Below are positions 1 to 46,842 of a stretch of 46,842 nucleotides of DNA, in pieces (positions within the stretch are counted from its first letter, which is position 1; each line of letters begins with the position of its first letter). Both the position numbers and the translations under genes were made by a program. This stretch comes from Candidatus Chloroploca mongolica (lineage in GTDB: Bacteria; Chloroflexota; Chloroflexia; Chloroflexales; Chloroflexaceae). The notes beneath the pieces were generated by a model. It worked only from the letters and a program-made list of their open reading frames with translations, did no database searches and was not told where the DNA came from. Location of the stretch: NCBI RefSeq assembly GCF_004762035.2, contig NZ_SIJK02000038.1, forward strand, positions 1 to 46,842. The letters are read 5' to 3'.

Positions 1-114
1 AGGTGCCTCTTCCCCCCGAGCGGGCCAGGGGCTGCTGCGCCCCTACACCCCGACCTGACCTGCCCTGGTGCTGCTGCACCGCACGATGGCGCCACCTGCC
101 CCGCGTCGCGTAAG

Positions 115-170
115 GCCGAAGCACCGTCACGACAGCCGTGCAAGCACGGCTATCGTGACGGTGCTTCGGC
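115..170. repeat. Long near-perfect hairpin
   Basis: Arms 115-141 and 144-170 are complementary over 27 bases with one mismatch and a two-base AA gap at the centre. No T-run follows on either side, so a classical terminator is not clear. It lies downstream of the leftward BNR gene and resembles the other long intergenic hairpins of the window (2183-2245, 22011-22057). Confidence 0.7.
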
Positions 171-242
171 CCTCCGGTCATCATGACCGATACGCACGCC
201 TCCAGCCCTCCGGTCATCATAACGGATACGCACGCCCCCAAA
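170..242. repeat. Two-copy tandem repeat
   Basis: Two adjacent copies of about 37 bases (about 170-206 and 208-242) share CCCTCCGGTCATCAT, then a few changes, then GATACGCACGCC. They lie between the hairpin at 115-170 and the BNR gene. I see no gene in positions 1-339, only these repeats and GC-rich sequence. Confidence 0.6.
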
Positions 243-280
243 CCGATCGGCAAACCCTTGCCACCCAGATCGAGACACCC

Positions 281-334
281 CAAAAAACCCTTTGCGCCGT
301 CGCGCCTTTGCGTCAAAACCCCCTTCGCGCCGTC
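281..334. repeat. Dispersed GCAAAGGCGC-type intergenic repeat (partial)
   Basis: Contains TTTGCGCCGTCGCGCCTTTGCGTCAA, the reverse complement of the GACGCAAAGGCGC motif also seen at 984-1026, 26701-26785 and 30547-30645. It directly follows the stop of the leftward BNR gene. Confidence 0.55.
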
Positions 335-339
335 GCACC

Positions 340-963
340 TCATATCAAACGCACCACCGCAAGGCTCAACACCCCCGCATTCTCTTGAGTTACCTCACGC
401 CAGTGGCGCCCACGATCATCCGAGCAGAGCAACTGGCCGCCGTCAGTGCCCGCCCACGCCACATCCATGTGATAACTCGCCGGTACAATCGTGCAGACCC
501 CGCCCGCAAGGGGGCACGCAACTTCAGCCGACTCCCACGAGGATCCCCCATCCTCGCTGCGTACGAGTATGGTTCCACCTGCAGTTGCCGCCAGCAAAAC
601 CTCTTGCTTGCCTGACAGCAGCGCGAGGGCCCGGGCATCAGTCGCTGCGAAACGGGCATCACGCCAGCGCGCCGGCCCATGAGCCGTTGCGACTACTGGC
701 TCATCCGAGTTGACCAGCGCAAGCAAAGATGCCGCATCCTCAGCCGGCGCTTCGGCCCAGTGTTCGCCCCCATCCAGCGTCCGCAAGGCCTTGCCATCGT
801 GCGTTACCACCATCACCACCAGGGCATCGACCGCAAGCATGGCATCAATAGCCTGCCCGTCAAGCACATGCCCTACACGCCGCCACCGACCTATCCCGCC
901 CGGATCACTGTAGATCACCAGGCCATCCGTTGTTCCGACATACACCAGACCAGCTTTCGCCAT
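340..963 (-). CDS. BNR-repeat beta-propeller protein (Ycf48/sialidase-like fold)
   Basis: A 207-residue protein with recurring bladed-propeller signatures of the Asp-box type, such as TLDGGEHW, SEDGGSSWE and SDDRGRHW. These fit a BNR (sialidase/Ycf48-like) propeller. No signal peptide is visible, so it is probably cytoplasmic. At this length it has only about four blades, so it may be a short propeller or a fragment of a larger one. The start at 963 (MAKAGLVYVG) is preferred because GAGAAG lies just upstream; the reading frame stays open further upstream but runs into a dispersed repeat. No substrate can be deduced. The neighbouring ABC operon is divergent. Confidence 0.7.
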   Translation of the reverse strand: MAKAGLVYVGTTDGLVIYSDPGGIGRWRRVGHVLDGQAIDAMLAVDALVVMVVTHDGKALRTLDGGEHWAEAPAEDAASLLALVNSDEPVVATAHGPARWRDARFAATDARALALLSGKQEVLLAATAGGTILVRSEDGGSSWESAEVACPLAGGVCTIVPASYHMDVAWAGTDGGQLLCSDDRGRHWREVTQENAGVLSLAVVRLI

Positions 964-983
964 ATGCTTCTCCTTCTCAGTGC

Positions 984-1026
984 GGTTTTTTTGATGCAAG
1001 GGCGCAAAGGCGCAAAGGCGCAAACC
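984..1026. repeat. Dispersed GCAAAGGCGC intergenic repeat
   Basis: A T-run followed by GATGCAAGGGCGCAAAGGCGCAAAGGCGCAAACC. The 9-base unit GCGCAAAGG is tandemly repeated. It belongs to the same family as 26701-26785 and 30547-30645 and sits in the upstream region shared by the BNR gene and the ABC operon. Confidence 0.65.
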
Positions 1027-1167
1027 CCATCCAGAATCAGCCTTCAGCCCTATGGCACACCTACCAAATGATGCTACCATTAGCATTCAATAAGGATGCG
1101 CTTCTTCCAGAAAAAGAGAATACCCGCCAGCATCCGTCACGTGCCATCTGTAGCAGGAAGATACCAT

Positions 1168-2163
1168 ATGCCCACAGCTGCCATTCAGGTCAATGGCCTC
1201 ACTAAAGTGTACCACGTCCCCGAACGGCAGGCAGGCTTGCTCGCTGCCCTGCGTAGCCTTGTCCAGCGCAAAGTGCGCGAGGTACACGCGGTTGAAAATG
1301 TCAGTTTCAGCCTTGCCCCCGGCGAGATTGTTGGCTTTCTTGGGCCGAACGGTGCCGGGAAAACCACAACGCTCAAGATGCTCTCGGGCTTGCTCTTTCC
1401 TAGTGGCGGCGAGGTGAGCGTGCTCGGCCATGTGCCCTCGCGCCGCGAGGCAGCTTATCTCAAGCAGATCACGCTCGTCATGGGCAATCGCAACCAGCTC
1501 CAATGGGATCTGCCAGCCCTCGACTCGTTTGAGTTGCAACGCGCCATCTATCGCATCCCGACAGATCAGTTCCAGACAACCCGCGATGAGTTCATCGAGA
1601 TGATGGAGGTCGGCGACCTCGTGCGTAAGCCGGTGCGCAATCTCTCGCTCGGTGAACGCATGAAAATGGAGATCATTGGGGCGTTGCTCCATCGGCCCCA
1701 GGTGCTCTTTCTCGATGAGCCAACGCTTGGCCTCGATGTTACGATGCAACGCCGTATCCGTCGTTTTGTCGCTGATTATAATCGACGCCATGGTGCAACA
1801 GTTATGTTAACTAGTCACTATATGGCTGATGTCGAGGCGCTCTGCCGACGGGTGATCGTCATCCACCACGGCAAGGTGCTCTACGATGGGGCCTTGAGCG
1901 GGCTCGTTGACCGTTTTGCCGCCTATCGCCAACTTGGCCTTACCCTGGCTGAACCAGCCGATCTTGGCGCGTATGGCGAAGTCGTCAGTGCCGAGGGGAG
2001 TAAAGTCGTGCTCCGCGTCCCCAGAGCAGAGGCGAGTCGCATCACTGCGCGCCTGCTCGCCAATTATGCATTGACCGACCTGACTATCGAAGAACCACCG
2101 ATTGACGACGTGATCGCCCAGGTCTTTGCCACCGAGGCAGACCAACCTGCCCTTCCAGGCTAA
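1168..2163 (+). CDS. ABC-2 type exporter, ATP-binding subunit
   Basis: A 331-residue ABC ATPase. It has Walker A GPNGAGKTTT, an ABC signature LSLGERMKME and Walker B VLFLDEPTLGLD followed by the H-loop region LTSHYMADVE. Length and sequence style fit the COG4586 group, which pairs with two ABC-2 membrane proteins (COG4587 and COG3694 types). The start at 1168 has AGGAAG about 8 bases upstream. Next in the operon is the first permease, now split by the integrative element; the second permease is 11.6 kb away at 13793. With permease A disrupted, this ATPase probably lacks a complete partner complex in the integrated state. The exported substrate cannot be told from sequence. Confidence 0.93.
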   Translation: MPTAAIQVNGLTKVYHVPERQAGLLAALRSLVQRKVREVHAVENVSFSLAPGEIVGFLGPNGAGKTTTLKMLSGLLFPSGGEVSVLGHVPSRREAAYLKQITLVMGNRNQLQWDLPALDSFELQRAIYRIPTDQFQTTRDEFIEMMEVGDLVRKPVRNLSLGERMKMEIIGALLHRPQVLFLDEPTLGLDVTMQRRIRRFVADYNRRHGATVMLTSHYMADVEALCRRVIVIHHGKVLYDGALSGLVDRFAAYRQLGLTLAEPADLGAYGEVVSAEGSKVVLRVPRAEASRITARLLANYALTDLTIEEPPIDDVIAQVFATEADQPALPG

Positions 2164-2176
2164 GCGCCTGCGAACC

Positions 2177-4069
2177 CTAAGCATCATGCGTATGCTGGCG
2201 AAAACGGCCAGCTTTGCTGGCCGTTTTCGCCAGCATACGCATGATCGTGTTAGCGCAGCAAGGAAAACCATGCTCGATTATTACTGGACAATGGCGCGTA
2301 CGGCGATTATCACCCAGTTTCAATACCGCACCGCCAATTATTTTTATATGATTGGCATGATCGCCGAGCCGGTGATTTATCTGGTGGTCTGGAGTACAAT
2401 CGCAACAGCGCAGGGCGGCGAGGTGGGCGGTTTTACGCCAGGAGCCTTTGCGGCCTACTATATTGTGTGGACGTTGGTGCGCAACATGAATATCGTTCTG
2501 ACACAAAGTACGTTCTACAGACTGTTGCGTGAGTTTAGCCAGGAACTTGAAGCGCTTGCCGCCCGCGTTCCCGTCTTCACCCGCTTCGAACCAGACAGTA
2601 ACCTGAACGTCCAACATTTCAAGAATGCGTTCCTGGGTATCCTGGGTGATCGTTCCTTCGTCGATCGCCCGCCGGACGTGGCGAACCGTGGTAAGCAGTT
2701 CGTCAACCTGGCTATCGAGGAACCCGTGTGACGCGAGTTCAGCGTCAACGCGGCGTAGTTCTGTTTCGGCTGAACGCTTCGCCTGTTCGATCCCAGCCTT
2801 CTGTTGCGCTACTTCGTCAATGGTTAGGATATCAGCAGTGAACAGCTTGACGATCTTCGTGATATGGGTGGTTGCGGCGTCAACCTGGGTAAGGTAGCTT
2901 GCCCGCTCTGCAAGCAACGCCGCCCGCCGATCTTCCGTGCTAACCCGTTGGGCTTCCACACCCGCCCGTACTGCGTCTTCGCATATCACTTCGTCAAGCA
3001 ACCATTGCCATACCATAGGTTCGATCTCGGACGCGAAGACGAACGACTTGACGCCTGGGTGACGATCTTTATGGGTACAGGTATAAAAGCGCTTGTCAAC
3101 GCAGAGATCTTTGTTATAGAACCCTCGGTGCTTCCCTTGCATAGCATACCCACAACCACAGGTGATCCGCCCGCGTAGCAGGTAGGGTGCTTTGGTGTTG
3201 CGCTTGCTGTTCTGGCGTCCAACGTTCAGCCGTGCGTCTGCAAGGTTCCACAGCCCTTCAGAGACAACCGCCGGAACGGGTACCACACCATAGCGGCTGG
3301 TATATTCACCCTTATATACCGCGTTCCGCAAGATCGCGTTGACGTTCCCTCGGTTCCACAGGTGGCTACGTTCGTTCCGTTCGCCCTTCAGGTTCCGGCT
3401 TGCCAGGTGCTTATCAGAACGGGCACGGGTTGCGCTTGCCTTGGGCACACCAGCGGCGTTCAGTCGTTCCGCTATGATCCGAGGTACTACCCGTTCCTCT
3501 GCGTACCAGGTGAAGATCTGGCGAACCCAGCTCGCTTCTTCTTCAAGAATGACAAGCTGCTTGTTTCGCTTCGTTCCTTCGAACTGGTACCCGTAGGAAG
3601 CTATCGGCCCTTGCCCTAAGATCTGGCCAGCTTCAACCTTCGCCCGCTTGCCACGGGTAAGCCGTTCCGAGATCTTCAACCGTTCGAACTCAGCAAAAGA
3701 ACTTTCTATCGTATCGAATAGCCGCCCTTCGGGTGTGTCTGCACTCTGGCCACGGCTAACCGCGTGAAGGCTAACGCCCTTCGCCTTCAGTTCGTCACGG
3801 ATCAAAAGCATATGGGCAACGCTACGGGTTAGCCTATCGAGGGCGAAGACGATCACAGCGTCAACCGCACCCGCGTTCACCAGTTCACGGACGCGGGTTA
3901 AGCCCGGACGATCTAGCCGGGAACCTGATAACACGTCTTCGACTTCACCCACAACCGTCAAGCCGTTGTTCGCGGCGTACGTGCGACAACCAGCGGCTTG
4001 ACTAGGTAAGCTGTGGTTGTTCTCTTGATCTTCCGTAGATACTCGGACGTAGATAACAGCGCGTTGCAT
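2177..4069 (-). CDS. int: Large serine recombinase (integrase) with host-derived C-terminus
   Basis: Site-specific recombinase for integration and excision. The resolvase-type catalytic domain opens with YVRVS (nucleophile Ser11, with Arg9) and contains the DRLTR motif. A Recombinase domain follows (about residues 150-290), then a zinc-ribbon-like segment (CGCG…YTC) and a long coiled coil (about 370-450). Residues 1-528 are element-encoded up to the attL core. The last 102 residues come from the antisense strand of the permease gene and are foreign. In the circular form the frame would instead continue at 13209 and stop at 13150, giving 547 residues. The start at 4069 follows GAGGGAA at good spacing. 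A promoter lies at 4143-4115 on this strand. Confidence 0.93.
   Translation of the reverse strand: MQRAVIYVRVSTEDQENNHSLPSQAAGCRTYAANNGLTVVGEVEDVLSGSRLDRPGLTRVRELVNAGAVDAVIVFALDRLTRSVAHMLLIRDELKAKGVSLHAVSRGQSADTPEGRLFDTIESSFAEFERLKISERLTRGKRAKVEAGQILGQGPIASYGYQFEGTKRNKQLVILEEEASWVRQIFTWYAEERVVPRIIAERLNAAGVPKASATRARSDKHLASRNLKGERNERSHLWNRGNVNAILRNAVYKGEYTSRYGVVPVPAVVSEGLWNLADARLNVGRQNSKRNTKAPYLLRGRITCGCGYAMQGKHRGFYNKDLCVDKRFYTCTHKDRHPGVKSFVFASEIEPMVWQWLLDEVICEDAVRAGVEAQRVSTEDRRAALLAERASYLTQVDAATTHITKIVKLFTADILTIDEVAQQKAGIEQAKRSAETELRRVDAELASHGFLDSQVDELLTTVRHVRRAIDEGTITQDTQERILEMLDVQVTVWFEAGEDGNAGGKRFKFLAKLTQQSVERTLCQNDIHVAHQRPHNIVGRKGSWRKTAHLAALRCCDCTPDHQINHRLGDHANHIKIIGGAVLKLGDNRRTRHCPVIIEHGFPCCANTIMRMLAKTASKAGRFRQHTHDA
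2183..2245. repeat. Perfect 30-bp hairpin between ATPase and permease genes
   Basis: Arms 2183-2212 and 2216-2245 are perfectly complementary around a TTT loop. The apex GGCCAGC-TTT-GCTGGCC is the same as in the hairpin at 46327-46351 (AAA loop there) and close to that at 22011-22057. Here it lies inside an operon, 20 bases after the ATPase stop and 25 before the permease start. It could dampen or process the transcript between the two genes. No T-run follows. Confidence 0.85.
2270..2731 (+). pseudogene. ABC-2 permease A, 5' fragment interrupted by the element
   Basis: Starts at ATG 2270 (MLDYYWTMARTAII) after AAGGAAA. Native sequence continues to the attL core at 2486-2496 (…WTLVRNMNIV), about 76 residues covering the cytoplasmic start and first membrane segments. 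After the core the frame enters the element and adds about 77 unrelated residues, antisense to the recombinase, before stopping at 2731. The missing part is intact at 13210-13788 in the same frame. Joined at the core, the two parts make a 264-residue ABC-2 permease, a normal family length. The gene is therefore split rather than decayed and should be restored by precise excision. Confidence 0.92.
2486..2496 (+). other. attL: attL core (direct repeat ATGAATATCGT)
   Basis: Left copy of the 11-bp identity. Left flank GTGCGCAAC belongs to the permease gene; right flank TCTGACACAAAGTA is the element arm. In the reconstructed attP, TTTGTGT at 13196-13202 and ACACAAA at 2501-2507 form a dyad centred on the AA dinucleotide 2489-2490. 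In the reconstructed attB, GGTG (2476-2479) and CACC (13224-13227) are symmetric about the same AA. This suggests AA as the crossover dinucleotide. Confidence 0.85.
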
Positions 4070-4215
4070 AGCCGTTCCCTCTCAGATAGTTCGAACACAA
4101 AAGCCCATACCGCAAGTATACCAGATATGCCACTAACGCACAATGATAGCTTATCATTGCAAAGTAATATGCTATAATACCGCTAACGTTAGTCGTCTGA
4201 AGGGAGGTGAGAGGG
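4070..4215. promoter_or_regulatory. Divergent int/xis control region with palindromic operators
   Basis: Leftward promoter for the recombinase: -35 TTGTGC at 4143-4138, a 17-bp spacer and -10 TATACT at 4120-4115. Rightward promoter for the HTH gene: extended -10 TGCTATAAT at 4170-4178. The perfect inverted repeat CAATGATA-GCT-TATCATTG (4141-4159) overlaps the leftward -35 and lies just upstream of the rightward -10. A second palindrome, CTAACGTTAG (4183-4192), has a half-site at 4132-4138. This layout suits one regulator controlling both directions, perhaps the HTH protein itself. Confidence 0.7.
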
Positions 4216-4440
4216 TTGGATCAAAAGTTCTATACGGTGGAAGAAGTAAGCGAACAGTTGCGGCTTCGTGGCGTCAAGTTCGCGCCACGGACGATCCGCA
4301 AGTTGATCGCAGACGGGAAGTTGCGGGCGGTTCGCTTTGGCGAACGAACGTTATACGTCTCGGAAAGCGAACTGAACCGCTTTTTATCGGAACCAGACGG
4401 GCCGGGGCAATGGCGAACCCTGACAATAGCGTCACGTTGA
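4216..4440 (+). CDS. Excisionase-like helix-turn-helix protein (candidate directionality factor)
   Basis: A 74-residue protein. FYTVEEVSEQL…APRTIRKLIADGKLRAVRFGERTLYVSESELNRFL is the standard excisionase/MerR-like DNA-binding HTH (HTH_17 type) pattern. I prefer the TTG start at 4216, because GGGAGGTG (4202-4209) is 6 bases upstream. A GTG at 4207 would overlap that ribosome site. Its place next to and divergent from the recombinase makes it the best candidate for the recombination directionality factor, but that role is inferred. Confidence 0.8.
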   Translation: MDQKFYTVEEVSEQLRLRGVKFAPRTIRKLIADGKLRAVRFGERTLYVSESELNRFLSEPDGPGQWRTLTIASR

Positions 4441-4506
4441 CAGCGCACTATTGCCAGGGTTGGGTGAACGGCGCTCGGAACGCCGCCACACCTATTGTAC
4501 CCGTAA

Positions 4507-4567
4507 GTGTAGCAAAGATATATAGGGTTGCTACACTTGCTACACGCTACACTTGCTACACTTTGCA
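4507..4567 (+). repeat. Left GCTACAC repeat array
   Basis: GCTACAC occurs at 4530-4536, 4539-4545, 4546-4552 and 4555-4561, with an opposed copy GTGTAGC at 4507-4513. The opposed copies bracket an AT-rich centre GATATATA. Essentially the same sequence, inverted, is at 12698-12752; about 40 bases are identical. It stands before the membrane-protein/translocase genes. It may be replication iterons, a binding site of the translocase (like AICE clt repeats) or a regulator site. Confidence 0.85.
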
Positions 4568-4587
4568 ACCGAAAGAAGGTACCTGTT

Positions 4588-5202
4588 ATGGGAGAAAACA
4601 CACCTCGTTCGTCATGTCTCTCGAGAATGTTGGACGTACGCGGCTACGTGATCGCCGCCCGCCGTTCCTCGGTGAACGCTGAACCCGCAGCTGCGTTGTT
4701 TATGGCGTTGATCTTCGGGTTGATCGCCCTGGCCTTGTTCCCGCTCTGGGTGACGTTCGACTTGCTGAGTACCTGGGACTTCACGACGGCGATCCGCTTT
4801 GCGTCTGAAGACGCGATCTACGATATGGCGTACCAGGTTGAAGGTTGGACGAACTTATCAGTTGGCGCGGCCCTGGCTGGGATCGTCTTCACCTCGTTCA
4901 CCTTGCTACCCAGCTTGTTCGAACTGGCGTTCCCAGCGGTATCACACCCGTTGCTGAACCTGGTTCTGATCATAAGCATTGTTTTTGACTACATAACCGA
5001 CTGGCCCAAAGCTTCCGCCCTGGCTTCCCAATGGACTGACAACAGCCTGATCGCGTTCCTCTATAGCGTAGCCCTTACTGCGTTCGTGTCGGTTGGTGTG
5101 CAAGCGTTACTCGTGGTTGCGGTTACCGTCGTGATCTTCTCACTGCTTGCCCTGGTTCGTGGCGGTACCCAGCGGGCAACGGTGATCATTGATCAGCAGT
5201 AA
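4588..5202 (+). CDS. Element-encoded membrane protein, unknown function
   Basis: A 204-residue protein with four likely membrane segments (about residues 36-58, 94-118, 124-145 and 165-195) and a short soluble N-terminus with an Arg-rich stretch. The ATG at 4588 follows AGAAGG at 8 bases. The translocase gene begins 12 bases after its stop, so the two form a unit. I do not recognise the family. Context suggests a membrane partner of the DNA translocase, in DNA transfer or surface exclusion; this is inference. Confidence 0.75.
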   Translation: MGENTPRSSCLSRMLDVRGYVIAARRSSVNAEPAAALFMALIFGLIALALFPLWVTFDLLSTWDFTTAIRFASEDAIYDMAYQVEGWTNLSVGAALAGIVFTSFTLLPSLFELAFPAVSHPLLNLVLIISIVFDYITDWPKASALASQWTDNSLIAFLYSVALTAFVSVGVQALLVVAVTVVIFSLLALVRGGTQRATVIIDQQ

Positions 5203-5214
5203 GAGGTGATCGTT

Positions 5215-6516
5215 ATGCTGGCAACCCTTGACGAGGTGATCCGGGCGGTATCCATTGGGCTGTTTGGCGGGTTAGCCGGTACCGCCGTGGTAACGTTCCC
5301 AGGTAGCCCGCTCTGGTTGGTTCCGGCTGGCGCGGCGGTTGCTGGGTGTGCGTTGACGATCCCAGAGATCCGGAACGAGGTACGGGCGCTGTTACCAGAC
5401 AGCGCAACCGTACGCGGGTTGTTACCAGCGTCTTCCCGTGGGCACGAACGCCCACGGGAACAACCGGAACGCACCCAGGAACGCACAGGAACGCCCACAA
5501 CGCACGGAACGGACACACCCGCTGTCAACCTTCACGAACGGCTAGACAGCACACCACACCGCCTAGTTGTCGGACACACGGGCGGAGGAAAGACAACCCT
5601 ACTTCACAGCATGGCTACCCGTTGGGCCGAAACAAGTCGGGTGATCGTGTGTGATCCGGACGCGGCGCCGGGTATGTGGGCTGGGTGTGAAGTAGCCGGT
5701 TACGGTGACGATCTATCGTCGATAGCCGCTAGTCTGAACGAGGTACGGAACGAGATCACACGACGGCGAACCGCACGGGCGGGCGGTGTGCGCTCGTTCC
5801 CTCCGCTTCACCTGGTGGTTGACGAAGCCCATATGCTCCGAGAGGTACCGGACGCCCTACCCGTGATCGAAGACGTGCTACGACGCGGGCGCAAGTTGAA
5901 CGTACGGGCAACCCTGGGAACCCAGGATAGCCAGGTTGGAACGTTGGGCCTTGAAGGCAAGTCGGCATTACTGGCAAACCTACAACGGGTTGACGTGGTA
6001 CGGGAACCAGACGGCCGCCGGGTTGCCAGGTTCGGGAAAGACGACACGCAGACGATCCCGAACTTGCCCGATCCGGAACAGTTCATAACCCGGAACCCTC
6101 GGACGATCCGCGTTCGCCGCGTTCCGGCTGAACCGCACAGGAAGCCCGTAGCGGCGGAACAAGACGATCTCCTAACCACCCTACTGAACAGCGTTCCTAG
6201 CGCGTCTGCAAGCCCTGGGAACGCTTCAGGGAACGGTGTGGATACTGTTCCTCTGGGAACAGTATCCACAGACGGGAACGAGGTACAGATCGAGGAACGC
6301 GGCGGCGATATCACCGTCAATGTAACCCAGGTAGTACCGCCACGGTTGGGCGGAACGAGGGCACGCAAGAAAGCCGATACCGCTGAACTTGAAGCCAGGT
6401 ACCGCGAACGTGGCGCGGCGGGTGTGACGTTCCGGGAAGCGTACGCTGAATTGAAGGGGTCGAAAGAAATTGCGTTCACAGCTTGGCAAGAAGGTAAGGG
6501 TACCCGAACGACGTAG
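5215..6516 (+). CDS. Membrane-anchored FtsK/HerA-type DNA translocase ATPase (Tra-like)
   Basis: A 433-residue protein. Two hydrophobic segments lie near the N-terminus (about 11-29 and 32-50). A charged, threonine/proline-rich linker follows, then a P-loop ATPase with Walker A GHTGGGKTT (120-128) and Walker B LHLVVDEAH (198-206). The C-terminal tail (about 385-433) looks like a small helical DNA-binding region. This is the layout of FtsK/TraB and VirD4-like DNA pumps. Single TraB-type proteins move double-stranded DNA between cells in actinomycete elements, and the same role is proposed here. The ATG at 5215 is preferred over the GTG at 5206, because AAGAGG at 5201-5206 serves as ribosome site. 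Confidence 0.85.
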   Translation: MLATLDEVIRAVSIGLFGGLAGTAVVTFPGSPLWLVPAGAAVAGCALTIPEIRNEVRALLPDSATVRGLLPASSRGHERPREQPERTQERTGTPTTHGTDTPAVNLHERLDSTPHRLVVGHTGGGKTTLLHSMATRWAETSRVIVCDPDAAPGMWAGCEVAGYGDDLSSIAASLNEVRNEITRRRTARAGGVRSFPPLHLVVDEAHMLREVPDALPVIEDVLRRGRKLNVRATLGTQDSQVGTLGLEGKSALLANLQRVDVVREPDGRRVARFGKDDTQTIPNLPDPEQFITRNPRTIRVRRVPAEPHRKPVAAEQDDLLTTLLNSVPSASASPGNASGNGVDTVPLGTVSTDGNEVQIEERGGDITVNVTQVVPPRLGGTRARKKADTAELEARYRERGAAGVTFREAYAELKGSKEIAFTAWQEGKGTRTT

Positions 6517-6703
6517 CGGGTACTACGAACAACCGGCTACGCCCTTCGTCGCGCCAGTGAACAGCAACGCCGCTATGGGTGATCCCGTGGCGGCGTTGCT
6601 GTCTGAACTTGACGCAGACGCGGAACGGCTACTAACCGAACTTGACGCAGACATGCCACGGCTGTTAGCAGGGTTGCCCAACGTCACGGGCAATAACGCG
6701 TAA
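6470..6703 (+). CDS. Small acidic hypothetical protein
   Basis: A possible 77-residue protein overlapping the end of the translocase gene in another frame. It would start at TTG 6470, with AAGGGG upstream; an inner ATG at 6575 gives 42 residues. The C-terminal half repeats a short Leu/Asp pattern (ELDADAERLLTELDADMPRLLAGL). No family is recognised. Tight coupling to the previous gene is the main support. Confidence 0.45.
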   Translation: MRSQLGKKVRVPERRSGYYEQPATPFVAPVNSNAAMGDPVAALLSELDADAERLLTELDADMPRLLAGLPNVTGNNA

Positions 6704-6922
6704 TGCAAATGCTAGTACGCAGTACAAAGGTGTACTACGTTTTGTATCCGTTTTGTATGCATACTAGCATTGCAATAGTGCAATATTTTGCACGTACAAA
6801 AGTGTCTGTTTTGTATATCATAATTGACACACAATTTGCCCTTGATCTTTTGTTCTACACCGGGTATACTCACCCAGAGTACACGCCGTACACACGGTAC
6901 ACGACGAAAGAGACGGGAAGAA
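6704..6922 (+). promoter_or_regulatory. Repeat-rich AT-rich control region of the replication operon (possible origin)
   Basis: A promoter, -35 TTGATC (6842-6847), 17-bp spacer and -10 TATACT (6865-6870), drives the genes from 6923. Three direct copies of GTACAC (6879-6884, 6888-6893, 6897-6902), spaced by exactly 9, lie between it and the first gene and fit an autoregulatory site of the ribbon-helix-helix protein. Upstream are AGTACA-AAGG-TGTACT, an ATGCTAGT/ACTAGCAT inverted pair and three TTTTGTAT copies. The low GC and nested repeats fit an origin, oriT or complex operator. Confidence 0.65.
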
Positions 6923-7099
6923 ATGAAGGAAAGTACGAAACTTCAACCGCGAACGTTCCGCCTAGATCCGGCTGATCTGGCTACCCTTGCAGTGATCGCG
7001 GAACGCCACGGAACGACGGTGACACGCACCGCACGGACGCTGTTAGAAGTATCACTTGAAGCGATCCGTGCCCACTTGGACGCAGAGGGAGGGAAGTAA
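6923..7099 (+). CDS. Small ribbon-helix-helix-like DNA-binding protein
   Basis: A 58-residue protein. TFRLDPADLATLAVIAERHGTTVTRTARTLLEVSLEAI has the strand-helix-helix pattern of CopG/Arc-type proteins. GGGAAG lies just before the ATG. The stop overlaps the next ATG (TAATG), so it is translationally coupled to the radical SAM gene. It probably represses its own operon at the GTACAC repeats and may act as a copy-control factor for the replication protein; these roles are inferred. Confidence 0.75.
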   Translation: MKESTKLQPRTFRLDPADLATLAVIAERHGTTVTRTARTLLEVSLEAIRAHLDAEGGK

Positions 7100-7878
7100 T
7101 GCAAGCGATCTATACACCCAAAGGGAAAGCGGGTGAATACGCACCACTGGCGACAAACCCGTATAGCGGTTGTGGGCATGCCTGTGCGTATTGTTACGTT
7201 CCGCGTATTCCTGGGTTGATCACACGGGAAGTCTTCAACGCGGGCGCGGTGGTACGCCCTGGCTACCTTGACGCCCTCCGCAAAGACGCACAGCGCTTGC
7301 AGAAACGAGGTGTAGCCGATCAAGTCCTACTCTCGTTCAGTACCGATCCGTATCACCTCGGTGACACCAGCGTAACCCGCGAAGCGCTGATCATTCTGCG
7401 TGATCACGGCTTTGGTTTTTGTACGTTGACGAAGGGCGGAACGCGGGCGCTACGGGATCTTGATCTCTTTCGCCCTGAACGAGACGCCTTTGCAAGTAGC
7501 TTGACGTGTCTCGACGACACGATATCACGCAAGTGGGAACGGAACGCCGCCCTACCTGAAGATCGGCTTGACGCCCTCCGCACGTTTCACCGTTCCGGTA
7601 TCTTCACCTGGGTAAGCTTGGAACCTACGCTTGACGAAGCAACCAGCATAGCCATTATCGAACGAACGCACAGCTATGTTGATCTCTTCAAGATCGGGAA
7701 AGCAAACTATATCGGTATCGATATCGACTGGGAACGCTACACCCTTCAGGTTATCGAGACGTGTACCCGGCTGGGTGTGCGTCACTACATTAAGCAGGAT
7801 CTTCAACGGTACCTCCCGGCTGGGTACCACAACCCACAGGCTATCGATCAATTTCACACACAAGGGAAAGCAGCATGA
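7099..7878 (+). CDS. Radical SAM protein, SplB/COG1533-like
   Basis: A 259-residue protein. The cluster motif NPYSGCGHACAYCYVP has Cys25, Cys29 and Cys32 in the CX3CX2C spacing of radical SAM enzymes; the surroundings match the spore photoproduct lyase-like group (COG1533), which is common in phages and mobile elements. STDPYH and TLTKGGTRALRDLDL are further typical segments. It lacks the N-terminal part of true spore photoproduct lyases, so DNA photoproduct repair is only a possibility. It sits in a tight operon just before the replication protein, overlapping neighbours by 1 and 4 bases. The role in the element is unknown. Confidence 0.85.
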   Translation: MQAIYTPKGKAGEYAPLATNPYSGCGHACAYCYVPRIPGLITREVFNAGAVVRPGYLDALRKDAQRLQKRGVADQVLLSFSTDPYHLGDTSVTREALIILRDHGFGFCTLTKGGTRALRDLDLFRPERDAFASSLTCLDDTISRKWERNAALPEDRLDALRTFHRSGIFTWVSLEPTLDEATSIAIIERTHSYVDLFKIGKANYIGIDIDWERYTLQVIETCTRLGVRHYIKQDLQRYLPAGYHNPQAIDQFHTQGKAA

Positions 7879-8000
7879 AGACGTATACCACACAACAGCG
7901 CACGGTGTTTGCAGAGATCGTGCGGTTGGTTCTGAAAGACGTTCCGATCATTCCGGTACCGCTGGGTGATCGGGTTGGTGAACGCACCCTAGCCCGCTAA
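7875..8000 (+). CDS. 41-residue hypothetical protein
   Basis: Starts with MKTYTTQQRTVFAEIVRLVL. It overlaps the previous stop by ATGA and ends 13 bases before the replication protein start. The overlap on one side and ribosome-site spacing on the other support real translation. No family is recognised. Confidence 0.6.
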   Translation: MKTYTTQQRTVFAEIVRLVLKDVPIIPVPLGDRVGERTLAR

Positions 8001-8013
8001 CGAGGTGAACGAT

Positions 8014-10506
8014 ATGACGCCATTGCAAGCGGCGTTAAAACTACACGACTTGGGCGCGAACGTAACGGCTATTCCCGAAGGCAAGAAGGAACCTGCCCAC
8101 AAGTGGAAGAAGCTTGAAGCCGTGCGTATGCCACGGGAAGCCGTTCGAACCCTTACCAAATGGGATAGCCCTGGTGGGTGGTATCGAGGTGAAGAGTACC
8201 CGCCCATTGGTACGGTTGGTATTGTCAACGGGATCGCCAGCTGGCGAACGATCGACGTTGACGCCGCGAAGGTGAACGACGTGAAGCAACCGGTACCCGT
8301 GAAGGTGCTTGACACCCTGCTCGGTGCCCTGGGGTTGCCCATAACCTACCCGTGGGCGGGTTCGTCTCGTTCGGGTAAGGGCTTCCACGTTCACGTACGG
8401 TGTGAAGGTGAACTACCCGAACAGATCCGCCTAGCGGCGAAGAAGGACGAACCGGGTGTTATGACACTTCACCCAGCGGCGAACTTCGCCGGGTTGTTCG
8501 ATCACGTTGAACTACGCTGGGAACGGTGCCAAACGGTGTTACCTTCACCCATGGGCTACGAAGGGAACGGCATACCCAGCGAACCGCCCGCCCTGGTTGA
8601 CGTTGATCGCGTAGTTGCGGCGTTGCTTGCCATTGCAGAACCAGCGAAGCCGAACGAGGTGAAGACAGCCAGGGCCACGGCGAAGCCCACGGCGGCCACG
8701 GCGAAGATCGCGGCACCTGTTCAGCAGGGTAGCCACGGGAAGATCACACAGCAGACGCTAGACGCTATTCATAGCCGGTTCGACTGTGTAGCCTGGTTCA
8801 CGGCTGAACTGAACGCAGATACAGACGAAGAACCCAACGGCGATATCCGTATCCTTGGGCATACCGGGTTGATCGTCACGAAGCATAAAACCGGGTGGTA
8901 CGTCTTCGGCGAAGATCGCGGCGGTTCGTGGAAAGACGCGGTTGCATACACGCGGAACCTTGACGTACAAAACGACTTCCGAGAGATCGCGTTGATCGCG
9001 GCTGACTTCCTGAAGATCACCGTGGCATACGACGAACCAGACGCCACGGCGAACCGTACGAACGGAAGATACGACGAAGCCGGTACCCGTGTGGCGCTGT
9101 GGGTACCGGCTTCCTCTGGTTCGTTCCGTGAACTTCCAACGTGGGCAAACGTGACGGACGAAGCGGCGGCAAACGCTTCACCCTGGCTTGACGCGTATCT
9201 CAATTATAGCAGAGTTTGGTCCCCACGTTCATACGACGGCTTCCACACGGCTAGCGCCCTCTGGTTGCTGTCAACTATCGCCGCCCGCCGGGTTGCCTTC
9301 GACTTGGGTAGCCGCCGGTTCACAAACCTGTATATCGCCCTGTGTAGCCGTACCAGTTTGTACGCGAAAACTTCCGCCGTGAAGATCGCGGGTGATCTGT
9401 TAGAACGGGCTGGGTTGTCGTTCCTGTTGCTTCCCAGCGAAAGCACACCAGCGGCGTTCCTCCGAGGGTTAGCCGGGAGGGTACCGGATAGCTGGGAGGT
9501 GCTACCCGAAGAACAGCAGCGAACCGTCTTGTTAAAGCTAGCGTTCGCCGGACAACGCGGCTGGCAATATGACGAGTTTGGGCAAAAGATCGCCGCTATG
9601 CTGAAAGACGGCGGAATTATGGCTGACTTTCGCGGTATCCTTCGTCGGTTAGACGACACACCAGACTACTTTGAATATGAGACGATCAGCCGAGGGCTAG
9701 AACGGGTTGATCGCCCATACCTGTCACTGTTCGCGGCGTTGACACCTGCTGATCTTGCGCCCTTCGCCCGCAAGGGTTCGGCCTTGTGGGGCGACGGCTT
9801 CCTTGCCCGCTTCATTCTGGTAACGCCGCCCTCGGACGCGCTACCGAACCGGGAACGCTTTCCCGTCGGCACCCGCGTTCCGCCGGCAGAACTGGTAACA
9901 ACCTTGCGGAACTGGCACGAACGGTTAGGAACGCCACGGGCAACGGTGAACCCGCGTCCAACGGACGATAAACGCCAGAAGGCAACCTACGATATCGAGG
10001 TAACGCCGCGTGATCCGCAGGTATGCCAGTTCGGGAACGCGGTACGTGATCGCTTCTATGCGTACCATGACGCCCTCACGGAACTAGCCGCACAGTCCGA
10101 ACAGCAGGATCTTGACGGTTCCTACACACGGAACGCGGAACGGGCGTTCCGGGTTGCGGCGTTGCTGGCCAGCTTAGAGAACGACGGTGTTATCGAGGAA
10201 CGCCATTGGGCACGGGCGCAACAGATCGCGGAACAATGGCGGCGTGAACTGCACAACCTGGTTGACGCCCTGGCTACCCAGGAAGTACAAACCCGTTCCG
10301 CGTCTGTCGAAGACAAGATCCTACGGGTACTCGGACGCGGCGGCGATCATACCGCCCGTGAAGTTGCCCAGTTCGCCCATGTCAGTTCACAAGAAGCGCT
10401 AGCCTGTCTGTCAACCCTGGTAAACCTGGGTGAAGTTGACGTACAACCAGCGGGCCGGACGAACCGCTATAGCCTGTTACAACGGGAGAAACAACATGCC
10501 GCGTAA
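8014..10506 (+). CDS. Replication protein: PrimPol domain plus DUF3987-like helicase region
   Basis: An 830-residue protein. The N-terminal region resembles bifunctional primase-polymerase (archaeo-eukaryotic primase) domains: TIDVDAA supplies the metal-binding D-x-D (about residues 81-83) and SGKGFHVHV the conserved His (about 125). The region from about 370 to 620 (NLYIALCSRTSLYAKTSA…, WQYDEFGQ, RPYLSLFAALTPADL) looks like DUF3987/phage-plasmid helicase proteins; its P-loop is degenerate (SRTSLYAKTSA). A small winged-helix-like C-terminus ends the protein. It would prime or drive replication of the excised element, as Rep-PrimPol does in some AICEs. The start at 8014 follows GAGGTG. Confidence 0.82.
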   Translation: MTPLQAALKLHDLGANVTAIPEGKKEPAHKWKKLEAVRMPREAVRTLTKWDSPGGWYRGEEYPPIGTVGIVNGIASWRTIDVDAAKVNDVKQPVPVKVLDTLLGALGLPITYPWAGSSRSGKGFHVHVRCEGELPEQIRLAAKKDEPGVMTLHPAANFAGLFDHVELRWERCQTVLPSPMGYEGNGIPSEPPALVDVDRVVAALLAIAEPAKPNEVKTARATAKPTAATAKIAAPVQQGSHGKITQQTLDAIHSRFDCVAWFTAELNADTDEEPNGDIRILGHTGLIVTKHKTGWYVFGEDRGGSWKDAVAYTRNLDVQNDFREIALIAADFLKITVAYDEPDATANRTNGRYDEAGTRVALWVPASSGSFRELPTWANVTDEAAANASPWLDAYLNYSRVWSPRSYDGFHTASALWLLSTIAARRVAFDLGSRRFTNLYIALCSRTSLYAKTSAVKIAGDLLERAGLSFLLLPSESTPAAFLRGLAGRVPDSWEVLPEEQQRTVLLKLAFAGQRGWQYDEFGQKIAAMLKDGGIMADFRGILRRLDDTPDYFEYETISRGLERVDRPYLSLFAALTPADLAPFARKGSALWGDGFLARFILVTPPSDALPNRERFPVGTRVPPAELVTTLRNWHERLGTPRATVNPRPTDDKRQKATYDIEVTPRDPQVCQFGNAVRDRFYAYHDALTELAAQSEQQDLDGSYTRNAERAFRVAALLASLENDGVIEERHWARAQQIAEQWRRELHNLVDALATQEVQTRSASVEDKILRVLGRGGDHTAREVAQFAHVSSQEALACLSTLVNLGEVDVQPAGRTNRYSLLQREKQHAA

Positions 10507-11068
10507 CCTATACGACTACTACCCAACGCCCTACGCCCTTGCAGACGCGGTGTTAGCGAACTTGGCGGCTACGGGTGCGAACCCGAAGACGATCCTAGAC
10601 GTGGGCGCGGGTTCGGGTGTGTTTGGAACAGCCGCCCGATCCTGGTTCCCGAACGCCCATATCACGGGTATCGAACTACGGAACGAACCACACCCAGCGG
10701 CGTACGATACCTGGTACGCCGCAACAGACGCCCTGCTGTGCGAACTACCCAAGGTTGACGCGATCATAGGGAACCCGCCTTACGATCTTGCAGAACCGAT
10801 CCTACGCCGCGTCCTACCACAACTGAACGTTGCTGGGTGTGCGCTGTTTGTGTTGCGTCTGTCGTTCCTGGGAAGCGTGAAGCGTGAAGCCTTCTGGAAT
10901 GCACACCCAGCGGCGGAGGTATCGATCATTGTTCCGCGTCCAAGCTTCACCGCAGACGGGAAGACGGACGCGGCGGAGTATGCATTGTTCCGGTGGAATG
11001 CCTCGCTATCGAGGTACCCATACCAGAACTGGTTACGGTGGAAGAAACAGAACGAGGTGAACGTATGA
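10496..11068 (+). CDS. SAM-dependent DNA adenine methyltransferase-like protein
   Basis: A 190-residue protein with the SAM-binding motif DVGAGSG (35-41) and the amino-methyltransferase motif NPPY (93-96). NPPY with this spacing indicates an N6-adenine or related amino-methyltransferase. It is short and no restriction enzyme is nearby, so it is probably an orphan modification enzyme that protects the element DNA on entry. The ATG at 10496 overlaps the replication gene by 11 bases. The recognition sequence cannot be predicted. Confidence 0.8.
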   Translation: MPRNLYDYYPTPYALADAVLANLAATGANPKTILDVGAGSGVFGTAARSWFPNAHITGIELRNEPHPAAYDTWYAATDALLCELPKVDAIIGNPPYDLAEPILRRVLPQLNVAGCALFVLRLSFLGSVKREAFWNAHPAAEVSIIVPRPSFTADGKTDAAEYALFRWNASLSRYPYQNWLRWKKQNEVNV

Positions 11069-11574
11069 CGGCGGAACTAGTCTATCTACAAAACCAACTG
11101 AACGCCTTGGACGCCGCTATTGACGCGGTGAAGACAGACGCGGAACGGACGCGGTATGCCACGGTACAGATCGACGGTGTGTCGGACGAACTTACCCGGC
11201 TTGCCATGGCAAGCGCACGGAACGCCCTTGCGGAACGCTTCGACAGACAGCGGCGATCATTGGAAAGTGATCGCCTTCGGGTAGCGCAACAGTACGCACG
11301 GGCAAAGCAGAACCTTGCAGACGCACGGGCGAACCTTGCCAGGTTGGAAGCCGTAGCGGAGCGTGACGCACAGATCGCCCGTGAACTGAACGCGGCGATC
11401 CCACACCTCCAAGTAGCGGCTAGTCTTTGGCCTGTCGGGCGAGAGAACCGCACGGCGGCGGAACTTGCCCAACGTGCGAAAGCAGAAGCGGAACGCTACG
11501 CCCTCACAGCCGCAAACATAGCGCACCACCGGAACCAGATCGAACGGTTGTCAGAGGGTTGGAACGAAGACTAG
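11065..11574 (+). CDS. Coiled-coil hypothetical protein
   Basis: A 169-residue, Ala/Arg/Glu-rich, almost wholly helical protein with heptad-like spacing (LEAVAERDAQIAREL). It starts at ATG 11065, overlapping the methyltransferase stop as ATGA. An open frame extends upstream to 10993, but the overlap and the GAGGTGA ribosome site favour 11065. No family recognised. Confidence 0.65.
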   Translation: MTAELVYLQNQLNALDAAIDAVKTDAERTRYATVQIDGVSDELTRLAMASARNALAERFDRQRRSLESDRLRVAQQYARAKQNLADARANLARLEAVAERDAQIARELNAAIPHLQVAASLWPVGRENRTAAELAQRAKAEAERYALTAANIAHHRNQIERLSEGWNED

Positions 11575-11580
11575 CGCCCA

Positions 11581-11624
11581 ACGGCTTCACCCTGTTGCCC
11601 ATGTTCGTAGCAGGGTGAAGCCGT
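11581..11624. repeat. 14-bp inverted repeat between element genes
   Basis: Arms ACGGCTTCACCCTG (11581-11594) and CAGGGTGAAGCCGT (11611-11624) with a 16-base loop, 6 bases after the coiled-coil gene. No T-run follows. It may be a partial terminator or RNA processing site separating the replication unit from the next two genes. Confidence 0.7.
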
Positions 11625-11652
11625 CAACAAAAGCTAGCCAAGGAGAAACACC

Positions 11653-12033
11653 ATGGCACGAAACAAGCAGAAACAAGCCCAATTGATCGCCGCGATCATG
11701 TCCGGGTTGTCCGTACGTGACGCAGCGGCACAAGTGGGCGTGAACTATCAAACCGCCCGGATCTGGCATATGGAACCAGACTTCAAGCAACAGCTTGCAG
11801 ACGCACGAAAGTTGTTGATCGCAGACGCCTTAGACAAGCAGCTATCTATCGCCCGTACTGCGTCCGAGGTGATCGCGGCGATCTTGGGTGATCCCAGCGT
11901 TCCGCCCTCGGTGCGTCTGAAAGCAGCGGAGGGTGTGCTTGATCGGGTAACCACCTGGCTAGAATTGTCGGACTTGGACGCACGGCTTACCATTATCGAG
12001 GAACGACATGCGGCTGAACAAGCGGAGGGTTAA
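11653..12033 (+). CDS. HTH protein, terminase-small-subunit/transposase-HTH-like
   Basis: A 126-residue protein. Residues 8-45 (AQLIAAIMSGLSVRDAAAQVGVNYQTARIWHME) form a homeodomain-like HTH of the type seen at the start of phage small terminase subunits and transposases. No large terminase is present, so packaging is unlikely. A strong AAGGAG lies upstream of the ATG. It probably binds DNA of the element, for example at a regulatory or replication site. Confidence 0.65.
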   Translation: MARNKQKQAQLIAAIMSGLSVRDAAAQVGVNYQTARIWHMEPDFKQQLADARKLLIADALDKQLSIARTASEVIAAILGDPSVPPSVRLKAAEGVLDRVTTWLELSDLDARLTIIEERHAAEQAEG

Positions 12034-12427
12034 GAAGGCAATGGACGCAGCGGAACAGCGTATGATCGAACAAGCAGCGGCGATAGCGCAAGAAGTACGG
12101 GCAACCTTGACGGCGGAGGAATTGATCATACTTATGGCGGTTGCCCGTGATCTGGAACCCTACCCGGCTGAACTAGACAAGCGCACAACCGCCGATCTTA
12201 CCAGACGCGGCTTTTACTACCTCACGAACCCATTGGTAGAACGCTATGGGCGTGACGAAGTAACCCGCCGGTTGGTTGACGTTATGCCAGACACGCCGCG
12301 TGACGCCCTTCACCATATCCTACAACGGGCGGAACGTCACTACACGGGTGACGACGTAGCATACCTTGCGCTGTTGCGGCGGTTGGTTGCGGAGGAACGC
12401 GAACGAGAGGGTACCCATATGGGTTGA
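12008..12427 (+). CDS. Hypothetical helical protein
   Basis: A 139-residue charged helical protein that overlaps the preceding gene by 26 bases. GAGGAACG precedes the ATG. No domain is recognised. It is the last gene of the rightward unit: a strong terminator follows 26 bases later. Confidence 0.6.
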   Translation: MRLNKRRVKKAMDAAEQRMIEQAAAIAQEVRATLTAEELIILMAVARDLEPYPAELDKRTTADLTRRGFYYLTNPLVERYGRDEVTRRLVDVMPDTPRDALHHILQRAERHYTGDDVAYLALLRRLVAEEREREGTHMG

Positions 12428-12453
12428 AGACGTTTTCAGCGTCTTAGAATGGC

Positions 12454-12492
12454 GCACACGAAGCCGGGTTTTTCGGCTTCGTGTGCTTTTTT
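12454..12492 (+). terminator. Intrinsic terminator of the element operon
   Basis: A perfect 13-bp stem (12454-12466 with 12474-12486; arm GCACACGAAGCCG), a GGTTTTT loop and six T residues (12487-12492). It is placed right after the last rightward gene. Confidence 0.93.
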
Positions 12493-12545
12493 GTGTGCAG
12501 TGAGGTGTGAAGGTTCGAACCACGTTGTAGGCGTTCGCCCTGGCA

Positions 12546-12568
12546 AAATTCCGCACGGTGCGGAATTT
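12546..12568. promoter_or_regulatory. 23-bp palindrome in the right non-coding region
   Basis: AAATTCCGCAC-G-GTGCGGAATTT is a perfect inverted repeat with a one-base centre. A degenerate echo (AAATTGCGGTATTT) follows at about 12574-12587. It looks like a protein-binding site, such as an operator or resolution/replication site. I see no gene in 12493-12867; the region holds this palindrome, the right GCTACAC array and a hairpin. Confidence 0.7.
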
Positions 12569-12697
12569 CACGCAAATTGCGGTATTTCACCTCGAGACGG
12601 CGGCCGCCCTCAGTGAAGCCGCGGCGAAGCCACAACGCAGATCGGGCGGTGAACCTGGCAAGGAAAGCGCAAGGAAAGCGCAAGGGTGCGTAGCAAA

Positions 12698-12752
12698 GTG
12701 TAGCAAGTGTAGCGTGTAGCAAGTGTAGCAACCTTGTATATATCTGCTACAC
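12698..12752 (-). repeat. Right GCTACAC repeat array (inverted copy of the left one)
   Basis: GTGTAGC occurs at 12698-12704, 12707-12713, 12714-12720 and 12723-12729, with an opposed GCTACAC at 12746-12752 across a TATATATC centre. Spacing is the same as in the left array (4507-4567), and about 40 bases are identical in inverted orientation. Two GGAAAGCGCAA units precede it at about 12661-12683. Confidence 0.85.
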
Positions 12753-12827
12753 TTCCCGAACGAGAGGAACAAACACCATACAACAATACATATGTTCTAT
12801 TTTATCTTTTAGGGTGTTTGGGAAGAA

Positions 12828-12857
12828 GAGGAACGTACCAGACTGCGTACGTTCCTC
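12828..12857 (-). terminator. Hairpin after the 85-residue gene
   Basis: Arms GAGGAACGTAC (12828-12838) and GTACGTTCCTC (12847-12857) with an 8-base loop, 10 bases beyond the stop of the leftward gene. On that strand it is followed by a pyrimidine-rich TTCTTCCC stretch, so it may be a moderate terminator. Confidence 0.6.
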
Positions 12858-12867
12858 GTTCAGCAGG

Positions 12868-13125
12868 TTAGCGGGCGGTGATCGTGGCGTGTAGTCCGAG
12901 GGCGAAGAGGTGATCGGCTAGGGCGTTCGCCGTGGCGCGGTTGGTTGTTACCAGTTCGCCATGTTCCGTGAAGCGTACGAAGCCGGGTACCCGGCTGGCA
13001 AGGGTAGCGAAGTCTTCCCAGCAAAGATCGGGCGGAGGTGTGGTTGTGGCGGCCCTGGTAAGCAGACACAACGCCGCGTAGTAGCGGCGGCTGTCTTCGC
13101 TGTTCGGTGATACGGTGAAGTTCAT
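12868..13125 (-). CDS. 85-residue hypothetical protein, downstream of int only in the circle
   Basis: Encodes MNFTVSPNSEDSRRYYAALC… with a good GAGAGGAACC ribosome site. No family is recognised. In the circular element the recombinase stop at 13150 lies only 24 bases upstream on the same strand, so the two genes would form an operon driven by the int promoter at 4143-4115. In the integrated state that promoter is about 9 kb away and separated by host DNA, and I see no promoter of its own in 13126-13209. It may be expressed mainly after excision. A control or transfer/exclusion role is possible but unproven. Confidence 0.75.
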   Translation of the reverse strand: MNFTVSPNSEDSRRYYAALCLLTRAATTTPPPDLCWEDFATLASRVPGFVRFTEHGELVTTNRATANALADHLFALGLHATITAR

Positions 13126-13149
13126 AGGGTTGGTTCCTCTCTCAGCAGG

Positions 13150-13209
13150 TTACGCGGCGATCAACTTCGACAGAATGAGGTACGCGGGTTGTGCTTTTGT
13201 GTTAAGACT
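13150..13209 (-). other. int: Native 3' end of the recombinase gene, cut off by integration
   Basis: Joining the element ends at the att core makes the recombinase frame continue …NDIH then SLNTKAQPAYLILSKLIAA and a TAA stop (13152-13150). I translated this by hand, codon by codon: the core encodes (N/D)-D-I-H in the same phase at both junctions. The 19-residue tail ends in IAA, which resembles the C-terminal degradation signals read by ClpXP (such as LAA). In the integrated state these codons have no start and are not part of the recombinase. Confidence 0.85.
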
Positions 13210-13220
13210 ATGAATATCGT
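13210..13220 (+). other. attR: attR core (direct repeat ATGAATATCGT)
   Basis: Right copy of the 11-bp identity. The left flank CTTTTGTGTTAAGACT is the element arm and the right flank CTTCACCCCGTAC is the permease gene. Serine integrases need only a 2-bp central identity, so 11 bp is generous but ordinary. Confidence 0.85.
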
Positions 13221-13788
13221 CTTCACCCCGTACGGCTGGGAGTGGCGCATCAAGCGCGGTGATCTCTCTGCCTCGCTGCTCCGCCCGATCCATCCACTCC
13301 ATCAGGATCTTGCCTATTTTGGCGGCTGGAAGCTTGTGGTGATTGTGCTCTGGTTGCCGATTGCGGCGATCCTGGCCTTTATCTTTCAACCCACGCTGAA
13401 CCCAACCCCACTGGAGATCGGGGTCTTTGCTGTTGCGATCTGGGGGGCCTATCTCATTCGCTCGATGTTCCTCTGGCTGCTCGGCATGATCACGTTCTGG
13501 ACAACCCGCGTCAGTGCGCTCTATGAGCTCTATTTCGCGGTTGAACTGCTGCTCTCGGGGCGCCTCGTACCGATGAGTCTCTTGCCACCCTGGGCCCGCG
13601 ATCTCGCCATGTTTATGCCGTTCCAATGGACGTTTGGCTTTCCCATCGAGGCGCTCGTCGGGACGCTCAGTACCACCGAACTCCTGACCGGCCTGGCGAT
13701 CCAGGTGCTCTGGATTCTCATTGGCCTTGGGCTGGTGCAGCTTGTCTGGCGCGCCGGGGTACGCCGCTATGGCGCTGTGGGAGGGTAA
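13210..13788 (+). pseudogene. ABC-2 permease A, 3' fragment
   Basis: From the attR core (MNIV) the frame continues FTPYGWEWRIKRGDLSASLLRPIHP… through 192 residues with about five membrane segments and the usual permease end. It is in the same phase as 2270-2496, so excision rebuilds a 264-residue permease. The ATG inside the core has no ribosome site, so in the integrated state this part is probably not translated efficiently. No stop or frameshift has accumulated, which suggests recent insertion or continuing excision. Confidence 0.9.
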
Positions 13789-13792
13789 TGCG

Positions 13793-14578
13793 ATGGGTAT
13801 GTTTCGGTTGATGTACCACTTCTTTCGCATCGGGGCGATGAATGAGCTTCAGTATCGGGTCAATTTCTGGATTCAGCTCTTGCAATCTGGCGTCGCGCTC
13901 GCCGTTGGCCTCGTTAGCCTCGCCCTCGTCTTTAGCCATACCACCGATCTCGCCGGCTGGTCGCAAACTGAGTTGCTTGTCGTGATGGGCGTCCATATTA
14001 TGATGGGTGGCTTGATCGGCGCCATCATTCAGCCCAATATGCTGCGCCTGATGGAAGATATTCGTGAGGGCACGCTCGATTTTGCGCTGACCAAACCCGA
14101 AGATGCGCAGATTATGGTGAGTGTGCGCGAGATCCGTCTCTGGCGCCTCGTTGATGTGATCCTTGGCGCGATCCTCCTGGGCACGGCCCTTGTTTTGCTC
14201 GGTGACGCCATTGGCCCGCTGCAAGTGGCAGGTTTTGTCGTCGCGATCATCTTTGGTGCCCTGATGATCTACAGTTTCTGGATCATGCTCACCAGCGTCG
14301 CCTTCTGGGTCGTCCGCGTTGATGAGATGCTCAATCTCTTTGAAGGCATCTATGCCGCCGGACGCTGGCCCGTCGGCATTTACCCCGGCTGGCTGCGCGG
14401 GCTGCTCACGTTCCTGGTGCCCATCGCCTTCGCTGTCACCGTCCCCGCCGAGGCGCTGACCGGGCGGTTATCCGGGGCGACCCTGGGCCTTGCCGCCCTG
14501 CTCACCATCGGTCTGCTCGTGCTCTCCCGCCTCGTCTGGCGCATTGGACTGCGCCAGTATGGGGGCGCATCGGCTTGA
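13793..14578 (+). CDS. ABC-2 type exporter permease B (COG3694-like)
   Basis: A 261-residue protein with six predicted membrane helices, starting MGMFRLMYHFFRIGAMNELQYRVNFW. The segment DIREGTLDFALTKPEDAQ matches the cytoplasmic loop of this permease family. Its ATG at 13793 is 4 bases after the permease A stop. It should pair with permease A and the ATPase at 1168-2163 in an exporter, but insertion of the element separates it from the operon promoter, so it may be silent or driven by read-through. Confidence 0.88.
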   Translation: MGMFRLMYHFFRIGAMNELQYRVNFWIQLLQSGVALAVGLVSLALVFSHTTDLAGWSQTELLVVMGVHIMMGGLIGAIIQPNMLRLMEDIREGTLDFALTKPEDAQIMVSVREIRLWRLVDVILGAILLGTALVLLGDAIGPLQVAGFVVAIIFGALMIYSFWIMLTSVAFWVVRVDEMLNLFEGIYAAGRWPVGIYPGWLRGLLTFLVPIAFAVTVPAEALTGRLSGATLGLAALLTIGLLVLSRLVWRIGLRQYGGASA

Positions 14579-14636
14579 GGCGTAGGGGAACAAAGTTGTT
14601 CGCACGCGCCTCAGCCTCTAGAAAGGAAACTTTCAT

Positions 14637-15791
14637 ATGCAACGCTTCCTCTTGGCAACGATCTTGTTCGTTACCTTTAGCTTCGCCAGTCTCGCCACAC
14701 CTGCCTCGGCCCAGACCGCGCAGCGCTGTTTTGCCGAGACGGGCTTTTGCATCAGTGGGCCAATTCGTGCCTATTGGGAACGCAATGGCGGCCTGGCGGT
14801 CTTTGGCTTTCCCATTACCGAACAGCGGGTCGAGCGGGTCGAGGATCGCACGATTACTGTACAGTGGTTCGAGCGCGACCGCCTCGAAATCCAGGCTGAC
14901 GGAACCCTCACCACCGGACGCCTCGGTGCCCGCGTGCTCGAGATGCAGTGGCGTCCCTGGCAAATGGGCAATGAGATGCCACGTACCGGCACCTGTCGCT
15001 TTTTTGCCGAGACTGGTTACCATGCCTGTGATGCTTTTTTGCGCTACTGGGAGCGCAACGGTGGCCTCGAGCGCTTTGGCTATCCGCTCACGCCGGTCTT
15101 TGAAGAAGAGCTCGAAGGCCGCGTCTATCAGGTTCAATATTTCGAGCGCCGCCGCATGGAACTGCATCCCGATCTGCCCCCCGGCTCATCTAGTGTGCTG
15201 TTGGGGCTGCTCGGCAATGCCGTGCTCAAAGAATTGATCCCGTCAAGCCCGTGGGCCTCCCCGCAGTGTCTCGAAAATATGAGCGCCGCGATGCGGCTCG
15301 CGCATCAACGCTTACCCGCCCCTGAAGTGCTCGGCTGCCCCCAACTCTATGCGCCCTCAGGGATGCCCGGATCGATCCAGCACTTCGAGCGCGGCGAGAT
15401 GATCTGGTTCCAACCGCCTTCCATCATCATCCCCGGCGGGGTGTTGCCCCGTACGATCATGGTCTATCTTTATGGAGAACCGCACCCGCGCTTTCTGGGT
15501 CCCTTCTTTGACGACTGGGAAGCCGGACGCGACCCAGAGCGGCCAGCGCCCACGCCGCCACCAGGGTTCTATGCGCCAGTACGCGGTTTTGCGAAGGTCT
15601 GGAGTACACATCCCGAGGTGGCACAAGCACTTGGCTGGGCCATCGAGCCCGAGCCACAGATGCGCAAGGCCGAGTATCAGATCATGGGGCGCGGTCTGAT
15701 GGTACGGCTGTATGAAGGCGAGGCGATCGGCACTGTCTATGCCTTTGGCGACCCGGCGATCCCAACCCAGGTGCGCAAAGTCACACCATAG
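14637..15791 (+). CDS. Secreted repeat protein with 'ETG…W..NGG…FG.P' modules
   Basis: A 384-residue protein with a clear signal peptide (MQRFLLATILFVTFSFASLATPASAQ). At least two modules of the form (C)FAETG…I/L..YWERNGGL..FGYP…W/YFER.R.E occur (about residues 30-95 and 118-180), with a weaker third. The modules recall LGFP-type repeats found in secreted Chloroflexota proteins, often in cell-surface or lytic-enzyme contexts. No catalytic domain is seen. GAAAGGAAA precedes the ATG. Likely an extracellular carbohydrate- or wall-binding protein; the function is unproven. Confidence 0.75.
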   Translation: MQRFLLATILFVTFSFASLATPASAQTAQRCFAETGFCISGPIRAYWERNGGLAVFGFPITEQRVERVEDRTITVQWFERDRLEIQADGTLTTGRLGARVLEMQWRPWQMGNEMPRTGTCRFFAETGYHACDAFLRYWERNGGLERFGYPLTPVFEEELEGRVYQVQYFERRRMELHPDLPPGSSSVLLGLLGNAVLKELIPSSPWASPQCLENMSAAMRLAHQRLPAPEVLGCPQLYAPSGMPGSIQHFERGEMIWFQPPSIIIPGGVLPRTIMVYLYGEPHPRFLGPFFDDWEAGRDPERPAPTPPPGFYAPVRGFAKVWSTHPEVAQALGWAIEPEPQMRKAEYQIMGRGLMVRLYEGEAIGTVYAFGDPAIPTQVRKVTP

Positions 15792-15810
15792 GCGTGCAAC
15801 TCAAACCGAG

Positions 15811-16476
15811 CTACGCTGCCGACTGCAACTGGGCAAAAGTTGGGGGCAACTCAATCGCCAACTCAAGCACGCCATCGTCATAAGCCACCAGTTCGCTACG
15901 ACCAAACTGCTCGAAGAGCCGCCGCATCGCAATATTTTCGGCCAGCATATGTGCGCGCAAGGTGCGAATGCGCATCTGCCGCACATATGCTTTGGCGCGT
16001 TGCACAAGTTGCGCGCCCAGACCCTGGCCCTGCCGATCATCGCGGATCACCAGCGCAAGCTCGGCCACCTCAACCGCATGGCAATCGCGCACCACCTCCA
16101 CGAGCCCAACCACCACAGCGTCATCATCAGGATCGCAGGCCAGCAAGACAAACCCTCGCTCGGCCCGCTCAAACATCCGCCGCGCTTCGTTCAGCGCACT
16201 CGCGTGGTCAAACGTTGTCGGGTTCAGGTAACGCAACCGGCACGTCTGCGCTGACAGCGTACCCAAAAAGGCCGCAAGCTGGAACTGATCAGCAGGGGTC
16301 GCCTGACGGATTACCATCTGCTGCGTGCTGCGCATCTTCAACGTGTTCATCCAGCGGCGCAAGGGCAGGGAACTGATCCGCTCGCTGCCACTCGGCGCTG
16401 GCTGTGCTGGCTTTGTGAGGCTGCCGGCCAGAAACTGATCACGCTTGTGGGGCGAATATTTAAAGATGCTCATCAT
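15811..16476 (-). CDS. GNAT-family N-acetyltransferase
   Basis: A 221-residue protein. The acetyl-CoA-binding motif A is clear in VAELALVIRDDRQGQGLGAQLVQRAKAYV. The first about 50 residues are a variable leader. The start at 16476 is chosen for the GAGGAG ribosome site just upstream. It is divergent from the STAND ATPase gene. The domain resembles the GNAT regulatory module of some acetyl-CoA synthetase-like proteins; the substrate is unknown. Confidence 0.85.
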   Translation of the reverse strand: MMSIFKYSPHKRDQFLAGSLTKPAQPAPSGSERISSLPLRRWMNTLKMRSTQQMVIRQATPADQFQLAAFLGTLSAQTCRLRYLNPTTFDHASALNEARRMFERAERGFVLLACDPDDDAVVVGLVEVVRDCHAVEVAELALVIRDDRQGQGLGAQLVQRAKAYVRQMRIRTLRAHMLAENIAMRRLFEQFGRSELVAYDDGVLELAIELPPTFAQLQSAA

Positions 16477-16603
16477 TTTGCTCCTCAATCGTGCAATCTT
16501 TCGGGTTAGAATGTGTTTACTATAGCGAAACCTCTTGCAACCAGGTTCCCAGAAATGGCAATGGATGTCCCAGGTTGCGGTTGCCGATCCTATCCTGGAG
16601 GTG

Positions 16604-19327
16604 ATGGAGCAAAAGCGTATGGTTGATGTTGCGCCGATCGAGAGTTCGACCCTGACCCCCTTTGAACGCCACGTCAAATATGCCTTGCGGCATTTGAACG
16701 ATCCACAACGCCTCAGCCAGGAGTCTCCTCTGGCCAGCGCCTATGTGCTCAGTCGTGCCATTCGCGATCTGCCGGAACCAGCGACGATGGTTTCATACGG
16801 CGAAGCCCTGCGTACCGTCATTCGCACCACGGCTATCCGACGACTCTGGCAGGCACCGTTGCCCACAACCCGTGACACGATGCTGGCCGCGATCGCCGAG
16901 GTGCGCCGCGAGCCTACCGATCCACGTTATGCCTATGTGGTCCTCGAGTTACGCTGCTTCCACGATTTCATCAAGCCCAACCGCATGTCGGATATCTGGG
17001 AAGATCCCGATCTGTTGCTCGGTTCAAAGTCGCAGCACTATCGTGAGTTCGATGCTGCCGTCAAACAACTGGCGACGCTGCTCCTTGACACACTGCAACC
17101 ATCCCTCCGCCGCGAACGCCCCCGTTCACCCGAGACGCTCTATGGGTACGACCAAAAACTCGCTACCCTGCAAAAGGCGATGCAAGTCCGTCAAACGATT
17201 GTGTTGAGCGGGCCGGGTGGTGTGGGCAAGACGAGTCTGGTGGCGCAGGCCTGTGAGCAACTGGCACAACGTCCGATCTTCTGGTATACCCTGCGCCCCG
17301 GCTTCAATGACGGTGTACGCAGCCTCCTCTTTGCCCTGGGTTCTTTTTTGCACGAACAGGGGTCTTCAGGCTTGTGGCACTATCTGGCAAGCGTGGGCGG
17401 CGAACCAGGTGATCTCGATCTGGCCGCCGGGCTGCTGCGCGAGGATCTGGCCCATCTCGACGCGCAGGCACCACTGCTCTGCTTCGATGACCTGGAACAT
17501 CTGGCGGTGACGAATCTCGCGCTGATGCCACCCGCCTATACGCAATTGATCGATCTGATGGAAGGCTTGCGCACCAGTGCAACCCTGGTCTTGATCAGCC
17601 AGCGCCCCCTCATTCCCGGCGATCTGCACCTCGAAATCGATGGTCTGACGGTGCAAGATGTCGGCGAACTGTGCCACGCCGCTGGGTATACGCTGGCACC
17701 AGGTGAGGCGGAACAACTGCATAGCTATACCCGAGGCAATCCGCAGTTGCTCAAGTTGATGCTGACCCTGCACAACGATGGCGACCAGGAAGCCCTGATC
17801 GCGGCCCCCGCTTCTTCTGCCCGTTCGATCCTACCCGCATTGCAACGCCTCTGGCGACGCCTGACGGCTGATGAGCGCCGTGTTTTGCAACAGTTGTCGG
17901 TCTACCCCTACCCCGCCCCTGCCGATGTGTTCACTGTAGCGGTGCTCGAACATCTCGAGCGCCTCCATCTGATCACCGCTGACGATGAGGGTGGCGTGAT
18001 GTTGATGCCGGCCCTCGCGCCACTGATTCGCGACGAACTCTCGCCCGAACTCAGGGCTAGATTGCACGCCGAGGCGGCGCAAGTACGCCTTGAGCGCGGC
18101 GGGTACACCGCTGCGGCGTACCATTTCGCGCAGAGTGGCGACGATAATCGGGCTGTCCAGGTCTGGTTCCCACAGCGCCAACTTGCCCTTGGACGCGGCG
18201 AAGCCGATCTTGCCCGTCCGATCTTTTATGGTATCAACCCGCAACGCCTCGGCAAACCCGAACGCAAGGCGCTGCTGATCATCCGAGCCGAGTTGCGCCA
18301 ACTGGCGGGGCAACACCTCGAGGGCCTGCAAGAGCTTGAGGCAAATGACTGGGCCGAAGAGAGCGAGAGCGGGGCGCGGCTCTGGCGCTTGCGTGGCGAA
18401 CTCCAACTCGCCCTCGGCTATCCCGATCAGGCGATCGAGAGTTATGGCGAAGGGCTGACGGTGATCACTCGCCTTGTTGGGCAACAGGTGCTGTTGCATC
18501 ACCGCCGTGGCATCGTGATGCACCGCCGCCGCGATCTCAACGCCTGTTGGCAAGAGATCCATCGCGCCGAGTTTGAACTCGAAATCTTGCGCGGGCTCGT
18601 CTCTGAAGAGACCGGGGGCTACGAAGAGGCGCTGTCCGCCTATCTCCGCGCCCAGGATCTGGCCGAACTCGTGAGCGATGAGACGCTGCTCGCCCAGGTT
18701 GCCCGCCAAATCGCCGCCGTCCACGGGCGACGCGCCAAGCTTGAAGCGGCTGTTACGCACGCAACACGGGCGATTGAACTCTTTGAACGCATTGGCGACC
18801 GCGTCAGCCGCGAAAAGATGTGCGCGAATCTCGCCGCAATCTACGTGCAGACCCGCGAATTTCAGGCCGCCATCACCGTCGGGGTTCCCGCCTACGAGTT
18901 TTTTATGTCGGTTCACGACCCCTATTATGCCGCCGTGACCGCCGCTAATCTCGCCGAGGCGTCGTATGGGCTCGGCGACTTCACCAACGCAACCACCTAC
19001 GCCGAAGCGGTGCTCACGCTCGGCGATCGTTTTGCCGAACCCTATGCCCTCTTTACGCTGGGCGAAGTAGCCCTGAGCAAAGGGGAGACAGCCGAAGCCA
19101 TCGCGCGCTTCAATGCATCGATGCAACGCGCCGAACGCAACGATGACCCCTACATGGTCGCCTATGCACAACGCTCACTCGGCGAAGCCTTGCTCGAACA
19201 TGGCGACCTCAACGCGGCGCGGCCCCACATCGAACAATCCCTGGCAACCTTCCGCCAATTGCAGATTGGCGATGAAATCACGCTAAGCGAGCAATTGCTG
19301 GAGCGTGTCGCCCATACCCATCGTTAG
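16604..19327 (+). CDS. STAND-type P-loop ATPase with C-terminal TPR repeats
   Basis: About 907 residues from ATG 16604; in-frame starts also exist at 16535 and 16619. After an N-terminal region of about 190 residues comes a P-loop, LSGPGGVGKTSLV, with a Walker B-like LLCFDDLEHLA. A winged-helix/linker region follows, then a long array of TPR-like helical pairs (about 480-900). This is the STAND architecture used in bacterial signalling and sometimes in defence. No effector domain is visible at either end, so it is more likely a regulator or scaffold. It follows a divergent GNAT gene. Confidence 0.8.
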   Translation: MEQKRMVDVAPIESSTLTPFERHVKYALRHLNDPQRLSQESPLASAYVLSRAIRDLPEPATMVSYGEALRTVIRTTAIRRLWQAPLPTTRDTMLAAIAEVRREPTDPRYAYVVLELRCFHDFIKPNRMSDIWEDPDLLLGSKSQHYREFDAAVKQLATLLLDTLQPSLRRERPRSPETLYGYDQKLATLQKAMQVRQTIVLSGPGGVGKTSLVAQACEQLAQRPIFWYTLRPGFNDGVRSLLFALGSFLHEQGSSGLWHYLASVGGEPGDLDLAAGLLREDLAHLDAQAPLLCFDDLEHLAVTNLALMPPAYTQLIDLMEGLRTSATLVLISQRPLIPGDLHLEIDGLTVQDVGELCHAAGYTLAPGEAEQLHSYTRGNPQLLKLMLTLHNDGDQEALIAAPASSARSILPALQRLWRRLTADERRVLQQLSVYPYPAPADVFTVAVLEHLERLHLITADDEGGVMLMPALAPLIRDELSPELRARLHAEAAQVRLERGGYTAAAYHFAQSGDDNRAVQVWFPQRQLALGRGEADLARPIFYGINPQRLGKPERKALLIIRAELRQLAGQHLEGLQELEANDWAEESESGARLWRLRGELQLALGYPDQAIESYGEGLTVITRLVGQQVLLHHRRGIVMHRRRDLNACWQEIHRAEFELEILRGLVSEETGGYEEALSAYLRAQDLAELVSDETLLAQVARQIAAVHGRRAKLEAAVTHATRAIELFERIGDRVSREKMCANLAAIYVQTREFQAAITVGVPAYEFFMSVHDPYYAAVTAANLAEASYGLGDFTNATTYAEAVLTLGDRFAEPYALFTLGEVALSKGETAEAIARFNASMQRAERNDDPYMVAYAQRSLGEALLEHGDLNAARPHIEQSLATFRQLQIGDEITLSEQLLERVAHTHR

Positions 19328-19363
19328 CTCAGCAGAGCATGCCGTCACTTTTCAGACGAGTTC

Positions 19364-19663
19364 TCAACATTGATAATGATACCGTGCTTGAACAAAATCA
19401 ATTCGAGCATCACGTACCACATAGACTAGTCGATGTTCCTGGGTAATCCGTCGCGACCAGACACCTGAGCCGAGATATTTTAGGGGTTCAGGCTTCCCAA
19501 TTCCATCAAACGGATCGCGAAGAATCGCTTCGATGATGGTGAAGATACGCAATGCGATCTTGCGATCTGTTTCGACCCAATAGTGTAGGTCTTCGATGAA
19601 CTCTGGTTGAAAGATAGCTTCTCGCTGCTGTTGCGAACTGCGTGAAGGCTTATTCTTCGGCAT
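19364..19663 (-). CDS. yoeB: YoeB-family toxin (ribosome-dependent mRNA endonuclease)
   Basis: A 99-residue protein. FIEDLHYWVETDRKIALRIFTIIEAILRDPFDGIGKPEPLKYLGSGVWSRRI…HRLVYVV is the YoeB/Txe pattern, and the end ARYHYQC keeps the terminal His-Tyr pair of the family. YoeB cuts mRNA in the ribosomal A site when freed from YefM. The start at 19663 overlaps the antitoxin end by 14 bases, which is usual for this pair. A longer in-frame start at 19693 is less likely. Confidence 0.92.
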   Translation of the reverse strand: MPKNKPSRSSQQQREAIFQPEFIEDLHYWVETDRKIALRIFTIIEAILRDPFDGIGKPEPLKYLGSGVWSRRITQEHRLVYVVRDARIDFVQARYHYQC

Positions 19664-19937
19664 CGAGATTGACCTCAACGCGGAGTTCATCAAGAGTTTT
19701 GGCTACTCCAGAACCTTGACGCACGCGAGCAAGGGTGTTCAGTAAACGTTCCGCGTTTGCCGGCGAACGAAGTAAATGAACGGTCTCTAGCAGACCGGCA
19801 AGTTCATCTGCAGCGATAAGTGCAACATCCTCAGCACCACGACGCTGAATAATGACGACTTCCCGATTATTCGTAACTTCGTCGAGGAGTGTGGCAAGTT
19901 GGGCGCGTGCTTGCGTATAACTCGTTTGGATGCTCAT
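19650..19937 (-). CDS. yefM: YefM/Phd-family antitoxin
   Basis: A 95-residue protein. SYTQARAQLATLLDEVTNNREVVIIQRRGAEDVALIAADELAGLLETVHLL is the YefM DNA-binding domain, followed by a toxin-binding tail. A strong AAGGAGG lies before the ATG at 19937. It is the first gene of the leftward pair with YoeB and should repress the pair at the TGTACA operator upstream. Confidence 0.93.
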   Translation of the reverse strand: MSIQTSYTQARAQLATLLDEVTNNREVVIIQRRGAEDVALIAADELAGLLETVHLLRSPANAERLLNTLARVRQGSGVAKTLDELRVEVNLDAEE

Positions 19938-19951
19938 CCTGCCTCCTTATA

Positions 19952-19970
19952 TGTACAGATATACTGTACA
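19952..19970 (-). promoter_or_regulatory. YefM operator
   Basis: Two TGTACA hexamers (19952-19957 and 19965-19970) lie in an inverted repeat ATGTACAG-ATATA-CTGTACAT. Paired TGTACA motifs are the known YefM binding element in E. coli. They lie 15 bases upstream of the antitoxin start. No gene is seen in 19971-20078. Confidence 0.8.
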
Positions 19971-20078
19971 TACACTCTCGTGCTGTGTCAAGGCTTTCTG
20001 ACACGCAAAGCACAGCGATATTGTTTGTCAATTTCCTCATCGGCAAGAAAATTCACCCAGCTTTATCCGACTGTGAAC

Positions 20079-21185
20079 TCACCGAAAAAAACGACGCAGC
20101 ACCTGGGCAAGCTCCTCGGGGCGTTCGATCATCGGCAGGTGACCACACTGATCCAGCACGGTCAGGCTGCTATGCGCAATCAGTTGGTGCGCCGACGTCG
20201 CTTCGGACAGGCTCACCACCCGATCTTCACGCCCCGCCACAAAGAGCGTCGGCACGATGATATGCTGCAACGCCTCACGCACCTGCGGGGCTGCCACCGC
20301 CGTCAGCGCCGTCACATACGCCCGCGCATCAACCGCCGCATGATCCGCCAGATACTCGCGCCATAGCTCGGGATCAGCCGGATCATGATGCAACAGCAAC
20401 GCGCTGAGCGTCAGCGCCAGGGGTGGGCTCTGCATCAACAGCCGATTCACCGGCTCCCACCATTCAAAGAAAGGCCGGGCCAGGCCAAGCGAGAGATCAA
20501 CCGGTGACCGTGACCAATCGAGCGTCGTCAACTCGGGGGCAAACGTGCGGACCCCAAGCGCCACCAGCGCAAGACGGCTCACCCGTTCCGGGTACCTGCC
20601 GGCGACACAGGCCGCCACCGCCGCCCCGAGCGAATGGCCTGCCAACTCAAACGTCGTGAGCCCGACCGTATCAGCAAAGGCGATCACATCTTCGGCCAAC
20701 GTCTTGAGCGTCGGGGCGGCCGGCCGGGCGGGCGATTGTCCGAAGCCTGGCAGATCCAGGGCATAGCCACTGCGCTGCTGACTAAGATCAGCGAGCGTGC
20801 CAGCCCAGAGACGGGCCGAGGCACCCCAACCGTGGATAAGTAACAAAGGGGCCCCACTGCCGGCATGCAGATAACTGAGCGGCCCCCGCGACGTTTGAAT
20901 CCGCCAACGCACCGCCCCAGAACGGGCCAGCGCATCACGTTCACGCATGACCTCATCAACCTCTTCTGGATCCAGCGCAGCTTGCTCTTCCGGCGAAGCC
21001 TGGGTCGAGAGACGAAACCCGGTTCCGCGGCGAATCTGTGGCGCAGCTTCGGTCGCAGGCGCTTCTTCCACAGGTTGAACCGCTGGCGCATCCTCAGGGC
21101 GAGCAGCGTCAGAGGCAGCTTCAGGGGACTCAGTTGAAAGGCGCAGACCCTTACCACGCCGAATAATGGGCGGATCATCAGCCAT
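20079..21185 (-). CDS. Alpha/beta-hydrolase with duplicated N-terminal IRRGxGxRLST motif
   Basis: A 368-residue protein. The hydrolase core (about 95-368) has the oxyanion region HGWGAS, the nucleophile elbow GHSLG (Ser185) and a C-terminal GHLPMIERP that provides the catalytic His. The first about 90 residues are an acidic, disordered-looking extension with two copies of IRRG(K/T)G(L/F)RLST (8-18 and 51-61). The start at 21185 overlaps the end of the ParA gene by 8 bases. The tight coupling and repeated basic motif suggest the extension may bind ParA or another partner. Substrate unknown. Confidence 0.85.
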   Translation of the reverse strand: MADDPPIIRRGKGLRLSTESPEAASDAARPEDAPAVQPVEEAPATEAAPQIRRGTGFRLSTQASPEEQAALDPEEVDEVMRERDALARSGAVRWRIQTSRGPLSYLHAGSGAPLLLIHGWGASARLWAGTLADLSQQRSGYALDLPGFGQSPARPAAPTLKTLAEDVIAFADTVGLTTFELAGHSLGAAVAACVAGRYPERVSRLALVALGVRTFAPELTTLDWSRSPVDLSLGLARPFFEWWEPVNRLLMQSPPLALTLSALLLHHDPADPELWREYLADHAAVDARAYVTALTAVAAPQVREALQHIIVPTLFVAGREDRVVSLSEATSAHQLIAHSSLTVLDQCGHLPMIERPEELAQVLRRFFR

Positions 21186-21939
21186 AGCGAGCCTCCAACT
21201 CATCAGCAAGGGCGGCATACGCAAGTGCCCCGGCACTGTGGGGGGCATAACTGCCAATGGGCATACCAACCGTTGGTGCTTCGGCAAGCTTCACATTGAT
21301 CGGGATCACCGTCGTAAAGACCAGATCACCATACTGTTCACGCACCTGCTGTTCAATCTGAAGACTCAAATTCGTCCGGCGATCAGCCAGCGTGCAGACA
21401 ATGCCACCAATCACAAGCGACGGCTGAATCTCGCGCACCAGTTCAATCGTCTGTTCAAGCTGAGGCATCGCCTTGAGCGCATAGGCATGCATCTGCATTG
21501 GCACCAGCACCGCATCAGCGGCGGCCAGCGCATTGAGGGAAAAGAGGCCCAGACTTGGCGGTGGATCAAGCAGAATATAATCATACTGCGTCCGGGTTTC
21601 CCGCAGCGCCTTGCGCAGCAACAGCTCACGCCCGACCTTGCCGGCCAATTCAAGCTCGGCCCCGGCCAGATCCAGCGACGAAGGGATCAGATCCACCCCA
21701 GACGATGTCGTGACGGTTGCGAACACCGAACCACGCTCAGGGTTCAACAACACCTCGTAGACACTATACTCCAGGGCTGACGGATCAACCCCAAGCCCCT
21801 GCGTCAGATTTGCCTGCGGGTCAAGATCAATCAGCAACACCCGTCGTCCACGTTCAGCCAGCACAAAGCCGAGGCTCAAGGTCGTCGTCGTCTTGCCAAC
21901 CCCACCCTTTTGCATCGCCAATGCGAGCACATGACCCAT
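21178..21939 (-). CDS. ParA/Soj-family ATPase
   Basis: A 253-residue protein with deviant Walker A KGGVGKTTTT, the switch region DLDPQANLTQGLG and Walker B-like YDYILLDPPPSLG. It is a canonical Soj-type ParA in length and sequence. No ParB is adjacent, and the gene is instead coupled to a hydrolase, so it may position a protein or complex rather than the chromosome. The start at 21939 has GAGGAAG upstream. Confidence 0.92.
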   Translation of the reverse strand: MGHVLALAMQKGGVGKTTTTLSLGFVLAERGRRVLLIDLDPQANLTQGLGVDPSALEYSVYEVLLNPERGSVFATVTTSSGVDLIPSSLDLAGAELELAGKVGRELLLRKALRETRTQYDYILLDPPPSLGLFSLNALAAADAVLVPMQMHAYALKAMPQLEQTIELVREIQPSLVIGGIVCTLADRRTNLSLQIEQQVREQYGDLVFTTVIPINVKLAEAPTVGMPIGSYAPHSAGALAYAALADELEARYG

Positions 21940-22010
21940 GGGAGCTTCCTCTTGTTCAATGTTTCTCGCGTCTTGCCCCGATTGTACCATTTCTGGTAAC
22001 AGGGCGAAAC

Positions 22011-22057
22011 AGGTTGCGCACCTCCGGCCAGTAAAACTGGCCGGAGGTGCGCAACCT
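22011..22057. repeat. Perfect 22-bp intergenic hairpin
   Basis: Arms 22011-22032 and 22036-22057 are perfectly complementary around an AAA loop, with apex GGCCAGT/ACTGGCC. It lies 3' of the leftward BNR-protein gene and upstream of the parA-like gene. Probably a terminator or mRNA-stability element; no T-run follows. Confidence 0.85.
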
Positions 22058-22098
22058 GAGGAAAGAGAGCAGGGCCTGAATGAACCCTGACGCGAGCG

Positions 22099-24426
22099 TC
22101 AACGATTCGCAAGCGGGATATAGTTCATGAGTCTGGGCAACGCCCCTGTCCCTTCAATAAACACAGGGATTTCCAGCACGTCATCCGAGATATTGCCAGC
22201 AGCATCAATGAAACGGATGTAGATGTAGTACTGGCCTCGCTGCAACTGCGCACTCGTCAGCCCACTCGCCAGACTCCAGTTGGTCACCTCAGTCACCCGA
22301 TTCGTCGGGCTCCCATCGGATCGGCTTGCCGGTGCCGGCACAAAGACCCACGGCAACGCAGTGCTGAGCGGATCATTGACCCGTGTGCGTGAATTCGCCA
22401 TCCAAAGGGCCCAGAACTGACGGGTTGGCGCGCCAGGGGCACGATAGATATCGTCGGTTACCAACTCATCAATGTTGGACAACGCGACCTTCTGAAGCAT
22501 TGGTGAGGTGATCGCAAAGGTCGAGGTGATCACGTAACGCTCGGGATCGCTGTTGAGCCGGGGCAGATTGACACGAGGGCGGGTCTCATCAAAGATGATC
22601 GAGAAATCGAAGCCCCGCAAGTTACCTGCGCCATCCTTCACCCGCACATTGAAGGGCACCGGCCCGGGGCGCAGATTGAGCACATCAGGCAACATCACAA
22701 TGCCAGCAAAGCCCTGCGGCGCAAGTTGGTACTCGACGCCAGCGGCTTCCGCCGAACTCGCCACAACAAAACTGGTCAATCCCGAACAGTCATTCTGCGG
22801 TGTCACCTGCAGGTAGACGAGCGGAAGACGCGTATAGTTGGGGTCAGTAATTGGCGACCCGCTCACCCCGGCAAGTTCCGGCTCATTCGCCAGTGCGGCT
22901 TGTGCCTCAACAGAGAAGACGCTGAACGAATTGACCTCGACACCCACCAGGCCATCAATCTGGATCGTATCACTGCGTACCTGTTCTTGCACGAGGCCAT
23001 TCACCGTGTCGAACAATTGGGTATAGAGGGTCACCGGCTCACACCTGGTGCTATCAAGGATGTCGGCAGGGATCAGAATGCGCACGGTCTCAGCATACGG
23101 GATCAGCGTATCAGCCTCGGTTGGCACACGATTCCAGGCATAGCGGAAGTGGGTTGGCGCACCCTGCACATTGGTGAAGGTCAACTTCACCGCCCGATCA
23201 AGCGTACGCCCGATCAATGGCTCACCATCTTCAAGGACGGGTGTGCCACCAAAGATATTCACTGCCGCTTCAAAGAGGGCATAGCGTGACGAGAGCCCAC
23301 CCCCACCAAAGTCCTCGAGCACCATATGGCTAAAGGCCGAATTGGCGATACTGGCGGCATTGGTTGCATTAAAGAAAGCGCCGCTGGAACTTGATTGGAT
23401 CGGGCCAACGGGGGCCTGACCCACCGGCAAAAAGGCATAAAACAATGAACGCGAACCTGCCTCCAGGATCCAGTTATGGTGAATATTGCTCTGCTCGTCG
23501 CTGGCAATCGCAGCACGACCAACGACTGCGCCACCAGCGAGGCGCGAACGGGGCCAGTCTCCAGCAGCTTTGCGTTCAGCAAAAAAGTACCCTGCCTCGC
23601 CCCCACCAGTCGCAATGCCACGCCAGGCAACATAGACTTTGCCATTGGGCGCAAAGGTCACCGAAGAGTCGGCCCAGCCATCATTGTTGGGCTGCGTGAC
23701 CCGTTCAATCGTAAACGAGGTCCCATTCCACAGGCCCACAAAGATGTGCAACCTGCCGCCATCATCGGCCGTAAACGTGACCGCCATGTTATCACCAGGG
23801 CCACCCGCAAGCTGGGCCCCTGAACCAAACGACGGGAGGGTTGTAACATAGAGTGGGCTACTCCAGCTTGCCCCACCGTTGAGTGAAGAGCTGTAGCTAA
23901 CCGGTTGATCAGGGTTACGCCAGGCCACAAAGACCCGTCCATTGCCAGTAACGCCAATCGTTGGTCGTACAGCAAAAGGTTCACCGCGAGTCACGACACT
24001 CGTTGGCCCCCAGACCCCTTCGGGGCTGCGGCGGCGGGCATAGATCACCCGCTCGGGCTGGTTGATCCAGGCCACATAGACGGATCCATCAGGCGCCGTC
24101 GCGATCGCGGTACCCGAATAGTCCGGGTTGTCTGTCGCAGGACCCAACTCATCACGCCCGGCAAAATTACCAGCATTGGCCGTCTTGGTCCAGGCATACG
24201 CTGAACGACGGTCGGCATTGCCACTCATATGCGCCAGACCATTGCCAGCCGCAACATCAGGGTACTTGACCTGACCCGATCCGGGGACGATGCCTTCGCT
24301 GAGCACCCGCAGCGGCGGGGGCGTCTGCGCTTGAAGCATCGAGGGGAAGGCTGTGACGGCGACGATGGCAGCCATCATCGCCATACTCGCCAGGGTTATC
24401 ATTGTTTTACGCAACATTAATCTCAT
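22099..24426 (-). CDS. Secreted BNR/sialidase-like propeller protein with Ig-like C-terminal half
   Basis: A 775-residue protein with an N-terminal signal peptide (MTLASMAMMAAIVAV-type hydrophobic core ending AQTPP). Residues about 50-350 carry propeller-like repeats (DGSVYVAWI, GRVFVAWRNP, NGKVYVAWRG). The second half looks like beta-sandwich modules with repeated domain linkers. It is likely an exported surface protein; no sialidase active-site set was checked. The next leftward-transcribed gene upstream (24470) also encodes a secreted protein. Confidence 0.75.
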   Translation of the reverse strand: MRLMLRKTMITLASMAMMAAIVAVTAFPSMLQAQTPPPLRVLSEGIVPGSGQVKYPDVAAGNGLAHMSGNADRRSAYAWTKTANAGNFAGRDELGPATDNPDYSGTAIATAPDGSVYVAWINQPERVIYARRRSPEGVWGPTSVVTRGEPFAVRPTIGVTGNGRVFVAWRNPDQPVSYSSSLNGGASWSSPLYVTTLPSFGSGAQLAGGPGDNMAVTFTADDGGRLHIFVGLWNGTSFTIERVTQPNNDGWADSSVTFAPNGKVYVAWRGIATGGGEAGYFFAERKAAGDWPRSRLAGGAVVGRAAIASDEQSNIHHNWILEAGSRSLFYAFLPVGQAPVGPIQSSSSGAFFNATNAASIANSAFSHMVLEDFGGGGLSSRYALFEAAVNIFGGTPVLEDGEPLIGRTLDRAVKLTFTNVQGAPTHFRYAWNRVPTEADTLIPYAETVRILIPADILDSTRCEPVTLYTQLFDTVNGLVQEQVRSDTIQIDGLVGVEVNSFSVFSVEAQAALANEPELAGVSGSPITDPNYTRLPLVYLQVTPQNDCSGLTSFVVASSAEAAGVEYQLAPQGFAGIVMLPDVLNLRPGPVPFNVRVKDGAGNLRGFDFSIIFDETRPRVNLPRLNSDPERYVITSTFAITSPMLQKVALSNIDELVTDDIYRAPGAPTRQFWALWMANSRTRVNDPLSTALPWVFVPAPASRSDGSPTNRVTEVTNWSLASGLTSAQLQRGQYYIYIRFIDAAGNISDDVLEIPVFIEGTGALPRLMNYIPLANR

Positions 24427-24469
24427 CCTCCAGGCTTGAACAACGTCAGCCAGTACGCTATGCTATGCA

Positions 24470-25249
24470 TCAGGGGGTCACAACCGTGAAGTCATCAAAC
24501 AAGATCGTGCCCACGGCGCGGGTAGCGATCCCGGCTTTGCCAGCGGGCAAAGGATTGGCATCAACCGCTTCGAGCATGACTTCATCATTCATCCGAATCT
24601 GGATCGTATTGCCATCAACCTGCATGCTCAAGACATGCCACATGCGCTCATCAAACCCAATGTCCGTGACTTCGGCCAGGGGAACGGCCACGCCTCGCTC
24701 AACCCGCTCAAGCACCTGCCGAGGGGTATCGCGGAAACTGTTCTTGATAATGCGATAGCGATAGTAGGTTGCCGTCAGCGGATCATCGCCCTGATAACGG
24801 GCAATCAAGCCTGCCGTGCCATTGAGTTGGTCATAGAAGCTGACCTGAACGGTATAGTCGCGCCACGTCTCATCACCGATCAACGCTGCGGTGTGATGGA
24901 TCGACGGGCTGAAAGCAGGCCCGGCCCGATTCTGCATCAATCGGCCCTCGGTGATCTGCCAGTTGGCCTGGTTATCCGAAAGCACAAATTCGAGATCAAC
25001 CACTTCCCAGGCATCGAGAGCCTCGGGGGTATCAAAGTCCGCTTCGGTCAAGGTGACACTTGCCAGCGCCGGTACCGTGGTCGGATTCGGCCCGACGGTC
25101 GGCGTTGGCTCCTGGGGAGGATAGGTCAACAAGGGTTGCTGCTCTTGCGCGATGCCCTGAGGCACCTGCCAGAGCGCGACCGCCAGAGCACTTGCCACCA
25201 GAACGGCGACGATCGCCGTGATGATGGTTGGCATTCGGTATCGCTTCAT
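24470..25249 (-). CDS. Secreted protein with concanavalin-like (laminin-G/DUF1080-type) domain
   Basis: A 259-residue protein. It starts at 25249 after AAGGAGAG, with an N-terminal membrane/signal segment (IITAIVAVLVASALAVALW), then a Pro/Thr-rich linker (PPQEPTPTVGPNPTTVP). A beta-rich domain follows (about 75-259) with DETWRDYTVQVSFY, GLIARYQGDD and MWHVLSMQVDGNTIQIRMN. This is the pattern of concanavalin A-like 'family 16/DUF1080' sandwich domains that bind or cleave sugars. No catalytic Glu pair is obvious, so binding is likelier. Confidence 0.75.
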   Translation of the reverse strand: MKRYRMPTIITAIVAVLVASALAVALWQVPQGIAQEQQPLLTYPPQEPTPTVGPNPTTVPALASVTLTEADFDTPEALDAWEVVDLEFVLSDNQANWQITEGRLMQNRAGPAFSPSIHHTAALIGDETWRDYTVQVSFYDQLNGTAGLIARYQGDDPLTATYYRYRIIKNSFRDTPRQVLERVERGVAVPLAEVTDIGFDERMWHVLSMQVDGNTIQIRMNDEVMLEAVDANPLPAGKAGIATRAVGTILFDDFTVVTP

Positions 25250-25310
25250 AGATAGACTCTCCTTAATAACAGAACTTCTCCAATAGCAGCGAGCAGAGCA
25301 CGCCGCTCGT

Positions 25311-26543
25311 TCAACGGAAGATCGCCCGACGATAGAGCGCAAGCAGATCGGTGGCAATCTCGGATGAACGAAAGGCCGTTGCAAGCACAACGGCATGACG
25401 ACTGCACGTTTGCCAGGCCGCAGCATCCTGCAGCAAAGCCGTGATGGCCTCGGCAATCGCCGCACCGGAACGAGGCTCAACGGCGCGCCCGGTACCATAC
25501 GCCGCCACATAGTCACTGACCCCAGTCGTACGGGTGACCACCGCCGGCGTCCCAACTGCCGCCGCTTCGACCACCACCCGGCTAAATGACTCAGCAACTG
25601 ATGGTACCACAGTTAGCTCAGCCGCCGCCATGTAACTCATCGCTTCGTGGTGCGGCACGCCACCAACCAGATGGACATCACTGGTTACGCCATGCGCAAG
25701 CGCACGTTGACGCAAATAGGCCCCATAATCACCAAACTGCGGGGTCGTACGGTTTGGTCCCACGATAAGCAATTGCGGACGAAGACCCTGACGTTGCACG
25801 AGCGGCATGGCATCAACCAGGTACGCAATGCCCTTGAAGGGATGCAACCGGTTCATGCTGACAATGATGGGCCGGTCAGGATCGAGGTGATGGCGTTCGA
25901 CGACCATCGCCCGACTCTGCTTGCGCAAACCGACGAGATCATCAGTCGGCGGAAAGCTGTCGGCAGTGATGTTATACGGAATCGAGGTCACCTTTTCGGG
26001 GTTGGCCCCGAGCTTGATCGCGAGCTTTTTGAGTTGCGGCGAATCAGCCCTGATGACAGCAGCGCGCTCGAAGATCCAGGGTAGCGCAGCACGCACAGCC
26101 CGAAAACGCCCATACCCGTAATCGAATTCAGGCTCGGCCATAATATCGGCCCCGGGCAAGGTAACTGCTAATGGTGGAGACTGACGGGGAGGCACAAGCG
26201 CGGCAACCAGGCCAAGGGGAAAGGCGGTCTCGATATGCACGAGGTGGTAGTGGCGCTCGGCCAGTAACTGACGATAGTGCCACCCTGCGCCAGCCAGATA
26301 CGGGTAAGGGAGAAGACCGGCAACCAGACGGTTCGCCAGTTTCAGCGGAAGGCCAGCACTGACGGGCAAGCGGTGTACGGTAATACCCTCTTCGACGGTC
26401 GTTGTCCGTCGCGCAAGGCCCGCCGCCAGCGCAACAACCTCGGTCTCAACCCCGAAGCGACGCCACTCGGCGATAATTTCAGTATGAATGCGATTACCCA
26501 TCGCAGCGCTCTCATAGCGCGGGATACAATACAAAACTCGCAT
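25311..26543 (-). CDS. Glycosyltransferase family 4 (GT-B fold)
   Basis: A 410-residue protein. It has an N-terminal Rossmann half and a C-terminal Glycos_transf_1 domain with VSMNRLHPFKGI, and the E-x7-E-type motif in ESFSRVVVEAAAVGTPAVVTRTTGVSDYV. It adds a sugar from a nucleotide-sugar donor, probably to a cell-surface glycan. The start at 26543 (MRVLYCIPRYES) fits the usual GT4 beginning. The open frame upstream is in a dispersed repeat and is not coding. Confidence 0.88.
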   Translation of the reverse strand: MRVLYCIPRYESAAMGNRIHTEIIAEWRRFGVETEVVALAAGLARRTTTVEEGITVHRLPVSAGLPLKLANRLVAGLLPYPYLAGAGWHYRQLLAERHYHLVHIETAFPLGLVAALVPPRQSPPLAVTLPGADIMAEPEFDYGYGRFRAVRAALPWIFERAAVIRADSPQLKKLAIKLGANPEKVTSIPYNITADSFPPTDDLVGLRKQSRAMVVERHHLDPDRPIIVSMNRLHPFKGIAYLVDAMPLVQRQGLRPQLLIVGPNRTTPQFGDYGAYLRQRALAHGVTSDVHLVGGVPHHEAMSYMAAAELTVVPSVAESFSRVVVEAAAVGTPAVVTRTTGVSDYVAAYGTGRAVEPRSGAAIAEAITALLQDAAAWQTCSRHAVVLATAFRSSEIATDLLALYRRAIFR

Positions 26544-26700
26544 GATGTCCCAGTGGCGCAGCATAGCGACCTGACGCAGAAGGCAGGATGATAGTACGAT
26601 GCTACCATAATATAACGCTCGTGTGCGTAAAAAGTTCCCCCCAGGAACCTGATAGCTACCTGTTAGCGGCGGGCGGGGGCCAATACCTGGCAAAGAAGGC

Positions 26701-26785
26701 GGTTTTTTGACGCAAAGGCGCCGAGGCGCAGAGGGTTGATGCATCTCCAGACACAACTTTGCGCCTTTGCGGCAACCCGAGCGGG
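26701..26785. repeat. Dispersed GACGCAAAGGCGC repeat (paired arms)
   Basis: TTTTTTGACGCAAAGGCGCCGAGGCGCAGAGGGTTGA at the left and TTTGCGCCTTTGCGGCAACCCGAGCGGGC at the right form imperfect inverted arms. The same structure is at 30547-30645, including the CGAGCGGG tail. I see no gene in 26544-27040, only this repeat and the two hairpins listed next. Confidence 0.75.
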
Positions 26786-26922
26786 CATGCCAGAAGCCCA
26801 TGCCGCACGCCCCACTGCGCCGTAGGGTCAACACATAGCCCGCCGCCTAGCAGGACTGATGCAGCTTCTGCCGTCGCCGTAATGGTCTTCCAGTACATAA
26901 TCCGGTATGCGCGACACGGGCG

Positions 26923-26955
26923 AGACCTCACAGGTCTGCTAGACCTGTGAGGTCT
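26923..26955. repeat. 15-bp inverted repeat AGACCTCACAGGTCT
   Basis: Arms 26923-26937 and 26941-26955 are perfect reverse complements around GCT. The related single arm GACCTGTGAGGTCTGA recurs near 45690-45708, so this is a small dispersed element. Confidence 0.7.
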
Positions 26956-26967
26956 GGTCTAAATGAA

Positions 26968-27002
26968 ACCGCCAGCCCCTGTCTTTTCCAGGGACTGGCG
27001 GT
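26968..27002 (-). terminator. Probable terminator of the von Willebrand A gene
   Basis: A 14-bp stem (26968-26981 with 26989-27002) with one mismatch and a 7-base loop, 38 bases after the stop of the leftward gene. On that strand a TTTCATTTA stretch follows. Confidence 0.6.
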
Positions 27003-27040
27003 AAAGTCCTCAAAAGAGCAGGCTTCGTCGGATCTTACTC

Positions 27041-28498
27041 TCAGCGAACGCTAAAAGGCACAGCAGCGGTAATGGTAGAGAAATTACCGTATGCGACCAT
27101 CGAGTAATTTCCAGCCGCGAAACCAGTTGTGGTTAGATTGATGCTGATGGCACCATCCTTGTCTGCAGTGACCGTAGTTAGTGAGCGAACACTTCCATCA
27201 GGTAGATTATACCAGAGCGTAACTGGTTCACGAGGGCTAAAGACAGCACTGGTAAAGGTGTGGGTGCTACCCGCAGGGCCACTGGCCGGGTTCGCAATCA
27301 TCGGGTAGGTACCATGAACGCTACTGCCACTACTCACCACGACTGGCAAATTAGCATTAGCACGTCCACCTTCAGATCGATCTTTCCAGGTCATGCTAGC
27401 ACGACCCAGCAACGCGGCACCATCAGCACTCCCCTGGTTTACCAGGAAGCGTAGCGTGCCCGTGATCACATCGTTACCACTGCGCAATTCACCAGTCTGT
27501 AACGTGAGATTATCCGTCCCCACGGCGCTAACCCATCCAGTTGGACGCGAGAATTTTGCATCGAGCAACTGCCCAACTGCCGGATTGAAGGGCAGAGTAA
27601 GCACTGCATTGATCGCATGACCCTTGCCACGATTAGTCATGACCACATCAACCGTCACGATCTGACCACGTGCCGCACTGATGCTTGGCTGTGGCAAAAC
27701 GGCAGCCGTCACAAAAGCGGGAGTTTGGGAAACTTCGACACTCCTACAGACAACAGAAGCGACGATCCCGACTAGTTCATCCGTAATGCTACCACCACTT
27801 GGGAACAAACGGGCACTTCCACCAGTTTGTGAGCCTGCATAATTGAAATGACGGGCAACTTCGCTATCGCTACGAAAATACAAACCTGCAATCCGCACAC
27901 CCGCATCGCGTGCAGTTGCCAATGCTCCAGTAAATGTTAAATCATCAGCAGTGCCCGGCACACCGTCACGCCCAGGATCAGGTAGACCATCACCAAAGCC
28001 ATCACCCCGTGAGTGAGGAATAGCGTCACCCATCAAAACAATCACCCGCCGCGCATCTTCACGCCAAACAACTTGGCTAGCCTCAAAGATAGCCCGTGCG
28101 TAGGACTCGGGAATATCACCTCCGCCGCTTCGTGCCGCGAAGACTCGCTCCAAATTCGGACGTAGAAAACTGATGTCAGTCACCGGGTTTGAATGCAAGA
28201 TATACGGGACATCATCTGATGTTGCATAAATTGGATAATCAGCGAATGATGCAACACCAAAAGCAACATCGGGCACCAGGCCTTGCACACCACGTGCAAT
28301 CCTTTCGGACTCATCAATGGCCGATCGAATATACGAATTCATGCTTGCTGTGTGATCAATAACAAACATGACATCAAGTCGAGCAAAATCAACCGAACAA
28401 TCTCCCTGGGCGGCAACAGGCCGAGCGGCACCAGGGGCAAGGCTAACGAGCATGGCGACGAGCAAGGTCGCAAGGATTAGCAATAGACGGCGTGGCAT
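27041..28498 (-). CDS. Secreted von Willebrand factor A-domain protein
   Basis: A 485-residue protein with signal peptide MPRRLLLILATLLVAMLVSLAPG. A VWA domain follows (about 40-260) with the metal-binding motif DHTAS (Asp48, Thr50, Ser52) and a Ca-binding-like insertion DGLPDPGRDGVPGTADD. The C-terminal half has beta-rich modules (cohesin/DUF11-like 'VDVVMTNRGKGHAINAVLTLPF') and a final domain with NYSMVAYG. It is probably an extracellular adhesion or ligand-binding protein. Its codon use includes more A/T-ending codons than the neighbouring genes. Confidence 0.82.
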   Translation of the reverse strand: MPRRLLLILATLLVAMLVSLAPGAARPVAAQGDCSVDFARLDVMFVIDHTASMNSYIRSAIDESERIARGVQGLVPDVAFGVASFADYPIYATSDDVPYILHSNPVTDISFLRPNLERVFAARSGGGDIPESYARAIFEASQVVWREDARRVIVLMGDAIPHSRGDGFGDGLPDPGRDGVPGTADDLTFTGALATARDAGVRIAGLYFRSDSEVARHFNYAGSQTGGSARLFPSGGSITDELVGIVASVVCRSVEVSQTPAFVTAAVLPQPSISAARGQIVTVDVVMTNRGKGHAINAVLTLPFNPAVGQLLDAKFSRPTGWVSAVGTDNLTLQTGELRSGNDVITGTLRFLVNQGSADGAALLGRASMTWKDRSEGGRANANLPVVVSSGSSVHGTYPMIANPASGPAGSTHTFTSAVFSPREPVTLWYNLPDGSVRSLTTVTADKDGAISINLTTTGFAAGNYSMVAYGNFSTITAAVPFSVR

Positions 28499-28838
28499 AA
28501 GCTTCCCTCTCCCTTCGAGACATGTACACTTGCAGATAGATGCAGAGACACGAAAAGATCCTCAGGCTTGATCAAAACGGATACTATCGTGAGTAATTTA
28601 ATCGTTCAATCACCCCCTTTGGGTCAGAAATCGGGCAATAAAACAAGGCGATATTCACAACTTAGGGTCTTGCAACCCTAACGGGTTTGGAAAAGCGTTT
28701 AGGTTGCTGTTCACGGCATAGCCGCGAACAGCAACCCAGCCGCTCACAAATGATCTAGAAGTGCTATTAGCATAAGATGCAAATAAAGCTAAAAAATTGA
28801 CCGTCAATAAATTAATATAAAATACAAATACAAAGAAA
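28499..28838. other. Non-coding stretch with hairpin and AT-rich tract
   Basis: No gene is recognised. An imperfect hairpin, GCTGTTC-x-CGGC / GCCG-x-GAACAGC, lies near 28704-28734. The 80 bases before the LuxR-type gene end (28755-28838) are markedly AT-rich, unlike the rest of the window. Confidence 0.6.
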
Positions 28839-29063
28839 CTAAGATAGATTCTCTATGTCTCTGTAATACCGAATCGCGGCAGCTGTACGGTTGGGAACCC
28901 GCAACTTCTGACATATGCTGCGTACATAGTGCTTTACGGTTGAAGAAGACAACCCCATTTCATACGCAATTTCGCGATTTGTCTTGCCTTGAGCAATAAG
29001 TTTGATCACTTTGCACTCTTGACCGGTTAGAGGCTTTGCATCACGTGGCATGGCATAGCTCAT
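28839..29063 (-). CDS. Solo LuxR/GerE-type HTH regulator
   Basis: A 74-residue protein consisting of one LuxR-type DNA-binding domain: PLTGQECKVIKLIAQGKTNREIAYEMGLSSSTVKHYVRSICQKLRVPNRTAAAIRYY. It has no receiver or sensor domain. The ATG at 29063 has AAGG upstream; TTG at 29069 is an alternative. The 5' region (29070-29370) has no gene and contains TGTCGGA-GTT-TCCGACA at 29143-29159, a possible operator. The low-GC surroundings and partial duplicate at 29371 suggest horizontal transfer. Confidence 0.82.
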   Translation of the reverse strand: MSYAMPRDAKPLTGQECKVIKLIAQGKTNREIAYEMGLSSSTVKHYVRSICQKLRVPNRTAAAIRYYRDIENLS

Positions 29064-29370
29064 TTGCAACCTTCAGGGCATGGCAGCCCATACAACAAAG
29101 CAATCTGCTGGCAAAGGTCATCAATGATACTAAACCTACATGTGTCGGAGTTTCCGACATTGGATCTCATACGGGGTCTCAATATGTGGGAGGTGATTCT
29201 TCGCACGACTATTCACACAACACCTAAGGCGCTTCTTTGACTAAATCTTAATCATCTTAAGATTTCAGAAATTAGACACATTAAGATCATGTAAAGTGCA
29301 AGCGGAAATGCAAACTTCACCTTGTTTAGATTAACATCAAATGCGAATAATTACCATACGACTTTTTGAA

Positions 29371-29469
29371 CTAAGACAATAGTCCTATATGGCTATAGTA
29401 CCGAATTGCAACTGTAGTACGGTTGGGGATCTGATGCTTCTGGTATAGGCCTCGTACGTAGTTAAAAAC
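29371..29469 (-). pseudogene. Truncated duplicate of the solo LuxR-type HTH gene
   Basis: The frame ends YVRGLYQKHQIPNRTTVAIRYYSHIGLLS, aligned without gaps to the last 29 residues of the gene at 28839 (YVRSICQKLRVPNRTAAAIRYYRDIENLS). The DNA also matches over this span. The N-terminal two thirds of the domain are missing; a MITE-like element begins about 60 bases upstream. This is a fossil, not a working gene. Confidence 0.75.
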
Positions 29470-29528
29470 GCAGTGCCCGCCGTTGCGGCTCGCACCAACC
29501 GAAGACGCAATCGCCCTGCATCTCCACC

Positions 29529-29671
29529 AGGGCGATTGCATCTTCCGTGTATGCACCCCACCAGGGCACCCGCAAGGGGTGCCCGTACACCGGGCCGGGG
29601 GCCGAATCCGGTGTACGGGCACCCCTTGCGGGTGCCCCGTTGTATCCGCTTTCGTATGATGCAATCACCCT
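29529..29671. mobile_element. MITE-like element, copy 1
   Basis: A 143-bp unit with terminal inverted repeats AGGGCGATTGCATC (29529-29542) and GATGCAATCACCCT (29658-29671). Inside are nested inverted repeats around GGGCACCCGCAAGGGGTGCCC. It has no open frame of its own. Copy 2, in opposite orientation, is at 36386-36582. An extra arm, GCAATCGCCCT, just upstream (about 29508-29518) could be part of the unit. Confidence 0.7.
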
Positions 29672-29743
29672 ATAGCATAGCTCTTACCTTCTACCGCACA
29701 ACCATGCTATACTCCTCTTATCAACCCGCAGCGAGGAGCCACC

Positions 29744-30543
29744 ATGCATCGGATTATCCAGCATCATCACGACACCTCTATCTTTTGTTTGAGCATCAAT
29801 CGACGCCGGATCCTTGGATGCGCCTGCGCTTGTTGAACTATATGTGTCGGATCTGGGACGAGTCGTTCAAAGCCGCGCCACAGCAAACGCAGTTGCGGCC
29901 CATCATCCCGATGGTCTTCTATCAGGGACGGCGAGCCTGGAGCTATTCAACCAACCTGGCCGATCTCTTTCCAGAGGTGCCAGGGTGGGACGCAACGTTG
30001 ACGCCGCACGTGCGCCACTATCTGATTGACCAGTCGGGCATGCCGCCGAGCGCGGTGAAGGGCGGGCTCAAGGGGCAGATCACGCAACTGTTGCTGATGG
30101 CAGCGATGCGGGCGCAGGCGCAAGCGGTGCTGGCGGCGGCGATGCCGTTACTGGCCGAGTTGCTCGCCTCGGGGCGCGGCGAGACGCACCAGACCTTTTT
30201 TCTCTATCTGTTTGCGACCCAGGAACGTGCGGTCGTCATGGAACTGCTGGAGACGGTGGTGCAGCAACATACGCAGTTAGGAGGTGAGCTCATGACCTAT
30301 GCCGAAGAACTCATTGAAGAAGGCTTGCAAAAAGGTGAGATCAAAGGTGAGATCAGAGGCGAACTCAAGGGCAAGGTTGAGTTAATCGAGCAGTTGCTTG
30401 CGGCAGGCACGACGTGGCAGGTGATCACGCAGGCCACGGGGCTGACCCCGACAACCTTTGCCGAGTTGAAAGCCGAGTTAGAACGTCTGATGGCAACCAC
30501 GCCCTCCGCGCATCCTGCGCCCGACGTGGCGGAGCAAGGGTAG
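29744..30543 (+). pseudogene. Rpn-family (PD-(D/E)XK transposase_31) gene with internal deletion
   Basis: An authentic start ([26 protein letters not shown]) is followed, after a frame change, by [29 protein letters not shown] and a complete Rpn C-terminal part to 30543. The C-terminal part includes the KGEIKGEIRGELKGK repeat. Intact Rpn proteins carry about 50-80 more residues between these points, with the nuclease core. The deletion plus frameshift therefore removes the catalytic region. The downstream frame can be read open from 29473, but those codons lie in the MITE-like element. Confidence 0.78.
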
Positions 30544-30546
30544 GAT

Positions 30547-30645
30547 GGTTTTTTTGACGCAAAGGCGCGAAGGCGCGAAGGGTTGACCCACCTCCACACA
30601 CACCTTTGCGCCTTTGCGCCTTTGCGTCAACCCGAGCGGGCAACC
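30547..30645. repeat. Dispersed GACGCAAAGGCGC repeat (paired arms)
   Basis: The left arm TTTTTTTGACGCAAAGGCGCGAAGGCGCGAAGGGTTGA and right arm TTTGCGCCTTTGCGCCTTTGCGTCAACCCGAGCGGG are long imperfect complements. It is the best-preserved copy of the family in this window. Confidence 0.8.
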
Positions 30646-30665
30646 TTCTTTGCGCTGCCTCGCCC

Positions 30666-33281
30666 CTACCGCCGCACCCACATCCCCATGGCTCGTCCCG
30701 CCCGCGTTGTGATGCCATGCAATTCGTACTGCTCGTTCAAATCAAAGTCGGGTTGGAAATAGTAGTCCCAGAGGGCGGGGATGTAGGTGACGCGCCGCAC
30801 GTTGAGCAGGTAGTCTGGGTCGCGTTTTTCATGCCCTGCGACCCCACTCCCCATGCCTTCGATCGCCAGACGCCCGATATGCAGATCCGTCAATCCGTGC
30901 ATGTCAATGATGGTACGCTCGCTGTAAAAGGCGACCGCTCCGGCCCCTGCTGCCGCCATCGTCGCCGTTGGATCGTCTTGATCCGCGAGCCACCACCCGA
31001 GTTCGCGCCAGATCCAGACGCTTTCGTCAAGTCCTTGCATAATGATGTCGGTGTCGCTCCGCATCGTCCGCGTGACGGCCAGGCTCCCCGCGATCAGTAG
31101 GCTGATGATCAGGACGCTGGATACCATCCTGGGAGCGAGGGCGTCCCGCCCTCGGGGTGCGTTCGAGGGCGTCAGCACGCTGGCAACCCTGGGAGCGAGG
31201 GCGTCCCGCCCTCGGGGTGCGTTCGAGGGCGTCAGCACGCTGGGAGCGAGGGCGTCCCGCGCTCGGGGTGCGTTCGAGGGCGGGACGCCCTCGTTCCCAG
31301 GCGAAGGGTGAATACGTGCCACCGGCTGTAGGCGCATGATCTGGGCAAGGCCATCGGCAAGCAGGATCGCAAACCATGGCACCAGCGGGACAAAAAAGCG
31401 CTCGCCGCGGAAGTGATCGCCGCCGACCAAGATGATATAAATGGTGTAGATGACGACCACCAGTAGCATATAACTGCGCCACGATTTCAGCGCGTGCCGC
31501 AACCCCGTCACCCACGGCACCAGGATGATCAACAACAACGGGCCGCCCAGCGTGAGCGTGAACGCCCCGACATACGCCAGGCCACGCCAGATCTGTTCGC
31601 GCCCGCCGCCGGTTTTGGCATAGAAGGTGTTCGGCAGCAGATCGCCATAGTAGCTGAAACGCCAGAGCAGATAGGGCACAAAGAGCAGGGCAAACGCCCC
31701 GACAAGCGGCAGCACGGTTGCCACTACATAGGTGATGCGTTGTCCCCCTGCGCTCGCACGCCGAGGTAATCCTTCGCTCGCCTGCCCCGGTGCCTCTCGC
31801 TGTCGCCGCGAAGAAGAGAGACCAAACCGGCCATCTATGATCGCCTTGGCAAACAGATGCGCTGCCGTCAACGCAAAGACCATCGCGCCTTCGGGGCGTG
31901 TCAAGGCGGCCAGGCCAGCGATCAAGCCCGTCACTATGGCGGTGCGCAAGGTCACCTGTTCCGGCCAGAGATAGGCGCATGCGACGGCAAGCATCAGTAC
32001 GGCAAAGAAGCCCGTCTCTAACCCCGAGCCGCGTCCCGTGTAGAGCAGAACGCTCTGGCTGGTAGCGACGATCAGTGCGGCAACAAGGCCCCACGGCGCT
32101 CCGATCAAGCGTGTTGTCAGCGCAAAGATCAGCAGCACCAGCACCACGCCAAGCACCACGCCAGCCAGGTGGCTCCAGATCACCAGATCCCCGCCGAGGC
32201 GCAAGCCAAGCGCCGCCAGCATTGTCCAGAGAAAATTGGTGTACCCTTCGACCCGTTCGCCAGGGTTATAGACCAGGCCATGCCCCTGCACGAGATTCTG
32301 CGCATAACGAAACGAGATGAAGGCATCATCCGAGAGCCACGGCGGCCAGATGCGCCCGCTCAAGACGACGATGAGCGTGAAGAAGCTCAGGAGCAACGTG
32401 TGGGCGAGGGGGGCAGGGGGGTGATGGGAAACAGGCATCAGGGCACGATCCGACAAAAACTCTCTCCCTGCAAGCGTGGAGGACTGTGCAAGCACCGCTG
32501 CAACGAAAACACTGATCAAGCCAATGGTGCCGAGGCCAATCAATGGTACCACCGGCGGTCGGGGCAAGGCGACGAGGGCGACGCTGGCGCTGGCGGCCAG
32601 CGTGATCAGCGCCAGCGTCGTTGGCGCTGGTACCCCCGCGAGCCGCAACGCCCCCCAGAGCAGCAGCAGGCCCAGGGCCGTTGCCATGGCTCCACGCAGA
32701 TCAAACTGGGCCACCGGCATCAGGCGCAGATCGGTGAGCACAACCCCGAGCGGACGCGGATTTTCACCAGACGCCACAAACGTCGGCGTCTGCAAGGCCA
32801 ACCAGAGTTCGGCCCCGTCGCCGCTACCCGGCCCGAGCAACATGCGATACGTGCGAAACTGGGCTTCGGGGGTGGCCTCGGCGACCGGACGACCACCGAC
32901 GAGCATGGTAAAGGGCTGCGGTGCCTCGGGATGCTCGGCACGCAGGCGGATCGTGGCCAGGTAGGCCGGGGCGGCATAAAAAGCACCGCGCATCTGCAAC
33001 AGCGGTGCCCCGGTGGTCCAACGATAGGTGTAGCCATCCGGGTGGACTTCAGGACCATAGACGCCATCAAGAAACGTCGGCCCGAGGTCAAGGTGGCCGC
33101 TGGCAACCGGCGCAAAGGTCGGCGGACGCAACCCGAGCCACAAGACCGCAAGTGCCGCCAGCACGATCAGGAGAAGCGGCAAGCTACGGATGAGCCGCCG
33201 CCAGCCTTGCGTTGTGCCGCGCTGCGTGGCCTGTGTAACGACCGAAAGCTGATCAGAAGGCATGGGCGAAACAGGCCCCAT
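30666..33281 (-). CDS. Multi-membrane glycosyltransferase-like protein (GT39/ArnT-like)
   Basis: An 871-residue protein with about 12 membrane helices. DDAFISFRYAQNLVQGHGLVYNPGERVEGYTNFLW holds the acidic pair and substrate loop typical of protein mannosyltransferase/ArnT-like GT-C enzymes. These use lipid-linked sugars at the outer face of the membrane. Residues about 660-715 contain three copies of an inserted (S)NAPRGRDALAP sequence. The ATG at 33281 is 2 bases after the stop of the upstream methyltransferase (an inner ATG lies at 33263). It forms an operon with the genes at 33284 and 34128. Confidence 0.85.
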   Translation of the reverse strand: MGPVSPMPSDQLSVVTQATQRGTTQGWRRLIRSLPLLLIVLAALAVLWLGLRPPTFAPVASGHLDLGPTFLDGVYGPEVHPDGYTYRWTTGAPLLQMRGAFYAAPAYLATIRLRAEHPEAPQPFTMLVGGRPVAEATPEAQFRTYRMLLGPGSGDGAELWLALQTPTFVASGENPRPLGVVLTDLRLMPVAQFDLRGAMATALGLLLLWGALRLAGVPAPTTLALITLAASASVALVALPRPPVVPLIGLGTIGLISVFVAAVLAQSSTLAGREFLSDRALMPVSHHPPAPLAHTLLLSFFTLIVVLSGRIWPPWLSDDAFISFRYAQNLVQGHGLVYNPGERVEGYTNFLWTMLAALGLRLGGDLVIWSHLAGVVLGVVLVLLIFALTTRLIGAPWGLVAALIVATSQSVLLYTGRGSGLETGFFAVLMLAVACAYLWPEQVTLRTAIVTGLIAGLAALTRPEGAMVFALTAAHLFAKAIIDGRFGLSSSRRQREAPGQASEGLPRRASAGGQRITYVVATVLPLVGAFALLFVPYLLWRFSYYGDLLPNTFYAKTGGGREQIWRGLAYVGAFTLTLGGPLLLIILVPWVTGLRHALKSWRSYMLLVVVIYTIYIILVGGDHFRGERFFVPLVPWFAILLADGLAQIMRLQPVARIHPSPGNEGVPPSNAPRARDALAPSVLTPSNAPRGRDALAPRVASVLTPSNAPRGRDALAPRMVSSVLIISLLIAGSLAVTRTMRSDTDIIMQGLDESVWIWRELGWWLADQDDPTATMAAAGAGAVAFYSERTIIDMHGLTDLHIGRLAIEGMGSGVAGHEKRDPDYLLNVRRVTYIPALWDYYFQPDFDLNEQYELHGITTRAGRAMGMWVRR
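31131..31300. repeat. Three in-frame palindromic repeat units inside a coding region
   Basis: GGGAGCGAGGGCGTCCCGC…CTCGGGGTGCGTTCGAGGGCG occurs three times with periods of about 60 and 51 bases. On the coding strand it yields SNAPRGRDALAP-type peptides separated by VASVLTP. Each unit is itself part-palindromic. It looks like a mobile intragenic repeat that stays in frame within a glycosyltransferase loop. Confidence 0.8.
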
Positions 33282-33283
33282 GA

Positions 33284-34120
33284 TTATTTGCGCAGCGTAA
33301 ACATCACATAGAGCGGATCGCTGCGATCAAAGCGTTCTTCGAGGGGATGCACAATCAAGGCCAGCAACAGATCTTTGAGCACAAAACGCCGCCAATAGCG
33401 CGTCAGGCGCGTCTCGTGATAGCGGCCATTGAGGATCGAGCGCCCGAAACCCTCAGGCGGACTGATCTTCAGTGCGCCAGGCGCAACATAGACCCGATGC
33501 AGATCGGCCTCGGTATAAAAGCGAAAAAACGAGCCGGCTTTCCCCTCCTGCACAAATGCATTCGGGCCAGCGGGAAGAAATTTCCTGATCCCCTTGAAGA
33601 AATCGGTGCGACCCTTGCTGGTATAGGGCAAGGTCAGCGCCGCCAGGCCACCAGGGGCGAGCACGCGCGCCAGTTCACGGCCAACGGCCTCATCATCGGG
33701 AATATGCTCGAGCGACGAGACCGCCGCAATGCGCTGGACACTTTCGTCGCGGATCGGCATCGCCGTCGCACTCGCCACAAGAGGAAAGAAGCGCCCATCG
33801 CCTCGACGTGCCGTGGCGCGTCGCTTGGCCAGTTGCCAACGCACCCGATCGGCATCAAGTTCGAGCACGATCACATCAACGCCCTCTTTCGCGAGCATGT
33901 GGGGATACGACGACGTGCCCGAGCCAAGGTCAAGCACAAGATCACCAGGCTGCACTTCGAGGGCCCGGGTGGCCCACGGATACTCAATCAAGCGCCAGAG
34001 GCTAAAATCATTGACGGTCTCACGCAGAATGCGCCAGCCGTTCAGGGCAATCTCGTAGGCAACTGTTCGCCACGCAGGCAAGCGCACCGCACGTCCTGGT
34101 TTTTTCACCGCTTGAGCCAT
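33284..34120 (-). CDS. Class I SAM-dependent methyltransferase
   Basis: A 278-residue protein with motif I VLDLGSGTSSYP and VIVLELDADRVRW (acidic end of beta 2), followed by AAVSSLEHIPDDEAV and a methyltransferase_11-type LAPGGLAALTLPY. The ATG at 34120 with GAGGAACG upstream is preferred; it overlaps the end of the preceding gene by 8 bases. It lies between two large membrane glycosyltransferase-like genes, so it may modify a glycan or polyketide-like surface product. Confidence 0.85.
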   Translation of the reverse strand: MAQAVKKPGRAVRLPAWRTVAYEIALNGWRILRETVNDFSLWRLIEYPWATRALEVQPGDLVLDLGSGTSSYPHMLAKEGVDVIVLELDADRVRWQLAKRRATARRGDGRFFPLVASATAMPIRDESVQRIAAVSSLEHIPDDEAVGRELARVLAPGGLAALTLPYTSKGRTDFFKGIRKFLPAGPNAFVQEGKAGSFFRFYTEADLHRVYVAPGALKISPPEGFGRSILNGRYHETRLTRYWRRFVLKDLLLALIVHPLEERFDRSDPLYVMFTLRK

Positions 34121-34127
34121 CCGTTCC

Positions 34128-36275
34128 TCATTCAATCGCAATGCCCATCACCGCAATGCTCAATTGTCGCCCGGATTGGTCAGGCGAACTGTCCGCCGGG
34201 GCGTTTAAGTATACCACAGTCTCACCAGGCGGCAGGATAAGCCGCAGGTGCCGCACGCTCCGTTCACGGGCGACGTCGATGGTAAACGGAGGAGCGTCAC
34301 CCACCTGGAGCGTCAGCGGGCGCACCTGGGCGAAGGCTTCGAGGTCAAGCGAAAGCCGTACAGGTCGCGAGGTCGCTTCGGGGTTGAGTAGAAAGAGTTG
34401 CGCAGTGGGTTCCATCCAGCGCCAGCGGGTTCCCCGGTCTTCTTCCAGATCACCCCAACCGCTGCCCAGATAGGCCAGGGGACGTTTCACCAGCGGCTCG
34501 GGCACCGGATAGAAGGTCAGTTCCGCATCCTGCACACCTGGATCGAGGCCCATTTCGTCAACCAGGTCACGCATAAAGGTCAGGGTTGTGCCCATCGAAG
34601 CGTGGTGAAAGACGACCGAATGGATCGTATAGGCGGCAAGCGTTTCACGGGCCAGTTCGGGCCAACCTGGGGTCAGGATATCGTCACGGTACACCTGACC
34701 AAAACGCAGTTCGCGCACGCCAGGCGCATAACGCCCAAGCGGATAGGGCGGCTCGCGCCCGATAAAGCCGCCCACAATCGGCCAGCGATGCGCGGTCTGA
34801 GACCAGAGATGTTCGCTATTCGAGACATTGAGATGCACCGGAATGGGCAGCAACCCGCCCGTGCCATCAGGCGGCGGCATCGTCAGATAGGCCTGGGGCA
34901 TTGGGCGTTGAAAAAGCGGCAGCGAACCTGCCCAACCATCAATCAGCACCACGGCAACCAACAGACCAGCCGTCATCCACTGTGCCCCACGCCGACGCGC
35001 ACGCCGCAAAAGGTGATAAGTACCCGCAGCCGCAAAGAGTGCCGTCGTCAAGATCGCGATCACAACAAAATGATTCGGGCGATGGCTCGAACGCACCCCC
35101 GGCAGATCCTCGATCAAAGCATAGGGGCCAGGAATCCCCGTGTGCCAGCCAAAGAGCATGATCTCCGGACCGAGCGCCATCGCCGACGCCAGCACCCCGA
35201 GCACCAACCAGCGCCACTGCGTACGCCATGTCGCCGCGACCCCAACCAGCGCCAGCGCTATCCCGACCAGCCCGAAGGCGACATTCCAGAGGATCTCGCC
35301 GGGATGGAGGCTGGTATAAAACGCCGTCACCGCCTCGCCCCAGAGCGGATGATTGGGATTAGCGAGCCAGAACGAGATCAGATCGGCCAGCGCGTGTTGC
35401 TCGGTACGCGTATCACCGAGCAACTCATCGCCCTCCTGGATCAAATGGAGCAAACGCGGCGTCATCAAGACAAACCAGAGCAGAATCGGCACCAGACCCC
35501 AGGCGAGCAGACGCAGATCAAGGAACCATCCCTTGATAGGCAAGCGCAGCTCAGCCGTTGAAGGCGACCCTGGCTCACGCGGTTGCAACGCCCAGAGACC
35601 AGCCAAGACACCGGCTGAAATCAGGGCAAAGAGGCCATAATACCAGGTACCCAGGCCAACCCAGAGCAACAGCAACCCACTGAGCAACGCCCAGAACCAG
35701 GTAGGTCTGGTCAAAAGCTTCAACGTCGCCAGCGCCCAGAGGGGCACCCACTGGATCGAAGCCACCTCGAGTTGCGCATCAAGCACCTTTTGCATATGAA
35801 ACGGCGCAAAGGTATAGACCGCGCCTCCAACGAGCGCCGCATACGCAATCAGATGCAGGTGTGCAGGGTCAGGAAAGATCAGGCGCAGCGCCGTGCGGAT
35901 CAAGAGAAAACTAAAATAGCCCCCCAGCACAAAACTGAGCAGGATCAACAGATTATAGGCCGGCAACGGGCCAGCCGTGAGCGTCACCGGCAACGCCAGC
36001 AGACCCTGGGGCAAACTAAGCGTCTGCCAAAAGATGTCGAGGCCCTGGGGATGAAAGAGCAGCGGCGTCACATACGGATTCTGCCCCGTCGTCAACGCCT
36101 CCGCCGTCCACCAGACATTCCAGATCCCCAGGTAGGCATCCACCTGACCAGGACCAGTTGCAATGACATGGGTCAGCGCATGTAACGGCATCGGCCAGAG
36201 CACAAAGAGGCTCAGAACAAGATAACAACCCAGCACAAGCAGATGGAGCTTTAGAGCTGAGACAACCTTCGGCAC
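34128..36275 (-). CDS. Large membrane protein, GT-C glycosyltransferase-like
   Basis: A 715-residue protein with about 11-12 membrane helices followed by a soluble C-terminal domain. The segment DAYLGIWNVWWTAEALTTGQNPYVTPLLFHPQG after the first helix is the acidic first loop typical of GT-C type proteins in Chloroflexota. It is coupled to the methyltransferase gene by an 8-base overlap. Probably transfers sugars to exported polymers; the donor and acceptor are unknown. Confidence 0.72.
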   Translation of the reverse strand: MPKVVSALKLHLLVLGCYLVLSLFVLWPMPLHALTHVIATGPGQVDAYLGIWNVWWTAEALTTGQNPYVTPLLFHPQGLDIFWQTLSLPQGLLALPVTLTAGPLPAYNLLILLSFVLGGYFSFLLIRTALRLIFPDPAHLHLIAYAALVGGAVYTFAPFHMQKVLDAQLEVASIQWVPLWALATLKLLTRPTWFWALLSGLLLLWVGLGTWYYGLFALISAGVLAGLWALQPREPGSPSTAELRLPIKGWFLDLRLLAWGLVPILLWFVLMTPRLLHLIQEGDELLGDTRTEQHALADLISFWLANPNHPLWGEAVTAFYTSLHPGEILWNVAFGLVGIALALVGVAATWRTQWRWLVLGVLASAMALGPEIMLFGWHTGIPGPYALIEDLPGVRSSHRPNHFVVIAILTTALFAAAGTYHLLRRARRRGAQWMTAGLLVAVVLIDGWAGSLPLFQRPMPQAYLTMPPPDGTGGLLPIPVHLNVSNSEHLWSQTAHRWPIVGGFIGREPPYPLGRYAPGVRELRFGQVYRDDILTPGWPELARETLAAYTIHSVVFHHASMGTTLTFMRDLVDEMGLDPGVQDAELTFYPVPEPLVKRPLAYLGSGWGDLEEDRGTRWRWMEPTAQLFLLNPEATSRPVRLSLDLEAFAQVRPLTLQVGDAPPFTIDVARERSVRHLRLILPPGETVVYLNAPADSSPDQSGRQLSIAVMGIAIE

Positions 36276-36385
36276 ACACGACTCCCACCACGTACACGAA
36301 TACAGCGCCGTATTATACCATTAGGGCCGAAGCACACGCCACCCACGCTTGAGCTCCACCACAGCCGGGACTGGCGCGTGCTTCC

Positions 36386-36582
36386 AGGGCGATTGCATCA
36401 TACGAAACCGGATATAACAAGACGCCCTATCAGGGCACCCGCAAGGGGTGCCCCTACAGGCCGGCCGGGCCGTCGTGGTGGTGTGCGCGGCCCCGGCGCA
36501 ACCCGGCGGGGGCCGGGTCCGGTGTACGGGCACCCCTTGCGGGTGCCCTGGCGGGTGCATACACGGAAGATGCATCAGCCCT
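36386..36582. mobile_element. MITE-like element, copy 2 (inverted)
   Basis: A 197-bp unit with ends AGGGCGATTGCATC (36386-36399) and GATGCATCAGCCCT (36569-36582). It carries the TACGAAACCGGATATAAC and GGTGCATACACGGAAGATG segments of copy 1 in swapped order, so the copies are in opposite orientation. The middle again has GGGCACCCGCAAGGGGTGCCC and GTGTACGGGCACCCC. It lies in the non-coding stretch 36276-36602, otherwise without a gene. Confidence 0.72.
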
Positions 36583-36602
36583 GCCCATGCTTCGGCCTTA
36601 CG

Positions 36603-36631
36603 TTGACGCCTCCCAGGGCGTGTGGTATACT
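36603..36631 (+). promoter_or_regulatory. Sigma-70-type promoter of the arginine operon
   Basis: -35 TTGACG (36603-36608), a 17-bp spacer and -10 TATACT (36626-36631). It should start transcription near 36638, giving a leader of about 245 bases before argG. Confidence 0.85.
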
Positions 36632-36670
36632 CTGCGCACGGCGACATCGTTTATGAGGCAAAAGCACACC

Positions 36671-36784
36671 ATGGCATCGATCTTCTCGCACCAGTTTCTG
36701 CGCATCCACAGCTCACCAGTGAGCAGTATGCGCCTGCGTCGAGACCGTCGTACCAACTTCCAGTCGGCTTTCTGCCCTGGCTAA
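36671..36784 (+). CDS. Arg-rich leader peptide of the arginine operon (attenuator)
   Basis: A 37-residue open frame from ATG 36671; inner ATG 36728 gives 18 residues. It contains MRLRRDRRT: five Arg in seven codons (CGC CTG CGT CGA GAC CGT CGT, 36731-36751). It ends 28 bases before a terminator hairpin that precedes argG. This is the arrangement of biosynthetic leader peptides such as those of his and trp, here for arginine. GCCCTG (36774-36779) can pair with CAGGGC of the terminator (36830-36835), and CTGGC (36777-36781) with GCCAG (36812-36816). Stalling at Arg codons would leave these sites free as an antiterminator. The ribosome site is weak. Confidence 0.65.
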   Translation: MASIFSHQFLRIHSSPVSSMRLRRDRRTNFQSAFCPG

Positions 36785-36811
36785 TTGTGCTTGTTGACCA
36801 TTGGGGATCAG

Positions 36812-36845
36812 GCCAGCTTTGCTAGAGCGCAGGGCTGGCTCTTTT
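36812..36845 (+). terminator. Attenuator terminator before argG
   Basis: Stem GCCAGCTTTGC (36812-36822) with GCAGGGCTGGC (36829-36839) makes 11 pairs including two G-U, a six-base loop and TCTTTT. It lies between the leader peptide stop (36784) and the argG start (36883). Confidence 0.75.
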
Positions 36846-36882
36846 AATGTCCTGGAGACAGAAGCAACAAAGGGAGCGTACC

Positions 36883-38085
<1,203 letters not shown>

Positions 38086-38100
38086 GGTGGATGCTTGGGT

Positions 38101-38135
38101 GTTGCGTGGTGGCGGTTGCGCCGTCACCACGCAAC
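38101..38135. repeat. 11-bp hairpin after argG
   Basis: Arms GTTGCGTGGTG (38101-38111) and CACCACGCAAC (38125-38135) with a 13-base loop and no T-run. It may reduce expression of the genes after argG. Confidence 0.7.
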
Positions 38136-38154
38136 ACGCAAAAGAAAGTGGCGT

Positions 38155-38868
38155 ATGACCAATCTCTATCTGATTCGTCACGGCGAAGCGTGGGCGAATG
38201 TGCAGCCAATTCTGGCCGGAATGCAGGGTGACAAAGGGCTGACCCCGCGGGGGGTCAAACAGGCCGAGCGGCTGCGTGACCGTCTGGCCCACGGCGAACT
38301 CCAGGCCGATGTGCTGATCGCCAGCACGCTGCCACGAGCCCGCCAGACAGCCGAAATAATCCAGCCAGCGCTGGGGGTGCCGATTATCCTGGATGATGAG
38401 GTGCAGGAATTGCGCCTCGGCGAAGTTGATGGTATGACCAACCAGGAAGCGTGGGCGATCTTTGGCCCGCCTGACTTTGAGCAGTATCCGCTGCGCCCAA
38501 TCGCCCCGGGCGGCGAGAGTTGGGGCGGCTTTATGCTGCGGGTTGCCGAGGCCTTGACCAGAATTACCAGTGAACACGCAGGCAAATCGATTGTGCTTGT
38601 CTGTCATGGTGGCGTGATTGATGGGGCCTTCATGCATTTCTTCCAGATGCCCTCGAATGTCTTGCCACCAACCGATTTTCATACCCGCAATACGAGCCTG
38701 ACCCACTGGGAACAGGTTCATCGGCGGGGGCGGCTGCTCTGGCGGTTGAATAGCTACAATGATATTGCCCATCTGCACGATATCGGCGCAACCGAATCGG
38801 TGCGCTGGGAAGATACGGATTTGCAAGCACCTGGTGGGCATCCGGCATCACCGGTACCAACCGAGTAG
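38155..38868 (+). CDS. Histidine phosphatase family protein (phosphoglycerate mutase-like)
   Basis: A 237-residue protein. The phosphohistidine motif LIRHGEAWANV is near the N-terminus, and the second catalytic His is in VLVCHGGVIDG. It is a cofactor-independent-looking member of the branch-1 histidine phosphatases; the exact substrate is unknown. It lies between argG and argJ, an unusual position, and may have a role in nucleotide or phosphate handling rather than arginine synthesis. Confidence 0.88.
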   Translation: MTNLYLIRHGEAWANVQPILAGMQGDKGLTPRGVKQAERLRDRLAHGELQADVLIASTLPRARQTAEIIQPALGVPIILDDEVQELRLGEVDGMTNQEAWAIFGPPDFEQYPLRPIAPGGESWGGFMLRVAEALTRITSEHAGKSIVLVCHGGVIDGAFMHFFQMPSNVLPPTDFHTRNTSLTHWEQVHRRGRLLWRLNSYNDIAHLHDIGATESVRWEDTDLQAPGGHPASPVPTE

Positions 38869-38885
38869 AGGAATAACGGACGGTC

Positions 38886-40106
38886 ATGGATACATGGATC
38901 GAAGATGGTCACCCCACGTCGCCATTGGGCTGGCGGGCAGCAACCCACGACTGTGGCATCAAATATCGCAACCGTGATGATCTTGCCTTGCTGGTGAGCG
39001 AACGCGCATGTACAGCCGCCGCTGTCTTTACCACCAATCTGGTCAAGGCAGCGCCCGTACGCTATGACATGGAATTGATGACGCGCAACCCCACCGGGTT
39101 GCGGGCGCTCGTCGTCAATGCGGGCAATGCCAATGCCTGCACCGGCAGCGAGGGCGAGGTAGCAACATTGACCATGGCGCGTACGACCGAAGAAGCCCTG
39201 GGTTTGCCGGTTGATACGGCGTTTGTGATGTCAACGGGAACGATTGGCGTGCCAATGCCGATCGCCAAGGTTGTCACCGGGATTCAAGCCGCTGCACAGA
39301 AGCTTGATGCGGCCAAAGGGCCGGCGGCGGCACGGTCGATCATGACGACCGATACGCGCCCGAAACATGCCGCCCTACGCGTGGAGCTTCCTTCGGGGTA
39401 TACAATTACCCTGGGCGGGATGGCGAAGGGGGCCGGCATGATCCATCCGAATATGGCAACCATGCTCAGTGTGGTTACAACCGATGCCGCTATCAGTCGT
39501 GAGGCGCTTGATACCGCGCTGCGCCAGGCCGTCGAGGTCAGTTTCAATAGCATTAGCATTGATGGCGATACGAGTACCAACGATACGTTGCTGGTGCTCG
39601 CGAATGGCGCGGTTGGCAATGCACCAATTACCGACCTCGCAAGCCCCGATGGGGCAGCGTTTCTCGCCGGACTGACGACGCTCTGCCAGTACCTGGCGCA
39701 GGCCGTGGTGCGCGATGGCGAGGGCGCAACCCGCTTTGTTACGATCACCGTGAGCGGTGCGGCCAGTGTCGCCGATGCACGCCTCGCGGCAATGACAATC
39801 GCCAAATCACCGCTGGTCAAAACGGCGCTCTATGGGGCTGATCCCAACTGGGGACGGGTGCTCTGTGCGATGGGCTATAGCGGGGCACACCTTGATCCCG
39901 AACGCGTTGTGTTGCACTTTGGTGGCATGCGTGTGCTCGAACGCGGCCTGCCGCTGCCCTTTGACGAAAAAGCTGCCAGCGACCTGCTCAATGTGCCCGA
40001 AGTGAGCATTGAGGCCAACCTTGGCCTCGGTGAGGGTGAGGCAACGGTCTGGACATGCGATTTCAGTCCGGAATATGTTGCCATTAACGCCGAGTATCGT
40101 ACATGA
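38886..40106 (+). CDS. argJ: Bifunctional glutamate N-acetyltransferase / N-acetylglutamate synthase
   Basis: A 406-residue ArgJ. GGMAKGAGMIHPNMATML holds the autocleavage site before the nucleophilic Thr192 (the N-terminal residue of the beta chain after processing). NAGNANACTG and PNWGRVLCAMGYSG are other conserved segments. ArgJ recycles acetyl from N-acetylornithine to glutamate and may also make N-acetylglutamate. The operon also has a short argA-type gene, so ArgJ may be mainly the transferase. Confidence 0.95.
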   Translation: MDTWIEDGHPTSPLGWRAATHDCGIKYRNRDDLALLVSERACTAAAVFTTNLVKAAPVRYDMELMTRNPTGLRALVVNAGNANACTGSEGEVATLTMARTTEEALGLPVDTAFVMSTGTIGVPMPIAKVVTGIQAAAQKLDAAKGPAAARSIMTTDTRPKHAALRVELPSGYTITLGGMAKGAGMIHPNMATMLSVVTTDAAISREALDTALRQAVEVSFNSISIDGDTSTNDTLLVLANGAVGNAPITDLASPDGAAFLAGLTTLCQYLAQAVVRDGEGATRFVTITVSGAASVADARLAAMTIAKSPLVKTALYGADPNWGRVLCAMGYSGAHLDPERVVLHFGGMRVLERGLPLPFDEKAASDLLNVPEVSIEANLGLGEGEATVWTCDFSPEYVAINAEYRT

Positions 40107-40831
40107 CCCGCCTTGATCTGGCGCGCGAGCTACTCCGCCGGATGTATACAACCTACGGTGATCAAATTGTGCTCGGTGGAAGCCTTGCGATCCCAGGCGA
40201 AGACGATCCCTGGTCAGGGTTGAAACTCTGGTTTGTGGTTGAGGATAGCCTGGTGTTCCGTGAACGCCATCTGCTTTTTCAAGAGGTGACTGTGGCGATG
40301 CTCGTAACCGAGCGTCGTCACCTTGAAGCCGAACTGGGTGGCCCCGGTTTGCAGTGGGCGACGATGATGGGGCGGCTCGATCAACTGCAACCACTCGTGG
40401 GCGACGCCGACCTTGTGGCCCAATGGCGCACCCTGGGGATGCGTCTTGACCACGAAGCCTTTTTGATCGGCGTCGCAACACATTTGCCCGCCCTGGTCTT
40501 TCAAGCGTATGGGCGGCTCCGTGCGGCGGCGGCACGCAACGATGAACTCGATGCAACGCTGGGAGCCAGGTGCATGATCGATGAGTTATGTCAAGCACTT
40601 TGTCTAATCAACCGACGCTGGGTGATCGTCGAAGGGTACCCGGCCATCGAGCAGAGTATGGCGTTTCCGGTGCAACCCGAAGGCTATGCGCACCTCGTCA
40701 ACGCCCTGCTGACCGCACAGCAACTCAGTGACCTCGTACCCAGTGCCGGTGCCCTGATGTCCGCCTACTGGCGCTTGCTGGTCACACAGAATATGCATAT
40801 TCAAAGGTATCAGAAAATAGAGCAGATCTAA
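40103..40831 (+). CDS. Nucleotidyltransferase-like protein lacking the catalytic Asp pair
   Basis: A 242-residue protein. IVLGGSLAIPGEDDPWSGLKLWFVVED resembles the GS…D.WSD.D…. motif of kanamycin-type nucleotidyltransferases, but the DxD position reads LKL, so it is likely inactive. The rest looks like the helical C-terminal domain of that family. The start overlaps the argJ stop as ATGA, so it is coupled to the arginine genes. A regulatory or substrate-binding role is possible. Family assignment is tentative. Confidence 0.6.
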   Translation: MTRLDLARELLRRMYTTYGDQIVLGGSLAIPGEDDPWSGLKLWFVVEDSLVFRERHLLFQEVTVAMLVTERRHLEAELGGPGLQWATMMGRLDQLQPLVGDADLVAQWRTLGMRLDHEAFLIGVATHLPALVFQAYGRLRAAAARNDELDATLGARCMIDELCQALCLINRRWVIVEGYPAIEQSMAFPVQPEGYAHLVNALLTAQQLSDLVPSAGALMSAYWRLLVTQNMHIQRYQKIEQI

Positions 40832-40841
40832 GGACATACGC

Positions 40842-42221
40842 ATGGAACACAAACTTTGGGGTGGACGGTTTGCCGAGCCGACGGCAGCGACAATGCGTCG
40901 CTTCAATGATTCGTTTCGCTTTGACCGCCGCCTGGCCGAGGTCGACATTGACGGGAGCATCGCATGGGCTGGAGCGCTGCTCGAAGCAGGCCTGATCAAT
41001 CGCGAAGAGTACGAAGCGCTTTGTCAAGGCTTGGAACTGGTACGCCGTGAATTTGCCGATGGCAGCTTTGAAGCGATCGAAGGCGACGAAGATATTCACA
41101 CCGCCGTCGAGCGTCGGCTCCACGAACTGGTGGGTGTTGTCGCGCTCAAGCTGCACACTGGGCGTTCGCGCAATGATCAGGTAGCCACCGATATGCGCCT
41201 CTTTGCGATCAGCGCGGGGCGGCAAATCGATCAGCGCCTGCTCGGGCTGCAACTCGCCCTGCTGACCCAGGCCGAAGCCCATGCCTCCACGCTGATGCCG
41301 GGCTATACGCACCTGCAACGGGCGCAACCAATCACCTTCGGGCACTGGTGCCTTGCGTATGTCGAAATGTTCGAGCGCGACCGTCAGCGCGTGCATGAAG
41401 CAACAGCGCGGGCACGCACGCTCCCGCTCGGTGCAGGCGCACTGGCGGGTAACAGCCTGGGCATCGAGCGCGAACGGCTGACCGAGGCCCTTGATGAGTT
41501 TGACGCGGTGGCTGGCAACTCGCTTGATGCCGTCTCGGATCGTGATTACGTGGCCGAACTGCTCTTCACCTTTGCCCTGACTGGCGTCCACCTCAGCCGT
41601 CTCGCCGAAGATCTGGTGCTCTACAGCAGCGCCGAGTTTGGTTTTGTCGAACTGGCCGACGCCTACAGCACCGGATCGAGTCTGATGCCCCAAAAGAAGA
41701 ACCCGGATAGCATGGAACTGCTACGGGGCAAAAGCGGGCGGCTCATCGGCAATCTCGTCACGCTGCTCACCGTGCTCAAAGGGCTGCCGATGACCTACAA
41801 CAAAGACATGCAAGAGGACAAAGAGCCCTTCTTTGACAGCCTGGACACGCTTGATCTGAGCCTTGAGGTCGCGGCGGCAGTCGTAGCGACGATGGAGGCC
41901 CGGCACGAGCGGATGCGGGCAGCGCTCGATGATGCGATGCTCGCGACTGACCTGGCGGATGACTTGGTGCGGCGCGGCGTGCCCTTCCGCGAGGCGCACG
42001 GCAAAGTAGGGCGCCTGGTACGGCGGGCGCTTGAACTGCACCTGCCGATGCGCGAATTGCCCCTGGTTGAATATCAGGCGGTGCAACCGGAACTTGACCA
42101 TACCGTCTACAGTCTTTTTGATATGGCCCAGAGTGTCGCACGCAAAGATAGCCTGGGCGGCACCGCACCCGAACGCGTCCTTGAACAGTGTGCCCGCTGG
42201 CGCGATCTGCTTGATGAGTAA
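40842..42221 (+). CDS. argH: Argininosuccinate lyase
   Basis: A 459-residue enzyme of the fumarase/aspartase superfamily. It has the signature GSSLMPQKKNPD and the conserved segments GGRFAEPTAATMRRFN, EGDEDIHTAVERRL, LHTGRSRNDQVATD and GYTHLQRAQP. It releases arginine and fumarate from argininosuccinate. It follows the nucleotidyltransferase-like gene by 10 bases. Confidence 0.97.
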   Translation: MEHKLWGGRFAEPTAATMRRFNDSFRFDRRLAEVDIDGSIAWAGALLEAGLINREEYEALCQGLELVRREFADGSFEAIEGDEDIHTAVERRLHELVGVVALKLHTGRSRNDQVATDMRLFAISAGRQIDQRLLGLQLALLTQAEAHASTLMPGYTHLQRAQPITFGHWCLAYVEMFERDRQRVHEATARARTLPLGAGALAGNSLGIERERLTEALDEFDAVAGNSLDAVSDRDYVAELLFTFALTGVHLSRLAEDLVLYSSAEFGFVELADAYSTGSSLMPQKKNPDSMELLRGKSGRLIGNLVTLLTVLKGLPMTYNKDMQEDKEPFFDSLDTLDLSLEVAAAVVATMEARHERMRAALDDAMLATDLADDLVRRGVPFREAHGKVGRLVRRALELHLPMRELPLVEYQAVQPELDHTVYSLFDMAQSVARKDSLGGTAPERVLEQCARWRDLLDE

Positions 42222-42236
42222 GGAGCAAGCCCAGTC

Positions 42237-42770
42237 ATGACCAGTCCGTTGTATCAGCCACCGGTAACCTTGCCCAGCCTGAACGTAAGTTCTAAAGCCA
42301 CCGTCATCATTCGGCGGGCGCGGGTCAGCGATATACCACGGTTATATGAGATGATCAACTACTACGCCTTGCGCGGCGATATGTTACCCAAAACGCTCGA
42401 TCAACTCTACAATCGGGTACGTTCCTTCAACGTCGCCGAAGCCGACGGCGAAGTGGTCGGCTCGGCGGCACTCAATATCACCTGGGCGGACCTGGCGGAA
42501 GTGGTGAGCCTGACCGTGCATCCCGACTTCCAGGGGCGCGGACTGGGCCGTTATCTGGTCGAGCCGCTCTTTGACGAAGCCCGTGAACTGGGCATCCCGA
42601 CGATCTTTGCACTCACCTTGCAAGTCGGCTTTTTCAGTCGTCTCGGCTTTCGCGAAGTGCCCAAGTTACGCCTGCCACACAAAATCTGGCAAGACTGCAA
42701 CACCTGCTTCAAGCAAGATCGCTGCGACGAAGTAGCCATGGTGCGTGAGATCCCCATCGAGGGTGCGTAA
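42237..42770 (+). CDS. Short N-acetylglutamate synthase-like GNAT (ArgA-type)
   Basis: A 177-residue GNAT protein. RRARVSDIPRLYEMINYYALRGDMLPKTLDQLY and LTVHPDFQGRGLGRYLVEPL match the short ArgA proteins that make N-acetylglutamate from acetyl-CoA and glutamate. The C-terminus contains a Cys pair, CNTCFKQDRCD, common in this group. It is the last gene of the operon and ends within the inverted repeat 42752-42810. Confidence 0.85.
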   Translation: MTSPLYQPPVTLPSLNVSSKATVIIRRARVSDIPRLYEMINYYALRGDMLPKTLDQLYNRVRSFNVAEADGEVVGSAALNITWADLAEVVSLTVHPDFQGRGLGRYLVEPLFDEARELGIPTIFALTLQVGFFSRLGFREVPKLRLPHKIWQDCNTCFKQDRCDEVAMVREIPIEGA

Positions 42771-42810
42771 CAAGCCAGCGCTGTTGGCTTTTTACGCACC
42801 CTCGATGGGG
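42752..42810. terminator. Bidirectional terminator encoding matching C-termini of convergent genes
   Basis: The perfect 19-bp arms CCCCATCGAGGGTGCGTAA (42752-42770) and their reverse complement (42792-42810) enclose an 8-bp inner stem AAGCCAGC/GTTGGCTT and T-rich TTTTT. The left arm is the end of the ArgA-type gene (…PIEGA-stop) and the right arm is the end of the histidine kinase gene (…GPIEGA-stop). The two convergent proteins therefore end with the same PIEGA residues. Confidence 0.88.
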
Positions 42811-45521
42811 CCTAGCCCAGGATACGAACTGGTTTGTAGCTCATCAAACGTAGGCACATCAACGATCCAGCCCGTGGGGGCAAGGATCTGACGCAAAAAC
42901 TTGACCAGATCGGTTGTGTCTCGGGTCACCAATGGGCGAAGACTCGCGCCTTGCGGAGCCAACGCGGACGCGGGATCGTGAGGCCCACTCGAATGAACGT
43001 GGGGATCAAGTGAAGACTCATGATGAGTTGCATCAAGAAAGAGCATAGCGACAGGAATAGGGTTGGTAGAGGCATCCTGATGTAGCTGGTGAAGCAATGC
43101 CGCACGCGCAAACATCGCCAGGCGCATATCAAGCAGGATGAGATCAGGCAACAGAATGCGAGCAAGCTCTTCGCCCTGAGCCGGTGAACTTGCCATTTCA
43201 ACATGGAGGCCGACATGGGCAAGGAGGGATGCGATCTGTTCAACCAGAGCAGCATCCTCGCTGACGCAAAGCACCAACTGTGTTTCGGTGGACACCTCAA
43301 GTGCAGATGAGGGAGCACTCCCTAAGGGGGTAATCGCCTGCAAGACGCGGGTGCGCAACATTTGAGCCACCTCGGGATCGAGCACCCGTGGCAAGGTCAG
43401 GGTAAACGTCGAGCCAACCCCGGGCTGACTCTTCACTGTCACCTCGCCGCCAAGCAGATACGCAAGGCGCTGACTCAGCGCCAGACCAAGCCCCGTCCCG
43501 CCATATTTACGGGTCGTCGAAGCATCGGCCTGCATAAAATCCTGGAAGAGCATGGGCATCTGGGTCGGACTAATGCCAATACCGGTATCATGCACCGCGA
43601 AACTGATCCGCTCAGAGGCGGAACCAGCCTCACCAGCGAGGACAGTAACCTCGAGGGTAACCGTACCCTGATGCGTAAACTTACAGGCATTGCTGAGCAG
43701 ATTGAGCAAAATCTGGCGTAGTCGCATTTCATCGGTGATCATCGCACCCGCCCGTGGATGCAGAACCATACCGAGGGCATTCTGGTTCTGTTTGGCAAGA
43801 GGGCCTGCGGTATCAAGCACTGCCTCGATCAATTCAGACACATTCAACGGTTTTATCTCGACCTGCATGCGTCCAGCCTCGATCTTCGAGAGATCAAGCA
43901 CATCATCGATCAGAGCCTGAAGCTGTTTGCCGGCACTCTTGATGCGGCCCAGATCATGCATCACTTCTGCCGGGGCCGTATCTTTAAACGAGCGGATCAA
44001 GAGTTCGGCATAGCCGATAATCGCAGTAAGCGGCGTACGCAACTCGTGGCTCATCGTGGCAAGGAACTGGCTCTTGGCGCGATTCGCCGCATCAGCGGCA
44101 TCTCTAGCATCGCGGAGAGCATGCTCAATCTGTTTGCGCTGGGTAATATTGCGGACAATCGCCTGGGTCGCAACCGTATCACCATCACGAAATGGCAAGA
44201 CCACCACCTCGGTCTCGATCACGGAACCATCAGAACGCAGCAGCATACGATCACGCAAAACGGGTGTGCCATCAGGCTGGGGCACAAGCTCGCCAAGCAC
44301 AGGATCAACCGGCTGCCCGACGATTGGCTGAGGCGAACGCTGGCCCAGGAGTTGGCTTGCGGCTGGATTGGCATAGCGCACCGTCTGACCATCGTGGACA
44401 ATGATGGCATCCGGCGACAACTCGGTCAACTGGCGATAGCGCTGGGCGCTCTCGCTGATGCGCTGTTGGGCCTGCCGCAAGCGTTCAAGCATCGCATTGA
44501 TAGACGTAGCAAGCTGGGCAATTTCATCACGCCCCTTCACGGCAACCCGCGCCTCGGGCTGATCAGGTTGAACGGCTCCAACCTGGTCACGCAACGCAAT
44601 CATGCGCCTCAAGACCGTACGCTCGAGCAACGCAAAGATGAGCAAGCCAAAAAGCATCCCGACCCCGACCAGCATCACCATATACTGGCGTGAAGCCTGC
44701 TGACCAAGTTGGTACACTTCGCGAGGCAACTCGACCGTCAGCAGCACACCCGATCCGCCATAGAGATCATCAAACTGGGTGGCCCCAATGATCGTTTGAG
44801 CATCGCGTGGATAGATCGCGACTGCCTCGCCAGCAGCAAGTCCAGCCATCAACGGGGCAAACTCATTGTGGATCGCAGGATCATCAAAGTGGGTAAGCGT
44901 AAAAGGCAGGCGCGTCAACTCAGCCAGGCGCGCAAGCTCAAGGCGATTGAGATCCCGCGCCATCAGCAACGTCCCGGCGGGCGGCCCCTCACCGAGACTG
45001 GTAAGAATCGGGTGAGCCGCGAGCAACCAGAGGCGCTCATCAAGGATCAGCAGGCCAGCAAGACCCTCTGCGAACTCGTCGTGCTGCAACAACGGTGCAT
45101 TGGGGCCATCAAACCGACGCAACGCAGCAGGCGGATCAACCTGTTCACCCAATTCTAAATCAAAAGCATGTTCATAAACAATCTCGCCATCAATATTCAC
45201 AAATGCAACATAGCCAATTTTATTATTCAGAAACGTTGCATCAACAAAATTATTTTCAATAAAGGTGGGATTAGGTTCACGGACAAACGCAAACGAGTCG
45301 TCCCAGACCGCATAATCACGGGTAAGGCGGGTCAGATCAGCGAGATCGTTATTAAGTGCATTGGTGACCTGATCAACGCGCATCGCGACCGTACGTTCCT
45401 CGACTTCAGCAAAACCCTGCCCAATAATCAAGCCTACCAGCCAGAGCAACGCGCCCAGCAACATCCCGAACAGCAGGAAGGTCGCCAGCAAAATGCGGAG
45501 GCGTAGGGACACAAGATTCAT
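42792..45521 (-). CDS. Membrane sensor histidine kinase with CHASE4-like, HAMP, PAS and degenerate receiver domains
   Basis: A 909-residue protein. Membrane helices (about 8-34 and 280-299) bracket an extracytoplasmic CHASE4-like domain (…RDYAVWDDSFAFV, about 40-275). Then come HAMP (about 295-350), PAS (about 360-465), a HisKA dimerisation region with His492 in MSHELRTPL, and a HATPase_c with LSNACKFTHQG, DTGIGIS and GGTGLGLA (about 560-720). A receiver-like domain (about 740-860) has LLPDLILLDMRLA but lacks the usual Lys and acid set, so it is probably not phosphorylated. It is convergent with the arginine operon and is orphan in this window. Confidence 0.9.
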   Translation of the reverse strand: MNLVSLRLRILLATFLLFGMLLGALLWLVGLIIGQGFAEVEERTVAMRVDQVTNALNNDLADLTRLTRDYAVWDDSFAFVREPNPTFIENNFVDATFLNNKIGYVAFVNIDGEIVYEHAFDLELGEQVDPPAALRRFDGPNAPLLQHDEFAEGLAGLLILDERLWLLAAHPILTSLGEGPPAGTLLMARDLNRLELARLAELTRLPFTLTHFDDPAIHNEFAPLMAGLAAGEAVAIYPRDAQTIIGATQFDDLYGGSGVLLTVELPREVYQLGQQASRQYMVMLVGVGMLFGLLIFALLERTVLRRMIALRDQVGAVQPDQPEARVAVKGRDEIAQLATSINAMLERLRQAQQRISESAQRYRQLTELSPDAIIVHDGQTVRYANPAASQLLGQRSPQPIVGQPVDPVLGELVPQPDGTPVLRDRMLLRSDGSVIETEVVVLPFRDGDTVATQAIVRNITQRKQIEHALRDARDAADAANRAKSQFLATMSHELRTPLTAIIGYAELLIRSFKDTAPAEVMHDLGRIKSAGKQLQALIDDVLDLSKIEAGRMQVEIKPLNVSELIEAVLDTAGPLAKQNQNALGMVLHPRAGAMITDEMRLRQILLNLLSNACKFTHQGTVTLEVTVLAGEAGSASERISFAVHDTGIGISPTQMPMLFQDFMQADASTTRKYGGTGLGLALSQRLAYLLGGEVTVKSQPGVGSTFTLTLPRVLDPEVAQMLRTRVLQAITPLGSAPSSALEVSTETQLVLCVSEDAALVEQIASLLAHVGLHVEMASSPAQGEELARILLPDLILLDMRLAMFARAALLHQLHQDASTNPIPVAMLFLDATHHESSLDPHVHSSGPHDPASALAPQGASLRPLVTRDTTDLVKFLRQILAPTGWIVDVPTFDELQTSSYPGLGPIEGA

Positions 45522-45855
45522 AAGGTAGACATTTCGTACTCAACACCATCCCAGGGCACTTCTGTACCCATTATACAGCGCTGATCTTACTAAACACACG
45601 CAAGATGGAACTCAGTAGTGTGTAACCTAAGTTTTCTGCTCTCGGTATTGGCTTCGACAAGCTCAACCAACGGCGGACCTCACATGCCTTGAAGACCTGT
45701 GAGGTCTGACGGGAGATCACCCTGTTGTTCGCGGCGCCACTGGCCTGCGGGCCATTTAGTACTCAGAGTGACAACCGAGCGGGAAACGTAGGTAACAGAC
45801 GGCCTCATTCATCTACAGAATAAACGGCACCTAGTATAAGTTTTTGGGGAATCTT
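45522..45855. other. Non-coding region with repeat fragments
   Basis: No gene is seen. It holds one AGACCTGTGAGGTCTGA arm (near 45690-45708) also present at 26941-26955. The sequence before 45856 has GGGGA as a ribosome-site-like motif for the broken gene. Confidence 0.55.
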
Positions 45856-46002
45856 ATGAAGCCGTTGCATATGCTTTGGATCGTTGTCGTTGCTGTTGTG
45901 CTCGTCGTATTGCCCGGGCGTGTTGCCGCTCAGGACAGCAGTTCGGTCAGCGGTATCATCACCTACAACGAACGCGTTGCGTTGCCCCCAACGCTGTGGT
46001 AA
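45856..46002 (+). pseudogene. Truncated YbaY/YscW-like secreted protein
   Basis: MKPLHMLWIVVVAVVLVVLPG… is a signal/membrane segment, then SVSGIITYNERVALPP, the start of YbaY/YscW-like proteins (VxGxVTYxxRxALPPxAVVxV). After ALPP the frame stops at 46002. Shifting frame by one base gives ALPPNAVVTCRL for a few residues, which suggests a frameshift in the CCCCCAA run. No further match continues. Confidence 0.55.
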
Positions 46003-46098
46003 CTTGCAGATTGCCCGCATTATCCCCGACCGACCCGCAGACGTGATGGAAACGCCACCAGTTGTGACCCTTCTTGTAGCCAGCGCATCGCGGCGACC

Positions 46099-46329
46099 AT
46101 GCGGGCGGCCCTCGATGATCCGGCGCTTGTGCAGCGTGCCCCACTCGCTGAACTTGCGCTGAAGCCGGTGCCCAACAATCTGCCGGTGCCGCCAACACCG
46201 CTGCTTGGGCGCTCAACGGAACTGAGAGCGCTGCGCGCACTGCTGATGCGCCGCGCCCTACGTCGCGCCGATCCCGAAGCCAACCTGATCGTAACCCACC
46301 GCAGGCAAGGGTATGAGTTGGTGAGTTGA
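46099..46329 (+). pseudogene. Mosaic remnant of a STAND/winged-helix regulator
   Basis: The frame holds NNLPVPPTPLLGRSTELRALRALL, typical of the region leading into the P-loop of AfsR/LuxR-type ATPases, then changes into RADPEANLIVTHRRQGYELVS, which resembles the end of an OmpR-type winged-helix domain. No P-loop follows. It appears to be a fossil joining pieces of two genes. Confidence 0.45.
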
Positions 46330-46351
46330 AGGCCAGCAAAGCTGGCCTTCA
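46327..46351 (-). terminator. GGCCAGC-AAA-GCTGGCC hairpin
   Basis: Arms 46327-46337 and 46341-46351 (11 bp) with an AAA loop. It overlaps the stop of the leftward small gene at 46349. The apex is shared with the hairpins at 2183-2245 and, partly, 22011-22057. Confidence 0.7.
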
Positions 46352-46531
46352 AGGGTACGTAACTTGAGTTTCAGAGATAAGAATGATTTGCTGAGAATGC
46401 AACTCACGTAAAATAAGCGAAAGCTCATCTTGAGATAGAGTCTTTCGAAACAAAGAGTTTATCGTACTAAGCAAAGCCTCAACCGTTTTAGGGCGTGCAT
46501 TTCCTCTGTTTTGAAGGTCTTTTTTGACCAT
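46349..46531 (-). CDS. 60-residue hypothetical protein
   Basis: MVKKDLQNRGNARPKTVEALLSTINSLF…LSQDELSLILRELHSQQIILISETQVTYP. Its composition is richer in AT than the neighbours, with GAAGG six bases before the ATG. LSQDELSLILRELHSQQIILI looks like a winged-helix fragment, as in the C-terminal part of NYN/PIN proteins, but this is weak. No family recognised. Confidence 0.5.
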   Translation of the reverse strand: MVKKDLQNRGNARPKTVEALLSTINSLFRKTLSQDELSLILRELHSQQIILISETQVTYP

Positions 46532-46842
46532 AGTTGACCTTCATATTACCTCCTTAGACACAGCAGTTATTCAGCTTCTGTAAATAACATACACGATTGG
46601 CATTACCAGAGCGTAGCAATCGTGCAGAAGCCAAACATGTAACACTCTCATACGACAACAAGAATTCGCATGCGTCTCCATGAGAGTAACCTTCACATAT
46701 CACCCTGAGTACCAAGTGGCCCACGGGCCAGTGGTGTGGAGAGAAACCGTGCCGGTGCGTAGCCTGCCCTGTCACCCCGAACGGAGCGAGATACGGTAAT
46801 GTTTGTCAAGTCCCTCCTCTTCGCCAACCCGCCGACCGGGCC
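46532..46842. other. Non-coding window edge
   Basis: No gene is supported. AAGGAGGT near 46549-46556 on the minus strand may serve an 18-codon overlapping frame upstream of the 60-residue gene. Otherwise nothing notable. Confidence 0.4.

Follow-up and report, generated by a model that had tools for sequence, protein, structure and literature searches.

A large serine integrase gene with a putative attP in its coding end and a host-encoded end in the integrated state

In mycobacteriophages with integration-dependent immunity, integration truncates or alters the phage gene that holds attP. The Int protein of the Myxococcus phage Mx8 is a tyrosine recombinase. According to the review PMC6070905, attP of Mx8 lies within int, and integration gives int a new 3' end that changes the enzyme in specificity and does not inactivate it; PMC4383910 likewise names Mx8 int as reaching across attP. 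Where archaeal integrases carry att within their own gene, integration breaks that gene in two, as described in PMC8371274. Here we analyse an integrated element of Candidatus Chloroploca mongolica in which attP appears to overlap the end of a large serine integrase gene. The window is the whole stretch of DNA analysed, 46,842 nucleotides of contig NZ_SIJK02000038.1.

The window holds an element of ~10.7 kb inserted in an ABC-2 permease gene. The gene is split at a core of 11 bp, ATGAATATCGT, which occurs at 2486-2496 and 13210-13220 and is absent elsewhere in the window on both strands. The features at the two ends are:

2177-4069, minus strand: large serine integrase frame in its chromosomal form, 630 aa, with Pfam Resolvase, Recombinase and Zn_ribbon_recom; codons 529-630 are host DNA
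2486-4069, minus strand: element-encoded integrase part plus shared core, 528 codons
13150-13209, minus strand: putative native 3' terminus of the integrase gene (19 codons followed by a stop), split off by integration and in frame once the ends are joined
2486-2496, no strand: att core at the integrase end, identical to 13210-13220; the empty-site alignment ends here
13210-13220, no strand: att core at the opposite end, placed by repeat identity and the empty-site alignment
2270-2485, plus strand: 5' part of the ABC-2 type permease, continuing past the core from 13221; uninterrupted in genomes G001 and G002
13221-13788, plus strand: 3' part of the ABC-2 type permease; Pfam ABC2_membrane_6, 7.2e-17 for 13210-13788

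The 11-bp repeat alone is weak proof of the boundaries: when 56 pairs of 600-bp stretches were drawn at random from the window, 9 had a match of at least 11 bp. What proves the junction is the empty site. Two genomes of the same genus (G002 and G001) have an uninterrupted permease gene, and the window flanks join exactly at the core in an 817-bp gap-free alignment across it (94.5% for G002, 91.7% for G001). Rejoined at the core, the permease has an open frame to its own stop. With its short core and an attB that can be restored, the element has the features of a site-specific insertion. The exchange might nevertheless start differently, the element being defective or the real att core lying elsewhere, so that the frame crossing would be an accident without biology. 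The chance level of the repeat would allow this, and no circle was found in the genome assembly, where the element is present as one copy, or in viral_contigs, where a search for the 37-base attP junction gave 0 exact hits. Given a gap-free empty site exactly at the core in two genomes, and the rejoined permease frame, we consider this reading very improbable. We infer a circular form, reconstructed from the element ends, and a crossover within the core.

The initial annotation had proposed that the recombinase frame passes through the att core in phase at both ends, and both the joined frame and the empty site bear this out. On the minus strand, the frame runs from 4069 to 2177 and gives 630 aa in the chromosome. 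Joining the ends at the core reproduces, as a reconstruction, the form predicted for the circle: 547 aa that end in ...CQNDIH-SLNTKAQPAYLILSKLIAA, the stop codon lying at 13152-13150. With the circle so reconstructed, 19 native residues go out on integration and 102 host-encoded residues come in (630 minus 528), so the earlier count of 102 foreign residues from the permease antisense strand is correct. We infer that both forms are translated. The host tail is read in the codon-mirror antisense frame of the permease, which is open throughout the permease, and the other two antisense frames stop after 8 and 16 residues. Only by landing in the codon-mirror frame does the tail reach 102 residues.

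The element carries replication and DNA-modification genes, and no virion structural genes were recognised in the frames scanned. The cargo includes:

4207-4440, plus strand: HTH_17 protein (Pfam HTH_17, 3.9e-9; PHROGs excisionase/regulator family, 0.0012)
5206-6516, plus strand: P-loop ATPase resembling FtsK or terminase (PHROGs 1.3e-6; weak sub-threshold Pfam hits to AAA_22 and AAA_10)
7099-7878, plus strand: radical SAM protein (Pfam 5.5e-12)
8005-10506, plus strand: primase-polymerase/DUF3987 protein (Pfam DUF3987, 3.3e-14, and Prim-Pol, 1.7e-5; PHROGs DNA primase, 2e-15)
10430-11068, plus strand: DNA methyltransferase-like protein (PHROGs 6.9e-32)

We guess that the HTH_17 protein, divergent from int, is a candidate directionality factor or regulator. 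The primase-polymerase/DUF3987 protein is likely the element's replication initiator; searches with PrimPol gave no match in viral_contigs and one weak record among plasmids.

The integrase has the domains of a large serine recombinase: a resolvase-type N-terminal catalytic domain (Resolvase, PF00239, 6.1e-37), a recombinase domain (Recombinase, PF07508, 6.7e-12) and a zinc ribbon (Zn_ribbon_recom, PF13408, 1.9e-6). All three are above cut-off and lie within residues 4-355 of the chromosomal form, upstream of the core. Foldseek placed serine integrase complexes at ranks 1-7 (E 2.7e-18 to 7e-13), with low TM-scores of 0.17-0.25. In an AlphaFold model built on 6 sequences (mean pLDDT 67, pTM 0.33), the last confident strand spans residues 502-513 and the fold stops short of the core, at about residue 514. 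Confidence is <50 over residues 515-630, and such low model confidence in the tail is not proof of disorder. The alignment of close relatives fades at the core region.

We think it likely that the element is moved by its large serine integrase, that attP overlaps the 3' end of int past the last fold, and that the tail exchange, instead of acting as a switch, is a tolerated by-product of how compactly int and attP are arranged. The integrase would recombine the attP in its own coding sequence with an attB in a host gene, and the int frame would then run on into host DNA up to the first stop. The unstructured tail of the enzyme would thereby become random host-encoded residues, and excision would bring the native tail back. 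The integrated enzyme probably stays active because its catalytic, recombinase, zinc-ribbon and coiled-coil parts all lie upstream of the core, and the exchanged tail looks dispensable.

Related integrases bear on how far this layout extends. In genome_contigs, a single-sequence search with the integrase gave no related loci and an alignment search gave 128, of which 80 were kept; viral_contigs held 46 related loci (best 34%) and the phages database 761 records, all <60%. The five closest integrases are 38-45% identical to that of the window. For 11 window frames, no tblastn match at 1e-3 was found in the regions of G029, G032, G040, G010, G016 and G023, so that the relationship is one between integrases and does not extend to the element. 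Looking for exact repeats of at least 10 bp near the int ends of the relatives gave no clear core, after which intact host loci were used to set boundaries.

By homology to intact loci, the int stop codon lies within host DNA in four of the five closest integrases (G010, G029, G040 and G023). In G010 and G029, homology to host loci extends into the int frame, the intact locus being present in 6 and 7 other genomes, respectively. It is also found in the int frame of G040, for which the intact locus is present in 6 other genomes and, at 99%, in a second place in G040. The intact locus of G023 occurs in 8 other genomes, and only ~7 nt of its int frame are host DNA. The left end of G010 has been lost, host homology resuming ~155 bp on, inside other element DNA, and the left flank of G040 comes from another locus, as seen in each of the seven other genomes searched, hence it yields no native tail; neither is a clean insertion. 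In G032, translation shows an aldehyde dehydrogenase frame overlapping the end of int; its homologues are paralogues at 34-44% and leave the boundary unsettled, and a search for the left end did not find it.

In G029, both ends were found, with a split host gene and a 10,843-bp element. The crossover was set at a shared AA by ungapped alignment with six host homologues, and the tail is exchanged here too, with 22 native residues past the crossover in the inferred circle versus 4 when integrated. Were the crossover in the neighbouring TCAAC instead, one tail residue would change. The G029 ends are consistent with the same tail exchange. The same alignment led us to reject an automatic core candidate that left the frame unchanged, and a TDT-like identity for the split host gene was dropped, the first 258 residues of its homologue having no Pfam match.

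The integrated int end is thus host-encoded in the window, G029, G010, G040 and G023, and in the window and G029, for which the circle was reconstructed, the int frame also crosses the core in the circle. These loci indicate that the int-attP overlap recurs in this integrase group beyond one insertion. The initial annotation held that homologous integrases ending before the core would speak against the exchange. Their conserved, foldable part does end there, as the fading alignment and the confidence of <50 from residue 515 suggest, but the frames go further, entering host DNA in four relatives and running 22 residues past the crossover in the G029 circle.

The host-encoded tails differ in sequence and range from ~1 to 102 residues. 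A long one could destabilise or inactivate the enzyme and leave the copy stuck, like the archaeal suicidal integrases. The 102 unrelated residues added in the window would fit such self-crippling, as would the archaeal integrases with att in the gene that are split by integration (PMC8371274), but the three Pfam domains are intact in the chromosomal form, unlike the archaeal case, and the host tails of the relatives have only ~1 to 20 residues. We regard this outcome as quite improbable.

The sequence next to the core adds three further features:

2501-2507, no strand: possible attP arm ACACAAA, seen by eye, with an inverted partner at 13196-13202; weak
13196-13202, no strand: possible attP arm TTTGTGT, seen by eye, partner of 2501-2507; weak
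12868-13125, minus strand: 85-codon frame, in the circle beginning 24 bp past the integrase stop and on the integrase strand; GAGAGAGGAACC precedes its ATG

A symmetry scan found no outstanding centre near the window core, and in G029 the best centre reached 12/21 versus 11 elsewhere; symmetry is therefore not evidence here. The 85-codon frame has no match in Pfam or PHROGs. A 70-codon same-strand frame starts 21 bp past the native stop of G029, and the frame after that stop is not similar to the 85-codon one (BLASTP E 1.9). A hairpin seen by eye after the same stop was discarded, as it is absent from the terminator scan listing.

The similarity score of the native tails of the window and G029 was reached in 2268 of 5000 shuffles aligned globally and in 2457 of 5000 aligned locally, although two inferred tails of 19-22 residues are a weak basis for absence of similarity. 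A likeness of the two noted by eye was rejected by this test, and the two tails available do not point to a conserved, functional C-terminal tail. With native tails that are not alike and host tails of ~1 to 102 residues, the earlier suggestion that the tail change biases reaction direction or protein stability is unsupported.

A state-dependent integrase would use the native tail of the circle (19 residues) to aid integration or restrain excision, its loss locking or unlocking the reaction, and integration would also cut int from the following 85-codon frame. The layout does recur in a group only 38-45% identical, the same-strand frame follows int by 24 bp in the inferred circle with a good ribosome-binding sequence, and Mx8, whose Int is reported to change in specificity, shows that tail exchange can matter. 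This reading is nonetheless unlikely, since the native tails of the window and G029 are not alike, the tail lies outside the confident fold, and the frame past the G029 native stop does not resemble the 85-codon frame. Unlikely, too, is that attP in the enzyme's own coding end forms a built-in state sensor, with a native-tailed enzyme and int joined to the next gene in the circle, and a host-tailed enzyme and int cut off in the chromosome, so that integrated and free states would be told apart without a separate regulator.

If tail exchange has an effect, the DNA joint itself would encode the direction control of a serine integrase. If, as a tolerated by-product, it has none, annotators are warned that an integrated serine integrase may end in host-derived residues, so that integrase proteins and tool enzymes drawn from genomes may have false tails, and that the true attP lies partly inside the int gene.

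Among known systems, the large serine integrases of SP-beta, Bxb1, A118, phiC31 and TP901-1 have the same domain layout as the window integrase, whose structural matches include the SP-beta, Bxb1 and phiC31 integrases and whose profile matches include chains of TP901-1, A118 and SP-beta. The records of TP901-1 (whole) and of A118, phiC31 and Bxb1 (parts) show no annotated attP. PMC10083194 covers 6,207 large serine recombinases for which sites are predicted. In mycobacteriophage immunity the gene holding attP is the repressor, whereas here it is the integrase and we make no claim about a repressor. The archaeal suicidal tyrosine integrases (SSV1, pTN3 and pT26-2) also have att inside the integrase gene, so that integration alters the gene (PMC8371274). 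Their int(N)/int(C) cut separates the catalytic part, while here only the tail past the fold would be exchanged and the Pfam domains stay together at residues 4-355. Mx8 shares with our element an attP inside the int coding sequence and a new int 3' end after integration. It differs in that Mx8 Int is a tyrosine recombinase and ours a large serine integrase, and in that a specificity change is reported for Mx8 whereas any effect of the exchange in the window is hypothetical. The initial annotation knew of no well-described serine integrase whose coding end is exchanged in this way, and our literature search found no serine-integrase case of tail exchange at an attP within int. The principle itself is already in print for Mx8 (PMC6070905), and the novelty narrows to serine integrases.

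The large serine integrase (int) of the ~10.7-kb element and its att core were both found at the positions assigned by the initial annotation:

4069-2177, minus strand, integrase frame
2486-2496 and 13210-13220, two copies of the att core ATGAATATCGT

Because 600-bp stretches paired at random share a match of at least 11 bp in 9 of 56 cases, the 11-bp repeat alone is not convincing. Once the window flanks are rejoined, an ABC-2 type permease frame, whose 3' part matches Pfam ABC2_membrane_6, reads through the core. This gene is uninterrupted in two genomes of the same genus, G001 and G002, which align with the rejoined window over 817 bp without gaps (91.7% and 94.5%, respectively). The core in the same site of the more distant G028 and G032 differs by one or two changes. 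Thus, the observation that the int frame passes through the core of an element inserted in a permease gene is borne out by the rejoined frame and the intact gene in the sister genomes. A near-perfect long palindrome (GCGTATGCTGGCGAAAACGGCCAGC...; 2187-2244) lies directly upstream of the permease start and is translated as the final residues of the chromosomal integrase; the G001 and G002 alignments begin only past it.

Of the 630 codons of the chromosomal int frame, the element together with the core supplies 528 and host DNA the other 102. In the circle, the excised form that we reconstructed by joining the element ends at the core, the frame comprises 547 codons, 19 of them past the core, with the stop at 13152-13150. 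The host tail owes its length to a chance of phase, since int is read in the permease's codon-mirror antisense frame, which is open throughout; the other two antisense frames would run into a stop after 8 and 16 residues. By simple arithmetic, a 20-codon stretch stays open in random DNA with a chance near 0.4, so the openness of the native tail (the int residues past the core in the circle) is no evidence of function.

Pfam domains of the integrase end by residue 355. A structural model of the 630 residues (mean confidence 67, pTM 0.33, 6 sequences) best matches the serine integrase complexes of SP-beta, Bxb1 and phiC31. Its confidence is good for the greater part of a long coiled-coil region and for strands up to residue 513, and falls below 50 for residues 515 to 630. 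The core thus sits some ten codons beyond the last confidently folded part, with the attP arms reaching back toward it.

Other features of the element include a radical SAM protein (7099-7878; Pfam 5.5e-12), an odd cargo that also matches a PHROGs family of unknown function (1.4e-20). Short tandem units, TTGCTACAC / GTAGCAAGT, occur close to both ends (4528-4563 and 12690-12731), in regions that are inverted copies of each other (4505-4569 and 12690-12754; 92% over 65 bp). These iteron-like units might serve as an origin or form a binding array. The rightward gene block is followed by a strong hairpin of terminator type (12454-12486), with 15 pairs and a T run.

Some integrase match (E <= 0.001) occurs in 50 of 100 relatives, and a profile search of 158 genomes from the class yields 27 that pass 1e-60. 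Six members, including that of the window, score above 740 bits, and the next scores 379. The junction study was limited to the five closest, G023, G040, G029, G010 and G032 (45%, 43%, 41%, 40% and 38% identity to the window integrase); G058 (stop inside the frame), G016 and the remaining, more distant integrases were left aside.

Both element ends are available in the one-contig genome G029, where a 10,843-bp element splits a host gene into residues 3-52 and 47-418. Joining the ends at a shared AA changes the open frame from 515 to 533 codons, and int ends in ...AGEPI-SSTR in the chromosome versus ...AGEPI-KSTPYNSKTIALTLTATLRYAA in the inferred circle. This points to a recurrence of the window's tail exchange at about 41% identity and in a different host gene.

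Using homology to intact loci in other genomes to set the host boundary, we found host DNA within the int frame of four of the five relatives, and it supplies the stop codon in each. It accounts for about 64 nt in G010 (in a citrate-transporter-family gene), 14 to 27 nt in G029, 46 nt in G040 (immediately ahead of a gene for an amidohydrolase; an empty site, at 99%, lies at another place of the same assembly) and about 7 nt in G023 (where a D-Tyr-tRNA deacylase gene ends). Left ends are damaged or mismatching in two of the four (G010, G040). In G032, an aldehyde dehydrogenase frame overlaps the int end, and a search of other genomes for the intact host locus found none.

Several of these loci are irregular. 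The G040 element flanks (L034 5062-5933 and 11208-11329) match two unrelated loci of the sister genomes, and the right flank has an uninterrupted second copy (99%) on another contig. Copies of the element may have rearranged with one another, or the assembly may be mixed or chimeric. In G010 (L035 1-1653; L236 about 1900-1960) the other element end is lost, about 155 bp of the transporter gene are missing, and element DNA resumes inside an ATPase-like frame. The G032 integrase (L038 11599-13248) stands nearly alone among host genes and remnants that by eye resemble a restriction-type gene; this is probably a decayed element.

Host-encoded tails measure about 1 residue in G023, 4 in G029, 14 in G040, 20 in G010 and 102 in the window, a spread that one would expect of a part mattering little, and the native tails of the window and G029 are not alike. 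Of the earlier interpretation, that integration swaps the enzyme's C-terminus and could thereby bias reaction direction or protein stability, the exchange itself (547 versus 630 codons) is supported; an effect on direction or stability is not.

An 85-codon frame (12868-13125), its ATG preceded by GAGAGAGGAACC, starts 24 bp past the int stop (13150) on the same strand in the inferred circle; integration would place the entire element between the two. It has no match in Pfam or PHROGs. In G029, the native stop is followed after 21 bp by a 70-codon frame, without similarity to the 85-codon frame. Uncoupling of a downstream gene from int upon integration is a lead, not a finding.

What makes the finding valuable is that it recurs across the integrase family and that it can be tested cleanly and cheaply. 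We found no serine integrase with its own end exchanged in an open-licence literature library. As described in a review (PMC6070905), the Myxococcus phage Mx8 carries attP within int, which gains a new 3' end on integration, and the enzyme is then changed in specificity, not inactivated. In the present case, integration alters int and does not disrupt it.
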